Source: Desulfosporosinus nitroreducens (GTDB lineage: Bacteria; Bacillota; Desulfitobacteriia; Desulfitobacteriales; Desulfitobacteriaceae). Taken from it: a DNA stretch of 64,000 nt. A program made the translations under genes and the position numbers. The notes under the pieces are model-generated. The model worked only from the letters and a program-made list of their open reading frames with translations, was not told where the DNA came from and did not search any database. How positions within the stretch are numbered: position 1 is the stretch's first letter; the number at the start of each line of letters is the position of its first letter. Location of the stretch: contig NZ_JAMHFY010000014.1 of NCBI RefSeq assembly GCF_023897015.1, positions 1 through 64,000 of the forward strand, read 5' to 3'. This document shows positions 1-64,000 of this stretch, piece after piece.

Positions 1-1
1 A

Positions 2-64
2 ATCGGTCTTTACCCAACCCCTCTCGCTCAGATGGCGATTGCGGCAGCTCAGAGTTTATTTTGA
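2..64 (+). CDS. 3' end of an upstream gene (possibly NADH-quinone oxidoreductase subunit N)
   Basis: Frame 2 is open from the window edge and ends in TGA at 62-64, giving the C-terminal peptide IGLYPTPLAQMAIAAAQSLF. A YPxPL... short amphipathic tail is typical of NuoN/NuoM-type proton-pumping subunits, so the final 20 codons of nuoN are a reasonable guess. A rho-independent terminator follows at 171-208, as expected for the last gene of an operon. Too little is visible to be sure, and another frame (stop at 67-69) is also open. Confidence 0.4.
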   Translation: MGLYPTPLAQMAIAAAQSLF

Positions 65-170
65 GTTAACATGATTTAGGTATACATTCGACATCGTGTA
101 AAAACACTGCACATTCTTTAAACACTCTAGGTATCATCACAATTGACAAAAATCCTAATCGCACCATACA

Positions 171-208
171 ATGCCAATATACCATGAGAGAGTATATTGG
201 CATTTTTG
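171..208 (+). terminator. Rho-independent terminator
   Basis: A 12-bp perfect stem (171-182 with 192-203) is followed by a T run. It closes the plus-strand unit that enters from the left edge. Confidence 0.8.
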
Positions 209-278
209 TCATAATTTCTTAATGGAAGGGATAGAGTATGAACCAGGCTGTTTACCGGGAAGCTAGCAATAGAGAATT

Positions 279-1127
279 CTATACCGAAAGCCGATAATAT
301 GGGATAAAAAGCGTCGGTATAAATCCTAGTTTATGAGCCAACTGGTATGATGCAATATTTTCCATGCGACATGCCCAAATAGGTTCCAAACCATTTTCTA
401 GACAGTAATTTATAAGAACTGAGCAAACGTATAATGCAAACCCTTTTCCTCTATACTTTTCTAAGGTCTCAATACCAATTTCTAATTGCTTCTCAAACCT
501 ACATGACGAAAAAGCTGTAGAAGCTACTTCTCCATCATAAATCAAGCTATATCCTATTCCTGTATTTTGGAATTGATCTTCGTGATTCCAAAAATACTTT
601 GGAATTACACTCCCCTGCAAAGTTTGTAACATTTCTTTAGTTGTACGTACTATTTCATGTTCTCGGCTATCTAATGGCCGCTTAATGTTCTTAAAGTCAC
701 TAATATTAAAAATGAAATTAACTCTTGTGTTTTCTACGACTCTTCTACTAACATCATCCATCTCTAAAACTCTATTCATATTTGCAGAATCTATTTTCAC
801 TAAATATGAATCCAAAATTGTTTCGACTTTATTGCTCCAAGAATTTGGAAATACTTGCAACCATTCATCCTTATTCCTAACCTTATTCTTGTTAGTCAAA
901 TAGTAAAATAAATTCTCATTAAAATATTCATTTTCCGTATTTCCAAATAGTAGTGACATTCCATAGGGATGTGCGATATAAAATACTTTTGGTTCTTTTT
1001 CACTATCAACATAAACCGAGCCAGTTACTTGCTGATAAACAACTGCTTTAGCAAATAAAGTATTGATTGTTACTCTTTCCAACGGTGCAATAACTTTAAA
1101 ATAATCATTAACTTTTAACTTAATCAT
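279..1127 (-). CDS. GNAT-family N-acetyltransferase
   Basis: The protein is about 282 aa. The C-terminal third carries the acetyl-CoA binding region of the GNAT fold (GIETLEKYRGKGFALYVCS, the R/Q-x-x-G-x-G/A loop), followed by the typical SYQLAHKLGF alpha4 segment. The N-terminal two thirds are like the GNAT_acetyltran (PF12746-type) proteins of Firmicutes; the substrate cannot be read from sequence. The ORF can start at 1142, but GAGGGG lies 7 nt before the internal ATG at 1127, so I prefer that start; 1142 also has an AAGGA-like site about 10 nt upstream. Single gene, convergent with the left-edge operon. Confidence 0.75.
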   Translation of the reverse strand: MIKLKVNDYFKVIAPLERVTINTLFAKAVVYQQVTGSVYVDSEKEPKVFYIAHPYGMSLLFGNTENEYFNENLFYYLTNKNKVRNKDEWLQVFPNSWSNKVETILDSYLVKIDSANMNRVLEMDDVSRRVVENTRVNFIFNISDFKNIKRPLDSREHEIVRTTKEMLQTLQGSVIPKYFWNHEDQFQNTGIGYSLIYDGEVASTAFSSCRFEKQLEIGIETLEKYRGKGFALYVCSVLINYCLENGLEPIWACRMENIASYQLAHKLGFIPTLFIPYYRLSV

Positions 1128-1211
1128 ATTCATACCCCTCATGGTTCAAATTTCCTTTCCGAAACGTGATTATATGCTCATCGTGGCAGATCCTTCGGAA
1201 AGATTTATCCA

Positions 1212-1384
1212 ACATTAAGACTCCCACTTCTATAAGTGGGAGTGGTGCCCCCGTACTCTGCTTCGGTGACGATAGTCTCCAGTGGAGAGTATCGCCGAGC
1301 GCCTTTCCCAATAGGAACACTTGGCGCGAAGGGTAGAGTCCCCCACCGAAGCCTCGATGTTCAACTTTAGTTGAACGAGTTCAC
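1212..1384 (-). repeat. HEARO/omega-RNA-like repeat, copy A (full length)
   Basis: Read on the minus strand this copy begins directly after GTGA with ACTCGTTCAACTAAAGTTG, continues through the CATCGAGGCTTCGGTG block, a long internal hairpin around 1265-1345 and CACCGAAGCAGAGTACGG, and ends with the hairpin CTCCCACTT...AAGTGGGAG (1221-1242) and GTCTTAATG. The same order is seen in copies C (31671), E (38489) and F (46985). It holds no transposase or nuclease gene; a 66-codon ORF inside it is incidental. Assignment to the IS200/IS605 omega-RNA (HEARO) group is an inference from the RTGA junction, the hairpins and the repetition. Confidence 0.6.
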
Positions 1385-1464
1385 TGCATTTTTTCCTTTT
1401 TAAATTGTGATATATTTAATTTTAATAGATGAGGGTTGGAAAAAGCTAGAAAATAATTAGTAAT

Positions 1465-1480
1465 CTATACCGGTATAGAA
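1465..1480. promoter_or_regulatory. 16-bp palindromic operator before the MocR gene
   Basis: TCTATACCGGTATAGA is a perfect palindrome that abuts the first ATG of the MocR-type regulator. Its place suggests autoregulation. It leaves no room for a ribosome binding site before ATG 1481, which supports the downstream GTG start. Confidence 0.55.
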
Positions 1481-1495
1481 ATGAGGGTTTTTAAT

Positions 1496-2827
1496 GTGAT
1501 TTATAAATATCAATTAGTTGCGGATTTAATAAGACAAAAAATATCTAACGGTGCATATAAGCCTGGTGAAAAGCTGCCTTCGATACAGGTACTCGCTAGG
1601 GAATTGTCTTATAATTCTGATACAATCGTGAAAGCTTATAAATTGCTTGAGGCAGAGCATTTAATTTATGCCTTTCCTAAAAGCGGATATTATGTTGTGA
1701 AATCTTCGGCCGTAAATCGTAGGAATAACGTCGTTGATATGGTAACGACTGGTCCTCCCGATTACATTAATCCATACAAAGATTTTTATCATTGTATGGA
1801 AAAAGCCATTTCGTTATATGAAAAAAAGCTGTTTGAATATTCTTCACCGCGGGGTATGCCGGAATTGATTCATGGTTTAGTCAAACACTTGGTAAATTTT
1901 CAAGTTTTCACAAAACCGCAAAATATTTTTATAACCAATGGCTCACAGCAAGCTTTGTACATTCTTGCAGCTATCTCTTTTCCTAATACCCGGACAAAAG
2001 TACTTGTAGAGCAACCAACATATTCTGTCATGCTTCAAGTAATGAAATGCACCAAAACTCCAGTTGTCGGTATTAGAAGAACACATGAGGGTATTAACCT
2101 TAACGAGCTGGAATCAATATTTAAACAAGGAGATATTAAATTCTTTTATACTATGCCAAGATATCAAAACCCTACGGGATTCTGCTATGATGGTACTCAG
2201 AAAAAAGAAATAATCAGGCTTGCTAAACAGTATGAAGTCTATATTATCGAGGATGATTATTTGGCAGATTTGGAACTGGATACAAAGGCTGATCCGATGT
2301 ATGCAATGGGAGAACAAGAACGGATTATCTACATTCGGAGCTTTTCAAAAACACTGTTACCAGGACTGCGCCTGGGAATGGTTATATTACCAATAGAACT
2401 CCAGAATGAATTTATAACCTATAAGCGGAGCATCGATCTGAACTCCCCAATCCTAACACAGGGCGCATTGGAAATTTACCTGCAAAGTAGTATGTACAAG
2501 TTTCATGTGCAAAGAACAAAAAAGTATTACAAAGAAAAGATGGATGTTTTACGAGATGCATTCGAGCAGCAACTAGATGGAATTATAAAATGTTATATAC
2601 CTACAACAGGGATCTATGCCTGCTTAGAGTTGAATTGCATATCAGCCGATGTTCTTGTAAACAGGTTGTCGAAATACGATGTACTTTTGAGCAGTACAAA
2701 CAGTTGTTATATTGATGGTTTTCCGCACTTAGACGGTTTGCGTTTATGTGTTTGTAAAACGGATGATGATGATATTAGAAAAACTATCAAGCTTATAAGT
2801 CAAGAATTAAACTACTTGCGTAAATAA
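1496..2827 (+). CDS. MocR-type regulator: GntR winged helix fused to class I aminotransferase
   Basis: The N-terminal ~70 residues form a GntR winged helix (LVADLIRQKISNGAYKPGEK, then SIQVLARELSYNSDTIVKAY). The remaining ~370 residues are a fold-type I aminotransferase domain, with the PLP lysine in the IYIRSFSKTLLPGLRLG motif and the YTMPRYQNPTG substrate loop. Such proteins usually act as PLP-sensing transcription factors (PdxR, GabR, YczR types) rather than as enzymes. GAGGG lies 8 nt before GTG 1496, so I take that start; the ORF also opens with ATG 1481. The next gene encodes a homocysteine methyltransferase-like protein about 100 bp downstream and may be a target. The regulated pathway is not known. 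Confidence 0.85.
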   Translation: MIYKYQLVADLIRQKISNGAYKPGEKLPSIQVLARELSYNSDTIVKAYKLLEAEHLIYAFPKSGYYVVKSSAVNRRNNVVDMVTTGPPDYINPYKDFYHCMEKAISLYEKKLFEYSSPRGMPELIHGLVKHLVNFQVFTKPQNIFITNGSQQALYILAAISFPNTRTKVLVEQPTYSVMLQVMKCTKTPVVGIRRTHEGINLNELESIFKQGDIKFFYTMPRYQNPTGFCYDGTQKKEIIRLAKQYEVYIIEDDYLADLELDTKADPMYAMGEQERIIYIRSFSKTLLPGLRLGMVILPIELQNEFITYKRSIDLNSPILTQGALEIYLQSSMYKFHVQRTKKYYKEKMDVLRDAFEQQLDGIIKCYIPTTGIYACLELNCISADVLVNRLSKYDVLLSSTNSCYIDGFPHLDGLRLCVCKTDDDDIRKTIKLISQELNYLRK

Positions 2828-2931
2828 TTTTGTGTCAATGGAATTTACCGAACTTTTGAAGTACGAAAGAAAACGGGTCGAGCAGGAAAGCATTAAGTGT
2901 AATATAATAAACATACAAGGGAGGTTACATA

Positions 2932-4236
2932 ATGAAGAATTTTCTAAGTTGCATTCATGAAAGGGTTTTACTATATGATGGTTCTAAAGGTGTTATGCTT
3001 CAAAAGAGAGGTTTAAAAGGCAATGAAGCTTCAGAATCATGGAATTTATCAAAACCAGATGAGGTTAAAGATCTATATAATCTATACAAAGAAGCAGGTT
3101 CTGACGTAATTCAAACCAATACTTTTCCAGGCAATCGAGTTACCTTAGATAAGCATAGTTTAGGGGATAAAACTTATCAAGTAAACTTCGAGGGCGTTAA
3201 ATTAGCCAAAGAAGTTGCAGGGGATAACACTTATGTTGCCGCTTCAGTTGGTCCTACGGGTATGATATTAGAACCCGCGGGGGATTTAAGTTTTGATAAA
3301 GCCTATAGTATTTTTAAAGAACAATTAAGGGCAATAGAAGATGCAGGTGCAGATGTCGTTAATTTTGAAACTTTTACGGATTTAAATGAATTAAGGGCAG
3401 CCATATTAGCAGCTAAGGAAACTACAAGTCTGCCAATTATTGCTTCTGCAACATTTAATGACAACAGTAGAACGCTATCGGGTAATTCGGCAGAGGTATG
3501 TGCTCTAGTATGTGAATCATTAGGAGTGGCAGTAGTGGGGGCTAATTGCTCAGGCGGTCCTGATAGTTTGCTTGAACCCATTAAAAAAATGCATTTGGTT
3601 GTATCAATTCCTCTTTCGGTAAAGGCAAATGCCGGGATGCCTGTATTATTGAATGGAGAGGCAGTCTATAAACAAGAACCAGACCAATTTAGTTCATATA
3701 CAAAAGAATTTGTAGAGAATGGAGTAAGGCTTATTGGCGGATGTTGTGGAACGACTCCGGAATTTATAAGTTCCATAAAGAAAGAACTTGATGGGATCAA
3801 AGCACCGAATTTAGATATAAAATCTGGTTCAACTATTACTTCTGCCTTTAATTATCTGGTGTTTTCGAAAGACAAGGAATATGCGGTTGAAGAACTTTCT
3901 TTTAAAGAAGATACTACTGTAAATATGTTGAAAAACGGTGATTTTTATAACTTGTTACAAGGTTATAAAACAGCAAATATGGATTATCTTTTAATCGATT
4001 TTAGTAATATGAACGAATCGTTTGATGTATGGGGATTTACCAGCACCATTAGCTTTTTAATTAAAAAACCATTAATCATGAAATGTGAATCAATTGAAAT
4101 TCTCGATAAATTTCTGAGATATTATCCCGGAAAGGTCGGAGTAGTTCTGTCAGATAATACAAAAATTCCTCTTTCTCAAATAAAACACTACGGTGCTTTG
4201 ATTCTTAATGATGAATTAGAACCTATAACCATTTGA
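2932..4236 (+). CDS. Homocysteine S-methyltransferase-family protein with an extra C-terminal domain
   Basis: Residues 1-290 are a PF02574 (MetH N-terminal/BHMT-type) TIM barrel with the expected zinc cysteines: C206 in GANCSGG and C271-C272 in GGCCGTTP. The family transfers a methyl group to homocysteine or related thiols. The last ~130 residues (ISFLIKKPLIMKCESIEIL...) resemble a piece of a second alpha/beta barrel but are too short for a full pterin-binding domain, and there is no cobalamin domain. It may therefore work with separate corrinoid partners, as in anaerobic methyltransferase systems. GGGAGG precedes ATG 2932; a perfect-stem terminator follows. Confidence 0.8.
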   Translation: MKNFLSCIHERVLLYDGSKGVMLQKRGLKGNEASESWNLSKPDEVKDLYNLYKEAGSDVIQTNTFPGNRVTLDKHSLGDKTYQVNFEGVKLAKEVAGDNTYVAASVGPTGMILEPAGDLSFDKAYSIFKEQLRAIEDAGADVVNFETFTDLNELRAAILAAKETTSLPIIASATFNDNSRTLSGNSAEVCALVCESLGVAVVGANCSGGPDSLLEPIKKMHLVVSIPLSVKANAGMPVLLNGEAVYKQEPDQFSSYTKEFVENGVRLIGGCCGTTPEFISSIKKELDGIKAPNLDIKSGSTITSAFNYLVFSKDKEYAVEELSFKEDTTVNMLKNGDFYNLLQGYKTANMDYLLIDFSNMNESFDVWGFTSTISFLIKKPLIMKCESIEILDKFLRYYPGKVGVVLSDNTKIPLSQIKHYGALILNDELEPITI

Positions 4237-4248
4237 TACCTCTAGGAC

Positions 4249-4288
4249 ATAAGAACACCGAAATCATGCCTGATTTCGGTGTTCTTAT
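4249..4288 (+). terminator. Terminator with 18-bp perfect stem
   Basis: Stem 4249-4266 with 4271-4288 and a 4-nt loop, just after the methyltransferase gene. The rest of the gap to 4613 shows only AT-rich sequence with no gene I can support. Confidence 0.7.
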
Positions 4289-4613
4289 ATGCTTGTTGCA
4301 TCAACGGTGAAGGGTTTTCTTTAGTATCAGAACACGGTATATTATACAAAGAAAATAATAACGAAAAGTAAAGGAATGAACGGCAACCTGAGCGGGACAA
4401 ATCTGGTCTTTATTAAAAGTTCTAAGTATTTCTTACAGGCATTATTTAATTAGTAATATTTTTAGAGTAGACTATTAGAAGGTATTTCAACATAATTTGC
4501 GAATTAATTAATTTAATAAATAAATATTCTAAAGACTTTGTAAATAACTTCAAAATACTGCCTCTATTGAGGTTCGAAAAAAGGGTAATGAAGTCGACGA
4601 AAGAGGTGATTGC

Positions 4614-5771
4614 GTGCGTTCGCTTAAACATCAAATCCTAATATTGTTGTTGGGTTCGCTCTTTTTACTGGCAGTTTGCTTCCTCGCAGTTCTTGGCTGG
4701 TATATGAAAGACCGCGTTGTGGCGGCCACTATAATAAAAGCACAAACAGATTTAACAACCTGTGGAGAAATTATTGATAAGACATATCCTGGCTCATGGT
4801 CAGTGCAAGAGGGGAACCTTTATAAAGGAACTACGAAGATCAACCTTAATAATGACTTAGTTGATTATTTGTCTCGCCTTTCGGGGGACACGGTGACCAT
4901 ATTTTTGGGGGATACAAGGGTAGCGACCACTGTACTCGGTTCAAACGGCGAACGTGTGATTGGGACCAAGGTTTCTGCTAATGTAGCCCAGACAGTACTG
5001 CAGAATGGTCAGACTTATATAGGAGAAGCTAATGTCGTTGGCCAATGGCACCAATCGGGCTATGCTCCATTACGAGCAGAAAACGGAAACATTATTGGGA
5101 TTTTTTATGTAGGAATCTCTCATGCCTATGAACAGGAAATAATCACTCGATCTTTGATTACAATGGCTGTACTGGGATTAGCCTTAACAATTTTGATAGC
5201 ACTTCTCACCTGGTTTTTCATTCAGAGAGTTATCATCAATCCCTTGCATAATATCATGTTAGGAACTCGGGATGTTGCAACCGGACACATGACTCAAAAG
5301 GTCAAAGTTTCCGGTGCCAAAGAAATTGAGGAACTGGAGGATGCCTTTAACCAAATGGTGGAGCAGTTCCAGTCATTTACAGGGGAAATTAATCGGGCGA
5401 CCAGCAGTAATCAAGAAAGTGAACCAATTGAAATTGAATCTGGTACGGTTACAGAGTCGATCCAAAGCAGTGAGGGTGTAATCCAAACTGCCGTCACTGC
5501 TGAGCAAGAGCAAAAATCCGAACTCGATACTGCCTGGTTTATTGCAGAAGAGGAGTTGCCAAAGGGCTTGAATCAAACAACTCTTGTTCAGATAACACAA
5601 TTTTTACAAGCAAATCGCCGGCCTCTCTCTTCGGAGGACGTCGCTGAAGGGGTAAAGCTGACTAGGGTCACAGTACGTCGCTATCTCGAATTTTTAGAAG
5701 AACGTGGACTATTAGTATCTAAACTCAAATATGGTATCGGCAGACCTGTAAAGCTATTTATACCTTCATAA
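4614..5771 (+). CDS. Membrane one-component regulator: single Cache, HAMP and C-terminal CitB/DctR-type HTH
   Basis: Order of parts in 385 aa: TM1 (7-29); extracellular single-Cache sensor (about 35-175, with the SGYAPLRAENGNIIGIFYVG hallmark); TM2 (182-203); HAMP (204-257); a polar linker rich in E/Q/S (260-315); and a winged helix (317-385) with LSSEDVAEGVKLTRVTVRRY and the YGIGRPVKLF end typical of CitB/DcuR/DctR response regulators. There is no kinase, receiver or chemotaxis signalling domain. It should sense a small extracellular molecule and act on DNA from the membrane (inference). GTG 4614 follows AGAGGTGA. A terminator follows, then the formate/nitrite channel gene, a possible target. 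Confidence 0.85.
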   Translation: MRSLKHQILILLLGSLFLLAVCFLAVLGWYMKDRVVAATIIKAQTDLTTCGEIIDKTYPGSWSVQEGNLYKGTTKINLNNDLVDYLSRLSGDTVTIFLGDTRVATTVLGSNGERVIGTKVSANVAQTVLQNGQTYIGEANVVGQWHQSGYAPLRAENGNIIGIFYVGISHAYEQEIITRSLITMAVLGLALTILIALLTWFFIQRVIINPLHNIMLGTRDVATGHMTQKVKVSGAKEIEELEDAFNQMVEQFQSFTGEINRATSSNQESEPIEIESGTVTESIQSSEGVIQTAVTAEQEQKSELDTAWFIAEEELPKGLNQTTLVQITQFLQANRRPLSSEDVAEGVKLTRVTVRRYLEFLEERGLLVSKLKYGIGRPVKLFIPS

Positions 5772-5825
5772 AAGTTTCCTTTTCAGACGGTCTGTCAAAT
5801 AGACCTATAAAAAATAAACTTAAGT

Positions 5826-5866
5826 AAGCGGCATGAGTTCGGTATTAAACCGGGCTCATGCCGCTT
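5826..5866 (+). terminator. Terminator after the membrane regulator
   Basis: An 18-nt imperfect inverted repeat (5826-5843 with 5849-5866, one mismatch) with a 5-nt loop. Confidence 0.65.
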
Positions 5867-6104
5867 TATGACTGGGTAAAGAGATTATTAGCCTGGGCTT
5901 GATAAGTAAAAATTCCCTATATCTTCAATTTACAAAACTTTCGAAATATATTAATTATCCACATAATGCTTTATTTAAGTTAATATGCGTGACAGTCCTT
6001 GAGATGAAAGATAAAGTAAATTACAGACACCTGGTTTGCTCAGATCTTATCATAAGTTGCAGGTGCGCTCGTCAACACTTTGATTGAGAAAGGAGCAATC
6101 AAAT

Positions 6105-6179
6105 TTGACAAAAAACTGTCTTAATCCTCGGGTAAAAAGTCCTACTGAGAAAATCTTGAACTGTTGGGAAGTTTGTTAA
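6105..6179 (+). CDS. Candidate 24-aa peptide with Cys residues, upstream of focA
   Basis: TTG 6105 sits 8-9 nt after AAAGGAG and opens 24 codons ending TAA at 6177-6179. The peptide contains Cys at positions 5, 20 and 24 and ends ILNCWEVC. It lies 18 nt before the TTG start of the channel gene and uses the same start type. It could be a leader peptide or a tiny metal-binding protein; NCWE resembles the CW motif of small anaerobe proteins, but that is only a resemblance. The 300 bp before it hold nothing else I can support. Confidence 0.4.
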   Translation: MTKNCLNPRVKSPTEKILNCWEVC

Positions 6180-6197
6180 AGTTAGGAGTGATAAAAT

Positions 6198-7088
6198 TTG
6201 GAGACAAAAGGTTATTTGCCACCATCTGAAATAACTCATGCCACTATACAGACAGGAATAAAAAAAGTAGGTATGAAATATTCAAATCAGTTTATTTTGG
6301 GGATTCTAGCCGGGGCTTTTATAGCTTTTGCTGCCGAAGGCTCAAATATGGCAGCCTTCAATCTATTTGCAAAGCCAGAAACTTATGGTCTGGGAAAAGT
6401 TCTGGCAGGTGCTATCTTTGGAACAGGACTTATGTTAGTTGTATTAGCGGGAGGAGAATTGTTCACCGGAAATACTATGATTTTAGGCGGAGTCTTAGAT
6501 GGAAAAGTAAAATTAAATGATATGCTCAAAAATTGGTTTTTCGTTTATAGCGGTAATTTTATGGGTGCTATACTTCTTGCCTATATGATGGTTCATTCTG
6601 GTTTGTATGACAGCGGTGCAAATGTTCTGGGGGGAGTAACTATCAAAATAGCAGCCTATAAAGTAGGACTGCCATTTATGTCTGCTTTCTATTTAGGAAT
6701 TATGTGTAATATGTTAGTTTGCCTGGCAGTGTGGATGGCATATGGAGCAAAGGACATGGTAGGCAAAATACTTGCAATTTTCTTTCCAATATGGCTTTTT
6801 ATCACATCCGGTTTTGAACACAGCATAGCAAATATTTATTACATTCCGGCTGGAATACTAGCAAAGGCAAATCCAAGTTGGGTAGCTGAATCTCATCTTA
6901 CTCCCCAAGTGCTAGCAAACTTAAACTGGGGGACTTTTATAACCAATAACTTAATTCCGGTAACTCTTGGAAACATTGTTGGCGGATCGATTTTTGTGGC
7001 TGGAGTTTACTGGTTTGTTTATATTAAAAATGACGTAAAACAAGAAGGTGTATTGCTAAATCAGTCAAGGTCAAATGCCGCTAAGTAA
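6198..7088 (+). CDS. FocA/NirC-family formate/nitrite channel
   Basis: The 296-aa protein has six membrane spans in the FNT pattern, including GGELFTGNTMI after TM2 and the SGFEHSIANIYYI segment, which carries the pore histidine. Members are pentameric channels that carry formate, nitrite or hydrosulfide across the membrane. TTG 6198 (METKGY) follows TTAGGAGTG. No pyruvate-formate lyase or nitrite reductase gene lies alongside, so the substrate cannot be settled by context. A second, divergent family member is encoded at 24252-25157. Confidence 0.9.
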   Translation: METKGYLPPSEITHATIQTGIKKVGMKYSNQFILGILAGAFIAFAAEGSNMAAFNLFAKPETYGLGKVLAGAIFGTGLMLVVLAGGELFTGNTMILGGVLDGKVKLNDMLKNWFFVYSGNFMGAILLAYMMVHSGLYDSGANVLGGVTIKIAAYKVGLPFMSAFYLGIMCNMLVCLAVWMAYGAKDMVGKILAIFFPIWLFITSGFEHSIANIYYIPAGILAKANPSWVAESHLTPQVLANLNWGTFITNNLIPVTLGNIVGGSIFVAGVYWFVYIKNDVKQEGVLLNQSRSNAAK

Positions 7089-7107
7089 AATAGCCTCATA
7101 AAGCAAA

Positions 7108-7134
7108 ATTCCTCCCGCTAAAAGAGGGAGGAAT
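7108..7134 (+). terminator. Terminator between convergent focA and bshB2
   Basis: Stem ATTCCTCCC (7108-7116) pairs with GGGAGGAAT (7126-7134). It may serve both converging units. Confidence 0.6.
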
Positions 7135-7216
7135 GCTAATCAAAAAAGTTTTAAGTATATTGAGCAGTCTATTGAACAAGGTTTTTATAGCATATACTTG
7201 TGAAGACTTCTTATTC

Positions 7217-7888
7217 TTACGAAAAACGGTAAGTCCAGAAAGATTCACGCTCGAGCATATGGCTATATGAGTTTTTTGATGATGGATTCTTGAATTGTCC
7301 ATTCCCGAGACGCGGGAGAATTACTTGGGATTGTGACCTGTGTGCCCGAATCGCAGCCAACTTCATCTCTGACACTGCACTAATATCGTTGATAATATCC
7401 GGCGCGCCGAGCATATCCTGACAATCGCGAGCAAAAGCATGAGCGTAGACAATCGGGCGTTCCTGTAGGGAAAGACGAGAGACGGCACGGATCGTCACGT
7501 CACCTAGAGCATTGTGATCCGGATGCACTGCATGTCCCGGATAATGAGTTATGACCAGGGAGGGGCGGACCTCTTTGAGGATCTGCTCAATTCTATCGGT
7601 CAATTGTTCTGGGTCTTCAAACTCAATCGTTTTATCTCGCAACCCAAGCTTAATCAGGTGTTGAATGCCGATAGCCTGACAGGCTTTCTCCAACTCTGCT
7701 TCCCGAATACTCGGCAACGATTCCCGGTTGGCAAAGAATGGCCTTCCCATATTGCGCCCCATTTGGCCCATAGTACCACAGACGTAAGTGACAGGAACAC
7801 CCGATTTAGTGAATTGTGCTATGGTTCCGCCACAGCCAAACGTTTCATCGTCTGGGTGTGGGAAAACTACGAGAACGTGTTGTTCCAA
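7217..7888 (-). CDS. bshB2: Bacillithiol biosynthesis deacetylase BshB2 (PIG-L family)
   Basis: The 223-aa PIG-L/LmbE-type protein has the zinc and catalytic motif HPDDE at residues 11-15 and the second metal motif HAVHPDHN. The segment MGQMGRNMGRPFFANRESLP is close to B. subtilis BshB2 (YojG), which removes the acetyl group from GlcNAc-malate to give GlcN-malate for bacillithiol. It is the second gene of a two-gene operon after yojF, the same order as in Bacillus. No bshA or bshC is in the window. Confidence 0.85.
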   Translation of the reverse strand: MEQHVLVVFPHPDDETFGCGGTIAQFTKSGVPVTYVCGTMGQMGRNMGRPFFANRESLPSIREAELEKACQAIGIQHLIKLGLRDKTIEFEDPEQLTDRIEQILKEVRPSLVITHYPGHAVHPDHNALGDVTIRAVSRLSLQERPIVYAHAFARDCQDMLGAPDIINDISAVSEMKLAAIRAHRSQSQVILPRLGNGQFKNPSSKNSYSHMLERESFWTYRFS

Positions 7889-7918
7889 GAAATTATTCCT
7901 CCCACATTAATAATAATT

Positions 7919-8269
7919 TTACAATTCAAAAGGGGATAAACTGAGTTCTAAAGCTACAGCCAGGCGCCCATCTTGATCATGACCGGCGAGCAAGAGCCGA
8001 CCTTCCTGGTCTGTCTCAAAATCCGTTAGACCTTCGGCGTAAACCCAGCCGAGTTCTATCTTAAGCCCCACGCGGTATGGACCGTCCCCCGTGATGATCC
8101 CACGTCCAAAGCAGATACGACCATTGCGAATATAGGCTCCCACAGTCATATTACTTTCTTTCCTATGGACGGCATAAGCTCCATTGGTCGTCTCTAAATG
8201 GAGGTAAACGTCGCGGTTAAGAAAACCGTTTAGCGCAGATTGTACAATCGATTTATTAATTGGATCCAT
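7919..8269 (-). CDS. yojF: YojF family protein (DUF1806)
   Basis: At 116 aa it matches the length and pattern of YojF (the MTVGAYIRNG...GPYRVGLKIELGWVYAEGLT region). YojF is a small beta-rich protein encoded immediately before bshB2 in many Firmicutes; its own function is not defined. The 30-nt gap to bshB2 indicates co-transcription. Confidence 0.8.
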   Translation of the reverse strand: MDPINKSIVQSALNGFLNRDVYLHLETTNGAYAVHRKESNMTVGAYIRNGRICFGRGIITGDGPYRVGLKIELGWVYAEGLTDFETDQEGRLLLAGHDQDGRLAVALELSLSPFEL

Positions 8270-8410
8270 GAAACTATCCCCACCTCACCATTGATTTCCA
8301 ACTTATTATATACCACTTTCCGGTTATTTTCACTCAGTGTATGCGTGCAAAGGAGTCGACCCAAAGGATAAGGCCAATGCCACATGTTATTATTCTTTTA
8401 TTTTTATATA

Positions 8411-8439
8411 TTGACCTAAGAAAGAAAAACTGGTAAGAT
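8411..8439 (+). promoter_or_regulatory. Sigma-A type promoter of the T-box/liv operon
   Basis: TTGACC (8411-8416), a 17-bp spacer and TAAGAT (8434-8439) place a start near 8446, shortly before stem I of the T-box. The interval 8270-8410 holds no gene and also serves the divergent yojF promoter. Confidence 0.6.
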
Positions 8440-8464
8440 ACCACCAACATAACCAATATTTTTA

Positions 8465-8770
8465 ATTGTGATGACGGGGTAAAGTAAACGGAACGGTCTT
8501 TTCAGGGAGGGAGCGTCATAGACTGAAAGCGCTGCTAAAGTATCAACCGTTGAAGGTTCACTCCTGAGCTGCCAGACTGAAACCCTAGGGAAAGTAGGTT
8601 TGGTCGGAGACTTCCACCGTTAAAAGGAAGGGGGTATAAGAAATAGATATTTAATTATATTTTATTTCCGTACTTGCAATGAGGAGGGGTCTTTTACAGA
8701 CCCAATCTGGGTGGTACCGCGAAAAAACACTTTTCGTCCCTTGAGGGATGAGATGTGTTTATTTTTTTGT
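8465..8770 (+). promoter_or_regulatory. T-box riboswitch (apparent Phe UUC specifier) with terminator
   Basis: The T-box sequence GGGTGGTACCGCG is at about 8709-8721, followed by the terminator stem (about 8725-8761, cgtccc/gggatg) and a T run. Stem I carries an AGTA near 8482 and the AGGGAG-type bulges near 8505. After the AACGG/CCGTT helix the specifier side reads GAAGG-TTC-A-CTCCTGAGC, aligned on the B. subtilis glyQS layout (GAAA-GGC-A-TTCTTGAGC). This gives UUC, a Phe codon, followed by the usual A. Uncharged tRNA would let transcription run on into the amino-acid transporter operon. Confidence 0.85.
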
Positions 8771-8822
8771 TCTTTATTCTTTATACACGGAGGTGAAAGG
8801 CTCAACAGATCGGATGATCTTA

Positions 8823-8881
8823 GTGAACTCGTTCAACTAAAGTCGAACATCGAGACTTCGGTGGGGAGTCTTAACGATTGG
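8823..8881 (+). repeat. HEARO/omega-RNA-like repeat, copy B (internally deleted)
   Basis: It begins after GTGA with ACTCGTTCAACTAAAGTCG and the CATCGAGACTTCGGTG block, then jumps to GGGAGTCTTAACG, so both internal hairpins are missing. It lies between the T-box terminator and the first liv gene, inside the operon leader. The ORF that crosses it (8711-8908) starts in the T-box and is not a gene. Confidence 0.6.
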
Positions 8882-8920
8882 ATAAACCCTTGTTTGAAAG
8901 AATTGTAAGGAGTGATCTAC

Positions 8921-10114
8921 ATGAAAAAGATAACAATGAGGTTAAAAAGTAAACTATGGCTTGCACTTCTTTTGGTATTAAGCCTGCTGATCAGTGCCTG
9001 CAGCCCGACCAAAGAAGCCGATGTAAAGAGTGCTGGCGGCAATGAACCGTACAAAATTGGGGCAGTGTTAGATATCAGCGGAAATTCATCTTCTTTGGGA
9101 GTCCCTGAACGGGATACCTTGCTAATGATGGTTGAAAAGCTAAACGCTAATGGCGGGGTTAAAGGACATCCTATCGACTTGACCATCATGGATAACAAAA
9201 GTGACGAAACGGAAAGCGTTTTGGCAGTTAAAACGCTGATTGAGAAAGGCGCGCTTGCTATTCTAGGGGCTAGTTCGAGTGGAACCTCCATGGCCATGAT
9301 TAAGACGGTTCAAAGTGAAAAGGTTCCCATGATATCCTTAGCGGCCGCCAGTAGCATCGTTGAGCCAACCAGTGAGCGGCAATGGGTCTATAAAACTGCC
9401 CAAAGCGATATTGTGATGATCAATAAGATTATTAGTTATCTAAAGAAAAACAACCTGAATAAAATAGCCTTTTTGTATATGAATAATTCCTACGGCGATA
9501 ATGGGAAGAAGGCCATCTCCGCTGCTGTTAAGGATAGCGGGATCGATATTGTTGCCGAAGAAAAATTTGATGCTAATGACAAAGACATGACGCCTCAGTT
9601 AACTAAAGTTAAGGCGAGCGGGGCGCAAGCTGCGATAGTTTGGGCGATCCCACCCTCGGCTTCCATTCTGACCAAGAATTTCAAAGACATTGGCCTTTCT
9701 ATTCCTCTGATTCACAGTCATGGGGTAGGCAACCAAAAATTCATTGAACTTGCTCAGGGCGCAGCGGATGGTGTTATCTTACCAATCGGTAAACTTTCTG
9801 TAGCCCAACAAATCTCAGATAATGATTCCCAGAAAAAAGTGCTGGAAAGTTATATCGCTGATTATTCGAAGAAGTACAATGCTGAGCCCAATTCCTTTGG
9901 AGGATATGCTTGGGATGCCTTCAATCTGTTAGTAAACGCTTTAGAGAAAGCTGGTCCAGATCGCGTAGCGATCCGGGATGAGTTGGAAAAAACACAAGGA
10001 TTTGTTGGCATTTCAGGAGTGTTCAACATGACCCCACAGGATCACAACGGTCTGAAGGAAGATTCCGCAGTTTTAGTGCAAGTAGATCAAGGAAAATGGA
10101 AGCTTATAGAATAA
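8921..10114 (+). CDS. livJ: LIV-type amino-acid ABC transporter, substrate-binding lipoprotein
   Basis: The protein (about 397 aa) starts at ATG 8921, 8 nt after AAGGAG. It has a lipoprotein signal ending LLISAC with the lipidated Cys, then a periplasmic-binding fold of the Peripla_BP_6 family (YKIGAVLDISGNSSSLG at the N-lobe, VPMISLAAAS hinge). Such proteins bind leucine, isoleucine, valine and often aromatic amino acids outside the membrane. It is the first gene of a five-gene operon. The UUC T-box upstream suggests phenylalanine or aromatic substrates should be considered. Confidence 0.9.
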   Translation: MKKITMRLKSKLWLALLLVLSLLISACSPTKEADVKSAGGNEPYKIGAVLDISGNSSSLGVPERDTLLMMVEKLNANGGVKGHPIDLTIMDNKSDETESVLAVKTLIEKGALAILGASSSGTSMAMIKTVQSEKVPMISLAAASSIVEPTSERQWVYKTAQSDIVMINKIISYLKKNNLNKIAFLYMNNSYGDNGKKAISAAVKDSGIDIVAEEKFDANDKDMTPQLTKVKASGAQAAIVWAIPPSASILTKNFKDIGLSIPLIHSHGVGNQKFIELAQGAADGVILPIGKLSVAQQISDNDSQKKVLESYIADYSKKYNAEPNSFGGYAWDAFNLLVNALEKAGPDRVAIRDELEKTQGFVGISGVFNMTPQDHNGLKEDSAVLVQVDQGKWKLIE

Positions 10115-10129
10115 CGGGGTGTTTGATTG

Positions 10130-11005
10130 ATGGGAGAACAACTATTACAACTTTTATTTACCGGACTGACTTTGGGAAGCATATACTCCATCATCGCGTT
10201 AACCCTGGTTACGACCTTTAATGTCACGGGTATTTTGAACTTGGCACAAGGCGAGTTTGTCGTGATCGGGGCTCTGTTGGCTGTCAGTTTGCAGGGAACA
10301 GGAATGCCTATAATTGCTGTATTTATCGTATCAGTAATTCTAGTCGCAATCTTGGGTGGATTGCTGGAACGTCTGACAATCTACAGAGCACGAGGCGCCA
10401 GTAACCTTAGCATGCTGATAATTACCATCGGTCTCTCGATTTCTTTGCGAGGATTAGCCCTCCTTATCTGGGGAACAGAGACCTATTCTCTGCCCGCCTT
10501 TTCTGAAGGCGGGTCCAAAATCGTGGGGGGAGCTGCCTTAAATCCTCAGAGTATCTGGATTTTTGCTCTGGTTGCGGTTACCCTGACCGGGTTATATGGC
10601 TTTTTAGGGCATACCTTTTGGGGCAAAGCAGTCAAAGCTTCGGTTTATAACCAAACAGGAGCAAGGCTTCAGGGCATAAACTTGAATACCATCTCCTTTT
10701 TAGCCTTTGTGGCTGCTGGCGGTCTAGGGGCAGCGGCTGGGGTGAGCATAGCTCCGATTACCATGGTGACCTATGATATGGGGTTCATGTTGGGTGTGAA
10801 GGGTTTTGTGGCCGCCGCTATCGGGGGTTTGAGCAATGTCGGTGGCGCAGTTATAGGGGGTATTCTCTTGGGTATTTTGGAGTCCTTCAGTTCTGGACTC
10901 ATATCTTCCGGGTTAAAAGATGCCATTTCCATGATTATTTTACTGGGTGTTCTCCTGTTTCGGCCTGAGGGAATTATTGGGGCTATAAGAGAGAGAAAGA
11001 TATGA
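10130..11005 (+). CDS. livH: LIV-type ABC transporter permease LivH
   Basis: The 291-aa membrane protein has about eight hydrophobic spans and the LivH features LTLGSIYSIIALTLV near the N-terminus and the AAIGGLSNVGGAVIGGILLG loop near the C-terminus. It forms the membrane channel with LivM. ATG 10130 is chosen over TTG 10127. The gene follows livJ by 15 nt. Confidence 0.9.
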   Translation: MGEQLLQLLFTGLTLGSIYSIIALTLVTTFNVTGILNLAQGEFVVIGALLAVSLQGTGMPIIAVFIVSVILVAILGGLLERLTIYRARGASNLSMLIITIGLSISLRGLALLIWGTETYSLPAFSEGGSKIVGGAALNPQSIWIFALVAVTLTGLYGFLGHTFWGKAVKASVYNQTGARLQGINLNTISFLAFVAAGGLGAAAGVSIAPITMVTYDMGFMLGVKGFVAAAIGGLSNVGGAVIGGILLGILESFSSGLISSGLKDAISMIILLGVLLFRPEGIIGAIRERKI

Positions 11006-11035
11006 TTGCATACCCTAGCTTGAAGAGAGGATGAG

Positions 11036-12052
11036 TTGAACGAAAGGCATGGTTATAAAATGAAACTAAAAAATCATCGAGGATTTATCCTCCTGTTGCT
11101 GCTGCTTATAATTCCTCTGGTGGCAGAAAGCAATTACTTGTACAGCACTCTAGTCATCATCGGTCTTTATGCGATCATCGTACAGGGCTTAGGGATCTTG
11201 ATGGGATATGCAGGTCAGGTTTCCTTTGGGCATGCTGCTTTCTTCGGCTTGGGCGGATACACAGCAGCTATACTAACGACGCGGTTTCACTGGCCCACAC
11301 TTTTGGCGCTCTTTGCCTCTGCAATACTTCCGGGAATCATTGCAGGACTCATCGGCCGACAGACCCTCAAGTTGCGTGAACTTTATCTAGCCTTAGCGAC
11401 GCTCAGTTTTGGAATTTTAGTTCATATTTTCTTCAATGAGGGTGGGGAACTAACAGGTGGACCGTCAGGAATGAGCGGAATCCCCAATCTTTCCATCGGA
11501 AGTTTTGAGTTTGACAGTGATCAGAAATTCTATATGCTTGTTTGGCTTGTTTTGTTGATGTTGTTAATAGGAATCTATAATCTGGTCCATTCACGGACCG
11601 GCAGAGCACTCTGCTCGATTCGAGAAAGTGAATATGCAGCAGAAAATGCAGGTATTGACTGTGCTCGGCTTAAGTTGCAGGCGTTCGTCTTCAGTGCTTT
11701 GCTGGCTGGACTTGCCGGGGGATTATATGCTTTTTATGTTACTTTCATCAGTCCATCTCCGTTCAGTTTTCATACTTCAGTCCAATTTGTCTTAATGGCG
11801 GTGATCGGAGGTCTGGGCACTTTTTGGGGACCGGTAATAGGAGCGGTCGTGGTGGTTGCCTTAAATGAATTACTGCGCGAGATTGTACCTTTATTAATAC
11901 CCGGGGCAGGCGGCGAATATCAGATTATCATTTATGGAGTTATTCTGGTGGGCCTTATGATTTTTCAACCTAAAGGGTTAAGCGGGATCGGTCAATACTT
12001 CAGAATACCTCTCAAAAAGCAACTAAAGACTGACGTTAAAATAAGAGGCTAA
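11036..12052 (+). CDS. livM: LIV-type ABC transporter permease LivM
   Basis: About 338 aa with the LivM pattern: GYAGQVSFGHAAFFGLGGY after TM2 and VIGGLGTFWGPVIGAV in the ATPase-contact loop. TTG 11036 lies after GAGAGGATGAG; ATG 11060 is an alternative. It partners LivH and is bound by the LivG/LivF ATPases. Confidence 0.9.
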   Translation: MNERHGYKMKLKNHRGFILLLLLLIIPLVAESNYLYSTLVIIGLYAIIVQGLGILMGYAGQVSFGHAAFFGLGGYTAAILTTRFHWPTLLALFASAILPGIIAGLIGRQTLKLRELYLALATLSFGILVHIFFNEGGELTGGPSGMSGIPNLSIGSFEFDSDQKFYMLVWLVLLMLLIGIYNLVHSRTGRALCSIRESEYAAENAGIDCARLKLQAFVFSALLAGLAGGLYAFYVTFISPSPFSFHTSVQFVLMAVIGGLGTFWGPVIGAVVVVALNELLREIVPLLIPGAGGEYQIIIYGVILVGLMIFQPKGLSGIGQYFRIPLKKQLKTDVKIRG

Positions 12053-12065
12053 AAGGGGGATTGTA

Positions 12066-12833
12066 ATGCTTCTTGAGTTAAGCGGGGTTACCAAACATTT
12101 TGGCGGTATTGCTGCGGTTAAGGATATTGGGTTTAGCGTAGCTGAAGGAAGCATCGTTGCTCTGATTGGTCCTAACGGTGCAGGAAAAACTACACTTTTT
12201 AATATTATTACTGGGACGCTACCACCGGAGAAGGGTTCGATCGCCATAAAAGGCAGGGATATAGTGGGTCTAAAACCGTTTGAGATTGCTTCTGCCGGTA
12301 TCACTAGGACGTTTCAAAATCTTCAACTTTTCAGCAACATGACGGTGCTGGAAAACGTTATGGCTGGAGCACATCTTAGAAGCAAAAAAGGATTTATTCG
12401 TTCATTTTTCACCTTTCCTGGAAATTGCCGTGAAGAAAGAAAAATCAGGGAGGAATCCCTGACTTTACTCGAAGACATTGGGCTGGTGGAGACTGCCGGA
12501 CTTTTTGCCTCCGAGTTACCCTTCGGAAAACAAAGACTCTTGGAAATAGCCAGAGCGTTAGCTTCTCATCCTGCGTTAGTACTGCTTGATGAACCGGCTG
12601 CTGGCTTAAACCCCGCAGAAACAGAGATCCTGACAGGGTATCTAAAGGAACTTAAGACGAAAGGAACCGCTATGATCCTGATTGAACACGACATGCAAAC
12701 CGTGATGGAAGCTGCCGACAGGATTGTCGTCTTAAATTTCGGCCAAATGATCGCGGAAGGTACGCCCGCGGAAATTCAGGCAAATACAGAGGTCATTAAA
12801 GCATATCTTGGAGAGGATGAAAAGATTGCTTAA
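12066..12833 (+). CDS. livG: LIV-type ABC transporter ATPase LivG
   Basis: The 255-aa ATPase has Walker A GPNGAGKTT, an ABC signature in a slightly divergent form (LPFGKQRLLEIARAL), Walker B LVLLDEPAAGLNP and the H-loop LIEHDM. The long insert after the Q-loop (FFTFPGNCREERK) is characteristic of LivG. It powers uptake with LivF and overlaps livF by 17 nt. Confidence 0.9.
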   Translation: MLLELSGVTKHFGGIAAVKDIGFSVAEGSIVALIGPNGAGKTTLFNIITGTLPPEKGSIAIKGRDIVGLKPFEIASAGITRTFQNLQLFSNMTVLENVMAGAHLRSKKGFIRSFFTFPGNCREERKIREESLTLLEDIGLVETAGLFASELPFGKQRLLEIARALASHPALVLLDEPAAGLNPAETEILTGYLKELKTKGTAMILIEHDMQTVMEAADRIVVLNFGQMIAEGTPAEIQANTEVIKAYLGEDEKIA

Positions 12834-13542
12834 AATTAAGAACCTGGGTGTTTATCATGGCTATGTACAGGCCATCAGAGAGCTGTCCCTAGAGGTCAAA
12901 GAAGGAGAACTGCTGGCTGTTTTGGGAGCGAATGGGGCAGGAAAAAGTACTTTGTTAGGGACTGTAGCCGGGCTGTACAAGCCGACTGCAGGGGAAGTTA
13001 TTTTTAAAGGTAAACCAATTACTAGCCAAAAACCGGAACAGGTTGTCAGGCAAGGCATAAGCCTTGTTCCGGAAAAAAGAGAAATCTTCAGCGCGTTGAG
13101 TGTCCTTGATAACCTCATGTTGGGAGCTTTCCATCGTTATCGAAAAAATAAGCCAGTATTAATGAACGATATTCAAGAAATACTAGAGCTTTTTCCGGCT
13201 TTAAAAGGCAGAGAGAGTGATCAGGCAGGCAGTTTAAGCGGTGGTTTGCAGCAGATGTTGGCAATTGGCAGGGGCTTAATGTCTCGGCCTGCCCTCCTAA
13301 TGCTCGATGAACCCTCGATTGGTCTAGCTCCATTGGTAGTTCGGGAGATAATGTCTATTCTGGTCAAGTTAAAAAAGACCGGAGTCACTATAATCCTTGT
13401 AGAACAGAATACCAAATCAGCCCTAAAAGTGGCGGACAGCGTCTTAGTGATGGAAAGAGGCGGGATTACCCATAGCGGCAATTCAGTGGATATCATTGCT
13501 GACTCATCTATTCAAGAGGCTTACCTGGGGCGGGCTCGTTAG
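12817..13542 (+). CDS. livF: LIV-type ABC transporter ATPase LivF
   Basis: The protein (about 241 aa) has Walker A GANGAGKST, signature LSGGLQQMLAIGR, Walker B LLMLDEPSIGLAP and ends AYLG as LivF proteins do. ATG 12817 follows GGAGAGG and lies inside the end of livG, so the two are translationally coupled. It is the last gene of the operon; a terminator follows at 13595. Confidence 0.9.
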   Translation: MKRLLKIKNLGVYHGYVQAIRELSLEVKEGELLAVLGANGAGKSTLLGTVAGLYKPTAGEVIFKGKPITSQKPEQVVRQGISLVPEKREIFSALSVLDNLMLGAFHRYRKNKPVLMNDIQEILELFPALKGRESDQAGSLSGGLQQMLAIGRGLMSRPALLMLDEPSIGLAPLVVREIMSILVKLKKTGVTIILVEQNTKSALKVADSVLVMERGGITHSGNSVDIIADSSIQEAYLGRAR

Positions 13543-13594
13543 TTTATAGATTGCTTTAAGAAACGGCTTAAAAAGTACTGTGACCGTATAGAAG

Positions 13595-13631
13595 ACCCTC
13601 CTGTTTACCGAAATTCACGGTAAGGGAGGGT
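13595..13631 (+). terminator. Terminator of the liv operon
   Basis: Inverted repeat ACCCTCC...TACCG (13595-13610) with CGGTA...GGAGGGT (13618-13631), partly bulged. Confidence 0.65.
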
Positions 13632-13779
13632 TCTGGGAGGTCGCTGTTTGTCTTTATCAGCCCATCATCACACGTTGAAAAAATTATGACTCTAAGCCAT
13701 AATGGCTCTAATGATAAAGGTAGGAGGGCAATGCTAGGAAAAATGTCTTATTAAAGAAAAATATTAACTAGATTTTTAC

Positions 13780-14017
13780 AGAGAAGTGTGGTATTTTAAT
13801 GTAGAATACATAGTAGTAGTGTGAGTGTCTTTGTGTAGATTGATTTTCTGCAGGTGTGTAGGATAGAGTAACGGTAGGTAACGGTTGTTTCCAAAAAACG
13901 TAGGATAGTTGTAGGATGGTAGAATTATGGATGTGGTTTATTCCCTGTATCCGTTTTTTTGTTGCGGATTTTAGGGCGATTCACAGTTTTTCTAACTCCT
14001 AGTGGGAGTTTTTTTTA
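13780..14017 (+). promoter_or_regulatory. Unassigned leader with attenuator-like terminator before the TRAP operon
   Basis: About 240 bp of G/T-rich non-coding sequence ends in a short terminator (AACTCC 13994-13999 with GGAGTT 14005-14010, then T8) only 32 nt before the dctP start. It contains three GTAGGATRG words (13858, 13900, 13911) and two GTAACGG words 10 bp apart (13868, 13878). A terminator so close to a start codon suggests conditional termination. I do not recognise a riboswitch class. Confidence 0.45.
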
Positions 14018-14049
14018 TTGTCTAAAACATATTAAAAGGAGAGATGATT

Positions 14050-15138
14050 GTGAAAAAAAGGTTATGCAAATCAATTAAGTTAAGGTCAATTGGAAAAGGA
14101 ATTTTACTTGGAGTTCTGGCACTGAATTTGCTCTTTGTTTCGGGATGTGGACAGACTGCATCTGCTCCGGCCGAAACGAAATCTCAAACAGTCGAGCTGA
14201 AATTAGCCCATTTCTTTCCAGCTACACACCCGGCTGAGAAAGAGTTAGTACAGCCTTGGGCCAAGGCGATCGACACTGCAACTGAAGGCAGAGTCAAAAT
14301 TACCAGCTACCCTGGACAGACACTTTTGCAGGCAGACGCAGTTTATGATGGAGTTGTCAATGGAATCGCTGATCTGGGTCTTTCTTGTTTTTCTTATACA
14401 CGGGGCAGTTTTCCGGTGTCGGAGGTGTTTGAACTGCCGGGTATTAAATACGCCAATTCCAAGGCTGCCAGTAAAGTTGCTTGGGAAGGGATCAAAGAGC
14501 TAAATCCCAAGGAAGTTCAGGATACAAAGTTGATGATGGTGTTTACAACAGGCCCTGGGGATTTATATACTAAAGAACCAGTACGTGCTCTGAAGGATTT
14601 AAAAGGATTAGAAATTAGAGCTACAGGTCTTAGCGCTAAAAGTCTTGCGGCTCTTGGAGCCATGCCGGTTGCTATGGCCCAATCTGAAGCCTATGAAGCA
14701 TTGTCGAAGGGCGTTGTAAAGGGAAATTTAGGTCCGGTTGAAGTTCTTCAGGGCTGGAAACAGGCGGAAGTAACCAAGTATGTAACTTTTTCCCCTTTTC
14801 TATACAATAATTTGTTCTATGTTACCATGAACCTGGACAAATGGAACTCCCTGGATCCTAAAGATCAGAAAGCAATTGAAACGGTAAATCAGAAGTTCTT
14901 TGAAGAAGTCGCCATGAGTTTATGGGATAAACAAAACGAATCAGCTTTAAAATATGCTGCTGAAAAGGGGATGGAAGTTATTACCCTTTCTCAAGAAGAA
15001 CAGAATCAATGGATTAGTTTGATTAAACCCATTCAGGACGATTTTGTAACCCAAATGAATCAAAAGGGGCAACAGGGACAAGAAATCTTAGATAAAGTAA
15101 AAAATCTTGCCGATCAGTATAACAAGGAGTATCAGTAA
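14050..15138 (+). CDS. dctP: TRAP transporter substrate-binding protein DctP
   Basis: The protein (about 362 aa) has a lipoprotein signal ending LLFVSGCGQ and the DctP fold (ELKLAHFFPATHPAEKE; DLKGLEIRATG with the conserved Arg that binds the carboxylate). It captures C4-dicarboxylates or other organic acids outside the cell. GTG 14050 has AAGGAG 8 nt upstream; ATG 14044 would be only 2 nt away from it. First gene of the dctPQM set. Confidence 0.9.
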   Translation: MKKRLCKSIKLRSIGKGILLGVLALNLLFVSGCGQTASAPAETKSQTVELKLAHFFPATHPAEKELVQPWAKAIDTATEGRVKITSYPGQTLLQADAVYDGVVNGIADLGLSCFSYTRGSFPVSEVFELPGIKYANSKAASKVAWEGIKELNPKEVQDTKLMMVFTTGPGDLYTKEPVRALKDLKGLEIRATGLSAKSLAALGAMPVAMAQSEAYEALSKGVVKGNLGPVEVLQGWKQAEVTKYVTFSPFLYNNLFYVTMNLDKWNSLDPKDQKAIETVNQKFFEEVAMSLWDKQNESALKYAAEKGMEVITLSQEEQNQWISLIKPIQDDFVTQMNQKGQQGQEILDKVKNLADQYNKEYQ

Positions 15139-15158
15139 TCCTGAGGGGGAATCTGGAG

Positions 15159-15671
15159 TTGAAGCAATTATCTCACCTAGTAAAAAAGGTAAGCAGTATC
15201 TTAGACAGATTAGCCGGACTGTGTTTCTTTTCGGTAATGTTGTTGATTGTAGCAAATATTGTTTTACGGACCGTTTTCAACCAACCTATTTTAGGAACTT
15301 ATGAGCTGGTAGGATTTTTAACAGCAATGGGGGTAGCCTTAGCTCTGGCACACTGTGCTTTTCAAGATGGTCATATTGCTGTGAGCTTTATCATGGAACG
15401 TCTTCCTCGAAAGACACAATCCATTGCAGCAGTCTTAGTTAATACCGCTTCTTCAATATTGTGGGCTGCTGCGGCCTGGTCCCTTGGAAAATTCGGTCAA
15501 ACGATGAAGATGAAAGGGCTTGTTTCACCGTCTGCCGAGATACCCGTTTACCCCTTCATTTATTTAGTTGCTTTCGGTTTGGCGGGGCTGTGTCTGGTGT
15601 TGTTGTTTAAGTCTCTGGTTTCTTTCAGAGAAGTACTCGGTATCGATACAGCTAAGAAGGTGACGAGATGA
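15159..15671 (+). CDS. dctQ: TRAP transporter small membrane subunit DctQ
   Basis: 170 aa with four predicted helices. The first helix region has the family pattern VANIVLRTVFNQPILGTYEL, and a buried acidic/His patch (AHCAFQDGHIAV) follows. TTG 15159 follows GAGGGGG. It overlaps dctM by 4 nt (ATGA). Confidence 0.9.
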   Translation: MKQLSHLVKKVSSILDRLAGLCFFSVMLLIVANIVLRTVFNQPILGTYELVGFLTAMGVALALAHCAFQDGHIAVSFIMERLPRKTQSIAAVLVNTASSILWAAAAWSLGKFGQTMKMKGLVSPSAEIPVYPFIYLVAFGLAGLCLVLLFKSLVSFREVLGIDTAKKVTR

Positions 15672-16981
15672 GTATATTTTTAGTTGGGCTAATTGGGATC
15701 GCAATTTTCTTTGGCTTGGTAATCGTGCGGATGCCGATTGCCTATTCCATGGCACTCGTTGGTTTTGTCGGCTTTAGTTATCTCACTTCAGTACCGGCAT
15801 CTTTGGACATGGTGGCCAAAGAACTGTACAATACTTTTACTTCTTATTCACTGAGTGTTATTGCCATGTTTGTTTGGATGGGGTTTCTGGCTTATTATTC
15901 AGGAATTGGCACGAGTCTCTATGTTTTTGCTTATAAGATGATTGGACATTTGCCTGGTGGGCTGGCAATTGCTACCCAAGCAGCTTGTGCTGTTTTCGGA
16001 GCGATTTGCGGATCTAATACTGCAACAGCGGCAACAATGGCGGCTATTGCACTGCCTGAGATGGATAAATATAATTACGACAAATCATTATCCACAGCCA
16101 GTATTGCTGCTGGGGGCGTTTTAGGGGTAATGATTCCCCCGAGTGTTATTTTTATTTTGTATGGCACAGCCACGGAACAGTCTGTGGGAACTCTATTTAT
16201 GGCAGGGATCGTTCCTGGAATTCTTCTGACATTGTTAAACATTAGCATGATTTATTTGCTTACTTTGCGTAATCCAAGCCTTGGACCAGCTGGCAGCAAA
16301 TCAAGCTGGAGAGAAAGAATTCATTCTCTGCGGGGAGGATTAGGGGAAGCTTTGGCTATATTTATTCTTTCCGTTGGCGGACTCTTTGCCGGATGGTTTA
16401 CGCCTACAGAGGCAGGTGCAGTAGGTGCCGGCGGCATACTAATTATCAGTCTTTTAGAAAAGAGGATTAGCTGGGAAAACCTGAAAAAGTCCTTATTTGA
16501 TACTACTCGAACCAGCGCTATGATTATGCTTATGCTTGCAGGAGCTGTTATGTTTGGCCGGTTTATGGCTATTAGCAGAGTACCCTCTGAATTGGCAAAT
16601 TGGGTTGGCTCTCTTCCCTTGCCACCGTATGCAATTATGGGCATGATTCTCTTCATTTACCTCATACTAGGTTGTTTTATAGATGCATTAGCACTAATTT
16701 TACTCACTGTTCCTATTTTTTTCCCAGTGGTAGTTAATACACTGGGATATGACCCGATTTGGTTTGGGGTTGTTGTAGTATTGGTGGTAGGCATGGGTGT
16801 AATTACCCCTCCGGTTGGGATGAATGTTTATATTATTAAAGGAATCGCTCCGGAGATCCCCTTAGAAACAATTTTTAAGGGTGTATGGCCATTCCTGTTT
16901 ACAATACTCATATGTTTAATCTTGCTGATGATTTTCCCCGGGATTGCAACCTATTTACCAGAACTGCTGAAGGGTTCGTAA
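15668..16981 (+). CDS. dctM: TRAP transporter large permease DctM
   Basis: 437 aa with about twelve spans. It shows family hallmarks such as GAICGSNTATAATMAAIALP, GVLGVMIPPSVIFILYG and VITPPVGMNVYIIKG. It is the sodium-driven transport subunit, working with DctQ and the lipoprotein DctP. A strong terminator follows. Confidence 0.92.
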   Translation: MSIFLVGLIGIAIFFGLVIVRMPIAYSMALVGFVGFSYLTSVPASLDMVAKELYNTFTSYSLSVIAMFVWMGFLAYYSGIGTSLYVFAYKMIGHLPGGLAIATQAACAVFGAICGSNTATAATMAAIALPEMDKYNYDKSLSTASIAAGGVLGVMIPPSVIFILYGTATEQSVGTLFMAGIVPGILLTLLNISMIYLLTLRNPSLGPAGSKSSWRERIHSLRGGLGEALAIFILSVGGLFAGWFTPTEAGAVGAGGILIISLLEKRISWENLKKSLFDTTRTSAMIMLMLAGAVMFGRFMAISRVPSELANWVGSLPLPPYAIMGMILFIYLILGCFIDALALILLTVPIFFPVVVNTLGYDPIWFGVVVVLVVGMGVITPPVGMNVYIIKGIAPEIPLETIFKGVWPFLFTILICLILLMIFPGIATYLPELLKGS

Positions 16982-17067
16982 AATAAAGCAATGCTAAAGG
17001 AAAAGAATCGTTTAATGCTTTTGAAGACGCGGTAAAAAGATGAAAAATCTTCCGAAAAAGAATAAAC

Positions 17068-17107
17068 TAATCAGGCACTCTTCAAAATTATGAAGAGTGC
17101 CTGATTA
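17068..17107. terminator. Bidirectional terminator between dctM and the sensor kinase gene
   Basis: A 17-bp perfect stem (17068-17084 with 17091-17107) with a 6-nt loop. A/T-rich flanks on both sides fit use by the two converging units. Confidence 0.75.
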
Positions 17108-17187
17108 TTTATCTTAAATCTTTCTAAGAAATCGTTCCATATGTGGAATGATTATTTTGCTCCTGTCCAGGGAATTCCAATGGTCGA

Positions 17188-18651
17188 TCATGAATCGCTT
17201 GCCGTTAGGAGTACAATGGAAATTCTAGTACCGATATCCTGCCTGCTCAAGACCTCCATGTGTCCGCCATGCCGTTCCGTGATCCACTTTGCTATGGATA
17301 AGCCCAGTCCGGTTCCACCCGTAGCTCTGGCACGGGATTCGTCGGCGCGGAAAAACCGGTCAAAAATCTGAGGAACTGCATCGGGAGCTATACCAATCCC
17401 TTCATCTTGTACGGTCAACCGGGCATAGCTGTCTGCTCCCGAAACAGAAATAGTGATCCGTTTACCTGTGGGAGTGTATTTTATAGCATTGTCGATCAGT
17501 ATCCGAGCCGCCTGTTTGATAAGCCCTTTATCCGCGTTAATGAAAACGGACGTAACACTCGAACTGTATTCGTGTCCACTGTCTATCATCTGGGTTTCCC
17601 GCAGCACTTCTTCCGCAAGGGCAGACAGCTCAAAACGCTCTATTTGCAAAGCCATGGTGTTGTTGTCGCCTCGTGCCAGAAACAAGAGTTGTTCCACCAA
17701 GCCTTTCATATTCGCTGTTTCATCTTTGATGGCGTCGATAGATTCCTGCAACGTTTTTTCATCATTCTTTCCCCAGCGATCCAGCAGATTTGCATACCCC
17801 TGGATTACAGAAATCGGTGTCCTTAGCTCATGAGAGGCATCTGACACAAAGCGCACCTGAGAGCGGTAGGAATCATTAATTCGGTCTAACATCCCGTTAA
17901 TGGCAGAGGCCAGAGTTTTAAGTTCGCTTTGAGTATCACCTACTGAAATTCTCGTATCTAGCCTAGTAGCATTGATGTCGTCCAACTTACCTGCCAGAAC
18001 TTCCAGTTGTTCTGGAGTAAAGACGCCGTCAGTATTTAGATTCTGCGCGGCTTTAGCTAATTCTTCAATGGGGCGGAGGGTTTTTCGGATGCTTCTAGCG
18101 CCGGAGAAGATGCTGCTGAATAGCATTAAAAGCTCCAACATCAATAGTATAGAAAATATCCCTGCAAATATGAGCAGGGTCTCCTGAAGACGGATGGAAA
18201 TAAGAAAAGAACCTCCGCTATCATCGATGACGGCATTATAAGTAATATCCTCTAAATCTTCCCAAAAGGCCAAGCTTTGCGAATCCGGCAGGTCGATACT
18301 CCTTACACCGGATGCACTGTGTTTGGAAATGAGGGTCTGCAAACTTTCGGGCAGTTTAAACCCTTCCGGTTCTCCTGTCTGAAGAACAACGCTGTATCCG
18401 GTAAGCTCAAGCCAGTTTTCCGCATCCGTGGCAGGCAGTCCTGTTTGCTTCAGCATTTGGGCTGTCGAAGCCACAGTCTGTTCGGCGTGTACTATCAGCC
18501 CTGCTGTGGATACCAGACACATAACCACATCCAGGGTCAAAAACATCACCAGCAAACGGAAAAATAGTCTGAAGTTGAGCTTCCATACAAGAGAAAACCG
18601 TATTTTATCCCCAATACGGTTAGTGGGATTGTTTACCGGCTCATTTTCCAT
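17188..18651 (-). CDS. Sensor histidine kinase (HAMP, HisKA, HATPase)
   Basis: 487 aa: TM1 about 31-53, an extracellular segment of ~100 residues, TM2 about 158-180, HAMP (183-260), HisKA with the phosphorylated His274 in SDASHELRTPISV, then HATPase with N (ILIDNAIKYTP), G1 (VQDEGIGI) and G2 (GGTGLGLSI) boxes. It should phosphorylate the response regulator encoded immediately upstream, whose gene it overlaps by 11 nt. The extracellular part shows no domain I recognise, so the signal is unknown. Confidence 0.92.
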   Translation of the reverse strand: MENEPVNNPTNRIGDKIRFSLVWKLNFRLFFRLLVMFLTLDVVMCLVSTAGLIVHAEQTVASTAQMLKQTGLPATDAENWLELTGYSVVLQTGEPEGFKLPESLQTLISKHSASGVRSIDLPDSQSLAFWEDLEDITYNAVIDDSGGSFLISIRLQETLLIFAGIFSILLMLELLMLFSSIFSGARSIRKTLRPIEELAKAAQNLNTDGVFTPEQLEVLAGKLDDINATRLDTRISVGDTQSELKTLASAINGMLDRINDSYRSQVRFVSDASHELRTPISVIQGYANLLDRWGKNDEKTLQESIDAIKDETANMKGLVEQLLFLARGDNNTMALQIERFELSALAEEVLRETQMIDSGHEYSSSVTSVFINADKGLIKQAARILIDNAIKYTPTGKRITISVSGADSYARLTVQDEGIGIAPDAVPQIFDRFFRADESRARATGGTGLGLSIAKWITERHGGHMEVLSRQDIGTRISIVLLTASDS

Positions 18652-19315
18652 CCTTAATCACATACCCCACTCCCCTTACGGTATGAATCAATTTGACATC
18701 GAACACCTCGTCGATTTTTCCACGCAGAAAACGCACGTAAACATCGACGGCGTTGGTTTCTCCCTGAAAATCAAAACCCCATACATTTTCGAGCAGAGCT
18801 TCTCGTGAAATGACCAATCCCTTATTTTTTAGCAGATAGTGAAGTAGGTCAAATTCACGTTTGGTCAGTTCAATAGGTGTTCCCATCATGGTAACCGTAT
18901 GGCGACTGGCATCCAACAGCAGACCGGAGGCGGACAACACTGCGTCTTCCTGCACGGTTTTCCTGAGTGCGGTGCGAATCCGGGCCAGAAGCTCCTCAAT
19001 GGCAAAGGGTTTAGTGATATAATCGCTTGCCCCGCTGTCAAGGCCGGAAACCTTATCCACCACACTGTCCCGCGCCGTCAGCATGATGACAGGAACTGAG
19101 GAGGTTCTGCGAATTCTGCGCAGCACTTCCATGCCGCTCAACTTAGGCAACATAACATCCAGCAAAACGAGGTCGAACTCGCCTGTTTCAGCGAGTTCAA
19201 GCCCTGTTCTGCCATCAAAAGCCTTTGTTGTGGTATAGCCCTCATAGCCAAGCTCAAGCTCGACAAATCGGGCAATTTTTTCCTCATCCTCAATAATCAG
19301 TATTTTAGAACTCAT
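18641..19315 (-). CDS. OmpR/PhoB-family response regulator
   Basis: The receiver domain has acidic pair ED and the phospho-acceptor Asp in LVLLDVMLPKLSG (residue 53 from this start), plus T in MLTAR and K in YITKPF. The C-terminal winged helix (TKREFDLLHYLL...VDVYVRFLRGKID) binds DNA. ATG 19315 (MSSKIL) is preferred over 19330. It forms an operon with the DUF4342 gene 14-30 nt upstream and the kinase downstream. Confidence 0.93.
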   Translation of the reverse strand: MSSKILIIEDEEKIARFVELELGYEGYTTTKAFDGRTGLELAETGEFDLVLLDVMLPKLSGMEVLRRIRRTSSVPVIMLTARDSVVDKVSGLDSGASDYITKPFAIEELLARIRTALRKTVQEDAVLSASGLLLDASRHTVTMMGTPIELTKREFDLLHYLLKNKGLVISREALLENVWGFDFQGETNAVDVYVRFLRGKIDEVFDVKLIHTVRGVGYVIKDGK

Positions 19316-19344
19316 TGAATGCCCCGCCATTTCAAATGGTTATT

Positions 19345-19893
19345 TTATTTTTCCATGGACTTTTTAAGGTTTATTGCTGCATCCGCCGCGCTATTCATCG
19401 CGTCATTGACGGTGTTGTCTTTGAAATCTGGACCGTTGAAACGATAGCGAAAACCAAAGAATAGTCCAATGATAATCAGTGGAATAGTAATCCAAGGGGC
19501 AAAGATCAACAGCAAGGCAAAGCCAGTGACAGGAGTAGAAGCTTTGCTTTCCTCACCCTTGAGCACTTCAAAGGAATTTGCGTTGCCCTTGCGGATTAAC
19601 TTCATGCAAAATGCTCCGAATTTTTTCATCAGAGAAGTAAAGCTTGTTCCAGCGTCGCAGTTCTTTGCTTGCTTTTCCCAGCATGCTTCTTTGTAGGCTC
19701 CTGTGATTGTGTCCGCAGTTTTTTGGCTGCTGTAATAACCGCCTCCGCTTGGTGAGTTTACCTTACCCTGTTTCTCCAGGTAGATAATGGCTTCTAGCAA
19801 ATCTCCGTTTGCGGCATCTAAAGCGACCTTTGCCTCGTCATAGGTTACATTTGCCATGGCACGCAGTTTTTCCACTTGTTCTAGGGTTGTCAT
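19345..19893 (-). CDS. UBA/TS-N-like plus DUF4342 membrane-associated protein
   Basis: The N-terminal ~45 residues (VEKLRAMANVTYDEAKVALDAANGDLLEAIIYLE) match the UBA/TS-N helical fold. Residues ~90-155 match DUF4342, with one or two hydrophobic spans (FALLLIFAPWITIPLIIIGL). Its function is not known. It is the first gene of the operon with the two-component system, so it may tune or report to that system. AGGAGG precedes the ATG. Confidence 0.75.
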   Translation of the reverse strand: MTTLEQVEKLRAMANVTYDEAKVALDAANGDLLEAIIYLEKQGKVNSPSGGGYYSSQKTADTITGAYKEACWEKQAKNCDAGTSFTSLMKKFGAFCMKLIRKGNANSFEVLKGEESKASTPVTGFALLLIFAPWITIPLIIIGLFFGFRYRFNGPDFKDNTVNDAMNSAADAAINLKKSMEK

Positions 19894-20250
19894 AAAATTT
19901 CCTCCTTGGTGTTTTGTGATGTAATTGAGTATGTTTGTATTCTAACCCAAAAGACTTCAAGGAGAATTTGTTAAAAATTAAAATCGGATTAAAAAAATTC
20001 TATCTCATAACCACGGGCTTTTCAAGAGACTCTTATCTTAACTTGTCCGTCCGGTGGCCTTAATACTCCGGATCTTATTGTTCTACTTTTAGAAAGTTTG
20101 TCACTTGGCAGTATCTACAATGATTTAACTACTATATTTAAGATACTATTTCATAATTAGGATGCCGTTTCTAAGCTAAGTTTAAGAATGCTTAATAAGA
20201 AGAGATAGTCCCTCGAGATTGATTGTAGCTGGATAAATCTCACCCCTATA

Positions 20251-20279
20251 TAGACAGTGATCTATGTAAGAAGTATAAT
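20251..20279 (+). promoter_or_regulatory. Promoter of hgcAB with overlapping inverted repeat
   Basis: TAGACA (20251-20256), 17-bp spacer, TATAAT (20274-20279). The inverted repeat ATAGA-N6-TCTAT (20250-20265) overlaps the -35 box, and a related one, ATATAGAT-N4-ATCTATAT (20289-20308), covers the expected transcript start. They could be two sites for one regulator. The remaining 19894-20240 interval shows nothing I can name. Confidence 0.55.
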
Positions 20280-20362
20280 ATGGTTATGATATAGATATTT
20301 ATCTATATTCCCAAGCCTGTCTTTTAATTATATCCCAAATCTTTTGAAGAGGTGTCGCTAAT

Positions 20363-21376
20363 ATGGAAATTTCCAACAGAGAATTGAAAATCATCCAGAC
20401 TTCAGCTGAATTAACGTTTAATGATAAATTAGGGACCTGGAAGGCTCGTTGGGGAATTAACAGAATGAACTTTAAAGTGGAACCTGGACTCTATAGTGTG
20501 GGAAAACCAGATAGTAATTCTCCAGTCCTTGTTTCCGCTAATTACAAAATGAGCTTCGATAGCTTAAGAAAAGAATTGATGGAGGTCAATGCTTGGATTT
20601 TAGTGCTGGACACCAAAGGGGTCAATGTATGGTGTGCAGCCGGGAAGGGAACTTTTGGTACCCAAGAGCTGCTAAACCGAATGGCTATTGTACAACTTGA
20701 GAAGGTTGTCTCTCACAGAACGGTTATTGTACCACAGTTGGGGGCACCGGGTATAAGTGCACACGAAGTTACCAAGTTTTCTGGCTTCAAAGTGGTTTAT
20801 GGCCCAGTGAGGGCCAAGGATCTCCAAGAATTTCTCAAGTCAGGAATGAAAGCAACGTCAGAAATGCGCAGGGTCAAGTTCACTGCGTATGACCGACTTG
20901 TGCTGACTCCGATAGAACTTGTTGGGACTTCAAAAGTTTCCTTGATGATTTTTGGGGTGCTCTTTCTATTGAATCTACTTGGCTTAGGACCTTTTGGAAT
21001 CGTTGATTTTTACGCTTATATAGGAGCAGTCATCATAGGATGCGTTTTAACTCCGGTCTTACTGCCATGGATTCCAGGCAGTCCTTTCGCGTGGAAAGGC
21101 TGGTTGTTGGGATTTATCTGGGCTGTCACTGTTAACATTCTTAATGGATGGAATGGATGGACCGCTGTTCCTCAGTACAGTATTTTGAGAGCTCTGGGGT
21201 ATATTTTTATTATGCCCCCTGTATCAGCTTATTTAGCAATGAACTTTACAGGTTCTTCGACATTCACTTCTTTTTCTGGGGTCTTGAAAGAGATGAGAAA
21301 AGCAGTTCCAGCGATAATCATCTCAATCGTCTTGGGAATCGTTCTGATTTTAGTTGATAGCTTTATTAAACTCTAA
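20363..21376 (+). CDS. hgcA: Mercury methylation corrinoid protein HgcA
   Basis: 337 aa. The N-terminal corrinoid-binding domain has the diagnostic cap-helix motif NVWCAAGKGTFGT (residues 88-100), whose Cys91 corresponds to the cobalt-ligating cysteine of HgcA. From about residue 190 there are four to five membrane helices, as in HgcA and unlike the soluble CFeSP large subunit. With HgcB it transfers a methyl group to Hg(II), giving methylmercury. GAGGTG precedes ATG 20363, and hgcB starts 17 nt downstream. A CFeSP-like protein without this role is unlikely because of the motif, the membrane tail and the partner. Confidence 0.95.
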   Translation: MEISNRELKIIQTSAELTFNDKLGTWKARWGINRMNFKVEPGLYSVGKPDSNSPVLVSANYKMSFDSLRKELMEVNAWILVLDTKGVNVWCAAGKGTFGTQELLNRMAIVQLEKVVSHRTVIVPQLGAPGISAHEVTKFSGFKVVYGPVRAKDLQEFLKSGMKATSEMRRVKFTAYDRLVLTPIELVGTSKVSLMIFGVLFLLNLLGLGPFGIVDFYAYIGAVIIGCVLTPVLLPWIPGSPFAWKGWLLGFIWAVTVNILNGWNGWTAVPQYSILRALGYIFIMPPVSAYLAMNFTGSSTFTSFSGVLKEMRKAVPAIIISIVLGIVLILVDSFIKL

Positions 21377-21393
21377 GGAGGTTTTTGTTAGAT

Positions 21394-21693
21394 ATGAAAA
21401 ATCGATATTTAAAAAATGTTGCTACTTTGAAACTGAACTCAGATCAATGCAGGGGTTGCGGCAGGTGCCTTGAGGTTTGCCCCCATAATGTATTTATAAT
21501 AGAAGACAGGAAATCGGTCATTCTCGATAAGGACCGCTGTATGGAATGCGGTGCTTGCGTTAAAAACTGTCCGTTTAATGCCATTGAAGTTAAGCCGGGT
21601 GTGGGTTGTGCTTACGCTATCATTATGGGCTGGCTGACTGGAACAGAGCCGAGTTGCGATTGTTCGGGGGGCAGTGGAGACAGCTGCTGTTAA
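21394..21693 (+). CDS. hgcB: Mercury methylation ferredoxin HgcB
   Basis: About 99 aa with two 4Fe-4S motifs (CRGCGRCLEVCP and CMECGACVKNCP), the HgcB-specific GVGCAYAI stretch with its lone conserved Cys, and a C-terminal vicinal pair (DSCC) thought to bind mercury. It is believed to reduce the HgcA cobalamin and to deliver Hg(II). ATG 21394 is taken as the start; TTG 21385 lies only 3 nt from AAGGAGG. Confidence 0.95.
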   Translation: MKNRYLKNVATLKLNSDQCRGCGRCLEVCPHNVFIIEDRKSVILDKDRCMECGACVKNCPFNAIEVKPGVGCAYAIIMGWLTGTEPSCDCSGGSGDSCC

Positions 21694-21979
21694 TGCATGT
21701 ATTTTAATGGATGAATTAATTAATTAATTCCTATATAAAGTGTCCTGTATAAACGCCATTTGGGAAAGACTTTTGCCTGCCATGTTAGACCTTGTCCAGA
21801 ATTATAATCTATGCTTCTTTACTAAAAAAATAATTGATTGTCTCAAAATATTAAGTATAAACATATAGTATTTTAAGCTGTCTATACTAATTTTAAATTT
21901 GTTGAACTGCACATGAAGTTTATTAATTTATACTGTGAAAACTCCGAGTTTGAACTGTATCTTGGAAGGAGTAGAAAGT

Positions 21980-22141
21980 ATGTTCAGAGGTCGTATCGGT
22001 GGGAGCAGATTAAGTAAATATGGCAGTTATGGTGCGCCGGTCGGCAGTAATTTTCAGCCTAGATTTTTTGGCCGTTCTCGTATAGGTGGATACAGTGACG
22101 CAGAGATAAGTTCGCTGTTGCTCGTAGCTCTTGTAATCTAA
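21980..22141 (+). CDS. Small 53-aa protein of unknown function
   Basis: ATG 21980 follows GGAAGGAG by 7 nt. The peptide is rich in Gly, Arg, Ser and aromatic residues (MFRGRIGGSRLSKYGSYG) and ends in a short hydrophobic tail (SSLLLVALVI). This look is shared by small spore-coat or membrane-surface peptides, but no family is recognised. A terminator follows directly, so it is probably a monocistronic gene. The 286-bp gap before it contains nothing else clear. Confidence 0.55.
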   Translation: MFRGRIGGSRLSKYGSYGAPVGSNFQPRFFGRSRIGGYSDAEISSLLLVALVI

Positions 22142-22155
22142 GAGATTCTCCAAAA

Positions 22156-22208
22156 ACCCCCTTGAAATCACGTTGTACGTTAAACATACTTCGTGTTATC
22201 AAGGGGGT
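22156..22208 (+). terminator. Terminator after the 53-aa gene
   Basis: ACCCCCTTGA (22156-22165) pairs with TCAAGGGGGT (22199-22208); an inner cacg/cgtg pairing extends the stem. Confidence 0.65.
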
Positions 22209-22254
22209 CTGTTTTAGAAATCCTCACATGTTGATAAAGGAGTTACAGTAAATT

Positions 22255-23988
22255 TTATAACGTAAAGAAACGAGTGATTTTCTCGAAGACTGTTGGAGTT
22301 ATGACTGCAGTTCCTCCTAAAATACTTGCCTTCTTAATATTAAGGTTGTGATCCATCAAGAAATTTGTCACTGCAGTGCTGTTGAGGTATTTATCCACTA
22401 AGATGATAGGACTTCCGGTTCTGGCTGCCAATGCCGAACCCGCTAAGGCATCCGGAAAGTTGTCGCCAGTTGCCAGATAAATACTATTAAGGCTATTCCC
22501 TAGACCATTAGCGATGGCGATACCTGTTTGATACTGATCGATTCCAGCATAGCGTTTTACGCCAGTCAACTGTGCTTCAACCTGTGCACTGACGACCGCA
22601 GTACCGCCAACAACGATCGTTTCCGTTACATTTAGGTCTTGAAGAGCAGTTTTAGTGGCCTGAGGAAGTTTCCCCTGTTCTGTGAGCAAGATAGGAATCC
22701 CTTGATAGGCAGCCCATGAGGAGATGGCTAAGGCATCAGGGAAATTACCGCCATAGGCGATAACCACTTTTCCAGAGATTTCAGGATTTATAAAGTGCAA
22801 GTAATTGGCAATTTGTGCCGCAGTTTCATATTGATCATATCCGGATAAACGCGTAACCTCATACTGTTGCTTAAGAAGATCTTCCACCTCTTTGGAAACG
22901 ACAGCTGTTCCACCCACAATGATCACTTTGGAAGGTTTTAAACGTCCAAGCTCTAGTTCAACAGCGGTTGTTAAATGTTTGCTCTCCGTAAGCAAGACCG
23001 GAGCATCATATTGATGAGCCAACGGCGCGGCTGCCAGTGCATCTGGAAAATTAACAACTGTTGCTAGAATAGCTGTCGAAGCCCCATTAGGCCATCCCTC
23101 TTGGGATATTTTTACCGAGGTTTCCATCGCATCAAAACCAGATAATCTTGTGAGAGAAGTATTTTGGAACGATCCAACTTGGATCAAACTCTTAACAGGC
23201 GAATTGACACCGGATATTAATTCTCCCTCTGGATCACTAATATCTCCGGTTACAATGGGTCCGCCATACGTGTTGTTCCCAAGCTGACCATCACTATTGC
23301 CCCCCCAGGTCCAGATGTTTCCGCCGTTTTGTCGGGCAATAACAAACCCTAACCCAGAAGATATACCTGTTACATTGGTTAATCCTTTAACTTGAACGGG
23401 ATTCATTGAAGCGGGCTCTTCTTCAAAGGGGACGGCATCGCCGAGTTGCCCCCATAAGTTACCCCCCCAGGCCCATACTGTGCCGTCAGTTTTTAAGACC
23501 AGGCTAAGATAAGTTCCTGCCACAATGGCATGCACATTATTTAGTCCGCTAATCTGAAGTGGCGTACTCCAGTTTTCCCCGTTAGTACGATCTCCAAGCT
23601 GAAATAACTCATTAGTTCCCCAGCCCCAAACAGTTCCGTCTTTTTTCAAGGCTAAACTATGAGCCCCCCCTGCGGCAACCGCGACAACGTTCGTTAAGTC
23701 GCTTACCTGGACAGGAGTTGGACTATTTTGAAGATCGCTGCTATTATTACCCAGTTGACCCTCTGAATTATCTCCCCAAGCCCAAACGGTCCCATCACTG
23801 CTGATAGCTAAGCTATGGGCAATACCTGCTGAAACGGTCGATAAGCTGGCACCTCTAGATTGATCAGGTGTATCCGCACCAAATGCCGGTTTAGAATATG
23901 AAACGACTGAGGCCGAAAGGATTGTTCCTGTGAAAAAGAGCACAATAAATGAGCTTAATAACTTTTTCCTCAGTGGTTTAATAATCAT
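22255..23988 (-). CDS. Secreted RCC1-repeat protein with three CWB2 cell-wall repeats
   Basis: 577 aa with a signal peptide (MIIKPLRKKLLSSFIVLFF...FGA). Residues ~50-265 hold four or five RCC1 repeats of the GTVWAWGxNxxGQLG type, predicted to form a beta-propeller or part of one. Residues ~280-577 hold three CWB2 (PF04122) repeats, each with FPDALA and a IIVGGTAVVS core, which bind anionic cell-wall polymer in Clostridia. It should sit on the cell surface; the propeller partner is unknown. AAGGAG precedes the start, and the gene stands alone. The 260-bp gap to 24252 shows no further gene. Confidence 0.88.
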   Translation of the reverse strand: MIIKPLRKKLLSSFIVLFFTGTILSASVVSYSKPAFGADTPDQSRGASLSTVSAGIAHSLAISSDGTVWAWGDNSEGQLGNNSSDLQNSPTPVQVSDLTNVVAVAAGGAHSLALKKDGTVWGWGTNELFQLGDRTNGENWSTPLQISGLNNVHAIVAGTYLSLVLKTDGTVWAWGGNLWGQLGDAVPFEEEPASMNPVQVKGLTNVTGISSGLGFVIARQNGGNIWTWGGNSDGQLGNNTYGGPIVTGDISDPEGELISGVNSPVKSLIQVGSFQNTSLTRLSGFDAMETSVKISQEGWPNGASTAILATVVNFPDALAAAPLAHQYDAPVLLTESKHLTTAVELELGRLKPSKVIIVGGTAVVSKEVEDLLKQQYEVTRLSGYDQYETAAQIANYLHFINPEISGKVVIAYGGNFPDALAISSWAAYQGIPILLTEQGKLPQATKTALQDLNVTETIVVGGTAVVSAQVEAQLTGVKRYAGIDQYQTGIAIANGLGNSLNSIYLATGDNFPDALAGSALAARTGSPIILVDKYLNSTAVTNFLMDHNLNIKKASILGGTAVITPTVFEKITRFFTL

Positions 23989-24251
23989 ATTAATCTCCTT
24001 TAAAGTTAATAGTAAAGCTATTGTTATTAAAGCTTACTTCCATCTGATCTTCAAGTACAAGAATTTGGAAGTCAGGCCTTAAAATCCACGTTTTATAAAT
24101 AACTTGGAAATTATCTCAACTAAATATAGAAGGGTAAAGATTTTCGAGAGACAACCTCTCAAATAAAAGCCTGTGGTTGACGAAAAAATCATAAGGTTAC
24201 AGGCAATTATAATTATTGTTAGTTAGTAGTTAATTACAATATTTACCACGC

Positions 24252-25157
24252 CTATTTTCCACTTAGATGAGATCGGATTCTTCGAAATTGAGCTTTATAT
24301 TTTTGTTTAGAAGCACCCTTTTCCAGCTTATATAGATTTGGAATGTACTTATAGCCTGCCCAATAAGCTAACCCTACAAAAAAGGCGCCACCAACGATAT
24401 TGCCGAGAGTAACAGGTATTATATTCGATAGAATATGGACAAGATTGATATTTGCAATTTGATCCCCTATATGCGCAGCTTCAATAAATGTGCTATTTAG
24501 CTTGGCAAGGGCCGCTATTGTAAAATAATACATGTTAGCAACACTGTGCTCAAAGCCAGATACGATAAACGTCATTACAGGAAACCAAATGATTAATATC
24601 TTGCCAAATACATCACTTGCAGTGTATGATCCCCAAACTGCAAGACATACCAAGAGATTACAGAGTATTCCGCTGGAAAATGCCTGAATGAAAGTGAGAC
24701 CCCCCTTGTAGGCGGCAACCTTGAGGGCATAGCCTCCAAGCATTCCTTCATTGGTTGAAAGTAATCCTGAATTAAATACTAAAAACGCAATAAGCAATGT
24801 TCCGATAAAATTTCCGATATAGACAATAATCCAGTTTCTAAGCATTTGTCTGGCAGTTATCTTTTTTTCGATGAAAGCTAAGATAAGGAGGGTATTACCT
24901 GTAAAAAGCTCTCCTCCACAAATTACAATTAATATAAGTCCCACAGGGAAAATTGTTCCCGCAACAAGCTTAGCAAGCCCGATGTTTTCCATACCATGAG
25001 ATGCCATAGCCGCTGCGAATGCCCCAAGTGCTATAAATGTACCCGCAAGGATTCCCGCTATGAGTGTTTGAAAGGTATGGGTTTTAGCCGCCTTATTCTC
25101 ACCAACTTTAATTGTTTCTTCTACTGCTTCAACGGTATTCATAGGTCTTTGTTCCAA
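24252..25157 (-). CDS. Second FocA/NirC-family formate/nitrite channel
   Basis: About 301 aa, FNT fold with GGELFTGNTLL and the SGFEHSVANMYYF pore-histidine segment. It differs throughout from the copy at 6198, so this is not a recent duplication. The best start is TTG 25157 (MEQRPMNTV), 7 nt after GAGGCG, matching the TTG start of the other copy. The basic tail (KQKYKAQFRRIRSHLSGK) is unusual for the family. No formate- or nitrite-metabolising gene adjoins it. Confidence 0.88.
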   Translation of the reverse strand: MEQRPMNTVEAVEETIKVGENKAAKTHTFQTLIAGILAGTFIALGAFAAAMASHGMENIGLAKLVAGTIFPVGLILIVICGGELFTGNTLLILAFIEKKITARQMLRNWIIVYIGNFIGTLLIAFLVFNSGLLSTNEGMLGGYALKVAAYKGGLTFIQAFSSGILCNLLVCLAVWGSYTASDVFGKILIIWFPVMTFIVSGFEHSVANMYYFTIAALAKLNSTFIEAAHIGDQIANINLVHILSNIIPVTLGNIVGGAFFVGLAYWAGYKYIPNLYKLEKGASKQKYKAQFRRIRSHLSGK

Positions 25158-25248
25158 ACAATATCGCCTCGTCTCTCTAAACATCTGAATATTATTCTGT
25201 AGAATAAGCTTTAAAATATACTAAACCAGTACGTCTGACGACAACATA

Positions 25249-25289
25249 AAAGCGCAGAAATCAGGCTCCATGCCTGATTTCTGCGCTTT
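25249..25289. terminator. Hairpin in a divergent intergenic region
   Basis: AAAGCGCAGAAATCAGGC (25249-25266) pairs fully with 25272-25289. It lies upstream of both divergent genes, so it cannot terminate either. It may end an unseen antisense or leader transcript. Confidence 0.5.
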
Positions 25290-25359
25290 AAAAGGTTGGT
25301 GTAAGATTAACAGACTCCTAATCAAAGTAAATCTTATTGCAAAAAAGAACAGTTTTGTA

Positions 25360-25388
25360 TTGATATTCGTACAGAATATCGCTATAAT
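25360..25388 (+). promoter_or_regulatory. Promoter with embedded operator for the Cys-rich mini-gene
   Basis: TTGATA (25360-25365), 17-bp spacer, TATAAT (25383-25388). The spacer holds the inverted repeat GATATTC-N5-GAATATC (25362-25380), an ideal place for repression. The regulator is not known. Confidence 0.6.
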
Positions 25389-25440
25389 AAGAACATAGGT
25401 TCGTATAAATTACAAATACCTGTACTGAGAGGCGAATATA

Positions 25441-25602
25441 ATGAACGATGCATGCGTAGATTGCAACCGAAAGACCTATTGCCTGGAGCCCTGTGAACAG
25501 TGGCTAATCCACAACGGCAAGTGCCCAGTGTGTCGGAACAGACTGATACATGTAGGAGGATGTACCGAATGCATTACTGGAGATTGGGCAATGTGTGGTT
25601 AA
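25441..25602 (+). CDS. Cys-rich 53-aa protein, probable zinc ribbon
   Basis: ATG 25441 follows AGAGGCG. The 53-aa peptide has nine Cys, including CVDC, CPVC and CTEC pairs, spaced as in small treble-clef or zinc-ribbon proteins. It is highly polar with no membrane segment. It has its own promoter with an operator-like repeat, so expression is probably conditional. No family is recognised; a metal- or nucleic-acid-binding role is an inference from the CxxC pairs. Confidence 0.65.
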   Translation: MNDACVDCNRKTYCLEPCEQWLIHNGKCPVCRNRLIHVGGCTECITGDWAMCG

Positions 25603-25697
25603 TAAGGAATTAAGTACTTATAAAGAAAGGGCAATGGGTCCTTAATTGTCAATTTCGAAGATCAAAATATCGTCTGGATTAATTGGAGGGTGTAAAT

Positions 25698-26048
25698 ATG
25701 CCAAATGTAACTGTAATTTGTTATCTTTCCTCTTTATTGTTCTATGGAATGGGTTATTCAAAAGTCTTGCTCATTAAGGACGTAATTACTGCACAAGCAA
25801 ATACTTATGACTATACAATTTATATATCTCTAGCAACGAGCTACTTTGTGTTAGCAATCTTTTTTGCTGTCATCGGTTCCCTTATCTTTTACGTTAAGAT
25901 TCATAAAAAACAGGAAATTATTACAATGAATGGCTTGGAATTTAGCAGGAGATCAGACGAAAGAAGACGAGCGAGCATTCTTAAGGTAAAAGCCCGATTA
26001 TCACAGCCTGAGTACGGTCTGGAGTTGGAGAGAAGGATGTCTTCCTAG
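25698..26048 (+). CDS. Small membrane protein of unknown function
   Basis: ATG 25698 (MPNVTVI) follows GGAGGGTG. The 116-aa protein has two hydrophobic segments (about 4-22 and 40-66) and a charged C-terminal half rich in Arg/Lys/Glu, likely cytoplasmic. It lies 95 bp after the Cys-rich gene and shares its direction, so co-transcription is possible. A 17-bp terminator follows. No domain recognised. Confidence 0.65.
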   Translation: MPNVTVICYLSSLLFYGMGYSKVLLIKDVITAQANTYDYTIYISLATSYFVLAIFFAVIGSLIFYVKIHKKQEIITMNGLEFSRRSDERRRASILKVKARLSQPEYGLELERRMSS

Positions 26049-26097
26049 GAGGCATAAAGCCCTTAATCTCGACTTGGTTGTAAAAATGACGACCGCA

Positions 26098-26140
26098 AAA
26101 ATGCCGCAATCAGACCCCTGGCCTGATTGCGGCATTTTTG
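26098..26140 (+). terminator. Terminator with 17-bp stem
   Basis: AAAAATGCCGCAATCAG (26098-26114) pairs with 26124-26140, ending in a T run. Confidence 0.8.
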
Positions 26141-26344
26141 CAGGTATCAATTTACCAAAGACATTTAATCCCCTTCATAAATAGGGTTTGCTAATTTATC
26201 GAAAAGTCTAGATTTCGCAAGGGTTTACGGGTATTGTCTTAATGAAGATATGCATGGAAAAACGGCTTTTGGCATCAAAAACCGTGGGCATGGAGTTAAA
26301 AACGATGTAGCGTAAACCAAAAAGGTTAACGTCAGACTCGGCGA

Positions 26345-26388
26345 GCTTGTCTCCAAAATCGTACGCGCGTACGATTTTGGAGACAAGC
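26345..26388. repeat. Perfect 44-bp palindrome
   Basis: GCTTGTCTCCAAAATCGTAC and its exact complement meet around a central GCGC, with no loop. It sits in a 640-bp gap (26049-26692) with no supported gene. There is no T run, so it is not an ordinary terminator. Flanking minus-strand ORFs read straight through it and are not convincing. Confidence 0.75.
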
Positions 26389-26692
26389 CGAGGAGAAGGC
26401 TCTTACCCTTGTCAGGATTGCCCAAATTTTGATTTGGATTTTGGGGCGGGAAATAGTAAGATTCTCGTTGCATAAGAGGAAGCAAGGGGTTTGGTTAGCA
26501 AACCCTAAATATGGTTGCCATAGACTTTTAGTACCCAAATATCAACCTGTCAAGTAATCTGCAGCGAGTATCTTTGCCATAGATAAAAAGGACTTTCTCT
26601 ACTTTTAGCGAAGTCTTTAAGCGAATACCTAAAATAAACGTTAGTAATGGGGCATGGAGTCAATATAACTGGTACAAGGAAAGGAACAAAAT

Positions 26693-28303
26693 ATGAAAAA
26701 TGCAAAAGGGAACATCATTACAGCAATCCTATGGATAGCACTTATCTTAATCTCGTATTACTTTTTACTAGTACCTATTAACATCCAATCAATAGGCTTT
26801 TGGACCTACTTATCCATAATGCTTCTTTTAGGTTCAGGGTTATTTCTGTTGCCTCAGTTTGCAATAGTAAATAATAAGATCATCTTAAATAAGCAAGTAT
26901 CCACATCATCTTATCTGCTCATTGCGTCAGTGCTGATATTAGTTGTCGCCGGAATAGTTGCAATTTACTCTATGCCACTATTTCATGCCCAACAATACGC
27001 AACTCTAATTGAAAAGCAGGAAGGTAATTTTGCAGAAGATGTTGCAGAAATAGCGTTTGATCAAGTCCCAACAGTTGATAGAGATACGGCTCAAAGACTA
27101 GGGGATAGAAAAATGGGTGAGATTGTTGAATTGGTCTCGCAATTTAGCGTAGCTTCGGATTATACGCAAATCAACTACCAAGGAAAACCAATTAGAGTCT
27201 CTCCCTTGGAATACGCTGGGTTCTTTAAATGGCTCAATAATAAGGAAGCTGGAATTCCAAATATTATTATGGTCGATATGATTAATGGAGAAGTAACTTT
27301 AGAAAAACCAAAACAGAATATCATGTATTCTGAAAGTGAACGGTTTGGCAGTAATCTAAAAAGATTCTTACGATTTAATTATATGACCGATATTTTAGGA
27401 GACTTCAGCTTTGAAGTAGATGAAGAAGGAACGCCTTATTGGATTGTAGCTGTCCATGAAAAGAAAATCGGTCTATTTGGTGGGACTGATGTTAAAAATG
27501 TAATTATGCTGAATGCTTCAACAGGAGAGCATCAAAAAATAAGTATAGAAGATGTTCCTACATGGGTTGATAGAGTCTTTGAGTCCGAACTAGTGTTAGA
27601 ACAAGTTAATTATAATGGAAAATATCAAGGCGGTTTTTTGAATTCGATAGTCGGCCAGCGAGGGGTTCTGGCGACAACAGATGGATACAATTATCTGGCA
27701 ATTAATGATGATGTATATTTGTATACGGGAATAACATCTGTGGTGCGTGATGAATCAAATATCGGTTTTATCTTGGTCAATCTACGGACAAAAGAAACGA
27801 CATTTTACAGTATACCGTCAGCCGAAGAGTATTCCGCTATGGATAGTGCCCAAGGTGCAGTACAAGAGAAAGGTTATATCTCAACTTTCCCTCTGCTTTT
27901 AAATATCAACGGAAAACCAACCTATTTCATTGCATTGAAAGACAACGCAGGGCTTATTAAGATGTATGCTTTAGTAGATGCTGGGGATTATCAAAAAGTA
28001 ATAACAGGTGTCACTGTAGAAGAAACCTACGAAAAGTTTACAGTTGGAGGTGCTGGAACAATAGGAAAAGATGCACAAGTTCCCAAAGAGGAATTTGAAG
28101 TATCAGCTAAGATTACGGATATCCAAAATGTCGTTATCGAAGGGAATACGTATTACTATATTCTGTTAGAAGGACAGGCGGATGTCTTTACAGCGAATAT
28201 CTCCAAATCAGAAAGATTACCCTTCCTGAAAATAGGTGAAACGATCAGCGTTAAATATGTAGAAGACAAAGAAACGGTAAATAGTATTGTGAACCTACAT
28301 TAA
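26693..28303 (+). CDS. Membrane-anchored protein of unknown function
   Basis: 536 aa. Three hydrophobic segments lie in the first ~105 residues (10-30, 35-55, 77-98), followed by a ~430-residue soluble part rich in beta structure. The last ~75 residues (VSAKITDIQNVVIEGNTYYYILLEGQ...ISVKYV) look like a small OB-type beta barrel. I recognise no named family. GGAAAGG precedes ATG 26693, and a terminator follows. The gene stands alone between the palindrome region and the convergent MFS gene. Confidence 0.7.
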   Translation: MKNAKGNIITAILWIALILISYYFLLVPINIQSIGFWTYLSIMLLLGSGLFLLPQFAIVNNKIILNKQVSTSSYLLIASVLILVVAGIVAIYSMPLFHAQQYATLIEKQEGNFAEDVAEIAFDQVPTVDRDTAQRLGDRKMGEIVELVSQFSVASDYTQINYQGKPIRVSPLEYAGFFKWLNNKEAGIPNIIMVDMINGEVTLEKPKQNIMYSESERFGSNLKRFLRFNYMTDILGDFSFEVDEEGTPYWIVAVHEKKIGLFGGTDVKNVIMLNASTGEHQKISIEDVPTWVDRVFESELVLEQVNYNGKYQGGFLNSIVGQRGVLATTDGYNYLAINDDVYLYTGITSVVRDESNIGFILVNLRTKETTFYSIPSAEEYSAMDSAQGAVQEKGYISTFPLLLNINGKPTYFIALKDNAGLIKMYALVDAGDYQKVITGVTVEETYEKFTVGGAGTIGKDAQVPKEEFEVSAKITDIQNVVIEGNTYYYILLEGQADVFTANISKSERLPFLKIGETISVKYVEDKETVNSIVNLH

Positions 28304-28317
28304 AGGAACGCACAAAC

Positions 28318-28373
28318 AAGGGGGCAGGTTCAATATTTTGGATTTGAAACCAAAATAACGAACATGTCCCCTT
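28318..28373. terminator. Terminator between convergent genes
   Basis: AAGGGGGCAGGTTC (28318-28331) pairs with GAACATGTCCCCTT (28360-28373), with an inner TTTTGG/CCAAAA pairing. Confidence 0.65.
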
Positions 28374-28429
28374 ATTTATTTCAAACAATTGCAAGCTGCA
28401 TTGCTTGGAGTCATCTTACCTAGGTCTGG

Positions 28430-29602
28430 CTAAGATGATGGCTTTACAGCTGCATTAGGAGTATGCCTCTTCCTTTTAGCAGATATTAAGCAGCTTATTA
28501 AGGCTATCCCGCTGCAGATAAATGGTAAGGCAAAAAAACCGCATTTTGCAATAACCAAACTGCCTGTCATAGAGCCAAGAGTGATTCCGATATATAATGC
28601 TGTATTGTTTAAGGCAAGTGCCATTCCTCGAGTATCTGGAAATTCTTCTGCTAAACGAGCTTGGTATGAAGTAAAGGAAGCATATCCTGTTAGTGCCCAC
28701 AAGAATAACAAAAAATAGACCAAAGTTCCTGATGAGAAGAAAAGGCCTAATAGGGCAAGTACGCCGATAAGAATGGCTGTACTGAAAATTGATACCATTC
28801 TTGTACCAATTTTATCTGTCACTCTCCCACTGCCCAAACTGCCAATTACAGCCCCTATACCAAAAGCGGTAATTGAAGCTGCAAGTTCACCTGACGAAAA
28901 ATGATTATATAGAACCAATCCTGTCCCAAGAAAGACGTAAAGAGCATACATAGCAATTGCCCAAAAAGCAGTTACACTTACTGCGGAAATAATTCTTAAT
29001 ACACTGCCTTTTGTCGGTGCCTCTACGGAATGTACTTTTTGTATTGATGCCCAGACTCTAAAGTTTAAAATTGACAGTAAAGCAGCAATTATTGCTAAAC
29101 CTATAAAAATAGCACGCCATCCGAGAACTTGTTCTAACATAGTTCCGATAGGTGCACCTGCCCATAATGCCATAAGATGTCCAGATACTACAACGGAAAG
29201 CCATACCCCTCTGTGTTCAGGTAAGGCTGCGTCGCCAATAATTGCATAGACTAAAGGGGTTATAGCTGCTACAGATAAACCAGCAAAAATGCGACTGATT
29301 ATTAACATAGTAAATGAAGGGGAAATGGCTGTTAAAAAGTTCGATAGGCAAAAAGCTAATAAACCGAATACAATAAAAGGGCGGCGACCTTTGCGGTCTG
29401 AAAGCCACCCGAACAGTGGAGCACTAATGGCATACATAAGCGAAAATACGGTAACTATCCACCCTGCAACAGCGGGTGTTATTCCATATTCTTTGGCGAT
29501 AAACGGCAATAATGGGGATATAACGAACAAATCAGTGCCAATAATAAATAAGGTGAGCCATCCGGTAAGAAGATAAATGGTTTCTCTTAAGGTCAGACGC
29601 AA
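28430..29602 (-). CDS. MFS transporter (drug/sugar-efflux type)
   Basis: 390 aa with twelve predicted helices. The MFS motif A between TM2 and TM3 is clear (APLFGWLSDRKGRRPFI). It is similar in layout to AraJ/YdhP-type exporters (TPLVYAIIGDAALPEHRG). The substrate is not predictable. It is a single gene, diverging from the thioredoxin-like gene. Confidence 0.85.
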   Translation of the reverse strand: MRLTLRETIYLLTGWLTLFIIGTDLFVISPLLPFIAKEYGITPAVAGWIVTVFSLMYAISAPLFGWLSDRKGRRPFIVFGLLAFCLSNFLTAISPSFTMLIISRIFAGLSVAAITPLVYAIIGDAALPEHRGVWLSVVVSGHLMALWAGAPIGTMLEQVLGWRAIFIGLAIIAALLSILNFRVWASIQKVHSVEAPTKGSVLRIISAVSVTAFWAIAMYALYVFLGTGLVLYNHFSSGELAASITAFGIGAVIGSLGSGRVTDKIGTRMVSIFSTAILIGVLALLGLFFSSGTLVYFLLFLWALTGYASFTSYQARLAEEFPDTRGMALALNNTALYIGITLGSMTGSLVIAKCGFFALPFICSGIALISCLISAKRKRHTPNAAVKPSS

Positions 29603-29714
29603 TTAAATCACCCATAATCAATATATCGGCTATGAGTTTGTTTATGATTAAGCCGCACAAGATTAAGATATTCCTTAAATTGGGGTAAATCTAAAGCAGG
29701 GAGAGTCAATAGAA

Positions 29715-30065
29715 ATGAGCATGGAATCGGCAGTTATTATTGAGACAAAAGAGCACCTCGAACAGTTGATGGCAGAAGAGAAACAGGTAATTCTATATTT
29801 TAGCTCCGTAGATTGTAATGTTTGCCAGGCCGTTTTCCCGAAACTAATGAGTCTAGCAGAAGGCTATCCGATTAAAGTAATAAAAATATCTGTCGCTGAA
29901 CAAACAGAAATAGCTGGGCAATCCTCAGTATTTACAGTACCGACTATTTTAATATTTTACGAAGGCAGAGAAATTTTGAGAGAAAGCCGATTTATTGATT
30001 TTCTAAAAGTCGAAAGGACATTAAATTTCATAAAATCAGTGCAAACAGGGCAATCTGAAGAGTAG
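29715..30065 (+). CDS. Thioredoxin-like protein with CNVC active site
   Basis: The 116-aa protein has the thioredoxin fold: VILYFSSVDCNVCQAVFPKL carries the active-site motif CxxC as CNVC in place of CGPC, and TVPTILIF carries the cis-proline. The changed dipeptide implies a redox potential different from canonical TrxA. Partners are unknown. ATG 29715 follows GGGAGAG. Confidence 0.82.
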   Translation: MSMESAVIIETKEHLEQLMAEEKQVILYFSSVDCNVCQAVFPKLMSLAEGYPIKVIKISVAEQTEIAGQSSVFTVPTILIFYEGREILRESRFIDFLKVERTLNFIKSVQTGQSEE

Positions 30066-30136
30066 AAACTATGACAAATATTAAAATTTGATTGACATTT
30101 ATTTAAACATTGTTGCATAATTAAACAACTCAATAA

Positions 30137-30357
30137 TTTGATAGAGGCGCGGTTATTAAGAGTAAGTACACTAAGCGATCCAGCGATGAGGTGTGCCGAA
30201 AGGAATAATTGCCGAAGTAAAAGCTGCGGTATAAGGACTTTTACTGGTTATGTATTTAATAGGTACATGACTGTCACCCAAACTTTGGGTGGAGCACTAT
30301 CTCTTAAAGATTGGCTTAGATATTTAAGCAGTTTAGGAGTGCGCTCTTTAAACTGTT
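30137..30357 (+). promoter_or_regulatory. Lysine riboswitch with terminator, controlling lysA
   Basis: The core GATAGAGGCGC (from about 30140), GCCGAAAGG and GCCGAAG turns, and the highly conserved TGACTGTCACC...GGTGGAGCACTATC end (about 30269-30301) match the L-box aptamer, with P1 formed by GATAG/CTATC. The terminator is CAGTTTA/TAAACTG around 30330-30353 plus a T run. Lysine binding should stop transcription before lysA. A 77-codon ORF across the aptamer is not a gene. Confidence 0.93.
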
Positions 30358-30401
30358 TTCTTATTATTTAGAGTATAAATTGAAGTAAGGGGAGAACATT
30401 A

Positions 30402-31664
30402 GTGGCAGAAAAAACATTACCTTTTGACAAGCAACAGCTGGAGACATTGATCGACCGATACGGTTCACCTTTTCATATTTATGATGAAGCGGCTATCCGG
30501 AAAAATGCCCGGAAATTAATTGAGGCATTCAGTTGGGCACCGGAGTTTAAAGAGTACTTTGCGGTCAAAGCAACGCCTAACCCATATATCCTTAAAATCT
30601 TGCGTGAGGAAGGATTCGGAGCGGATTGCAGTTCAATGGCTGAACTAATTTTAGCGGAAAAGGCTCGAATTTTTGATGAAAACATTATGTTCACCTCCAA
30701 TAATACCCCTGTTCAAGAATATAAAAAGGCCAAAGAATTAGGTGCAATTATTAATCTTGATGACATTACTCATATCGATTTTTTGGAAAAAAATATCGGT
30801 ATGCCTGAAATCATATCATTTCGCTATAATCCGGGCCGCTTACGCGATGGAGGGAATGCGATTATCGGCAAACCGGCTGACGCTAAATACGGTTTAACAA
30901 AGTCGCAAATTTTTGAAGCCTATCAAATTGCCCGAGAAAAAGGAGTAGAACGCTTCGGGATTCACACAATGATTATATCTAATGAACTTGATTCTAAGTA
31001 TTTTATAGAGACTGCCACTATGATGTTTAAGCTTATCGGGGAGATAAACGAGAAATTAGGGATCAGAATTGAATTTGTAAATTTGGGCGGAGGTATTGGT
31101 ATTCCTTATCGACCGGATCAAGAACCCGTTAGCCTGGATGCTATAGGCAAAGGGATAAAGAAGGCTTACGACGAATTGATTGTTGCTAAGGGGCTGGACC
31201 CTTTGAAGATCGCCCTGGAGAGCGGACGGATGATCATGGGTCCCTATGGTTATTTAGTAACCAAGGTATTGCACAAGAAAGAAATATATAAAAATTATGT
31301 AGGGTTAGATGCCTGTATGGCTAACTTAATGCGTCCGGGTCTCTATGGGGCTTATCACCACATCACAGTGATGGGCAAAGAGGATTGGCCAGCTGATTAC
31401 ATTTATGATGTAACAGGGGGGTTGTGTGAGAACAACGACAAATTTGCCATAGATAGGGCGTTACCTAGAATGGATATTGGGGATATTGCTGTTATCCATG
31501 ATACTGGAGCACATGGCCATGCTATGGGATTTAACTATAATGGCAAATTGCGCTCGGCAGAATTGCTCCTCAAAATGGACGGCAGTGTGGAAGTTATCCG
31601 GAGAGAGGAGACGATTGAGGACCTTTTTGCTACTTTGGATTTTTCAGGGCTAGAGGATTTTTAA
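30402..31664 (+). CDS. lysA: Diaminopimelate decarboxylase
   Basis: 420 aa, fold-type III PLP enzyme. The PLP lysine is in EYFAVKATPNP, the glycine phosphate loop in NLGGGIGIPY, and the second active-site Cys in GGLCENNDKFA. It converts meso-diaminopimelate to L-lysine, the last step of lysine synthesis. GTG 30402 follows GGGGAG. The lysine riboswitch directly upstream confirms the role. Confidence 0.93.
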   Translation: MAEKTLPFDKQQLETLIDRYGSPFHIYDEAAIRKNARKLIEAFSWAPEFKEYFAVKATPNPYILKILREEGFGADCSSMAELILAEKARIFDENIMFTSNNTPVQEYKKAKELGAIINLDDITHIDFLEKNIGMPEIISFRYNPGRLRDGGNAIIGKPADAKYGLTKSQIFEAYQIAREKGVERFGIHTMIISNELDSKYFIETATMMFKLIGEINEKLGIRIEFVNLGGGIGIPYRPDQEPVSLDAIGKGIKKAYDELIVAKGLDPLKIALESGRMIMGPYGYLVTKVLHKKEIYKNYVGLDACMANLMRPGLYGAYHHITVMGKEDWPADYIYDVTGGLCENNDKFAIDRALPRMDIGDIAVIHDTGAHGHAMGFNYNGKLRSAELLLKMDGSVEVIRREETIEDLFATLDFSGLEDF

Positions 31665-31670
31665 TCCCTG

Positions 31671-31782
31671 TAGATGCGTTTCAACTAAAGGTGAACATCA
31701 AGACTTTAGTGAGGGAGTCAACTTTCACCGAACCAGAGTACGGGGCACTACTCCCCTTATAGAGCTGGGAGTCTTAACGTGG
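31671..31782 (+). repeat. HEARO/omega-RNA-like repeat, copy C (diverged)
   Basis: It keeps the order TTTCAACTAAAGGTGAACATC, AGACTTTAGTG, CACCGAACCAGAGTACGGGG, hairpin CTCCC...GGGAG and GTCTTAACG, with many point changes. It starts only ~7 bp after the lysA stop and precedes the lysA terminator, so it is part of the lysA transcript's 3' region. Confidence 0.55.
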
Positions 31783-31788
31783 AAAAGA

Positions 31789-31826
31789 CAACCACCTGTG
31801 ATCTCATCACGGGTGGCTGTTTTTTA
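31789..31826 (+). terminator. Terminator of lysA
   Basis: ACAACCACCTGTGAT pairs with ATCACGGGTGGCTGT, followed by a T run. Confidence 0.8.
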
Positions 31827-31916
31827 GTTCCAGCGTTTCAGTTAGTCCTGGGAATGTATAGCCAAGGAGAGGTTGCGGAGACTTCCCCAGTGATCCGAAA
31901 CATCTGCAAAGATTAA

Positions 31917-31950
31917 TACCCTCCTGCGCTAATTTTAACGCAGGAGGGTA
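31917..31950 (-). terminator. Hairpin after the MATE gene
   Basis: TACCCTCCTGCG (31917-31928) pairs with 31939-31950. It lies just past the minus-strand MATE stop. Confidence 0.6.
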
Positions 31951-31995
31951 TTTCCACTTAGACGTGGTGCATGAGATCAGGCTTTCAGACAATGC

Positions 31996-33438
31996 CTAGC
32001 TTCGTCCGGTTAGGGGGGATGGTCTATTATCGGTGCCCCCAAAATGGTTTGCGGCAACATGATCCATCTTCTTGTCTTCGCGTGATGCTTGATCATGTCG
32101 CATCTTAGCAATGTGTTTCATTTCTAAATAAATCAGGATAGCGGTTAATAATGTTGCTAATCCATCTGCAATAGGGGCTGTTCTCCAGATGCCGTCGATT
32201 CCCCAGAATTTCGGCAAGAATATTAAGAGAGGGATAAACAGTAAAACCTGTCTGGACAGACTGAGTATAATGGAGGGGATTGCTTTTCCCACTGCTTGAA
32301 AGTAACTGGAACCAATGATTTGAAAACCAATCAAAGGGCACAACGCAAAATATACAAGCATGGCATCAGCCGTCATTTTCGTAAGCGCCACATCGTTGTT
32401 GCTGAACAGTCCCACAATTTGTGTTGGCCATAGATATATAGCTAAAAAGCCAATGATAGAGATCCCGGTGCCTGCGATGGCTGCCTTCTGCAAAGTCTCT
32501 TTTACTCGGGCATATTGCTTCGCTCCATAATTATAACCAATAATGGGTTGAGCTCCCTGACTAACGCCTACGACAGGCATCAATAGTAACAAAGAGACGC
32601 TCATAATGATTCCTACGGCAGACAAAGCTAAATCTCCGCCATAGGCGAACAGGCTTTTGTTGAGAATCAGATTTTGAAGACTGTTAGCAAGCTGCATAGC
32701 AAATGGTGCGAATCCTATGGCAACGATACTGGTTAGTATAGCCATCTGAGGTTTCATATTTCGCAACCTAATTTTTACTATGCTTCGTCCTGAAAAGAAA
32801 TAGCTTAATACCAAGAGAGTAGTAACCATCTGACCTGATATTGTTGCCAAAGCTGATCCTTTAATACCTAAGCCCATTTTAAAGATAAAGATATAGTTTA
32901 GCACCACGTTGATAAATGTGCCCGTTAGTTGTGTAATCATGGCCAATCTGGGATTGCCTTCTGCTCTTATGAAGTTGTTCATGCCCATACCGAGTGAACC
33001 TAAAACGGAACCCAACATGATAATGTGCGTGAAATCTCTGGCATATGGTAAGACTTCCGGACTGGCACCAAATAGAATCAGAATGGGGTCGGAAAAAAGG
33101 AGATAGATGATCGATATAATTAGGGGTAAGATAATTAACATCGTCAAGGCGTTGCCGATGATTTTTTCCGCTTCTTCCTTTTTCTGTTCTCCCAGACGTA
33201 TCGAGATTAACGCTGTAGCCCCAATCCCTATCAGCATCGAAAAGGCCATCATAATAAGCATGATTGGAAAGGCCACTGTTGTCGCCGCAATGGCGAGTGA
33301 TCCAATTCCGCGGCCAACAAATATTCTGTCAATAATATTATAAAGTGCGTTCACCAGCATCCCGACGATTGCTGGAAGGGAAAATTTCCAAAGCAAACTG
33401 CCAACGTTCTGCTTCCCCATAGCTAATTCATTACTCAT
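31996..33438 (-). CDS. MATE-family multidrug efflux transporter
   Basis: 480 aa with twelve helices in two MatE halves (GKQNVGSLLWKFSLPAIVG... and the second GVSQGAQPIIGYNYGAKQY, the family hallmark repeated). The MepA/NorM-type exporters use a sodium or proton gradient to expel cationic drugs. A MarR-type gene 14 nt upstream in the same direction probably represses the pair. The polar C-terminal tail (~35 aa) is dispensable-looking. Confidence 0.9.
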   Translation of the reverse strand: MSNELAMGKQNVGSLLWKFSLPAIVGMLVNALYNIIDRIFVGRGIGSLAIAATTVAFPIMLIMMAFSMLIGIGATALISIRLGEQKKEEAEKIIGNALTMLIILPLIISIIYLLFSDPILILFGASPEVLPYARDFTHIIMLGSVLGSLGMGMNNFIRAEGNPRLAMITQLTGTFINVVLNYIFIFKMGLGIKGSALATISGQMVTTLLVLSYFFSGRSIVKIRLRNMKPQMAILTSIVAIGFAPFAMQLANSLQNLILNKSLFAYGGDLALSAVGIIMSVSLLLLMPVVGVSQGAQPIIGYNYGAKQYARVKETLQKAAIAGTGISIIGFLAIYLWPTQIVGLFSNNDVALTKMTADAMLVYFALCPLIGFQIIGSSYFQAVGKAIPSIILSLSRQVLLFIPLLIFLPKFWGIDGIWRTAPIADGLATLLTAILIYLEMKHIAKMRHDQASREDKKMDHVAANHFGGTDNRPSPLTGRS

Positions 33439-33452
33439 AATTAATCCACCTT

Positions 33453-33911
33453 CTATAATTTGTTCATAAATTTCACGACGTTCTTTAGGTTGTCTGCAAA
33501 TTGTTCTATTTCAGTGGAATCTATATCGTGAAATAGTTCGTCCATACTTTGGATGTGATTTGCAATAATAATCTCCATTTGTGCTTTTCCGGAATCAGTC
33601 AGCAAAACTAAGGACTTTCGACGGTCATTAGCAACATTGCAACGAACAACAAAACCAAACTCTGTCAATTGGTCTATTAATGTGGTTACACTGCCTTTCT
33701 CCATATATAACATCTTAGCAATTTCTGTGGAGGTCAGACTTTTAAACCGATATAACATCATGATGATTTTGGCGTGATTTTTCTTCATTCCAGTTTTACT
33801 TTCATTCTTATTTCTAAAGGAATAAAGAAATTTTTCGTGAAACATATCCATAAAGCTAAATAGTAGATCATGTAATTCCCTAGTTTCAGAATAATTCAAG
33901 CTCTCTACCAC
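33453..33911 (-). CDS. MarR-family transcriptional regulator
   Basis: 152 aa with the MarR winged helix: SLTSTEIAKMLYMEKGSVTTLIDQL (recognition helix) and the wing DRRKSLVLLTDSG. GTG 33911 is taken as the start; TTG a few codons in is possible. It is the first gene of a MarR-MATE pair. A palindrome TTAGAAATCTAA (33920-33931) and two 15-bp direct repeats just upstream are the likely operator. Confidence 0.9.
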   Translation of the reverse strand: MVESLNYSETRELHDLLFSFMDMFHEKFLYSFRNKNESKTGMKKNHAKIIMMLYRFKSLTSTEIAKMLYMEKGSVTTLIDQLTEFGFVVRCNVANDRRKSLVLLTDSGKAQMEIIIANHIQSMDELFHDIDSTEIEQFADNLKNVVKFMNKL

Positions 33912-33919
33912 CTATCTAA

Positions 33920-33959
33920 TTAGAAATCTAACTATAAGAATACTAACTGTAAGAATACT
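33920..33959 (-). promoter_or_regulatory. Operator region of the MarR-MATE unit
   Basis: TTAGAAATCTAA (33920-33931) is a perfect palindrome. AACTATAAGAATACT (33930-33944) and AACTGTAAGAATACT (33945-33959) are tandem 15-bp repeats differing at one base. Their position before the MarR start fits autoregulation. Confidence 0.5.
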
Positions 33960-34156
33960 AACATAGTTTACTCCGTTTATTTACCTTGGTCAAGTATAAA
34001 ATAAAAGTAATTAAGCAAATAAAAACCCACCCGTGCCAAACTAATTAATAGCTGGGGGAAAGTCTTTAGTCAGTTGAAAATTATCTGCAATATAGCAAAT
34101 ATGTTTTTGGTATTCTGCAATTGCTTTATATTCTGAGTCACGGCAGAAAAGACAAA

Positions 34157-34181
34157 GGCCAGGATTGTTTCAATCCTGACC
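34157..34181 (-). terminator. Terminator of the YtrA-type ABC operon
   Basis: GGCCAGGATTG pairs with CAATCCTGACC around a TTT loop, with a T-rich tail on the minus strand. The rest of 33960-34222 is AT-rich and holds nothing clear. Confidence 0.65.
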
Positions 34182-34222
34182 GCACAATAAAATGTAATAT
34201 GCAAAAGGTTGATCTGTGTGCC

Positions 34223-35023
34223 TTATTCCAAATTCAGTCGTTTGCTTAAAATAAAATTAGTCACTGCAAAGTAGGCTGCACATAGAAGTCCGGTGAAAAT
34301 AATTCCCAAAGCCATCGCCCATTGAATTGCATGCTGCATGCCTATGAAATCATTGGAAGAGATATGGATGTTGGCAAAAGAGTCCATTCCAGGGATCAAA
34401 CTGATAAACTGGAAAAGGATCTGGGAAAGAGTACTGAGGACAATAAATGCTCCGAAGGAGGCCAGCATTTTGTGCTTACTGAATAGGTGTCCAAGGGCAA
34501 TTGAGGCGTATAAGATCAAGATGCCTGAAGCTAGGGTTATTAAAACACCAATAATAATCTCAAACGAGAAAAGGTACATCGAAGCGCCTAAAGGTGCAAA
34601 AGCTTCGTCATAAAAACTTGCTAATCCCACAGTGATTTTGGTGATGTCTCCTTTTTCGAGAGTTATAATGAAGATCGAAATCAAGGCGACGATCCCACTG
34701 GTTATCATCCACAGCATAGAAACCAGAAGCTTACTGAAAATATGCTTCCAGGGCTTTACTGGCAGAGTAAGCATCAAATAGCCCTCATCGGAAAGCAGAT
34801 TTTTATAAAAGCGTTGAATCATCATAATAAAGGTCATGACGAACATCCCTACCATAATGATAATATAGATAGCCATGCTGATGCTTGCGGGGGCGTCCCA
34901 TTTCTCCGGACCTATTGAATAGATAAATCGTGTGATTCCGGCAAACGTCAGCAAAGCGAGAAATAGTGGCAGAAATATCCTTCCGGTAGCTTTAATTTCG
35001 TACTTTAAAAGCTTGCTTAACAT
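34223..35023 (-). CDS. ABC transporter membrane subunit (ABC-2 type)
   Basis: 266 aa with six hydrophobic spans (for example 14-34, 48-72, 103-128). The loop LLSDEGYLMLTLPVKPWKHIFSKLL is seen in Firmicute ABC-2 permeases of the YtrC/YhcI kind. It overlaps the ATPase gene by 7 nt. The transported substance is unknown; relatives respond to cell-wall antibiotics. Confidence 0.8.
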   Translation of the reverse strand: MLSKLLKYEIKATGRIFLPLFLALLTFAGITRFIYSIGPEKWDAPASISMAIYIIIMVGMFVMTFIMMIQRFYKNLLSDEGYLMLTLPVKPWKHIFSKLLVSMLWMITSGIVALISIFIITLEKGDITKITVGLASFYDEAFAPLGASMYLFSFEIIIGVLITLASGILILYASIALGHLFSKHKMLASFGAFIVLSTLSQILFQFISLIPGMDSFANIHISSNDFIGMQHAIQWAMALGIIFTGLLCAAYFAVTNFILSKRLNLE

Positions 35024-35715
35024 TTGAACACCTCCCTGAATAAAGCATCGACAGACTTGCCTTTCTCATCTCGGATATCATCTACAGAAGAGGTCAAAAC
35101 CACTTGGCCCTGATTAATAAAAACTACATAATCCAAGATATTCTCTATATCTGAAATCAGGTGGGTCGAGATAATCACCGTTGCATTTTCATTGTAATTG
35201 CGGAGAATAGTTTGAAGAATATAATCCCTGGCAGCTGGGTCCACGCCGCCAATAGGTTCATCTAAAAGATAAAGTTCTGCTTCCCGGCTCATAACAAGAA
35301 TTAACTGCACTTTTTCCTTCGTTCCTTTAGACATAGTTTTCAGCCTGTCATCAGGGTTGATATTGAGAGTTTTAAGCATATCGTAAGCCTTCTCCGGTTT
35401 GAAATCATTATAGAAATCGGAGAACAGCTCAATAATTTGGTGTACGCGCATCCAATCATTCAAATAAGTCTTTTCCGGGAGGTAGGATACGATTTTCTTG
35501 GTCTCGGTACCTGGTTTCTTACCCCCAATAAGAATATTCCCACTGGTGGGTGTCAAGAGTTCGTTGGCAAGTTTAATGATGGTGCTTTTGCCGCTGCCGT
35601 TAGGCCCCAGAAGCCCTACAATTTGCCCGCGCTCTATCTTTAGATTAACGGCAGATACGGCAGTTTTGCTTCCGAATTTTTTGGTAAGGTCGTTACATTC
35701 TAAGATAGTGCTCAT
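35017..35715 (-). CDS. ABC transporter ATPase (YtrB/YhcH type)
   Basis: 232 aa: Walker A GPNGSGKST, Walker B ELYLLDEPIGGVDP, H-loop STHLI. The signature is degenerate (MSKGTKEKVQ in place of LSGGQ), as is common in this subgroup. It overlaps the regulator gene by 4 nt and the permease gene by 7 nt, so the three are one operon. Confidence 0.88.
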   Translation of the reverse strand: MSTILECNDLTKKFGSKTAVSAVNLKIERGQIVGLLGPNGSGKSTIIKLANELLTPTSGNILIGGKKPGTETKKIVSYLPEKTYLNDWMRVHQIIELFSDFYNDFKPEKAYDMLKTLNINPDDRLKTMSKGTKEKVQLILVMSREAELYLLDEPIGGVDPAARDYILQTILRNYNENATVIISTHLISDIENILDYVVFINQGQVVLTSSVDDIRDEKGKSVDALFREVFKC

Positions 35716-36092
35716 TTTTTCATCTCCTTTACCATGTTATCAATAATGGTTAAGATCTCCTTTTGTTCAAAGCCCATCAACTGCATTTTTTCAAGGAAGT
35801 CTGAGATTTGCTCCTGAGCCAACTTAGTTTTTGCCATTTCAACCATACGTGCATCCTCCGTAATCGACCGACCGCTTGTGCGGTGCGTAATTATTAGGCC
35901 ATCTTCCTCCAACTTCACCAGAGCCTTCTGCATGGTATTGGGATTTACCGCGGCCTCTTGGGCCATATCCCGTACCGAAGGGAGTTTTGACCCCAAGGGA
36001 TAAACACCGGAAAATATCATCAGCTCAATTTGTTCAATTAGCTGGGTGTAAATAGGTCTGTCAGATTTTAATTCCCATGGCATTTGTATCAC
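35712..36092 (-). CDS. GntR-family regulator, YtrA subfamily
   Basis: 126 aa: a winged helix (PIYTQLIEQIELMIFSGVYP, then SVRDMAQEAAVNPNTMQKAL) followed by a short ~50-residue helical dimerisation tail, the hallmark of the YtrA group. It should repress its own ABC operon and be released by an envelope stress or ligand. A 36-bp operator lies 4 bp upstream. Confidence 0.9.
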   Translation of the reverse strand: MIQMPWELKSDRPIYTQLIEQIELMIFSGVYPLGSKLPSVRDMAQEAAVNPNTMQKALVKLEEDGLIITHRTSGRSITEDARMVEMAKTKLAQEQISDFLEKMQLMGFEQKEILTIIDNMVKEMKK

Positions 36093-36096
36093 CCCT

Positions 36097-36132
36097 TGTA
36101 TTATTGTATTAACAGCTTAATACAATAATACA
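36097..36132 (-). promoter_or_regulatory. YtrA-type operator, 16-bp arms
   Basis: TGTATTATTGTATTAA (36097-36112) and its exact complement (36117-36132) flank CAGC. It is directly upstream of the GntR gene and would overlap its promoter. Confidence 0.75.
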
Positions 36133-36188
36133 CTGTTTGAAGATATTGTCAAGGGCATTAGAAATATTGATATTTAGTTATTTTTGAT

Positions 36189-36208
36189 CTTTAGTTGAAC
36201 GAGTTCAT
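36189..36208 (-). repeat. HEARO/omega-RNA-like repeat, fragment D
   Basis: On the minus strand, ATGA is followed by ACTCGTTCAACTAAAG, then unrelated sequence. Only the 5' end of the element remains. The rest of 36133-36396 contains nothing firm. Confidence 0.45.
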
Positions 36209-36396
36209 TGAGGGGTAAGAAAAGAAATCAACATATTTAACCTGAATTGCAGCAGGAATATTCAGGAAACATGGAGAAGGAGAGAAGAGAATATTGATGG
36301 ATAATCTTATACCAGTCAGAAAATATAACTTTTCGTTACATATTTTCTAAAAGGTTCCTTCTTGACATCCTTGGCTACAGGGACACTCGGCCATCC

Positions 36397-36936
36397 ATGG
36401 ACAGCGCATATCAGTACAACTATGGCGGCTGCCTGCGCCTTGACTGTGACGGGATGACCGAGGAGTACCTTCTAGTGGATGATTGCCTAACAATTAAGGA
36501 AGAAGGACAGGTTCTCTGGCAGTCGCCGGGTGACTGGCGCATTGACAACTTTGTCTTGGGGGACGTCAACAATGACGGAACGGTCGATTTAGTGATAACC
36601 CTATGGAAAACAGGCAGCTTTGGATCTGTCAAACCTTTCTGGCTAACTAGTGAGGATGCCAGCTGCAAGAACCACCTTTTTGTATACCGATTAAAGGACA
36701 AGGAGATGAGGCAAGTCTGGTGTTCATCTGACCTTGACAGCCCAATTGTCTCGTTCAAAATACAGGATATTGATAAGGACGAACTTTTTGAATTAGTCGT
36801 CGAGGAAGGGCAATACCGTAAGATAGCTGGAGAACGCTACGAACTAGACCCATTTAGCCAGGTCCGAACCACTGTCTGGCGATGGGATGAATGGGGATTT
36901 CGTCTAGTGCCAAAGGAGGAGGACCCTCATTACTAA
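36397..36936 (+). CDS. FG-GAP/VCBS-like calcium-loop protein, possibly 5' truncated
   Basis: 179 aa with two Asp-rich loops of the FG-GAP type: DVNNDGTVDLVI and DIDKDELFELVV, as in integrin-like propeller blades. No signal peptide. The frame is open upstream to 36298 without a start, and the region before ATG 36397 lacks a good ribosome site. A well-placed ATG at 36297 (after GGAGAGAAGAG) is out of frame and stops after 17 codons. It may therefore be a frameshifted or N-terminally shortened gene. Confidence 0.6.
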   Translation: MDSAYQYNYGGCLRLDCDGMTEEYLLVDDCLTIKEEGQVLWQSPGDWRIDNFVLGDVNNDGTVDLVITLWKTGSFGSVKPFWLTSEDASCKNHLFVYRLKDKEMRQVWCSSDLDSPIVSFKIQDIDKDELFELVVEEGQYRKIAGERYELDPFSQVRTTVWRWDEWGFRLVPKEEDPHY

Positions 36937-36956
36937 TATTTCATACCTACTCTAGT

Positions 36957-36988
36957 AAAAAGCAGTCGGCTGGGGTCGACTGCTTTTT
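36957..36988 (+). terminator. Terminator of the FG-GAP gene
   Basis: AAAAAGCAGTCG pairs with CGACTGCTTTTT. Confidence 0.8.
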
Positions 36989-37078
36989 ATTAGAGCAGAT
37001 TGGTTCACTAATTAGATCATCATCCAAAAATTCCGCATCATAAGGATTTCAAAATCCAAATATCAGCAAAAGCTATTG

Positions 37079-37105
37079 ATAAAAGACCTTCGACAGGTCT
37101 TTTAT
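37079..37105 (+). terminator. Second terminator-like hairpin
   Basis: ATAAAAGACCT pairs with AGGTCTTTTAT around a 5-nt loop, 90 bp after the previous terminator. The rest of 36989-37276 shows nothing else. Confidence 0.6.
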
Positions 37106-37276
37106 GCTGTTTTACTAGTTTAGTTATTGTCAATGATATATAAAAAAATGTATATTTAGATAAGCTTAGTAATGGTGAAAGTCTTCAAAGAAGAATTGGA
37201 CCCTTTCAAGCTGCTTTTTAAACATTCCTGGATAGTTGCATCGCATTAGTCACAAACAAAATTATTGGAGGTTAAT

Positions 37277-38452
37277 GTGGATTTAAATTGTAATTGGAAT
37301 AGGAAATACACTACCATCGCGATGTACAGCTTCATTGTCATTGCTTCCAGCATCCTGTTCTTTCTTGTCATGTCGGGACTGGACAACTTTACCCGAGTAT
37401 TGGCGGGTTATCTTTCCGCTCTCTACCCATTTATCTACGGTTTCGTTATCGCCTATCTCGTGAACTTCCTTTTAAACTTCTTTAAAAAGCAGCTAGGAAA
37501 GATTCCATCCATGAAAAAAATTAAAGAACCGTGGTTCCATATTTTGTCCCTTTTCCTAGCTTATCTGGTTTCGAGTTTTTTCGTGTATCTTTTCCTCGCC
37601 TTTATTTTCCCACAGCTCGTCGCGAGCATCACCGGGCTTGTTCGGAACATCCCTGAATATGTCCGCTCCACGACGGAATACATCAAGTATCTGTCTGACG
37701 ATATTCTGCTTCCATCGGAGGTCGTCAATTTCATCAATAAACGCTTGGACGAGCTGGCGGTCTTCATTAGTAACGTTGCAGAGGACCTGGTTCCCATAGC
37801 GCTTTCCTTTCTTCGAAACACCGCTCTCTCCGTTTGGAACGTATTTCTCGGCATCATCATCTCTATCTACTTGTTGGCAGAAAAAGAGCAGTTCATCAGT
37901 TTGGCGAAGAAACTCAACTATAGTGTCTTCAGCGTAAAGAATGCAGACAAAGTCCTCGAGATTTTAAGACGCAGCCAAATAATCTTCAGCAGATTTCTTG
38001 GTGGAAAAATCCTCGACTCCTTGATTATCGGATTATTAGCGTTTATCATCCTCACCATCGTGGATATGCCTTACACCTTGCTGGTTACTTTCATCATTAC
38101 GGTTACTAACATCATCCCTTTCTTCGGTCCCTTCATCGGAGCTGTTCCTTCAGTGATCATCATCTTCTTTGAATCGCCGATCATGGCCTTTTGGTTCCTT
38201 ATCATCATCTTTATCTTGCAACAACTGGACGGGAATGTCATCGGACCGAAAATCCTTGGAGACTCCTTGGGCATCTCTTCTTTTTGGATTCTCTTTGCAA
38301 TCCTTATAGGGGGTAAATTCTTTGGATTTATCGGACTGATTATCGGTGTGCCGCTCTTTGTGCTTATCTATTCCATCATCAAAGAGATTGTGGAAGCGCG
38401 CTTGAAAGCCAAGGGACTACCGGTGGAAACGAAAGACTATCTGGACAAATAG
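37277..38452 (+). CDS. AI-2E family transporter (UPF0118/TqsA-YtvI type)
   Basis: About 391 aa with seven to eight helices. The conserved central segment GIIISIYLLAEKEQF and the C-terminal IGPKILGDSLGISSFWILFAI block identify the AI-2E_transport family. Members include TqsA (autoinducer-2 export) and sodium/proton antiporters, so the substrate is open. GTG 37277 has GGAGG 5 nt upstream; TTG 37265 is the longer choice. Confidence 0.88.
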   Translation: MDLNCNWNRKYTTIAMYSFIVIASSILFFLVMSGLDNFTRVLAGYLSALYPFIYGFVIAYLVNFLLNFFKKQLGKIPSMKKIKEPWFHILSLFLAYLVSSFFVYLFLAFIFPQLVASITGLVRNIPEYVRSTTEYIKYLSDDILLPSEVVNFINKRLDELAVFISNVAEDLVPIALSFLRNTALSVWNVFLGIIISIYLLAEKEQFISLAKKLNYSVFSVKNADKVLEILRRSQIIFSRFLGGKILDSLIIGLLAFIILTIVDMPYTLLVTFIITVTNIIPFFGPFIGAVPSVIIIFFESPIMAFWFLIIIFILQQLDGNVIGPKILGDSLGISSFWILFAILIGGKFFGFIGLIIGVPLFVLIYSIIKEIVEARLKAKGLPVETKDYLDK

Positions 38453-38462
38453 CAGTATTTTA

Positions 38463-38496
38463 GTTCAGTGCTTAGAAAATTCTCTAAGCACTGAAC
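38463..38496 (+). terminator. Terminator of the AI-2E family gene, overlapping repeat copy E
   Basis: GTTCAGTGCTTAGA (38463-38476) pairs with TCTAAGCACTGAAC (38483-38496). The 3' arm is also the 5' end of repeat copy E. Confidence 0.7.
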
Positions 38497-38620
38497 TTGT
38501 TCAGCCAAAGCTGAACATCGAGACTTCGGTGCATAAGTCTCCAGTACGATAGTCTCTGGTGGAGATTATCGTCACCGAAGTGGAATAAGGAACACCCACT
38601 TGAATAAGTGGGTGTCTCGG
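38489..38620 (+). repeat. HEARO/omega-RNA-like repeat, copy E (full length)
   Basis: Starts CACTGAACTTGTTCAGCC, has the CATCGAGACTTCGGTG block, an internal hairpin (GATAGTCTC/GAGATTATC, about 38549-38571) and CACCGAAG, and ends in ACACCCACTT/AAGTGGGTGT (38592-38615). Compared with copies A and F, the T-A pair near the base of the last hairpin is replaced by A-T on opposite arms, so pairing is kept. Confidence 0.6.
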
Positions 38621-38647
38621 AATTTATAAAGAAATAATTAAACCAGC

Positions 38648-38700
38648 AAAGGCTGTAGCTTGGGGTCCTGATAGATTGCAGGACCCAAGCTACAGCCTTT
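38648..38700. terminator. Long terminator hairpin before the GGDEF gene
   Basis: AAAGGCTGTAGCTTGGGGTCC pairs with GGACCCAAGCTACAGCCTTT except for one bulged G. It probably ends the minus-strand GGDEF gene and any read-through from the left. Confidence 0.75.
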
Positions 38701-38738
38701 GTTTTGCATAACGGATTCACCTAGCATGGTCAAAAATC

Positions 38739-39467
38739 CTAGGCACAATACTCTTCATTCCATCTGACGACAGTATTTTTCGATGCTTTAGCTCGATACA
38801 TTGCTTTGTCGGCTAGGTTAACGAAGAGATCTAACGGATTTAACTCATAGGTTTTCGTTTGCATAACTTTGGACAAATTTATGGAGGACACCACACCAGA
38901 ACTGAAAGTTATCTGCCTTGAGTTAATCTGAGGACCAAAATCATAGGATTCAATAATGATTCTGATTCTTTCCAGTAGTGCATATGCCCCTTGCATATTA
39001 GTGTGCGGCATTACGATAGCAAACTCCTCACCGCCCCATCTGACTACAGAATCTGTTCCTCGAGTATTTTGTTTTAATATTTCAGCCAGTTTCTTTAAAA
39101 CAGTATCTCCAGCAATGTGACCAAAGGTATCATTTATTTGCTTGAAGTTGTCTAGGTCCAGCATCGCTAGACATAGGTCTTTGCTTCGTGTACGGGTCAT
39201 TTCATTTTTGAGGGTGTTATAAAACATATTTTTATTTCCTAATCCAGTGAGAGTATCCCTGTATCCGTTGATGAATAATCTGCGAATTATTAACCCCAAA
39301 AACCATCCCTTGACAACAAGGATGACAGTGATTATAACAAATAAATTCAAGTGTAATGCTGTTGGAAGAAATGTATACATTAAACATATTAAAACTCCTA
39401 TACAACCGCCAAGTACAGCCAAAATTGTATGGGGGGAATTTTGTAAAACATTTAGAGTTTTAGCCAT
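38739..39467 (-). CDS. Membrane-bound diguanylate cyclase (GGDEF)
   Basis: 242 aa with two N-terminal helices (about 16-34 and 38-60) and a C-terminal GGDEF domain with the active-site motif GGEEF in VVRWGGEEFAIVM. The Mg-binding DLDNFKQINDTFGH segment is intact, so it should make cyclic di-GMP. An inhibitory RxxD site is present (RTRS/..RGTD region is uncertain). There is no sensor domain beyond the membrane anchor. Confidence 0.9.
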   Translation of the reverse strand: MAKTLNVLQNSPHTILAVLGGCIGVLICLMYTFLPTALHLNLFVIITVILVVKGWFLGLIIRRLFINGYRDTLTGLGNKNMFYNTLKNEMTRTRSKDLCLAMLDLDNFKQINDTFGHIAGDTVLKKLAEILKQNTRGTDSVVRWGGEEFAIVMPHTNMQGAYALLERIRIIIESYDFGPQINSRQITFSSGVVSSINLSKVMQTKTYELNPLDLFVNLADKAMYRAKASKNTVVRWNEEYCA

Positions 39468-39629
39468 CTCAAGAATGCACCTTCCTTTAAATGGGTTTAA
39501 TTAACCTTTATCACAGATATATGCTAGATGATGACGAATAATAGCGTTTACTTTCACTTAAGAATACGGAAACTGTTAGCCCTTTTATGGGGGTGCACCC
39601 TATATTGCTGAGGACTTTTCAGAATTATA

Positions 39630-39831
39630 GTACCGGGGGTAACCGAGCAAGGATATTTTGCTCCAATAGGTCAGGCTATTAAAGAAGTTTTGTCCATCCC
39701 GGTATTTTAACCGGTGGTATAACAGAACCAGAGGCCGCCGAACGGCTTTTAGCAGAGAAAAGGCAGGTCTAATCGGGGTAATATTAGCAGATTCACTTTG
39801 GGCTAAGGGGCCATGTGATCAGGTGGAATAG
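39630..39831 (+). pseudogene. Remnant of an old-yellow-enzyme-type NADH:flavin oxidoreductase
   Basis: Frame 1 reads VPGVTEQGYFAPIGQAIKEV, then LSIPV; after a frameshift near 39705 it reads LTGGITEPEAAERLLAEK; after another near 39768 it reads IGVILADSLWAKG and stops at TAG 39829. This order (SIPV, GGI-x-x-P-x-x-AE-x-LL, ADLIGVGRxxLADxxWxxK) is the flavin-phosphate end of OYE/FadH barrels. No start or N-terminal domain remains. The rest of 39468-40013 shows nothing else. Confidence 0.7.
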
Positions 39832-40013
39832 TTTTGGTTGGATAGCATTTTAATGAGCATCCGAAAGCAGTTAATACTATTTAGAAGCTCTTGTTTAATT
39901 CTATGAAATCAAACGAGAGCTTCTAATCAAGGGATTTCTTTTTGGAGGTACCCATGTAACCCTCAAGATGTCTACCTATGGAAGTTACGGAAGCGTTGGG
40001 AAGGGGAATGTTC

Positions 40014-40541
40014 TTAGTCAAATATATTGCGTAAGTCAATAGCTAAGTCATCAAATATTCCATCTGTTATTGTTTCGTCTTTCCCGTACACTTCTGGTTC
40101 AGTAAATACATTCTCGGAAAATTTATAAACTTCCACGATCTTATTAAATGGATCGACTATCCAGTATTCGCGTACTCCTGACAACCGGTAGCGTCTTAAT
40201 TTGACTCGTTTGTCTTTTAACGCTGTTGACGGACTCAATACCTCAACCACAAGGTCTGGAACCCCGACACAGCCCTTTTGATGTATCTTTGATTGATCAC
40301 ATACCAGAGTTATATCAGGTTCAACGTAGTTGTCATTTTCATCATCCAACCATACCCCAAAAGGTGCAGGAAAGGCCTTGCACTGTTTACCTTTTAGATA
40401 TGTATAAAATTCACCATATAAATTCCCCACAATAGCTTGGTGTTGGGATGAGGGAGGTGGTGTCATATCGTAAATTACACTATCAATACGTTCCCATCGT
40501 TCAAACTCGAATTCCAATGGTATTTCTTCCAAATAAAACAC
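40014..40541 (-). CDS. Uma2-family protein (DUF820, PD-(D/E)XK nuclease fold), intact copy
   Basis: 175 aa with the Uma2 motifs FERWERID, PSSQHQAIVGNL, FPAPFGVWL, VEPDITLVCD, DLVVEVLSPST and REYWIVDPFNK. The acidic residues in EPDI and VVEV form the PD-(D/E)XK-like centre. The family is expanded in cyanobacteria and Firmicutes and may include transposon-related nucleases; its role is not settled. A damaged relative lies at 44430-44901. Confidence 0.85.
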   Translation of the reverse strand: MFYLEEIPLEFEFERWERIDSVIYDMTPPPSSQHQAIVGNLYGEFYTYLKGKQCKAFPAPFGVWLDDENDNYVEPDITLVCDQSKIHQKGCVGVPDLVVEVLSPSTALKDKRVKLRRYRLSGVREYWIVDPFNKIVEVYKFSENVFTEPEVYGKDETITDGIFDDLAIDLRNIFD

Positions 40542-40614
40542 TTCCTTTGTAAAATTATACCATGGTTTAATTTCTTTTATAAGGCGATGAGAGTTGCCAT
40601 AATTGCCGGTGGAA

Positions 40615-41841
40615 CTAAGCGAAGTTGCCGTTTCTAAAAATGGGAATTGAGTTACCGTCTGAAGTCATCCCTGAGATTTCCAGATCGCTTGTTCCGATCA
40701 TAAAGTCTACATGCACCAGCGATTCGTTGATTCCCAGTTTCGGAAAGTCTTCTGGGGTTAAATCCGCGCTATTTTTCATACATACAGGATAAGCTTTTCC
40801 TAATGCTAAATGGCAGGAGGCATTTTCATCGAAGAGAGTATTGAAAAACAAGATATTGGAATTTGAGATGGGAGAATCATAGGGTACCAAAGCGACCTCA
40901 CCGAGAAAATGGGAGCCTTCATCTGTCTCAATAATTGTCTTTAGCGTCTCAATGCCTTTTTCTGCACTAAAATCCACAATCTTACCGTCTTTAAATGTCA
41001 TAGAAAAATTCTCTATGAGGTTTCCGTTGTAGTTTAGAGGCAAAGAACTGACGACTTTGCCATTCACCCCTGTTTTCTTAGGTAACGTAAATACCTCTTC
41101 CGTAGGCATGTTAGCAATAAACTCTATACCTTCAGGAGTAAACTCGGAACCACCCAGCCAGATATGATTTTCGGGAAGCTCAATTATTAAATCAGTTCCT
41201 AAGGAATTTTTGTAATGAAGAGACGTTAAGGCTAGAGAATTCAAAAAATCCATTCTTGTTTTAAGATTAGCTTTATGTTCTTCCCAAGAATCGATAGGAT
41301 TCTCAGTGTCGGCACGTACCGTATTTAAGATGACATCCCAGAGCTTTTCAATCGACTCTTCCTCTGAAAGGTGTGGAAAGACTTTCTTGGACCAAGATGC
41401 TGTCGGTATCGAGACAACGCACCAGGTATTTTTGTTGCTCATGAGCCGATCTCGATAATCTTTGAGGGCTGTATTGCTTGCTTTTTGGGCCTTGGTGATT
41501 CTTTCTGGACTGACATCTTTCATTAGCTCAGGGTCTGAAGCAGCTATGCTTAAGAAAGCAGCTCCTTGATGTACATAGGAAAGGTAAAATTCCTTTTGCC
41601 ACTCTGGAAATTCTTCAAAAATCTCTTCTGGAGCATGGAGATAGCGGATCTTTGAGAATAATTCATCCCTCCATTGAATCACAACATCCCTTGCGCCTTC
41701 TTGATAAGCTTTTTGAGCGACCAAGCGAGTAAATGATGCGCATTCGATAGGAGCAGAAATAACAAGCGTCTGATTGTCTTGGAGGTTTATACCTGTTTTT
41801 ACAATGAGATGGGCATATTTTCCCAGTAAATTGTTATTCAT
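40615..41841 (-). CDS. M29-family aminopeptidase (AmpS/PepS type)
   Basis: 408 aa, full length for the thermophilic metalloaminopeptidase family M29. It has the N-terminal GINLQDNQTLVISAPIEC motif and the C-terminal metal-binding segment (GSHFLGEVALVPYDSPISNS with the metal Glu; LHVD-like SLVHVDFMIG). It removes N-terminal residues from peptides in the cytoplasm using two Co or Zn ions. Single gene; no AGGAGG is obvious, but GGAGTC precedes ATG 41841. Confidence 0.88.
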   Translation of the reverse strand: MNNNLLGKYAHLIVKTGINLQDNQTLVISAPIECASFTRLVAQKAYQEGARDVVIQWRDELFSKIRYLHAPEEIFEEFPEWQKEFYLSYVHQGAAFLSIAASDPELMKDVSPERITKAQKASNTALKDYRDRLMSNKNTWCVVSIPTASWSKKVFPHLSEEESIEKLWDVILNTVRADTENPIDSWEEHKANLKTRMDFLNSLALTSLHYKNSLGTDLIIELPENHIWLGGSEFTPEGIEFIANMPTEEVFTLPKKTGVNGKVVSSLPLNYNGNLIENFSMTFKDGKIVDFSAEKGIETLKTIIETDEGSHFLGEVALVPYDSPISNSNILFFNTLFDENASCHLALGKAYPVCMKNSADLTPEDFPKLGINESLVHVDFMIGTSDLEISGMTSDGNSIPIFRNGNFA

Positions 41842-42009
41842 ATAGACTCCTTTAATTAGCTTTAATTGAAACCTAAATTTGGAAAAAATTATATCATATA
41901 ATTTTAGCTAAATACAAACAGTCATTACTGCAGTGATTTCGTGAGAACGAAGATATTAACCGCTGATTATGATATAATTTCTCTAAATTTATTAGAAAGG
42001 AGCAAGAAT

Positions 42010-42363
42010 ATGATAAAACATTCAAAGGATTTAAGGACAGACATAGTTTCTAACTTCCGTGGAGGGAAAGGTGAAATTCAAATGACACACTTTCTTGAAA
42101 CAGAAAAGAATGAATTTAATGCTAAAGGTCGGTTATTTGCTAAAAATGTCTTAAAACCTGGGACCTCTATTGGTTTTCATGAACATGTAGGAGACACTGA
42201 AACCTATGTTATTCTAAGTGGGGAAGGCCTAGTCAATGATAACGGAGACCAAAAGCCGGTTAAACCTGGAGATGTGATCATTACTAAAAATGGAGAAAGC
42301 CATTCGATTGAAAATACAGGGACAGTTGATTTAGAGGTTATGGCCTTAATCCTATTCGCCTAG
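42010..42363 (+). CDS. Cupin-domain protein
   Basis: ATG 42010 follows AAAGGAG; the longer ORF from 41941 lacks a site. The 117-aa protein is a single cupin with GTSIGFHEHVGDTETYVILSGEG (His/Glu metal ligands of motif 1) and GDVIITKNGESHSIENTG (motif 2). Such proteins bind a metal and may be small isomerases or sensors. No operon partner; a terminator follows at 42463. Confidence 0.82.
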   Translation: MIKHSKDLRTDIVSNFRGGKGEIQMTHFLETEKNEFNAKGRLFAKNVLKPGTSIGFHEHVGDTETYVILSGEGLVNDNGDQKPVKPGDVIITKNGESHSIENTGTVDLEVMALILFA

Positions 42364-42462
42364 AAAATCTAACGAATAAGAGAATATTGAGGTAGTAGGA
42401 ACGAAGTAGCTTGGTATTAAGGGGTTTCAGAGTTTTTGGATATTTATATATTGTATGTTATG

Positions 42463-42498
42463 GTTCCTTCGGACAGTAGTTTGAGGGAACTTTTTTTT
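42463..42498 (+). terminator. Terminator of the cupin gene
   Basis: GTTCCTTC pairs with GAGGGAAC, then a T8 run. The remaining gap to 42709 is AT-rich promoter sequence for cfa. Confidence 0.75.
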
Positions 42499-42709
42499 AA
42501 GGGCGCGATATTGCCTAACTCATCACGATAAGTATAATTGGTGGATCTACTCTGCGAAAAATAAAAAGAGACAACTCGAAAGTTTGCGAAAAAAATCTCA
42601 ATGTCGTAATATAATGTATTACTTGATTGGGATAAATATAAATCTAACAGAATAGTAATTATGCTTACGTCAAATAATACAATATCATGTAATCGGAGGC
42701 ATATAGATA

Positions 42710-43885
42710 ATGAATCTTGATAAAGTATTTTTCCAAAATCTCATGAAAGATCTATTTTCCGATCCCTGTGAAGTAAAATATTGGGATGGGGATGTGGTGA
42801 ATTATGGGGGCGGAGCGGCTCAGTTCCGGATTAAGTTTAAGGAACCGCTTTCCAAATCAGAGATGATAAGCGATCCCAGCTTGGCTTTTGGCGAGGGGTA
42901 CATGCAAAGGAAAATTGATATCGAAGGTAACATTCAACAAGTCATTGAATCTCTTTTTAACAACCAAGATAGCTTTCTCCATCAGAAAAACAAGTTCGTC
43001 AAATTGGTAAATATCTTTTCCAATAATATTAGAAAAAGCAAAGAGAATATTCAATATCACTATGATATTGGAAATGATTTTTACCGTTTATGGTTAGATG
43101 AGACTATGACCTATTCCTGCGCCTATTTTAAGTCTCCCGAAGATAGTTTGACTTTGGCTCAGAAGAACAAAGTGGATCATATCTTACGCAAACTTAACTT
43201 ACAATCTGGACAAACCTTACTGGATATTGGTTGTGGGTGGGGTGAGCTTATTCTTAATGCAGCAAAAACTTATCAGGTTAAAGCTCTAGGAATTACACTT
43301 AGTTCAGAACAATATTCCCGAGTTCTTGAGAGAATTCAAGAAGAGAGTTTGCAAGAACTCGTCGAAGTCCAGCTCATTGACTACCGTGAATTAAAGAACC
43401 GAACCTTTGATAGGATCGTAAGTGTTGGAATGATTGAGCACGTGGGAAAGGAAAACATAAAGGAATATTTTTCAACAGTCCAAGTCCTCTTGAATAAAGG
43501 TGGAGCATCTCTCTTACATTCTATTACCGGATATGAAGAGGGAGGGACGAATAGCTGGATCAACAAGTATATTTTCCCAGGTGGGTATATTCCAGTCATT
43601 CAAGAACTCGTAAACCATATAGCTGAGAACTCGTTTTATCTAATCGATTTAGAAAGTATGCGCGAACACTATACGCGAACCCTGGAACATTGGGCCGAAA
43701 ACTTTGAGAAGTCTCTTGCACTAATCCAGACTATGAAAGATGAAACCTTTATTCGGATGTGGCGGCTTTACCTCTGTTCCTGTGCAGCTTCCTTCCATTG
43801 CGGTAATCTTGATCTTCATCAGCTCTTGTTTACAAAAGGAGTAAACAATTTGTGGCCTATGACTCGTCAAAATATATATTCTTGA
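42710..43885 (+). CDS. cfa: Cyclopropane-fatty-acyl-phospholipid synthase
   Basis: 391 aa. The SAM-binding motif I is LLDIGCGWGELILNAA; YHYDIGNDFYRLWLDETMTYSCAYF and SVGMIEHVGKENIKEYF are diagnostic of CFA synthases. The final HCGNLDLHQLLFTKG segment is also typical. It adds a methylene bridge to unsaturated acyl chains of membrane phospholipids, usually in stationary phase or acid stress. CGGAGG precedes ATG 42710. Single gene. Confidence 0.9.
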   Translation: MNLDKVFFQNLMKDLFSDPCEVKYWDGDVVNYGGGAAQFRIKFKEPLSKSEMISDPSLAFGEGYMQRKIDIEGNIQQVIESLFNNQDSFLHQKNKFVKLVNIFSNNIRKSKENIQYHYDIGNDFYRLWLDETMTYSCAYFKSPEDSLTLAQKNKVDHILRKLNLQSGQTLLDIGCGWGELILNAAKTYQVKALGITLSSEQYSRVLERIQEESLQELVEVQLIDYRELKNRTFDRIVSVGMIEHVGKENIKEYFSTVQVLLNKGGASLLHSITGYEEGGTNSWINKYIFPGGYIPVIQELVNHIAENSFYLIDLESMREHYTRTLEHWAENFEKSLALIQTMKDETFIRMWRLYLCSCAASFHCGNLDLHQLLFTKGVNNLWPMTRQNIYS

Positions 43886-43977
43886 TTGTTTGAAGTGCCG
43901 AGGAAGAACTCGATAATGTTCGTCGTGAAATTCGAAACAGATGTTGTTGTTAACCTCGAAACTCTTTTACACAATCG

Positions 43978-44024
43978 GAACAAGGTGCTCTTCGTCAAAT
44001 GGACACGAAACACCTTGTTCTTTT
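43978..44024 (+). terminator. Terminator of cfa
   Basis: GAACAAGGTG pairs with CACCTTGTTC, followed by TTTTG. A look-alike hairpin closes dbpA at 62185-62224. Confidence 0.65.
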
Positions 44025-44182
44025 GTGTAGAATTTGATTACTGCCCGCAAGGAGCGCTGTGATCTCTAAGGGTTCAATTATGTTCGAAGGTAAGGAATTG
44101 ATTGGGAGATCGGAGAAAGAGTTCCAAGGCCTGAGGGGCAAAAAGATGCTGATCAACTTGGGACCTCGGTGCTTCTAATAAC

Positions 44183-44368
44183 TCACATAAAGGAGAAGAA
44201 TGCGGAGTTGTTGTTCATGGGGAGATGACGGTTGTGGCTGGAAGCAAGGGATATTTGTTGAGGGAAGGGGACAGTATTTATTTAGACAGCACAATTCCCC
44301 AGCGCTTTTTTAATCATGGAGATCAGGTTGCCATAGGAATCTGGGCCATGACCCCGGCTTCTTTTTAG
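44183..44368 (+). pseudogene. Remnant of an XRE-cupin type regulator
   Basis: An open frame reads SHKGEECGVVVHGEMTVV, then GYLLREGDSIYLDSTIPQRF, NHGDQVAIGIW and ends TAG. These are the sensor-domain motifs at the C-terminus of HTH-cupin regulators (PuuR-like). Upstream, 44041-44180 contains disjointed similar fragments in other frames, and no HTH or start codon is left. It is therefore a decayed gene. Confidence 0.65.
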
Positions 44369-44387
44369 TATGGATAAGAGCGGATAA

Positions 44388-44419
44388 AAAAACCACTGAC
44401 GCAAATGTCAGTGGTTTTT
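44388..44419. terminator. Terminator between the cupin remnant and the Uma2 pseudogene
   Basis: AAAAACCACTGAC pairs with GTCAGTGGTTTTT; A and T runs on both sides allow use in both directions. Confidence 0.8.
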
Positions 44420-44429
44420 GTGTTTCTGT

Positions 44430-44901
44430 CTAGGCAAAGACTTCTGAAAGTTCTATTGTCAGATCTTCGAATATACCAACCTTAATTGAATCTTGCTCGG
44501 TGTACACTTCAGGTCTGCTGTATTTACCCTCCTGGGTAAGATGAAATACAGATAGGGTATTTTCCTCCGGGTAAACAATCCAGTACTCAAGAACGCCTAT
44601 TCTTTCGTACAAAATAAATTTTTTCTTCAGGTCCTTTTGAAAAGTGGAGGGAGAAGTAATCTCCACAACCAGGTCCGGACTGCCCTTGCAGCCTCGATGG
44701 TCTAATTTGCTCTTATCACATACTACCACTAAATCCGGTTGAACCACGGTTGAAGTTTGTTCGTCGCTCTCTTGCAGCTGGGGTAAGCGGACATCGAAAG
44801 GGGCTGCATAAACTCGGCAATTCCCAGCGCTCACTTTCTGGCCAAGTAAGGTAATCCTGGTACGTGTACAATTGTCCAGAACGCTGAGCAGTATCACTCA
44901 A
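44430..44901 (-). pseudogene. Uma2-family gene broken by an internal deletion and frameshift
   Basis: From TTG 44901, after AAGGAGG, one frame gives the normal Uma2 N-terminus (YTYQDYLTWPESERWEL). At about 44818 it runs out of frame, and the next frame continues with CRVYAAPFDVRL, VQPDLVVVCDKSK and LVVEITSPSTFQKD to the C-terminus. Compared with the intact copy at 40014, about 35 residues around the conserved PSxxHQ region are missing. The break makes a functional product unlikely. Confidence 0.75.
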
Positions 44902-45247
44902 GGATTAAACCTCCTTCTAATTCCAGTTATTCCCTATCAATATGGTAACACATCGTTCTTGTTGGGACAAGGACTATTTATACTTGAGATCCTAACGCTC
45001 CAGTCATATGATTTGATCAATCCGTCTAAATACGGGTTATTGCCTTAGAACTGCAAAGTTAAACATGGTCTTGAGGGTTGAAAGAGTCTCGAATGACCTC
45101 GAAAGAAGTATAGTGATGAACTGGCACAATTAAAGGTCTGATTTTTTCGATTATTCCTATTGATTCTGGCAGGAAATCAAGGGAAGATATGGAAGGTTTA
45201 ACAAATGAAGTTTATCAAATCGCATCTGAAATAAGGAGGGAAAACTT

Positions 45248-45991
45248 ATGACGAAATTATTAAACAAAGTGGCGGTTGTAACAGGAGCGGCCCAAGGTAT
45301 TGGTGCTGCCATTGTAGAGAGGCTATTGGAAGACGGTGCTTCTTCAGTAGTGGCTTTGGACATTAACCAGGAACAACTGGAACAAACAGTTAAGGAATTG
45401 GACATTGGGGGAAATGGAGTTATACCTATGAAATGTAACATCGCAGATAGAAACGAAGTAAATGAAGTATTTAGCAAAATCTATGAGACACTTGGCAAAG
45501 TAGATATACTTGTAAACAATGCAGGAATCACCAGAGATGCTATGTTTCATAAAATGACAGAAGATCAATGGGATGCGGTTATATCTGTAAACCTTACTAG
45601 CGTGTACAATTGTTGTCAGGCTGTAGTTGCCAAAATGCGTAAACAGGAATATGGGAAAATAGTCAACCTTTCCTCAACATCTGCTTGGGGTAATGCAGGA
45701 CAAGTAAACTACAGCGCCTCTAAAGCGGGTATGATTGGTTTAACCAAGTCTCTTGCCAAAGAACTGGGAAATAAAAATATCACCGTTAATGCGATAGCCC
45801 CAGGACTAATAGATACAGAAATGACAAGGGTCATGCCTGAACCCATGAAGTCGATGGCAATTATGTTATGTCCTGCAGCCAGAGCCGGAAATCCGTCAGA
45901 AGTTGCCTCAGTGGTATCATTTCTGGCTTCAGATGACTCTAGTTTTGTTAATGGTGAATGTATCAAAGTCTGTGGAGGATTCTTGATGTAA
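45248..45991 (+). CDS. Short-chain dehydrogenase, FabG-like 3-oxoacyl reductase
   Basis: 247 aa classical SDR: nucleotide motif TGAAQGIGAA (11-20), NNAGITRDAMFHKM, catalytic Ser in LSSTSAWGN, and YSASK with the catalytic Tyr and Lys. It reduces 3-oxoacyl thioesters or related ketones with NAD(P)H. It is isolated from any fab cluster, so a role in fatty acid synthesis is not certain. AGGAGGG precedes ATG 45248. The 346 bp upstream (44902-45247) show no gene. Confidence 0.85.
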   Translation: MTKLLNKVAVVTGAAQGIGAAIVERLLEDGASSVVALDINQEQLEQTVKELDIGGNGVIPMKCNIADRNEVNEVFSKIYETLGKVDILVNNAGITRDAMFHKMTEDQWDAVISVNLTSVYNCCQAVVAKMRKQEYGKIVNLSSTSAWGNAGQVNYSASKAGMIGLTKSLAKELGNKNITVNAIAPGLIDTEMTRVMPEPMKSMAIMLCPAARAGNPSEVASVVSFLASDDSSFVNGECIKVCGGFLM

Positions 45992-46032
45992 TGACAACTT
46001 GCTTTGCCGGGGGTTATAATTAAGGATAAACG

Positions 46033-46071
46033 AGAAGTATGCTCCATGTTGAAAGGCGCGGGCATACTTCT
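46033..46071 (+). terminator. Terminator of the SDR gene
   Basis: AGAAGTATGC (46033-46042) pairs with GCATACTTCT (46062-46071). Confidence 0.65.
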
Positions 46072-46136
46072 TTGTACAATTGCATTATCGGATTCAGACA
46101 CATCACCAAGGCATTTTAAAAACTTCTTGAAGGCAC

Positions 46137-46164
46137 TTGACAGGAACCGGATTTCAGCTATAAT
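46137..46164 (+). promoter_or_regulatory. Strong consensus promoter for RNA unit 1
   Basis: TTGACA (46137-46142), a 16-bp spacer and TATAAT (46159-46164) are perfect consensus boxes. No protein gene follows for about 1 kb. Confidence 0.75.
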
Positions 46165-46170
46165 GAAGCT

Positions 46171-46320
46171 ATAAAGAGATTATAAAGATTCAGTTTTGCA
46201 AAATAACTTATTGGTCGCGTGCTAGGTAAAGTTTCGATTCATCGAAGGTTTATGCATTGCAATTAATTAAGTCGATGCTGAATTTCGAAGAATTGGAGCC
46301 ACCTAGAAGGGTGGTTTTTG
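46171..46320 (+). ncRNA. Candidate small RNA, about 150 nt (unit 1)
   Basis: Bounded by the consensus promoter and a short terminator (CCACC 46299-46303 with GGTGG 46310-46314, T5). Internal pairings visible: TTCGAT/ATCGAA hairpin near 46236-46250, GCAT/ATGC near 46254-46277, and a closing CTAGGT/ACCTAG pair (about 46223 with 46301). No ORF. It is not a recognised RNA family. Confidence 0.55.
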
Positions 46321-46339
46321 TTGTTGTTATAATGAAAGA

Positions 46340-46876
46340 TTTCCCGCAAAGTTCCTCTCACTAATAGAAGTAAGTCAGTAGTAGTTTGGTCTTTGGGAAA
46401 AGCGTGTTGGAAAGTCGTTTTTGAGTCCGCGTGTCGATGAGCTCGGTAAGTCTAGTCCTAAGATTATCCTAATTGTTGTATGGTTTTTTCAAGTTACTGT
46501 TGAGTGATCTGAAATCTAAATCTTCTCCTTAGTGACTGTTTTTCGATTGTTCCTGGTTAGAACCTAAAGTAATTGAAGAAATAGTGGAGGATTTGTCCAG
46601 ATTAGTTTCATTACCTTAAAAGCTTAGTTTTTGACTGGTTTGCGTTTAGTTAGGTCAAAGTATTGAGATTCCCTTACTAGTTGGTTTACAGAGTGACATT
46701 TATCTCGTTTTGTTTTCGTAGTTGTAAGGAGTTTTTGCTACAACCCTATATTACTCCGGTGAAAAACGTATAGGTTCAGTTTGGTTGACGATTAATCTAG
46801 AGCCGTGTATCCATTAATTCTGGAGGAACTTTGCGGGATTTAATTTTTAAGGCTACTCAATGAGTAGCCTTTTTTC
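46340..46876 (+). ncRNA. Candidate large structured RNA, about 0.54 kb (unit 2)
   Basis: TATAAT at 46328-46333 predicts a start near 46340. TCCCGCAAAGTTCCTC (46342-46357) pairs perfectly with GAGGAACTTTGCGGGA (46823-46838), joining both ends of the RNA. A terminator follows at once (AAGGCTACTC/GAGTAGCCTT, 46849-46871, then T6). Internal hairpins include GTTGTA/TACAAC (46721-46744) and CCTATA/TATAGG (46745-46774). No ORF of note lies inside. The layout is like the ornate large RNAs (OLE, ROOL, GOLLD), but I cannot assign it to one of them. Confidence 0.65.
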
Positions 46877-46984
46877 TATGAGCACCCTCCTACCCGAATT
46901 AATGGCGAATAAGCTTTCATGTGGTCCAATTGCCAATGGAGTATGTACAAAATTTAAAAAATATGGCAAAGCAAGTGGAATAAA

Positions 46985-47092
46985 GTGAACTCGTTCAACT
47001 AAAGTTGAACATCGAGACTTCGGTGTGGGAGTCTACCCCCGCCGAAGCAGAGTACGGGGGCCCACTCCCACTTGAAGAAGTGGGAGTCTCAC
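46985..47092 (+). repeat. HEARO/omega-RNA-like repeat, copy F (best preserved)
   Basis: GTGA at the left edge, then ACTCGTTCAACTAAAGTTG, the CATCGAGACTTCGGTG block, GCCGAAGCAGAGTACGG, and the final hairpin CTCCCACTT/AAGTGGGAG (47065-47086) with TCTCACG. It carries no ORF of its own and lies about 85 bp before the start of the Fe-S protein gene. Confidence 0.6.
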
Positions 47093-47176
47093 GACTGTAT
47101 AAATATATCTAGAAATATGGAATTATTTTACATTATGAAATATAATTATATAAAAACAATTACTGTAAGGAGAGCT

Positions 47177-48454
47177 ATGGCACATAGAACGATAAAATCT
47201 GGATTTCATCGATTGAACGAACGACTTAATCAATTTCCTCAAGGAGCTCCACCTTCCGAATATTTATTCAAGATACTTAGTGTCTTAATGAATGAAAAGG
47301 AAGCGAGGGTAATGTCGGCGTTGCCTATAAGACCCTTCTCAATTCAGACTGCCAGCGCGGCTTTAGGCATGAGTAAAGAGGATACCGAAAAAGTACTTAC
47401 AGATCTTGCTTCCCGGGCCTTGTTGATTGATATTGAGAGTGCGGAAGGTGAGAGAAGCTTTATTTTACCTCCGCCTATGGCTGGTTTCTTTGAATTTTCC
47501 TTGATGCGTATCAGAGAAGACCTTGATCAGAGGTTGCTTTCTGAGTTGTTTTACCAATACCTAAATGTTGAAGAAGATTTCGTGCGAGATTTATTTGTTA
47601 CAGAAACTAAGCTTGGAAGAATCTTTGTGAATGAACAAGCATTGAGCACGGTGAATAATTTATATATCCTGGATTACGAACGAACGAGCGAGATTATTAA
47701 AAAAGCCGCTATAATAGGAATCGGTATGTGTTATTGCAGGCATAAAATGAGCCATTTAGGTAAAGCATGTGATGCCCCCTCAGAGATATGCATGACCTTT
47801 GGGAATGCCGCTTCAAGCCTAATAAAATATGGCCATGCCAGAGAAGTCAGCGCTTTAGAATGTATGGATTTGCTTGAAAAGGCTTACGACCACAATCTCG
47901 TTCAAATTGGGGAAAACGAACAGGAAGGGTTACCCTTTATTTGCAATTGTTGTGGTTGCTGTTGCGAAGGTCTTCTGGCTATCAAGAAATTTGGAACTTT
48001 AAATGCCATTAATACTACCAATTTCTTGCCAGAGATTTTGGAAGTTAATTGCAACGGCTGCGGAAGGTGTGTCTTGGCCTGTCCAGTGGGAGCTTTAAAG
48101 ATGGTTTCACAAAACGACACCAATGATAAAGCAATCAAAAAGGCAACGCTGGATGAGGAGATATGTTTAGGGTGCGGCGTTTGTGTCAGAGCCTGTAACC
48201 GAGGATCAATAAAACTTAAGCCCCGAAACCGACGAGTTATTACACCAGTAAATTCCGTTCATCGCATCGTGCTGTTGAGTATCGAAAAAGGGAAACTTCA
48301 GAATCTTATTTTTGATAACCGGGCTCTCTACAGTCACAGGGCTATGGCAGCGATACTGGGGGCCATCTTAAAAATGCCGCCCATCAAACAAATCATGGCT
48401 AGTGAACAGATGAAGTCAAAGTATCTTGCGGCTTTAGTTAAAAATTATAAATGA
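47177..48454 (+). CDS. Fe-S protein: N-terminal winged-helix region, Cys-rich core, two 4Fe-4S clusters
   Basis: ATG 47177 follows TAAGGAGAG; the longer ORF from 47072 begins inside repeat copy F and is not used. Of 425 aa, the first ~110 residues resemble a winged helix (IQTASAALGMSKEDTEKVLTD). Next come CYCRHKMSHLGKACD and CNCCGCCC cysteine groups, then two ferredoxin motifs, CNGCGRCVLACP and CLGCGVCVRACN. This layout is seen in uncharacterised proteins of sulfate reducers and acetogens. A redox-responsive or electron-transfer role is an inference. Confidence 0.78.
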   Translation: MAHRTIKSGFHRLNERLNQFPQGAPPSEYLFKILSVLMNEKEARVMSALPIRPFSIQTASAALGMSKEDTEKVLTDLASRALLIDIESAEGERSFILPPPMAGFFEFSLMRIREDLDQRLLSELFYQYLNVEEDFVRDLFVTETKLGRIFVNEQALSTVNNLYILDYERTSEIIKKAAIIGIGMCYCRHKMSHLGKACDAPSEICMTFGNAASSLIKYGHAREVSALECMDLLEKAYDHNLVQIGENEQEGLPFICNCCGCCCEGLLAIKKFGTLNAINTTNFLPEILEVNCNGCGRCVLACPVGALKMVSQNDTNDKAIKKATLDEEICLGCGVCVRACNRGSIKLKPRNRRVITPVNSVHRIVLLSIEKGKLQNLIFDNRALYSHRAMAAILGAILKMPPIKQIMASEQMKSKYLAALVKNYK

Positions 48455-48487
48455 AAAAGTATCAAAATTTTAAACTGAGCTTCCAGG

Positions 48488-48555
48488 AAACCCCTTTTGA
48501 AAGGTGTTGATGATCATGTCGAGAGGCACTTAACACAATTCGAGAGGGGTTTTTA
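48488..48555 (+). terminator. Terminator of the Fe-S gene
   Basis: AAACCCCTTTT pairs with the AGAGGGGTTTTT end; an inner GTGTT/AACAC pairing extends it. Confidence 0.6.
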
Positions 48556-48687
48556 GTATGTCAGAAACAATTACGGGCACGGGCAGGGTTTAGCAGAAAA
48601 ACGCAGAATAAGGTCATTGGTAGACTTTTATACAGAAAAAATTTGATTGGCATGCTCAAAGGATGGGGAAAACAGGAGGAAATTTTA

Positions 48688-49299
48688 ATGAGGGCCGTGT
48701 GTATAGATTTTGAAACAGCAAATAATTTTATCGGAAGTGCATGCTCAGTGGGGATTGCAGTTATCGAAGAGGGTAAGATAATCGATACCAAGTATTGGCT
48801 TATAAAACCACATCTCGAGTATTGCTACTTTGATCCTTACAATGTTATGATCCATGGAATTAAAGAGGAAGATGTCAAAAATGCCCCAGAATTTAATGTG
48901 ATTTATGGGGAACTCAAACCGCTCTTTGAAAATGCTTATGTTATTGCGCACAATGCGTCTTTTGATATGTCAGTATTGCGGCATGTATTGGACTTATATG
49001 AAATCCCATATCCAGAAGTAGAATATTTATGTACTTACAAAACGGCGCTAAAGACCTGGAGCGGTTTAGACAACTACAAACTTGATACAGTTTGCAAATT
49101 TATAAATCATGATTTTGAGCATCATAACGCCTTAGAAGATGCTGCTGCTTGTGGAAATGTTTTATTGTCAGCATTATCTGAAAGGGGAGTGTCCTCGATT
49201 AACGAACTCGCTTCTCTTGTAGGAATGCGGCTCGGAAAACTGTACGCCGGGGGATATAAGCCCTGCAGCATAGCGAAGAAAACAAGTAAAAGGGCATAG
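48688..49299 (+). CDS. DEDDh 3'-5' exonuclease (DnaQ/PolC epsilon-like)
   Basis: 203 aa from ATG 48688, which follows AGGAGG; the longer 48643 start lacks a site. Exo I is VCIDFETAN, Exo II is AHNASFDMSVL and Exo III is HHNALEDAAAC, giving the full D-E-D-D-His set. The tail (LGKLYAGGYKPCSIAKK) is that of small epsilon-like proteins with no BRCT domain. It trims DNA or RNA 3' ends; the process is not known. Confidence 0.88.
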   Translation: MRAVCIDFETANNFIGSACSVGIAVIEEGKIIDTKYWLIKPHLEYCYFDPYNVMIHGIKEEDVKNAPEFNVIYGELKPLFENAYVIAHNASFDMSVLRHVLDLYEIPYPEVEYLCTYKTALKTWSGLDNYKLDTVCKFINHDFEHHNALEDAAACGNVLLSALSERGVSSINELASLVGMRLGKLYAGGYKPCSIAKKTSKRA

Positions 49300-49448
49300 G
49301 TTAAAGAGTAAAGGGTAAACAGTTGTAAACGGCTATCCGCAACTATTTTTAATTAAATTGTGGAAGATGGAACATATAAACTATTTGAAGCTGGATAGGA
49401 TATAAAGTATCTCTCTATATAATGAAGATATATTAAAAAGTCATAGGT

Positions 49449-49724
49449 ATGTTGGATAAAAAGTTATATACAAACGGTCAAAAGACTCAAGAATTAATCG
49501 ACAATAAGCTTACTTACTTTTTTAAAAATGGAAAAGTAAAAGCAGAAGGCACTTACGAAAATGAACTAATGACAGGGGAATGGAAGTTCTACAGGGAAAC
49601 GGGTCAGTTATGGCAAGTTGGAAATTTTGAGAATGGCAAGAAAAATGGGAGTTGGGTAAGGTACGATAAGAATAACCAATTAGAATATGAAGAAGAGTTT
49701 GTGAATGATAAGAAGATAAAATAG
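49449..49724 (+). CDS. MORN-2 repeat protein
   Basis: 91 aa with three MORN-type units (YFFKNGKVKAEGTYENELMTGEW, then FYRETGQLWQVGNFENGKKNG, then WVRYDKNNQLEYEEEF; each shortened here). Such repeats form beta hairpins and occur in antitoxin-like and surface-associated proteins. No signal peptide; function unknown. The ribosome site is weak. A GC-rich terminator follows. Confidence 0.72.
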   Translation: MLDKKLYTNGQKTQELIDNKLTYFFKNGKVKAEGTYENELMTGEWKFYRETGQLWQVGNFENGKKNGSWVRYDKNNQLEYEEEFVNDKKIK

Positions 49725-49735
49725 GGTCTTACGGC

Positions 49736-49762
49736 AAAAGCCCCAGCAATGCTGGGGCTTTT
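49736..49762 (+). terminator. Terminator of the MORN gene
   Basis: AAAAGCCCCAGC pairs with GCTGGGGCTTTT around AAT. Confidence 0.85.
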
Positions 49763-49794
49763 GAAATTCACTTTTAACGGCACAGCTGCATAAT

Positions 49795-50028
49795 TTACAA
49801 ATTTGCTTGCAAACGCTGTTTCAAGGTCTGCCTTCCTTTGTCAATTTGTTTACGGATATTTAGACAAATATCAATGAAAGCAGGTTTATCGAGTTCTGCA
49901 GATTTATCAGGTAATGAATAAGTTGGTAACGCCTTATCATTCTTGATATCAAAAACAAAAATTTTATTCTGATCTGAGACATATTCAAACTCGATTTTGT
50001 TATTTACAAAAACTAAAGAGACGGACAT
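49795..50028 (-). CDS. Small hypothetical protein, 77 aa
   Basis: The ATG at 50028 has AGAAGG upstream. The peptide (MSVSLVFVNNKIEFEYVSDQ...) is soluble and charged with no Cys, membrane segment or recognised motif. The ORF is short and faces an IS remnant, so it could be a real small gene or a leftover. Confidence 0.4.
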   Translation of the reverse strand: MSVSLVFVNNKIEFEYVSDQNKIFVFDIKNDKALPTYSLPDKSAELDKPAFIDICLNIRKQIDKGRQTLKQRLQANL

Positions 50029-50061
50029 AGTTCTACCTTCTTTCGTGATTTTAACTAATTA

Positions 50062-50434
50062 TATATCTTTTAATTCGGATTGTGAACATACTACTTTTGC
50101 CGAAACTTATGACTTCCTACCGGTCAAGGACAAGAAGACAAAACGTCTCGAAGAAGCAATCATCAATTTATCCTTGAATGTAAGCTCTTTCATAGCATCT
50201 GCTATATTGAATACTAGTATTGCAAAAGTAGGTAAAAGTACTATTTGCTAATTTCTTAATAATGCACCTATAATTGATAAAACTAAGGCACATCTCAAAG
50301 CTGTCCAGGAAAGTGACAGATTTCATATACTTAAGAATTTAACTTCGTATTGTAAAGAGTATCTTATGAAGTGTTTTAAGGCCAAAATAATTATTACGGT
50401 GCCTAATGAGCCTCAGATTGATGTGTTACGTTGA
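50062..50434 (+). pseudogene. Decayed ISL3-family transposase
   Basis: One frame reads CEHTTFAETYDFLPVKDKKT and RLEEAIINLSLNVSSFIAS, then VGKSTIC; after an in-frame TAA (50249-50251) the same frame continues FLNNAPIIDKTKAH, QESDRFHILKNLTSYCKEYL and stops at 50432. The motifs SSxxA...GKSTICNxL and SDRFHxxKNLT are those of ISL3 transposases, but the DDE segment between them is lost. From 50435 to 51222 I see no gene and only AT-rich, stop-filled sequence. Confidence 0.7.
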
Positions 50435-51222
50435 CCGCGATTGAAGCGAAAATTCGTGGGGTTATAAAGGTTCTTCCCTCTACCCTATGAACTTACGCTT
50501 CTCTTTTTGGCGGAAATTAGATTTTTAATCTATCAAAAGGAGTATTAGCCCAAATGCACAGAATTTAATATGAAGGAACGGAAATAGGTACAAGAGGAGT
50601 TTGGCAAAAAAAATTGGTTTATTGACTTGTGTTACTAATAGACCCAAGAATTATTTTGGCAGACAAAGAATTTATGTAACCTTTTGACATACTCAACCCC
50701 TCTATATATTGAAGGGGGGAATCAGGCGGAAATGGGTTTTAGCCAACTTGTCATAGTGTTTAGAGATTTGTTTGGTTCGTAGATAGAGAAAAAGCCATTG
50801 AAAATCAATAGCTTTAAGGAGTGTAATAATTCGGTTCAAAATAGTGAACCTCATGAACGCTCACTGTACTGAAACGCCTGCCGTGCGACACTTGGTCTAT
50901 GGGAATTCAATCTTTTCTACTTGGGTTAAAATGTTTCGGGTAACTATGTTATAAAGGATGATTTTCCCGTTAGATCTAAAAATGTTGACCTAAACCAATA
51001 GTAAAGGATAGACTTCCCCCATCCCCAAGCTAGGTAGTTTCTCGAACTATTCAATTTCACAGTGAACATCACTTGAGGCTGTAACCAAAGAGAACAAGAA
51101 CTGTAATCACTTTAGTACTTCCACAGCAACGGCAGGCTTTAGCGTCTATTTGTTTAAGATGATGCGGTGGATTTAAGACCACATTAATAAAACAATTTGC
51201 ATTCTCAATTTATTTTAAAAAA

Positions 51223-51248
51223 ACCGTGTAGAAACAAGTCTACACGGT
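51223..51248 (-). terminator. Terminator of the amidase gene
   Basis: ACCGTGTAGA pairs with TCTACACGGT, with a T7 run on the minus strand. Confidence 0.82.
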
Positions 51249-51285
51249 AGGGCGAATATCCTATCTTCTTTTACGATACCTTCTT

Positions 51286-51843
51286 TTATACGTTGTGGAA
51301 ATTAGCAAACACATAACTGTTAAGCCCATTAGCGATTGCCAAGGCTGCACTATCAAGTTTCTCAGAATCCCGTAACTTACTGATATCAGTAGAAACATCC
51401 ATAAACAACAGTTCAGTTAAACAGCAACACGCGTTATTGCCTACTAAAACATTCCAGTTTGTCCGTTTTACCCCCCTGTTAATGGAGTCAAACGCGGTTA
51501 CTAAACGACTTTGTATCCTTTTAGCAAGGTCATTGTCAAGATCAGTATAACTTCTTTTGGTAAATGTCTCTGTGCCACCATTTCCTCCTCCAGCATTACA
51601 ATGAATGCTTACGAAAATATCCGCACCCCAGTTATTCGATATGCCGGCTATTTCAGTAGTATCAACAAAGGTGTCGCCTGTCCTTGTCATTTTAGTTGGC
51701 ACTCCCCAAGAACTTAAAATGCTCTGGAGTTTTTTGGCTACATAGAGAGTTATGTTTTTCTCCTGCGTAGTACCAGCTGTTGCTCCTGGATCGGAACCTC
51801 CATGTCCCGGATCGATAAAAACCTTCATGTCTTTTAGTTCCAT
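51286..51843 (-). CDS. N-acetylmuramoyl-L-alanine amidase (Amidase_3)
   Basis: 185 aa from ATG 51843, which follows AAGGAGGAA; the upstream extension in the ORF is not needed. Zinc ligands are in IDPGHGGSDPGA and SIHCNAGG, with the catalytic Glu in CLTELLFMD. The family cuts the amide bond between MurNAc and the stem peptide. No signal peptide or wall-binding domain is present, so it may act in the forespore or mother cell or be released on lysis, as with phage-like endolysins. Confidence 0.88.
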   Translation of the reverse strand: MELKDMKVFIDPGHGGSDPGATAGTTQEKNITLYVAKKLQSILSSWGVPTKMTRTGDTFVDTTEIAGISNNWGADIFVSIHCNAGGGNGGTETFTKRSYTDLDNDLAKRIQSRLVTAFDSINRGVKRTNWNVLVGNNACCCLTELLFMDVSTDISKLRDSEKLDSAALAIANGLNSYVFANFHNV

Positions 51844-52021
51844 TAATGTTTCCTCCTTAAGATTTCTTTTTGCATTGGGGAGATTGGCCAAATCCCAGTA
51901 CACTAATTAAAGAGATCCAGGAACAATAAAAAGCAACCTCTATATAAAAAAATTTACCGGATGTATTTTGTAATTATTTTAAGTTAGGATCTAAGTAGAT
52001 TGCTTAAGGGAGGCGTTATTT

Positions 52022-52528
52022 ATCAAAAAGATTGTTTATTTCATATTAGCAATTGCTATCCTATCAATATCTCTAATAACTTACTCCAATATTTCTACCT
52101 TGTCCAAACAAAATAAAGATTTGAATCAAGAACTTCGGAAATATAAAGAAGATTTATCGACTTGGAAGGAAGTATATGACCTACGAAATACTCTAGACCT
52201 AGAGGCACGCGATATCTTAACTCATTTAGAAGACGGCGATACCGAATATGTAAAGAATAAAGTATCCGAAAATGTAACAATTTATGGAGATAAACTTATC
52301 TACAAAAAATCAAATAACCAAGACTTTATTATGCCTAAGTATCCTGAGAATAAATACATCCTTAGACAAAGAGCCTATATGTTTACAAATGACAAGAAGG
52401 ATAGGTTTTTATCAATATACGAAATAATATCTGGAGGCTTTCAAACGGAAAGGCAGAATACTTTGAATTTTTATTACATATATAAGGATGGTGAATGGTT
52501 GTTAGATTACTTAAGTGAAGACGAATAA
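52022..52528 (+). CDS. Membrane-anchored protein of unknown function, apparent AUC start
   Basis: AAGGGAGGCG (52006-52015) is followed 6 nt later by ATC AAA AAG, which opens a signal-anchor-like N-terminus (KKIVYFILAIAILSISLIT). An ATG, GTG or TTG is absent at this point; the first standard start, TTG 52100, would remove the whole hydrophobic segment. The soluble part (~140 aa) has a heptad-like coiled stretch (KQNKDLNQELRKYKEDLSTW), then a mixed region. The start has probably mutated from ATG, or AUC is used weakly. No family recognised. Confidence 0.5.
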   Translation: MKKIVYFILAIAILSISLITYSNISTLSKQNKDLNQELRKYKEDLSTWKEVYDLRNTLDLEARDILTHLEDGDTEYVKNKVSENVTIYGDKLIYKKSNNQDFIMPKYPENKYILRQRAYMFTNDKKDRFLSIYEIISGGFQTERQNTLNFYYIYKDGEWLLDYLSEDE

Positions 52529-52680
52529 GTGCAACCTCATGTTCCATTGACTACGTTTCCTTGTGTAGGTTAATAGTATAGTTTGGATTAAAAATTGAGG
52601 TTTTTCTTAATAATAGTTATTTATTGCTCATAAATTCGCTTATATTATTTTAACGAAAACTCAAAATTAATTAACTTACT

Positions 52681-52734
52681 TTAAAACAAAAGTCGATTAT
52701 TCCTTAGAATAGGAATAATCGACTTTTGTTTTAA
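52681..52734. repeat. 24-bp perfect inverted repeat at an IS remnant
   Basis: TTAAAACAAAAGTCGATTAT continues to 52704 and pairs exactly with 52711-52734 around a 6-nt loop. It spans the stop codon of the integrase fragment, so it may be both IS end and terminator. Confidence 0.7.
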
Positions 52735-52864
52735 TTCCGCCTGCCTGACCAGGTGTACCGTCCCGTGCATAATAGATGCTGTCAGGAGCGACATACTTTA
52801 CTGATTGGTGTGGCCGGATCCAATTATAATGCTTTATAACTTCTTGGTCATTTGCTTCCCCGAT
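52697..52864 (-). pseudogene. C-terminal fragment of an integrase-core transposase
   Basis: On the minus strand the open frame reads ANDQEVIKHYNWIRPHQSVK, then YVAPDSIYYARDGTPGQAGG and ends TAA. The HYNxxRPHxS...xxPDxxY motif is the end of DDE integrase domains (IS3/rve-type). No upstream part remains. The following 52865-53410 interval holds no gene I can support. Confidence 0.65.
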
Positions 52865-53419
52865 AATTAGATACTGCTAAAAACAGTGGTTTCTATCCTT
52901 TGAAAATTCTTTGCATTCACACAAATACCTGTAACAGGAAAAACTTGCAGAAAAAAATCGGCTTGTAGACGTTTTGAGTTTTACAGATGATTTTGCGCCC
53001 GAGGAGGTTATTGTATCTCGATAACAACAGATGTAGCAAAGCAAACCCCATGGATCTAATTCCTTACAAAAAATGGGTGTGATAAGTAAGGGGATATATT
53101 AAAATTGCATGAACTCTATTTTAATATATCTTCTTAAGATAATTGCTAAAGAAGATATGTATATTGGAGAAGTCGGGAAATGGTTCAACGAACTATTTAT
53201 CTCAAAATTATAATCTTCTTTTTGAAGATACAAAAAAATTTGTGTCAAATAAGATTAGGTAGCGAATTTAAGGTGAAAAAATAATCGTATGCCTGAAATC
53301 GGCGCAAATGATTTTGCGGAATGGAATTGAGTAACAAAAATTATAACAATTGAAGTAGCAGTTTTGGAATCCATGAAACGAAAGAAGAGTTCAACTTTAA
53401 GAAAGAGGGGGGAACTGTC

Positions 53420-53527
53420 ATGGATGAAAACATTATTCAATCCCTCAATTCTATAGGTAATAAAAATAAATTTCTATACGTAACCATACATTGGGATATT
53501 TGCTTGAAATTTTTAATTATCAAATAA
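53420..53527 (+). CDS. Candidate 35-aa small ORF with strong ribosome site
   Basis: ATG 53420 lies after GAGGGGGGA. The peptide MDENIIQSLNSIGNKNKF continues for 17 more residues to TAA. It could be a truncated gene start or a true small protein; nothing else marks it. Confidence 0.3.
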   Translation: MDENIIQSLNSIGNKNKFLYVTIHWDICLKFLIIK

Positions 53528-53651
53528 TTAAATAGAAATTATAGTTTTATTACCAAATGAAGTATTGCACATACAAATTTAGAGTGTTACTATAAAAAAG
53601 TGAGTGTATATTGTATTCGGTAAATCAGAAAGTAAAAAAGGGGAGAGAAAA

Positions 53652-55214
53652 ATGAAGAAATTCAAAAGGATCGCTGCTCTTGTTCTGTCAGTAGCTCTCG
53701 TCGGGGTTTCCTTGACTGGCTGCGGCGGATCCAAGGCAAGTAGCGACACCGCACCAAAGGCAAGCGACACCCTGATCTATGCTCAGGGCGCAGAGCCAAG
53801 AGGGCTGGACCCGGCAATGGTCGACGACGGTGAGTCGGCTAAAGTAATGATCAATATCTATGATGGGCTTTTAAAGTACAGCAAAGATTCTACAAAAGTT
53901 GAGCCTGCTCTAGCGAAAACTTGGGATCTGAGTAAGGACGGCCTTACATATACCTTCCATCTGCAAGAGGGCGTAAAATTCCATGACGGCACTGATTTTG
54001 ATGCTGAGGCTGTTAAGTTTAACATCGACCGCCAGTTGCCTCCGCAGGTGACTGAGGACATGGCTTACGCATCGTTTGTTTACGGTTCCGTGAAAGATGT
54101 TCAGGTTGTGGACAAGAACACAGTCAAAGTCAATCTGACAGCTCCCAGCACGCCTTTCCTCGCTAATCTGGCCATGGTTATGAGTGCACCTATTATCAGC
54201 CCCAAGGCTTTAAAAGACAATAACAACAATGTGAACCAGGCACCGGTTGGGACAGGTCCTTACAAGTTTGTAAAATGGGCAAAGGACGAAAACATTGTTT
54301 TAGTTCGCAATGACGAATACTGGGGAACTAAGGCCCTTACCAAGAATGTTATCTTCAAATTCATTAAAGACAACTCAGCACGCGTAGTTGCTTTAAACAA
54401 CGGCGAGGCTGATATGATTGATGGTATTGATGCCACTGTGGTCAAACAGATCACTGACGCAGGCAATAAAATCTTCCAAGCCCCGGGTATGAATATCAAT
54501 TACATGGCTTACAACACATCCAAAAAACCATTCAACGATCCTAAGCTCCGGGCTGCTATTTCTCAGTCTATCAATGTCCCAGAAATGGTGAAGAGCCTGT
54601 ATCAAGGTTACTCCGAACCAGCAACTTCCGTTCTGCCTACCTTTATGGAAGGGTATGACAAGAGCATCGCTCAAGTACCATACGATGTCGAGGCTGCTGC
54701 CAAAGCGATTAAAGCATCCGGATTAACTTCCGTAAAATTGATGACTTACACCAACCCCAGACCCTATAATTCAGCAACAGGACAAGCATTGGCTGAAGCG
54801 GTTCAAGGGTATCTTTCCAAAGTAGGCGTTACCTGCACTATCGATTCTTATGACTGGACAACTTATAAGGAAAAATTAAAAGCAGGGAATTACGATATCT
54901 GCTTCTACGGTTGGATTGGAGATAACGGAGATCCAGATAACTTTATGTATCTGTTAGCTCACGAAGATCCCACCATGAACGTTGCACTCTACAAAAATCC
55001 TGAATTTAACAAGTTAATTGTCAAGGGTGTGGAAACTCCTGCCGGTGACGATCGCATTGCGATTTACACCCAACTGGAAAAAATGGCTGCTGCAGACGCT
55101 GCATGGCTCCCAGTTTCCCACGCTGAAACACTTTGTGCCTACAGACCGAATATTAGTGATTTCTACTTCCATATGACCGGTGTCACACCGTTTGTTGGCG
55201 TATCGAAGAAATAA
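53652..55214 (+). CDS. Peptide-type ABC transporter substrate-binding lipoprotein (SBP family 5)
   Basis: ATG 53652 follows GGGGAGAG. The ~520-aa protein has a lipoprotein signal ending GVSLTGCGGS and the SBP_bac_5 pattern (EPRGLDPAMVDDGESAKVMI, then LSKDGLTYTFHLQEGVKFHDG). Such proteins bind di/oligopeptides, nickel complexes or other solutes. It leads the five-gene dpp-type operon; a small hairpin separates it from the permease genes. The exact ligand is not predictable. Confidence 0.9.
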   Translation: MKKFKRIAALVLSVALVGVSLTGCGGSKASSDTAPKASDTLIYAQGAEPRGLDPAMVDDGESAKVMINIYDGLLKYSKDSTKVEPALAKTWDLSKDGLTYTFHLQEGVKFHDGTDFDAEAVKFNIDRQLPPQVTEDMAYASFVYGSVKDVQVVDKNTVKVNLTAPSTPFLANLAMVMSAPIISPKALKDNNNNVNQAPVGTGPYKFVKWAKDENIVLVRNDEYWGTKALTKNVIFKFIKDNSARVVALNNGEADMIDGIDATVVKQITDAGNKIFQAPGMNINYMAYNTSKKPFNDPKLRAAISQSINVPEMVKSLYQGYSEPATSVLPTFMEGYDKSIAQVPYDVEAAAKAIKASGLTSVKLMTYTNPRPYNSATGQALAEAVQGYLSKVGVTCTIDSYDWTTYKEKLKAGNYDICFYGWIGDNGDPDNFMYLLAHEDPTMNVALYKNPEFNKLIVKGVETPAGDDRIAIYTQLEKMAAADAAWLPVSHAETLCAYRPNISDFYFHMTGVTPFVGVSKK

Positions 55215-55247
55215 CTCTGTTTTCGTATTGTGAATTTAGGCTGCCGA

Positions 55248-55269
55248 GAACCGGTCTTAAAACCGGTTC
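55248..55269 (+). terminator. Intra-operon hairpin after the binding-protein gene
   Basis: GAACCGGT pairs with ACCGGTTC, followed by CCGGTTTTGTTTTTTG. Partial termination here would give more binding protein than permease. Confidence 0.65.
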
Positions 55270-55302
55270 CCGGTTTTGTTTTTTGCTGAAAGGTTGTTGT
55301 AA

Positions 55303-56319
55303 ATGCTCAAATATATCTTTAAACGAATCTTGATGTTAATTCCCGTATTGATTGGGGTTTCCATTATTGTGTTTCTCATCATGCGCGTCTTTTCACCGGA
55401 TCCCGCTCCGATTGTTTTGGGCCAGCACGCAACACAGGAAGCTGTCGAGGTGTGGCGACAGGCAAATGGACTGAATGATCCTATTTATCTGCAGTATTTT
55501 AATTATATTACAGGTGCTCTAACCGGCGATCTAGGTACTTCTTACTATACCAAGATGCCCGTCGCAAAAGAGATTTTTGCCCGTTTTCCGGCCACAATCG
55601 AGTTGGCTTTAGTTGCTATAATGCTTGCTTCTTTTTTCGGTATCCTTATCGGTGTGATTTCTGCGGTGAAAAAGAACTCGATTTTCGATAATGCCGGTAT
55701 GTTTATTGCTCTGATCGGCGTTTCAATGCCGATTTTCTGGCTTGGTATTTTGCTGATTATTTTCTTTTCAGGCACGTTGCATTGGCTTCCCTCGAGTGGA
55801 AGAATTGACCCTATGTTGCAACCACTAGATATTACCGGTTTCTATTTAATTGATAGTTTGATGACAAACAATATAGACGCCTTTAAGGATGCTTTTCGGC
55901 ATTTGGTGCTGCCGGCAAGTGCCCTGGCAATGTACTCCATGGCTATCATTGCCAGAATGACCCGCTCTAGTATGCTGGAAACCTTGCAGCAGGATTTCAT
56001 TCGCACTGCCAGAGCTAAAGGAATTTCAGAAGGCAGAGTGATTATCAGGCACGCCCTTCGCAATGGGTTGATTCCCATTGTCACGGTTATTGGACTGCAA
56101 CTTGGCAGTCTTCTTGGCGGTGCTGTGCTAACGGAAACAGTGTTCTCCTGGCCCGGGATCGGTGCCTATACCGTGGCCTGCATCCTAAAGTCGGATTTTC
56201 CTGTGGTGCAGGGGGTTGTCTTGCTCATTGCTTCAATTTTCGTGCTTGTAAACTTGATTGTTGATGTGATCTATGCATTCCTTGATCCACGTATTAAATA
56301 TTCTAAAAAAGAGGTGTAG
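55303..56319 (+). CDS. dppB: Peptide ABC transporter permease (DppB/OppB)
   Basis: 338 aa with six helices. The EAA loop ARMTRSSMLETLQQDFIRTARAKGISEG is in the usual place, and the N-terminal MLKYIFKRILMLIPVLIGVS is diagnostic of the DppB type. It lies directly upstream of dppC with a 3-nt gap. Confidence 0.92.
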   Translation: MLKYIFKRILMLIPVLIGVSIIVFLIMRVFSPDPAPIVLGQHATQEAVEVWRQANGLNDPIYLQYFNYITGALTGDLGTSYYTKMPVAKEIFARFPATIELALVAIMLASFFGILIGVISAVKKNSIFDNAGMFIALIGVSMPIFWLGILLIIFFSGTLHWLPSSGRIDPMLQPLDITGFYLIDSLMTNNIDAFKDAFRHLVLPASALAMYSMAIIARMTRSSMLETLQQDFIRTARAKGISEGRVIIRHALRNGLIPIVTVIGLQLGSLLGGAVLTETVFSWPGIGAYTVACILKSDFPVVQGVVLLIASIFVLVNLIVDVIYAFLDPRIKYSKKEV

Positions 56320-56322
56320 CTT

Positions 56323-57255
56323 GTGGCTAAAGATAATAGTGCGAATTCAGATGAGAATTTGATGCAGGCTGCAGAATATGTGGAGAAACCGGAATCGCAG
56401 CTGAAAGAAATGTGGGAAACCCTTAGGCAGAATAAGGCCGCAGTTGTTGGTCTGGTTATCATCGCTTTGCTGGCCCTGATTGCCATTACTGTATGGATAA
56501 GTGAGCTAATAGGAATACAGATATTGCCCTATGATCCCAATTATTCCGATATGACTAAAAGCTTTATCTGGCCAAATGCCGAGCACTGGTTTGGAACGGA
56601 TCAACTGGGCAGAGACCTGTTCAGCAGAATTATTGACGGCACAAAGATCTCGCTGTTTGTAGGAGTTACGGCCGTTGCGATTTCTCTTTCCATCGGAGTT
56701 CTGTTAGGATCCATTGCGGGGTACCGCGGTGGCAAGACGGATGCTCTCATTATGCGGACAATGGATGTAATGCTGGCTATTCCGTCTATTTTGCTGGCCA
56801 TCGCCTTTATGGCGGCGCTAGGCAAGGGATTGGACAAGGCAGTCATTGCTATCGGTCTAGTTTCCATTCCGGAATATGCCCGAATAGTTCGAGGAAGTAT
56901 TCTTTCTGTCAAAGAAAATGACTATGTCCAAGCTGCAAGGGTCATTGGCAATGGGGACAGTCGTATTATTTTCAAGCATATTTTACCGAATATTATTTCC
57001 CTGATTGTCGTCCGGGCCACCCTGGGTATATCTAGTGCTGTGCTAGACACAGCAGCACTTGGCTTTTTAGGTTTGGGTGTTCAGCCACCGTTTGCCGAGT
57101 GGGGCGATATGCTGGGCAGAGCAAGGGGTTTTATTTTCACTGCACCCTATACACTGATTTTCCCCGGTATTGCTATCACCATTACTGTACTGGCGTTTAA
57201 CCTGTTTGGCGACGGACTTCGAGATGCCTTAGATCCGAAATCCAGAATAAAATAA
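56323..57255 (+). CDS. dppC: Peptide ABC transporter permease (DppC/OppC)
   Basis: 310 aa from GTG 56323 (after GAGGTG) with the FGTDQLGRDLFSRIIDGTKI and EYARIVRGSILSVKENDYVQ motifs of DppC, and six helices. It pairs with DppB to form the pore. Ends with FNLFGDGLRDALDPK, the family terminus. Confidence 0.92.
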   Translation: MAKDNSANSDENLMQAAEYVEKPESQLKEMWETLRQNKAAVVGLVIIALLALIAITVWISELIGIQILPYDPNYSDMTKSFIWPNAEHWFGTDQLGRDLFSRIIDGTKISLFVGVTAVAISLSIGVLLGSIAGYRGGKTDALIMRTMDVMLAIPSILLAIAFMAALGKGLDKAVIAIGLVSIPEYARIVRGSILSVKENDYVQAARVIGNGDSRIIFKHILPNIISLIVVRATLGISSAVLDTAALGFLGLGVQPPFAEWGDMLGRARGFIFTAPYTLIFPGIAITITVLAFNLFGDGLRDALDPKSRIK

Positions 57256-57269
57256 GGGTGGTGAATAGG

Positions 57270-58256
57270 ATGTTACTGGAAGTTAAAAATTTAAGAACGG
57301 AATTCAAACTGAAGCGTGGCACTGTAAGGGCCGTCGATGATGTCAGTTTTACTATAGATAAAGGCGAGATTCTGGCCATTGTTGGCGAATCCGGCTCAGG
57401 AAAAAGCGTGACATCCCTTTCCCTTATGGGACTTATCCAGAAACCGGGCGGAGTTGCTGGCGGAGAGATCTTATTTAAATCTCAGGATTTGTCTAAGTTG
57501 AGCCAAAAAGAACTGCAAGAAATCCGTGGCAATAAGATCTCCATGATATTCCAAGAACCGATGACGTCTTTAAATCCGGTTTGGCGTATCAAGGATCAGA
57601 TCATGGAAAACATTATGACGCATATGAAAATGTCTAAAAAAGAAGCCCTGGCACGCACTGTTGAAATGCTGGATACAGTAGGCATACCTTCCCCGGCCGA
57701 ACGTGCCAACGACTATCCCCATCAGATGAGCGGTGGAATGCGCCAGAGAGTCATGACCGCTATGGCACTTTCCTGCGAACCGGATCTTTTGATTGCCGAC
57801 GAACCGACTACGGCACTGGACGTAACAATTCAGGCTCAAATTCTGGAGTTGCTTTATCAAATGAGGGAAAAGTTTAATATGGCTGTTCTGCTCATCACCC
57901 ATGATTTAGGCGTTGTTTACGAAGCAGCCGATCGGGTTATCGTAATGTACTGCGGTAAAATTGTGGAGGAAGCCGACGTGAAGACCCTTTTTGAGCAACC
58001 CCAACATCCTTATACGGTTGGTTTGCTGCAATCTATTCCTCAAATCGATAATGAGAGTGATGAACATTTATTCATGATCAAAGGTATGGTGCCTAACCCC
58101 TTGCATATGCCGCCAGGCTGTTCCTTTTCCGACCGCTGCGACCGTTGCATGGAACGTTGCACCAAAGAAATGCCGGAGTTGCAAGAAATTAACGGGCACA
58201 AGGTACGTTGCTTTTTATATGACAAAGCCGAGGAAGGGGAATTGAGCGCAAAATGA
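57270..58256 (+). CDS. dppD: Peptide ABC transporter ATPase (DppD/OppD)
   Basis: About 328 aa from ATG 57270. Walker A GESGSGKS, signature [15 protein letters not shown], Walker [14 protein letters not shown], and the C-terminal oligopeptide ABC tail with [14 protein letters not shown], a possible Fe-S or zinc cysteine set. It overlaps dppF by 4 nt. Confidence 0.92.
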
Positions 58257-59215
58257 ACGAAGTATTAATGAAAGTTCAAGACCTTTCCAAGTATTTTACC
58301 ATTGATACTGATTGGCGCGGCAAGCCTGTTTCCGTTTTAAAAGCAGTTGATGAAGTGTCCTTAACCATTAACAAAGGGGAGGCCTTCGGTCTAGTTGGCG
58401 AATCGGGTTGCGGGAAAACAACCCTGGGTAAAATACTGGTCAATCTTTACAGTCCTACAAGCGGAAAGATATTTTTTGAGGGCAAGGAACTGTCCGCTCT
58501 AAATAAGAAACAGCGCCGTTCCTATTGCAAGGATATCCAGATGATTTTCCAGGATCCGTACGCTTCTTTAAATCCCAGAATGACAGTTGGGGATATCATC
58601 GCCGAACCAATCATCATCAACAAGCTGCTTCCGATGAGTGAAGTGGAAGAGCGTGTCATCTTTCTCTTAAACTGTGTGGGCCTGGCAAGGCACCAGCGCA
58701 ACCGCTTTCCGCATGAGTTCTCCGGCGGTCAGAGGCAGCGGGTGGGGATTGCCCGGGCCTTGGCTGTGGAGCCCAAGCTAATCGTCTGTGATGAGCCGGT
58801 TTCCGCCTTGGATGTTTCCATCCAAGCTCAGGTCTTAAATCTGCTCGATGATTTAAAGGAAGAGTTCAAGCTTACTTATCTGTTTATTGCTCATGGCTTA
58901 GGGGTAGTCAAACACATCAGCGACAGGGTAGGTGTGATGTATTTGGGGAAACTGGTTGAAATCGCTCCGAAAAAAGAGCTTTACGCCAACCCCCTGAACC
59001 CTTACACTCAGGCCTTACTTTCGGCTATTCCGGTCATTAATTCGGAGAAAAAGGAACGCATTATCTTAAAGGGCGACGTGCCCAGTCCGATTAATCCACC
59101 CGCCGGTTGCCGCTTCAGTTCCCGCTGTTTTAAGGAGTTTGAACCTTGCAAACTAAATACACCGAAACTGAAAGAAGTTTCTCCCGGCCATTGGGTTGCC
59201 TGTCATTTGTTTTAA
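58253..59215 (+). CDS. dppF: Peptide ABC transporter ATPase (DppF/OppF)
   Basis: 320 aa: Walker [10 protein letters not shown], signature [15 protein letters not shown], Walker [14 protein letters not shown], and the C-terminal tail with the [14 protein letters not shown] cysteines. It forms the second ATPase of the complex. The H-loop reads [10 protein letters not shown] where most relatives have AHDL, an unusual Asp to Gly change. Confidence 0.92.
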
Positions 59216-59319
59216 AATGAAATTTCCTTGAGTGACGGATAACGGGATAGTAAAATTTTACCATATGCCTTTTTTGTTCACATAAGCCATGCTATAATGG
59301 GACAAGGGGGGACATATCT

Positions 59320-59742
59320 ATGCGAAAGGTACCCGTGGAGCTGCAATCTTGGAAGGAATTTTTTCAGGCCCGAGTTGAGATAGCTGCTGTTTATTTATTT
59401 GGATCACTTGGGACAGAGTTTGAGCATCCGCAGAGTGACATCGATTTGGGGGTAGTTTTTACTCGCCCAGTTACATTATCGGAAGAGTTGGAGCTGGATG
59501 GAGCCTTAAGCATTCATATTGGTCATGATCGAATAGATTTGGTAAATCTGAATCGCTCACCTATCGCTTTACAATTTCGTGCACTCCAGGAAGGCATGCT
59601 TCTTTACGAAGGAGATTATGTAAAACATAGCGATTTTATTGAATGTGTGATAAAGACTTATCCTGACTATGCAGTTAAGTATGCAGTATTCGCTCGAGAT
59701 TACGAGTTGGCTCTTAAGGAGGAATACAGTCATGGTGGATAA
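59320..59742 (+). CDS. mntA: MNT-domain nucleotidyltransferase antitoxin MntA
   Basis: 140 aa with the nucleotidyltransferase motif GS-x10-DxD intact (GS at 28-29, D40 and D42; SDIDLGV). MntA proteins of type VII systems neutralise the HepT toxin by AMPylating a tyrosine near its active site. The gene overlaps hepT by 11 nt. A TATAAT at 59293-59298 provides a -10 box. No ribosome site stronger than AAGGGGGG is needed before ATG 59320. Confidence 0.88.
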   Translation: MRKVPVELQSWKEFFQARVEIAAVYLFGSLGTEFEHPQSDIDLGVVFTRPVTLSEELELDGALSIHIGHDRIDLVNLNRSPIALQFRALQEGMLLYEGDYVKHSDFIECVIKTYPDYAVKYAVFARDYELALKEEYSHGG

Positions 59743-60148
59743 GGATATCATGCAGCGAAAACTTTCTTTCATAGATTTAAAGTTGCGTAATTTAGAGACT
59801 TTAAAGCTCATAGAACGTCAGGACTTTTTAGCCAGTTTTCAGGCGGTAGATGCGGCGAAATATAACCTGCAAGTTTGTATTGAGGCCTTAATAGATGTTT
59901 CTAATCATATAGTAGCAAGAGAGCGGTGGGGAATCCCCAATACATCTGCAGAAGCTGTTAAGCTATTAATAAAACATGGGATATTGGGTGAAGATAAAGA
60001 ACACTCGCTAGTGCAAATGGTGAAGTTCCGTAATCGAATTGTGCACCTGTACCAAGAGGTTGATGACGCTGAGATTTATCGGATTTTACAAGAAAACCTT
60101 AAGGATATAAAAGGCTTTATCCAGGCAGTGATAAACAGATTTTTTTAA
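59732..60148 (+). CDS. hepT: HEPN-domain toxin HepT (DUF86)
   Basis: 138 aa from ATG 59732, after TAAGGAGG; the longer ORF from 59669 overlaps mntA without a site. It has the HEPN RNase motif R-x4-H-x-Y (R100, H105, Y107 in FRNRIVHLYQ). HepT cleaves RNA or tRNA ends; Tyr107 is the residue expected to be AMPylated by MntA. The pair order (mntA then hepT) and overlap are typical. Confidence 0.9.
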   Translation: MVDKDIMQRKLSFIDLKLRNLETLKLIERQDFLASFQAVDAAKYNLQVCIEALIDVSNHIVARERWGIPNTSAEAVKLLIKHGILGEDKEHSLVQMVKFRNRIVHLYQEVDDAEIYRILQENLKDIKGFIQAVINRFF

Positions 60149-60192
60149 CTCAGCAAATACTATGTGTATCAGCTATCCCGCTTAGAGAAGGC

Positions 60193-60226
60193 AGGCCTTA
60201 GGAGCGCAAACTCCTAAGGCCTTTTT
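60193..60226 (+). terminator. Terminator of the mntA-hepT operon
   Basis: AGGCCTTAGGAG pairs with CTCCTAAGGCCT around a 6-nt loop, then T4. The remaining gap 60227-60689 holds AT-rich sequence and no gene I can support. Confidence 0.85.
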
Positions 60227-60689
60227 GGGCTAAATATGCATTTGAGTGGTTAGAACATCTTCGTTATGAAGCGAAAAAACCCTCCGAGCCTAGCCAAAGG
60301 GTGCTGCGTTTTTGCTGAGTGGTTCGAATCGACGAATGGAGAAACACTTACTCATGAGCGTGTCACTCCTACAGACCAGCGCGAATACAAATCCTACTTA
60401 TTAATACATATGAAACGCACTCCATCGACGGTCAGTAGCGATTGTCATCCGAATAATTGGTCGTTCAGTGGCTCATTTTGTTCTGGATATTCACTCTAAT
60501 TTATAGTACAGCCCCATAATCACTGTTCCGAGAACTGCGGGATTCAGAGGGGATTTGAAAAAGATAAGCATAAATTTGCTTAAATATGGATTTGCATTAT
60601 AATTTAGTTTGGGTTATTACCTAATGTTTAGTAATCTTATACTTTGAAAGCCAGTATCAGGAAACGCATAATGAAAGAGAGACCTCTAA

Positions 60690-62135
60690 ATGAACAAGGG
60701 TAATTTTAACGACTTTCAATTAAGTGGTGAGTTATTAAAAGCAATTAGCTTATTAAATTTCACCAGTCCCAGCAAAGTCCAGGAGCAGGTGATCCCGGCT
60801 GTCTTGGCCCAAAAGGATATCATCGTCAAGTCCCAGACCGGAAGCGGAAAGACGGCAGCCTTTGCCATCCCTATTTGTGAATTGGTGGATTGGGAACAGA
60901 ATAAGCCACAGGCATTAGTGCTTACCCCTACCAGAGAACTTGCAGTTCAGGTCAAAGAAGATCTGTTTCATATCGGCAGATTTAGAAGAATAAAAGTAGC
61001 ATCAATTTTTGGGAAGTACCCTTTTCATGTTCAGGAAAAGGAACTTAAACAAAAAACCCATGTTGTGGTTGGAACCCCGGGTCGCTTGATCGATCATATC
61101 GAAAGAGGGACCTTGGATATATCAAATATAAAATATTTGGTCATCGATGAAGCAGATGAGATGCTGAATATGGGCTTTATCGAGCAAATCGAAACTATCG
61201 TTGCCAACTTGTCTCAAGAACGGGTGACCATTTTGTTGTCAGCGACAATGCCCCAAGACATCAATGTTTTATGCAGTAAGATTATGAAAAATCCCATCCG
61301 CGTGGAAATCGAAGAACAGAATCCGGCGGCAGATCGGATCGCTCAGGAAAGATATCATGTCGATCAGACAGACAAGATGAAACTTCTGAGAGATCTGACG
61401 ATTGTTGAAAACCCGGACAGCTGCATGATATTTTGCAATACTAAACAAACGGTTGATGAAGTTTACACTGAACTCGTGAAGCTGGACTATTCTTGTGATA
61501 AGCTTCATGGCGGAATGGAACAACGAGATCGATTGAATGTTATGAAGGAATTTAAACAAGGGTATTTCAGGTATCTATGTGCGACAGATGTTGCCTCGAG
61601 AGGTCTGGATATCGAGGACATTACCTTGGTCATCAATTATGACATCCCATACGACCGAGAAAGCTATGTTCATCGGATCGGAAGAACAGGTCGAGTCAAC
61701 AAACTGGGTAAGGCCATAACCTTTGTTACCAAAAATGAGGATAAGTTTTTAAAGGAAATCCACGACTACATCGGCAAAGAGATTCTTTTAAAGGAACGAC
61801 CGGAAGAAGAAACGGTGCATGAGTCGAAACAAGATTTTATGGAGAAAAACAATGCGTTGCCAGAAATCAAGGAAACAAAAGGCGTGCAGTTGAGCACCGA
61901 AATCATGAAGATCCATGTGAATGCCGGGAAGAAAACGAAGATGAGACCCGTCGATATTGTGGGCACTCTTTGCAGTATTGAGGGTATTACTGCGGCAGAT
62001 ATTGGGATCATCAATATCCTGGATGTATCCACCTTTGTCGAAATCTTAAACAATAAAGGGGAGTTAGTGTTGCAGAATCTGCAAAACACTCCAATCAAGG
62101 GCCGGCTTCGCAAGGTAAGCAAAGCGGACAGGTAA
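60690..62135 (+). CDS. dbpA: DEAD-box RNA helicase DbpA (YxiN type)
   Basis: 481 aa with the helicase motifs SQTGSGKTAAF (I), PTRELA (Ia), TPGR (Ib), DEAD (II), SAT (III), and HRIGRTGR (VI), followed by a linker and a C-terminal ~75-residue DbpA RNA-binding (RRM) domain (MRPVDIVGTLCSIEGITAAD). The protein binds hairpin 92 of 23S rRNA and assists large-subunit assembly. Length and the C-domain match B. subtilis YxiN. Single gene with its own terminator. Confidence 0.93.
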   Translation: MNKGNFNDFQLSGELLKAISLLNFTSPSKVQEQVIPAVLAQKDIIVKSQTGSGKTAAFAIPICELVDWEQNKPQALVLTPTRELAVQVKEDLFHIGRFRRIKVASIFGKYPFHVQEKELKQKTHVVVGTPGRLIDHIERGTLDISNIKYLVIDEADEMLNMGFIEQIETIVANLSQERVTILLSATMPQDINVLCSKIMKNPIRVEIEEQNPAADRIAQERYHVDQTDKMKLLRDLTIVENPDSCMIFCNTKQTVDEVYTELVKLDYSCDKLHGGMEQRDRLNVMKEFKQGYFRYLCATDVASRGLDIEDITLVINYDIPYDRESYVHRIGRTGRVNKLGKAITFVTKNEDKFLKEIHDYIGKEILLKERPEEETVHESKQDFMEKNNALPEIKETKGVQLSTEIMKIHVNAGKKTKMRPVDIVGTLCSIEGITAADIGIINILDVSTFVEILNNKGELVLQNLQNTPIKGRLRKVSKADR

Positions 62136-62184
62136 AAGGAGCCCTGATTTAGATCTCAACTCTCGGTAAAGTGCCGAACACTCA

Positions 62185-62224
62185 AAAACAAGGTGTTTCG
62201 CTGTTTAGCGGGACACCTTGTTTT
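62185..62224 (+). terminator. Terminator of dbpA
   Basis: AAAACAAGGTGT pairs with ACACCTTGTTTT. Confidence 0.8.
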
Positions 62225-62268
62225 ACTAGTTAACACTAATCAAGAAAAAGCAATTTCACATAACGACC

Positions 62269-62565
62269 CTATTTCATAGTAAATTCGGTTGCTATCGCGT
62301 TCGTAAGCATTTCTTTCCAAGAATTAAATTTGGTAGTCTTTACTACATGAGCATCTATGTCTTCATCTGAGATAGCTTCATAATCTTCTTCAGAATTTAC
62401 TTCAAATCCACCAGATGACAGCAACTCGTCAATGGAATCAAACTGTGTGTACTGTTGCATAAATTGAGACGAAAAAAGATCGGTAAATGGAATTGAACCT
62501 TCTGCGGCATTAGTTGCATTCTGCTGTTGATCGGGCTCAGCTTCAATATTATTGAAATCCTCCAT
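62269..62565 (-). CDS. Small acidic protein of unknown function
   Basis: 98 aa from ATG 62565 (MEDFNN), after AGAGGTGATCA. It is very acidic and polar (SSGGFEVNSEEDYEAISDED), with no Cys or membrane segment. No family recognised. It lies alone between dbpA and the YVTN gene. The 62578-62860 gap shows no gene. Confidence 0.55.
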   Translation of the reverse strand: MEDFNNIEAEPDQQQNATNAAEGSIPFTDLFSSQFMQQYTQFDSIDELLSSGGFEVNSEEDYEAISDEDIDAHVVKTTKFNSWKEMLTNAIATEFTMK

Positions 62566-62860
62566 CAAAATGATCACCTCTCCCTTGATTTTCTTTACAT
62601 TTTAGTATTGTCCATAGTTACATTGCAGATACCATCTCGTCTTTTTCAATCCTGCCATCCCGGAAACGAACTATACGGCGAGTATAATTCACATTAAACG
62701 AAATGATCGTTTATTATTGGTCCATGAGAAATAAAGATGAAAACAAAAGTGAAGCCATTTTTTTTGAGACAGCCCCATGTTCTTTTAATAACCAGTGGGA
62801 TACTGCTGGCCGGCAAGGTTTTAGCAGTCTTTAGCGAAGTTATTCCATACTTTTGAGGAC

Positions 62861-62899
62861 AACAAGACCTCTTGGGTAAATCGCTCGGGAGGTCTTGTT
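62861..62899 (-). terminator. Terminator of the YVTN gene
   Basis: AACAAGACCTC (62861-62871) pairs with GAGGTCTTGTT (62889-62899) just past the minus-strand stop. Confidence 0.75.
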
Positions 62900-62942
62900 T
62901 CTTAGGTTAAGCCAACAACCCCCGCTCTCAAAAAGGTTTAAC

Positions 62943-64000
62943 TTAAAATAATAGAATTGGGGTAATCGCAATTCCAGAAGCATTGAATTCTGCCGGCAGG
63001 GTTGCAATGACCCCATTAATAGCCGTATCGAGCGCCATAACTGATTCATCGTTATTATTCGCGACATAAGCTCGAGAACCGTCGGGGGTAATCGCAATTC
63101 CAAAAGGATCGGTTCCGGCAGGTAAGATAATAGTAGTTAATATCGAATTAATTGCGGTGTTAATTACCGTAACCGAATCGGGCATACCACTATTTGTGAC
63201 ATAGGCTCGTGAACCGTCGGGGGTAATCGCAATTCCAGCAGGATTTCCGGCAGGTAAGATAATAGTAGTCAATATCGTATTCGTTGCCGTGTTAATGACT
63301 GTAACGGTATCATTACCAAAATTCGTAACATAAGCTCGTGAACCGTCGGGGGTAATCGCAATTCCTTCAGGATTGCTTCCGTCAGGTAAGGGAATCGTAG
63401 TCAATATCGTATTCGTTGCCGTGTTAATTACCGTAACCGAATCGGGCGTACCACTATTTGTGACATAGGCTCGTGAACCGTCGGGGGTAATCGCAATTCC
63501 AGCAGGATCACTTCCGTCAGGTAAGGGAATAGTAGTCACAATAGTATTCGTTGCCGTGTTAATTACCGTAACCGAATCAGGCGTACCTCTATTAGTGACA
63601 TAAGCTCGTGAACCGTCGGGAGTAATCGCAACTCCTTTAGGAAAGCTATCGTCAGGTAAGGAAATCGTAGTCAATATCGTATTCGTTGCCGTGTTAATTA
63701 CCGTAACTGAATCATTACCAAGATTCGTAACATATGCAAACAAAAGCTCCTGAATTCGGGAAAGTTCCCCTTCCAGTACATGTTTCTCGATGATTTGTCC
63801 GGCCGAATCTTTTTCCAAAACGGTAATGGCGATGTCGTTGGCACCGAGTCCGCTGGTGAGCACCCGAACCCCAAACACGTCTAGGTCAGCAAAAACGTTA
63901 TCCAGGGTAAAACCAGAATCGGGTGTACCAAATGGATTAAGGGGAACTAGACTGACCACATAGACCGTTTCACTGGTAAATCCGCCTCCAGGGGGATTTA
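62943..64000 (-). CDS. YVTN beta-propeller repeat protein, partial (5' end beyond window)
   Basis: The frame is open through the right edge, so the start is missing; the internal Met at 63959 is not the start. The visible ~350 residues end with six YVTN units (AYVTNxGxxxSVTVINTATN, then TIPLPDGSxPxGIAITPDGSR), each about 43-45 residues. Repeats at DNA level are nearly identical with spacings of 135, 129, 135 and 135 bp. They form a surface-type beta-propeller. The section before them (VFADLDVFGVRVLTSGLGAND) looks like an Ig-like or S-layer-adjacent region. Confidence 0.85.
   Translation of the reverse strand, partial: NPPGGGFTSETVYVVSLVPLNPFGTPDSGFTLDNVFADLDVFGVRVLTSGLGANDIAITVLEKDSAGQIIEKHVLEGELSRIQELLFAYVTNLGNDSVTVINTATNTILTTISLPDDSFPKGVAITPDGSRAYVTNRGTPDSVTVINTATNTIVTTIPLPDGSDPAGIAITPDGSRAYVTNSGTPDSVTVINTATNTILTTIPLPDGSNPEGIAITPDGSRAYVTNFGNDTVTVINTATNTILTTIILPAGNPAGIAITPDGSRAYVTNSGMPDSVTVINTAINSILTTIILPAGTDPFGIAITPDGSRAYVANNNDESVMALDTAINGVIATLPAEFNASGIAITPILLF

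Follow-up and report, generated by a model that had tools for sequence, protein, structure and literature searches.

The window, a stretch of 64,000 nt from Desulfosporosinus nitroreducens, very probably carries an undescribed non-coding RNA gene, whose anatomy can be traced in detail. In all likelihood the element is one gene, predicted to run from a single consensus promoter, with a start near position 46171, to a terminator at 46871. Comparison of homologs shows a predicted clamp helix, P1 (16–19 bp), which closes a long loop and whose pairing and much of whose sequence are kept across genera, whereas the loop inside it appears to evolve freely. The clamped part (unit 2) is preceded in Desulfosporosinus by a 5′ module, unit 1, which is structured too. 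The best overall explanation, held with moderate confidence, is a single-transcript clamped-loop RNA that would act as a stable RNP scaffold or sponge. This adds a new RNA family to Desulfosporosinus and several related anaerobe genera, and the evidence for its helix from comparison of homologs is strong.

In sequence terms the element has the marks of a non-coding RNA gene, i.e., a promoter, a terminator, a conserved structure and no conserved ORF, and both of its units fold into more stable structures than dinucleotide shuffles (z = −3.7 for unit 1 and −3.3 for unit 2). A search of the literature (open-licence papers) found no description of it. An earlier note on this DNA had proposed an undescribed RNA, and this view held up in an Rfam 15 cmscan of the window and 15 homologous loci, which gave no match within the element at the gathering score and only chance-level matches at E values up to 10. 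By that test, it is not an OLE, ROOL, GOLLD, raiA or 6S RNA. The features of the element are as follows.

46137..46164, + strand: promoter TTGACA-N16-TATAAT (12/12 consensus match); no other promoter in the element is conserved
46171..46325, + strand: unit 1, a 5′ module of ~150 nt with the core GCGUGCUAGG-AAAG-UUUCGAUUCAUCGAAGG (BLASTN, covariance model, fold z-score)
46222..46226, + strand: CUAGG, which can pair with CCUAG of the unit-1 hairpin (loop and 5′ arm); putative pseudoknot or attenuator switch
46295..46318, + strand: terminator-like hairpin at the end of unit 1 that probably acts as an attenuator or terminates only in part (fold, U tract, compensatory changes)
46328..46333, + strand: TATAAT before unit 2, most likely not a promoter (window and locus L035 only, no −35 box)
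46342..46357, + strand: clamp helix P1, 5′ arm TCCCGCAAAGTTCCTC (conservation, wobbles, covariation)
46358..46575, + strand: loop region V1, U/G/A-rich and C-poor, site of (GUUAGU/GUCAGU) expansion (52–762 nt in homologs)
46576..46609 (approximate), + strand: 5′ side of the core, AGAAAUAGUGGA (P2), GGAUUUG (internal loop), UCCAGAUUAGU (P3)
46610..46788 (approximate), + strand: loop region V2 (only 27–48 nt in short copies)
46789..46822 (approximate), + strand: 3′ side of the core, GAUUAAUCU (P3), GA, GCCGUGUA (internal loop), UCCAUUA (P2), AUUCU
46823..46838, + strand: clamp helix P1, 3′ arm, exact complement of TCCCGCAAAGTTCCTC (conservation, wobbles, covariation)
46849..46871, + strand: intrinsic terminator of the whole transcript (mean ΔG −14.8 kcal/mol across copies)

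The end-to-end helix of 16 bp that the earlier note had described is exact (46342–46357 with 46823–46838), with a gap between the arms of 465 nt rather than the 466 nt given there. At up to two mismatches, the arm has exactly two matches in the window, compared to 0.04 expected. Both arms persist in 49 complete copies, although unit 2 spans anything from 229 to 1003 nt in them. Within P1 positions 1–15 of these copies, seven positions vary; all 15 occurrences are G-U wobbles when read as sense RNA, and none of the variants pairs when read as antisense RNA, indicating that P1 is an RNA helix formed by the + strand transcript. Moreover, L079 lacks one pair, with a base missing from each arm (TCCCGCAAGTTCCTC / GAGGAACTTGCGGGA), and position 11 is U-A, U-G or C-G across genera. 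Pairing holds in 96.6% of cells across 28 distinct arm pairs, and eight cells carry changes on both sides; the mean in shuffled alignments was 2.6, and none of 500 shuffles reached the observed value. Five of the 17 P1 pairs are invariant, so that the sequence itself also appears to be constrained, beyond pairing. Elsewhere in the seven genomes searched for the arms, we found none but one single-mismatch site. A role of the arm as an operator or as a target in trans is not supported, since it occurs almost only in these elements.

BLASTN searches detected unit 2 in all 30 Desulfosporosinus genomes, at one to three copies each, and gave no match in 16 genomes of the family's other genera. In Desulfosporosinus, unit 1 adjoins it directly upstream nearly every time and was itself found in 29 of the 30 genomes by BLASTN and in 30/30 (52 copies) with the covariance model R1. 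The exact 3′-end pattern, run over 84,980 genomes, returned 33 stretches, of which 32 are labeled Desulfosporosinus and one is from a ‘Bacillota bacterium’ MAG. At four loci (L048, L051, L062 and L063) whole elements are tandemly duplicated, each with its own promoter and clamp.

Outside Desulfosporosinus, R1 found one match of good significance, L124 (E = 4e-7), and a few weak ones, among which L148 is real and L128 looks degenerate. L124 has the whole architecture, including CCCGCAAAGCTCCTCCAG / CTGGAAGGGCTTTGCGGG, and when this locus was used as a BLASTN query, further genera turned out to share its 18-nt arm TCCCGCAAAGCTCCTCCA. In this way, unit 2 could be read at L142 and L143 (one genus), L144–L146 (another), L147, which is cut by the contig end, and L148, as well as with a weaker helix at L149 in another family of the order. 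Unit 1 accompanies it at L124 and L148. At L142, L143, L145, L146 and, less clearly, L149, a promoter-like sequence lies just before the P1 arm and no unit 1 is recognizable. As unit 2 stands alone in these other genera, it appears to be the widespread module, to which unit 1 was added as an optional 5′ module. The covariance model R2, from which the loops were cut out, yielded only one weak partial match in other genera, and the window itself scores 20.5 bits; because R2 cannot span the real loops, this near-empty search is no evidence of absence. The range outside Desulfosporosinus was reached mainly via the 18-nt match and is therefore a lower bound that may prove wider. Going beyond the earlier note, the element is a genus-wide multicopy family with a unit 2 that is found alone in other genera and a unit 1 that is optional.

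The minus strand of L128 (genome G045, ~1500–1620) carries a degenerate unit-1-like RNA without the conserved GAUUCAUC hairpin, and a unit-2-type terminator comes directly after it.

Unit 1 is structured in its own right. Its helices are 96.4% paired across copies with five double-change cells, a number reached in none of 500 shuffles. The hairpin at its end (46295–46318), which the earlier note had called a terminator, is present and shows compensatory changes in its stem, with a mean ΔG across copies of −10.8 kcal/mol and 5.1 T in the next 8 nt. However, it is probably a partial terminator or attenuator and not the end of a gene. The strong hairpin after the 3′ arm of P1 (46849–46871), by comparison, is the terminator anticipated there, and the 8 nt behind it contain 5.4 T on average across copies. 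If the end of unit 1 is an attenuator or a leaky terminator, two RNAs would be made, a short one of ~150 nt and a long one of ~0.7 kb, and unit 1 would either tune the yield of the long one or add a domain to it.

One explanation with a modest chance of being correct takes this further and regards the element as an attenuated operon, in which unit 1 would be a riboswitch-like sensor whose hairpin, by switching with a CUAGG:CCUAG pairing, sets the yield of unit 2. In line with this, both the hairpin stem and the CUAGG/CCUAG complementarity recur with different sequences (g1, L124 and L148), and a U-rich tract follows the hairpin in nearly all copies. The counterparts are GCAGG/CCUGC in L124, where MAFFT aligns the segment matching CUAGG with a gap, and CUGG/CCAG in L148. 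However, the two pairings overlap by two nucleotides only, so that a static pseudoknot fits equally well. CTAGG is invariant in the 40 aligned copies from the genus, which leaves only two other genera to bear on the switch. Riboswitch control of an RNA would also be unusual, and no ligand is known. The CUAGG:CCUAG pairing is therefore suggestive only, whether as a pseudoknot or as an attenuator switch.

In most copies the U tract of the unit-1 hairpin is long enough that termination might be complete; transcription of unit 2 would then have to come from elsewhere. The earlier note had claimed that the region holds two independent RNA genes, one for an RNA of 150 nt and one for an RNA of 0.5 kb with a promoter of its own. 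The perfect consensus promoter noted for unit 1 is confirmed at 46137–46164: each of its hexamers is exact in 48 of the 49 copies (two copies have one mismatch), and the spacer is exactly 16 nt in all of them, whereas the sequence upstream is not conserved across copies. The TATAAT assigned to unit 2 does lie directly before the P1 arm, and the free-standing unit 2 of other genera would also fit a separate gene. However, this hexamer lacks a −35 box and is found only in the window and the near-identical L035, and promoter scores before unit 2 in the 49 copies are no better than those of shuffled sequence (mean 7.24 versus 7.45). Since a conserved promoter precedes unit 1 and none precedes unit 2, we favor a single transcript of ~0.7 kb, and two separate genes seem unlikely.

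Unit 1 also resembles 6S RNA in being long, hairpin-like and ~150 nt in length and in lying behind a strong promoter. This assignment was rejected, as RF00013 gave no match and canonical 6S loci are found elsewhere in 27 of the 30 Desulfosporosinus genomes. 6S RNA is multicopy in some Desulfosporosinus, with six matches in G017, and at L057 a 6S copy (4456–4647) lies ~260 nt upstream of the element.

The excess folding stability of unit 2 sits in P1, and the interior folds no better than shuffles in most copies: z-scores range from −1.0 to +1.4 in ordinary copies, reach +2.2 to +3.1 in L056, L073 and L081, which are expanded by repeats, and are −2.6 and −1.1 in L066 and L072, respectively, which consist of repeats only. 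The variable part of the loop is rich in U, G and A (13% C) and enriched in a short motif, with AGTTAG occurring 274 times in Desulfosporosinus compared to 57 expected. In the few sequences from other genera, TTAGTT (10 versus 2.8 expected) and AGTCAG (6 versus 1.4 expected) are overrepresented. RNAalifold on unit 2 recovered only P1, P2 and P3. The latter two belong to a core near the 3′ end which is common to 47 of the 49 copies and is composed of P2 (UAGUGGA/UCCAUUA), an internal loop (GGAUUUG/GCCGUGUA) and P3 (AGAUUAGU/AUUAAUCU). In the core alignment, for which composites lacking the variable loops were used, 97.5% of cells pair, compared to at most 55% when slid. Whole-structure measures of covariation were not clearly above shuffles, and P2 and P3 are unproven by covariation because both vary too little. 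The core is absent from L066 and L072, where almost everything inside the clamp is made up of ~30-nt repeats (AGGTTAGTTAGTCGAGTTTGTATGA-like), indicating that it is dispensable in some copies or that these copies have decayed.

This interior speaks against the likeness to OLE, ROOL and GOLLD that the earlier note had seen, and against a reading in which the 0.5 kb of RNA would be folded into one intricate and perhaps homo-oligomeric domain. The element shares with these RNAs that it is free-standing, bacterial, several hundred nucleotides long and held by long-range pairing, and OLE is likewise found in Gram-positive bacteria. Its size, the end-to-end helix, the absence of an encoded protein and the conserved internal-loop core would all fit such an RNA. 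So would the palindromic tetramer in the unit-1 loop (CUAG here, UGCA in L124), which recalls described symmetric kissing loops (PMC12286853). ROOL and GOLLD also contain a disordered linker (PMC12286853). However, conservation here is limited to the end helix and a small core, and the remainder is mostly unstructured and freely expandable, as the length range of unit 2 shows. The interior folds even less well in the expanded copies, the hairpin loop of L148 has no palindrome, no Rfam 15 family matches, and neither a universal partner gene nor a phage or satellite context was found. We thus consider an ornate large RNA improbable. The raiA motif/ModT RNA is another conserved, free-standing RNA of the Bacillota, but its conserved fold is intricate and includes two pseudoknots (PMC11706538), and its Rfam model does not match the element.

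No universal adjacent or partner gene and no recurrent internal ORF was found across copies. Downstream genes differ in identity and direction, although similar neighbors do recur. Neighbors in other genera include an rlmL/ypsC-like THUMP protein (L142, L143 and L124) and an uncharacterized 250-aa protein (L143, L144–L146 and L148); Desulfosporosinus neighbors vary and include thiM/thiE-like genes, fabG-type reductases and M42-like peptidases. The names rlmL and those of the window's short-chain dehydrogenase and ferredoxin were tested, and the others were read from sequence. Searches of phages, plasmids and viral contigs gave no match to the element, apart from four viral matches to an arm without its partner arm. 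These results agree with the earlier view that neither a partner gene nor a phage context is involved. It is very improbable that the P1 arms are the terminal inverted repeats of a MITE-like mobile element: perfect inverted repeats, several copies per genome and tandem duplicates would fit, but this reading is rejected by the sense-only wobbles and by a conserved unit that reaches past the arms from promoter to terminator, and the near absence of arms elsewhere, the recurring neighbors and the lack of phage, plasmid or viral-contig matches argue against it as well. An equally slim chance is left to a cis-regulatory leader or a small-protein gene, as the window does have a co-directional gene downstream, but a strong terminator ends the element, the genes behind it vary and no internal ORF recurs.

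Our best guess is that the element serves as a stable RNP scaffold or as a sponge, in preference to a cis-regulator, a mobile element or an ornate cage. Structured RNAs usually show the inverse of a frozen helix around a free loop, and this pattern points to an RNA-binding partner: something must preserve a helix that hardly changes while the long loop between its arms is free to do so. P1 would hold the ends of the RNA together and protect it, and a protein would recognize the helix, because its sequence is kept beyond the needs of pairing. For partners acting in trans, the flexible loop would display its repeated UUAGU/UCAGU motifs as well as the conserved internal loop GGAUUUG/GCCGUGUA. However, the repeated motifs could be products of slippage without a partner, and the function as a clamp-bound protein scaffold or sponge RNA is a tentative prediction.

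Two known classes illustrate these working principles. Y RNAs, which are about 100 nt long, form a long stem from both ends that carries a conserved protein-binding sequence, and have a variable loop. The likeness would be one of working principle only, and the predicted transcript here is longer (~0.7 kb). CsrB/RsmZ-type sponges repeat a short motif many times within a single RNA, namely GGA in hairpins. Here, too, only the proposed principle would be shared, as the element has UUAGU/UCAGU in an open loop, a closing helix and an unrelated sequence. A CsrA sponge is not favored, since the repeats are not GGA. TRAP-like UAG repeats were considered as well; TRAP binding repeats are spaced by 5–6 nt, and the repeats in the element are mostly 4 nt apart.

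More speculatively, the element could stand for a class of bacterial RNAs in which a double-helical clamp of conserved sequence encloses a largely unstructured loop that can expand freely, and lineages tune this loop by amplifying a short motif. Such an RNA might serve as a sponge or scaffold that can be adjusted and whose clamp is bound by a dedicated protein, and in Desulfosporosinus an attenuator might set its dose, acting on a non-coding RNA and not on an mRNA. As a whole, this reading has only a modest chance of being correct.

Close to the element, nested hairpins at 46990–47105 of the window (gttcaactaaagttgaac ... gtgggagtctacccccgccgaag ... cttgaagaagtgggagtct) resemble an IS200/IS605-type right end or a remnant of a TnpB guide-RNA scaffold, and the elements at L058 and L143 have similar sequence nearby. 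At L147, a match to the Rfam family SECIS_3 on the minus strand (442–500) stays below threshold (46.4 bits versus a cut-off of 63) and possibly reflects a nearby selenoprotein gene. The window further contains a T-box leader (8462–8744) and a lysine riboswitch (30134–30307), both above the Rfam gathering score.
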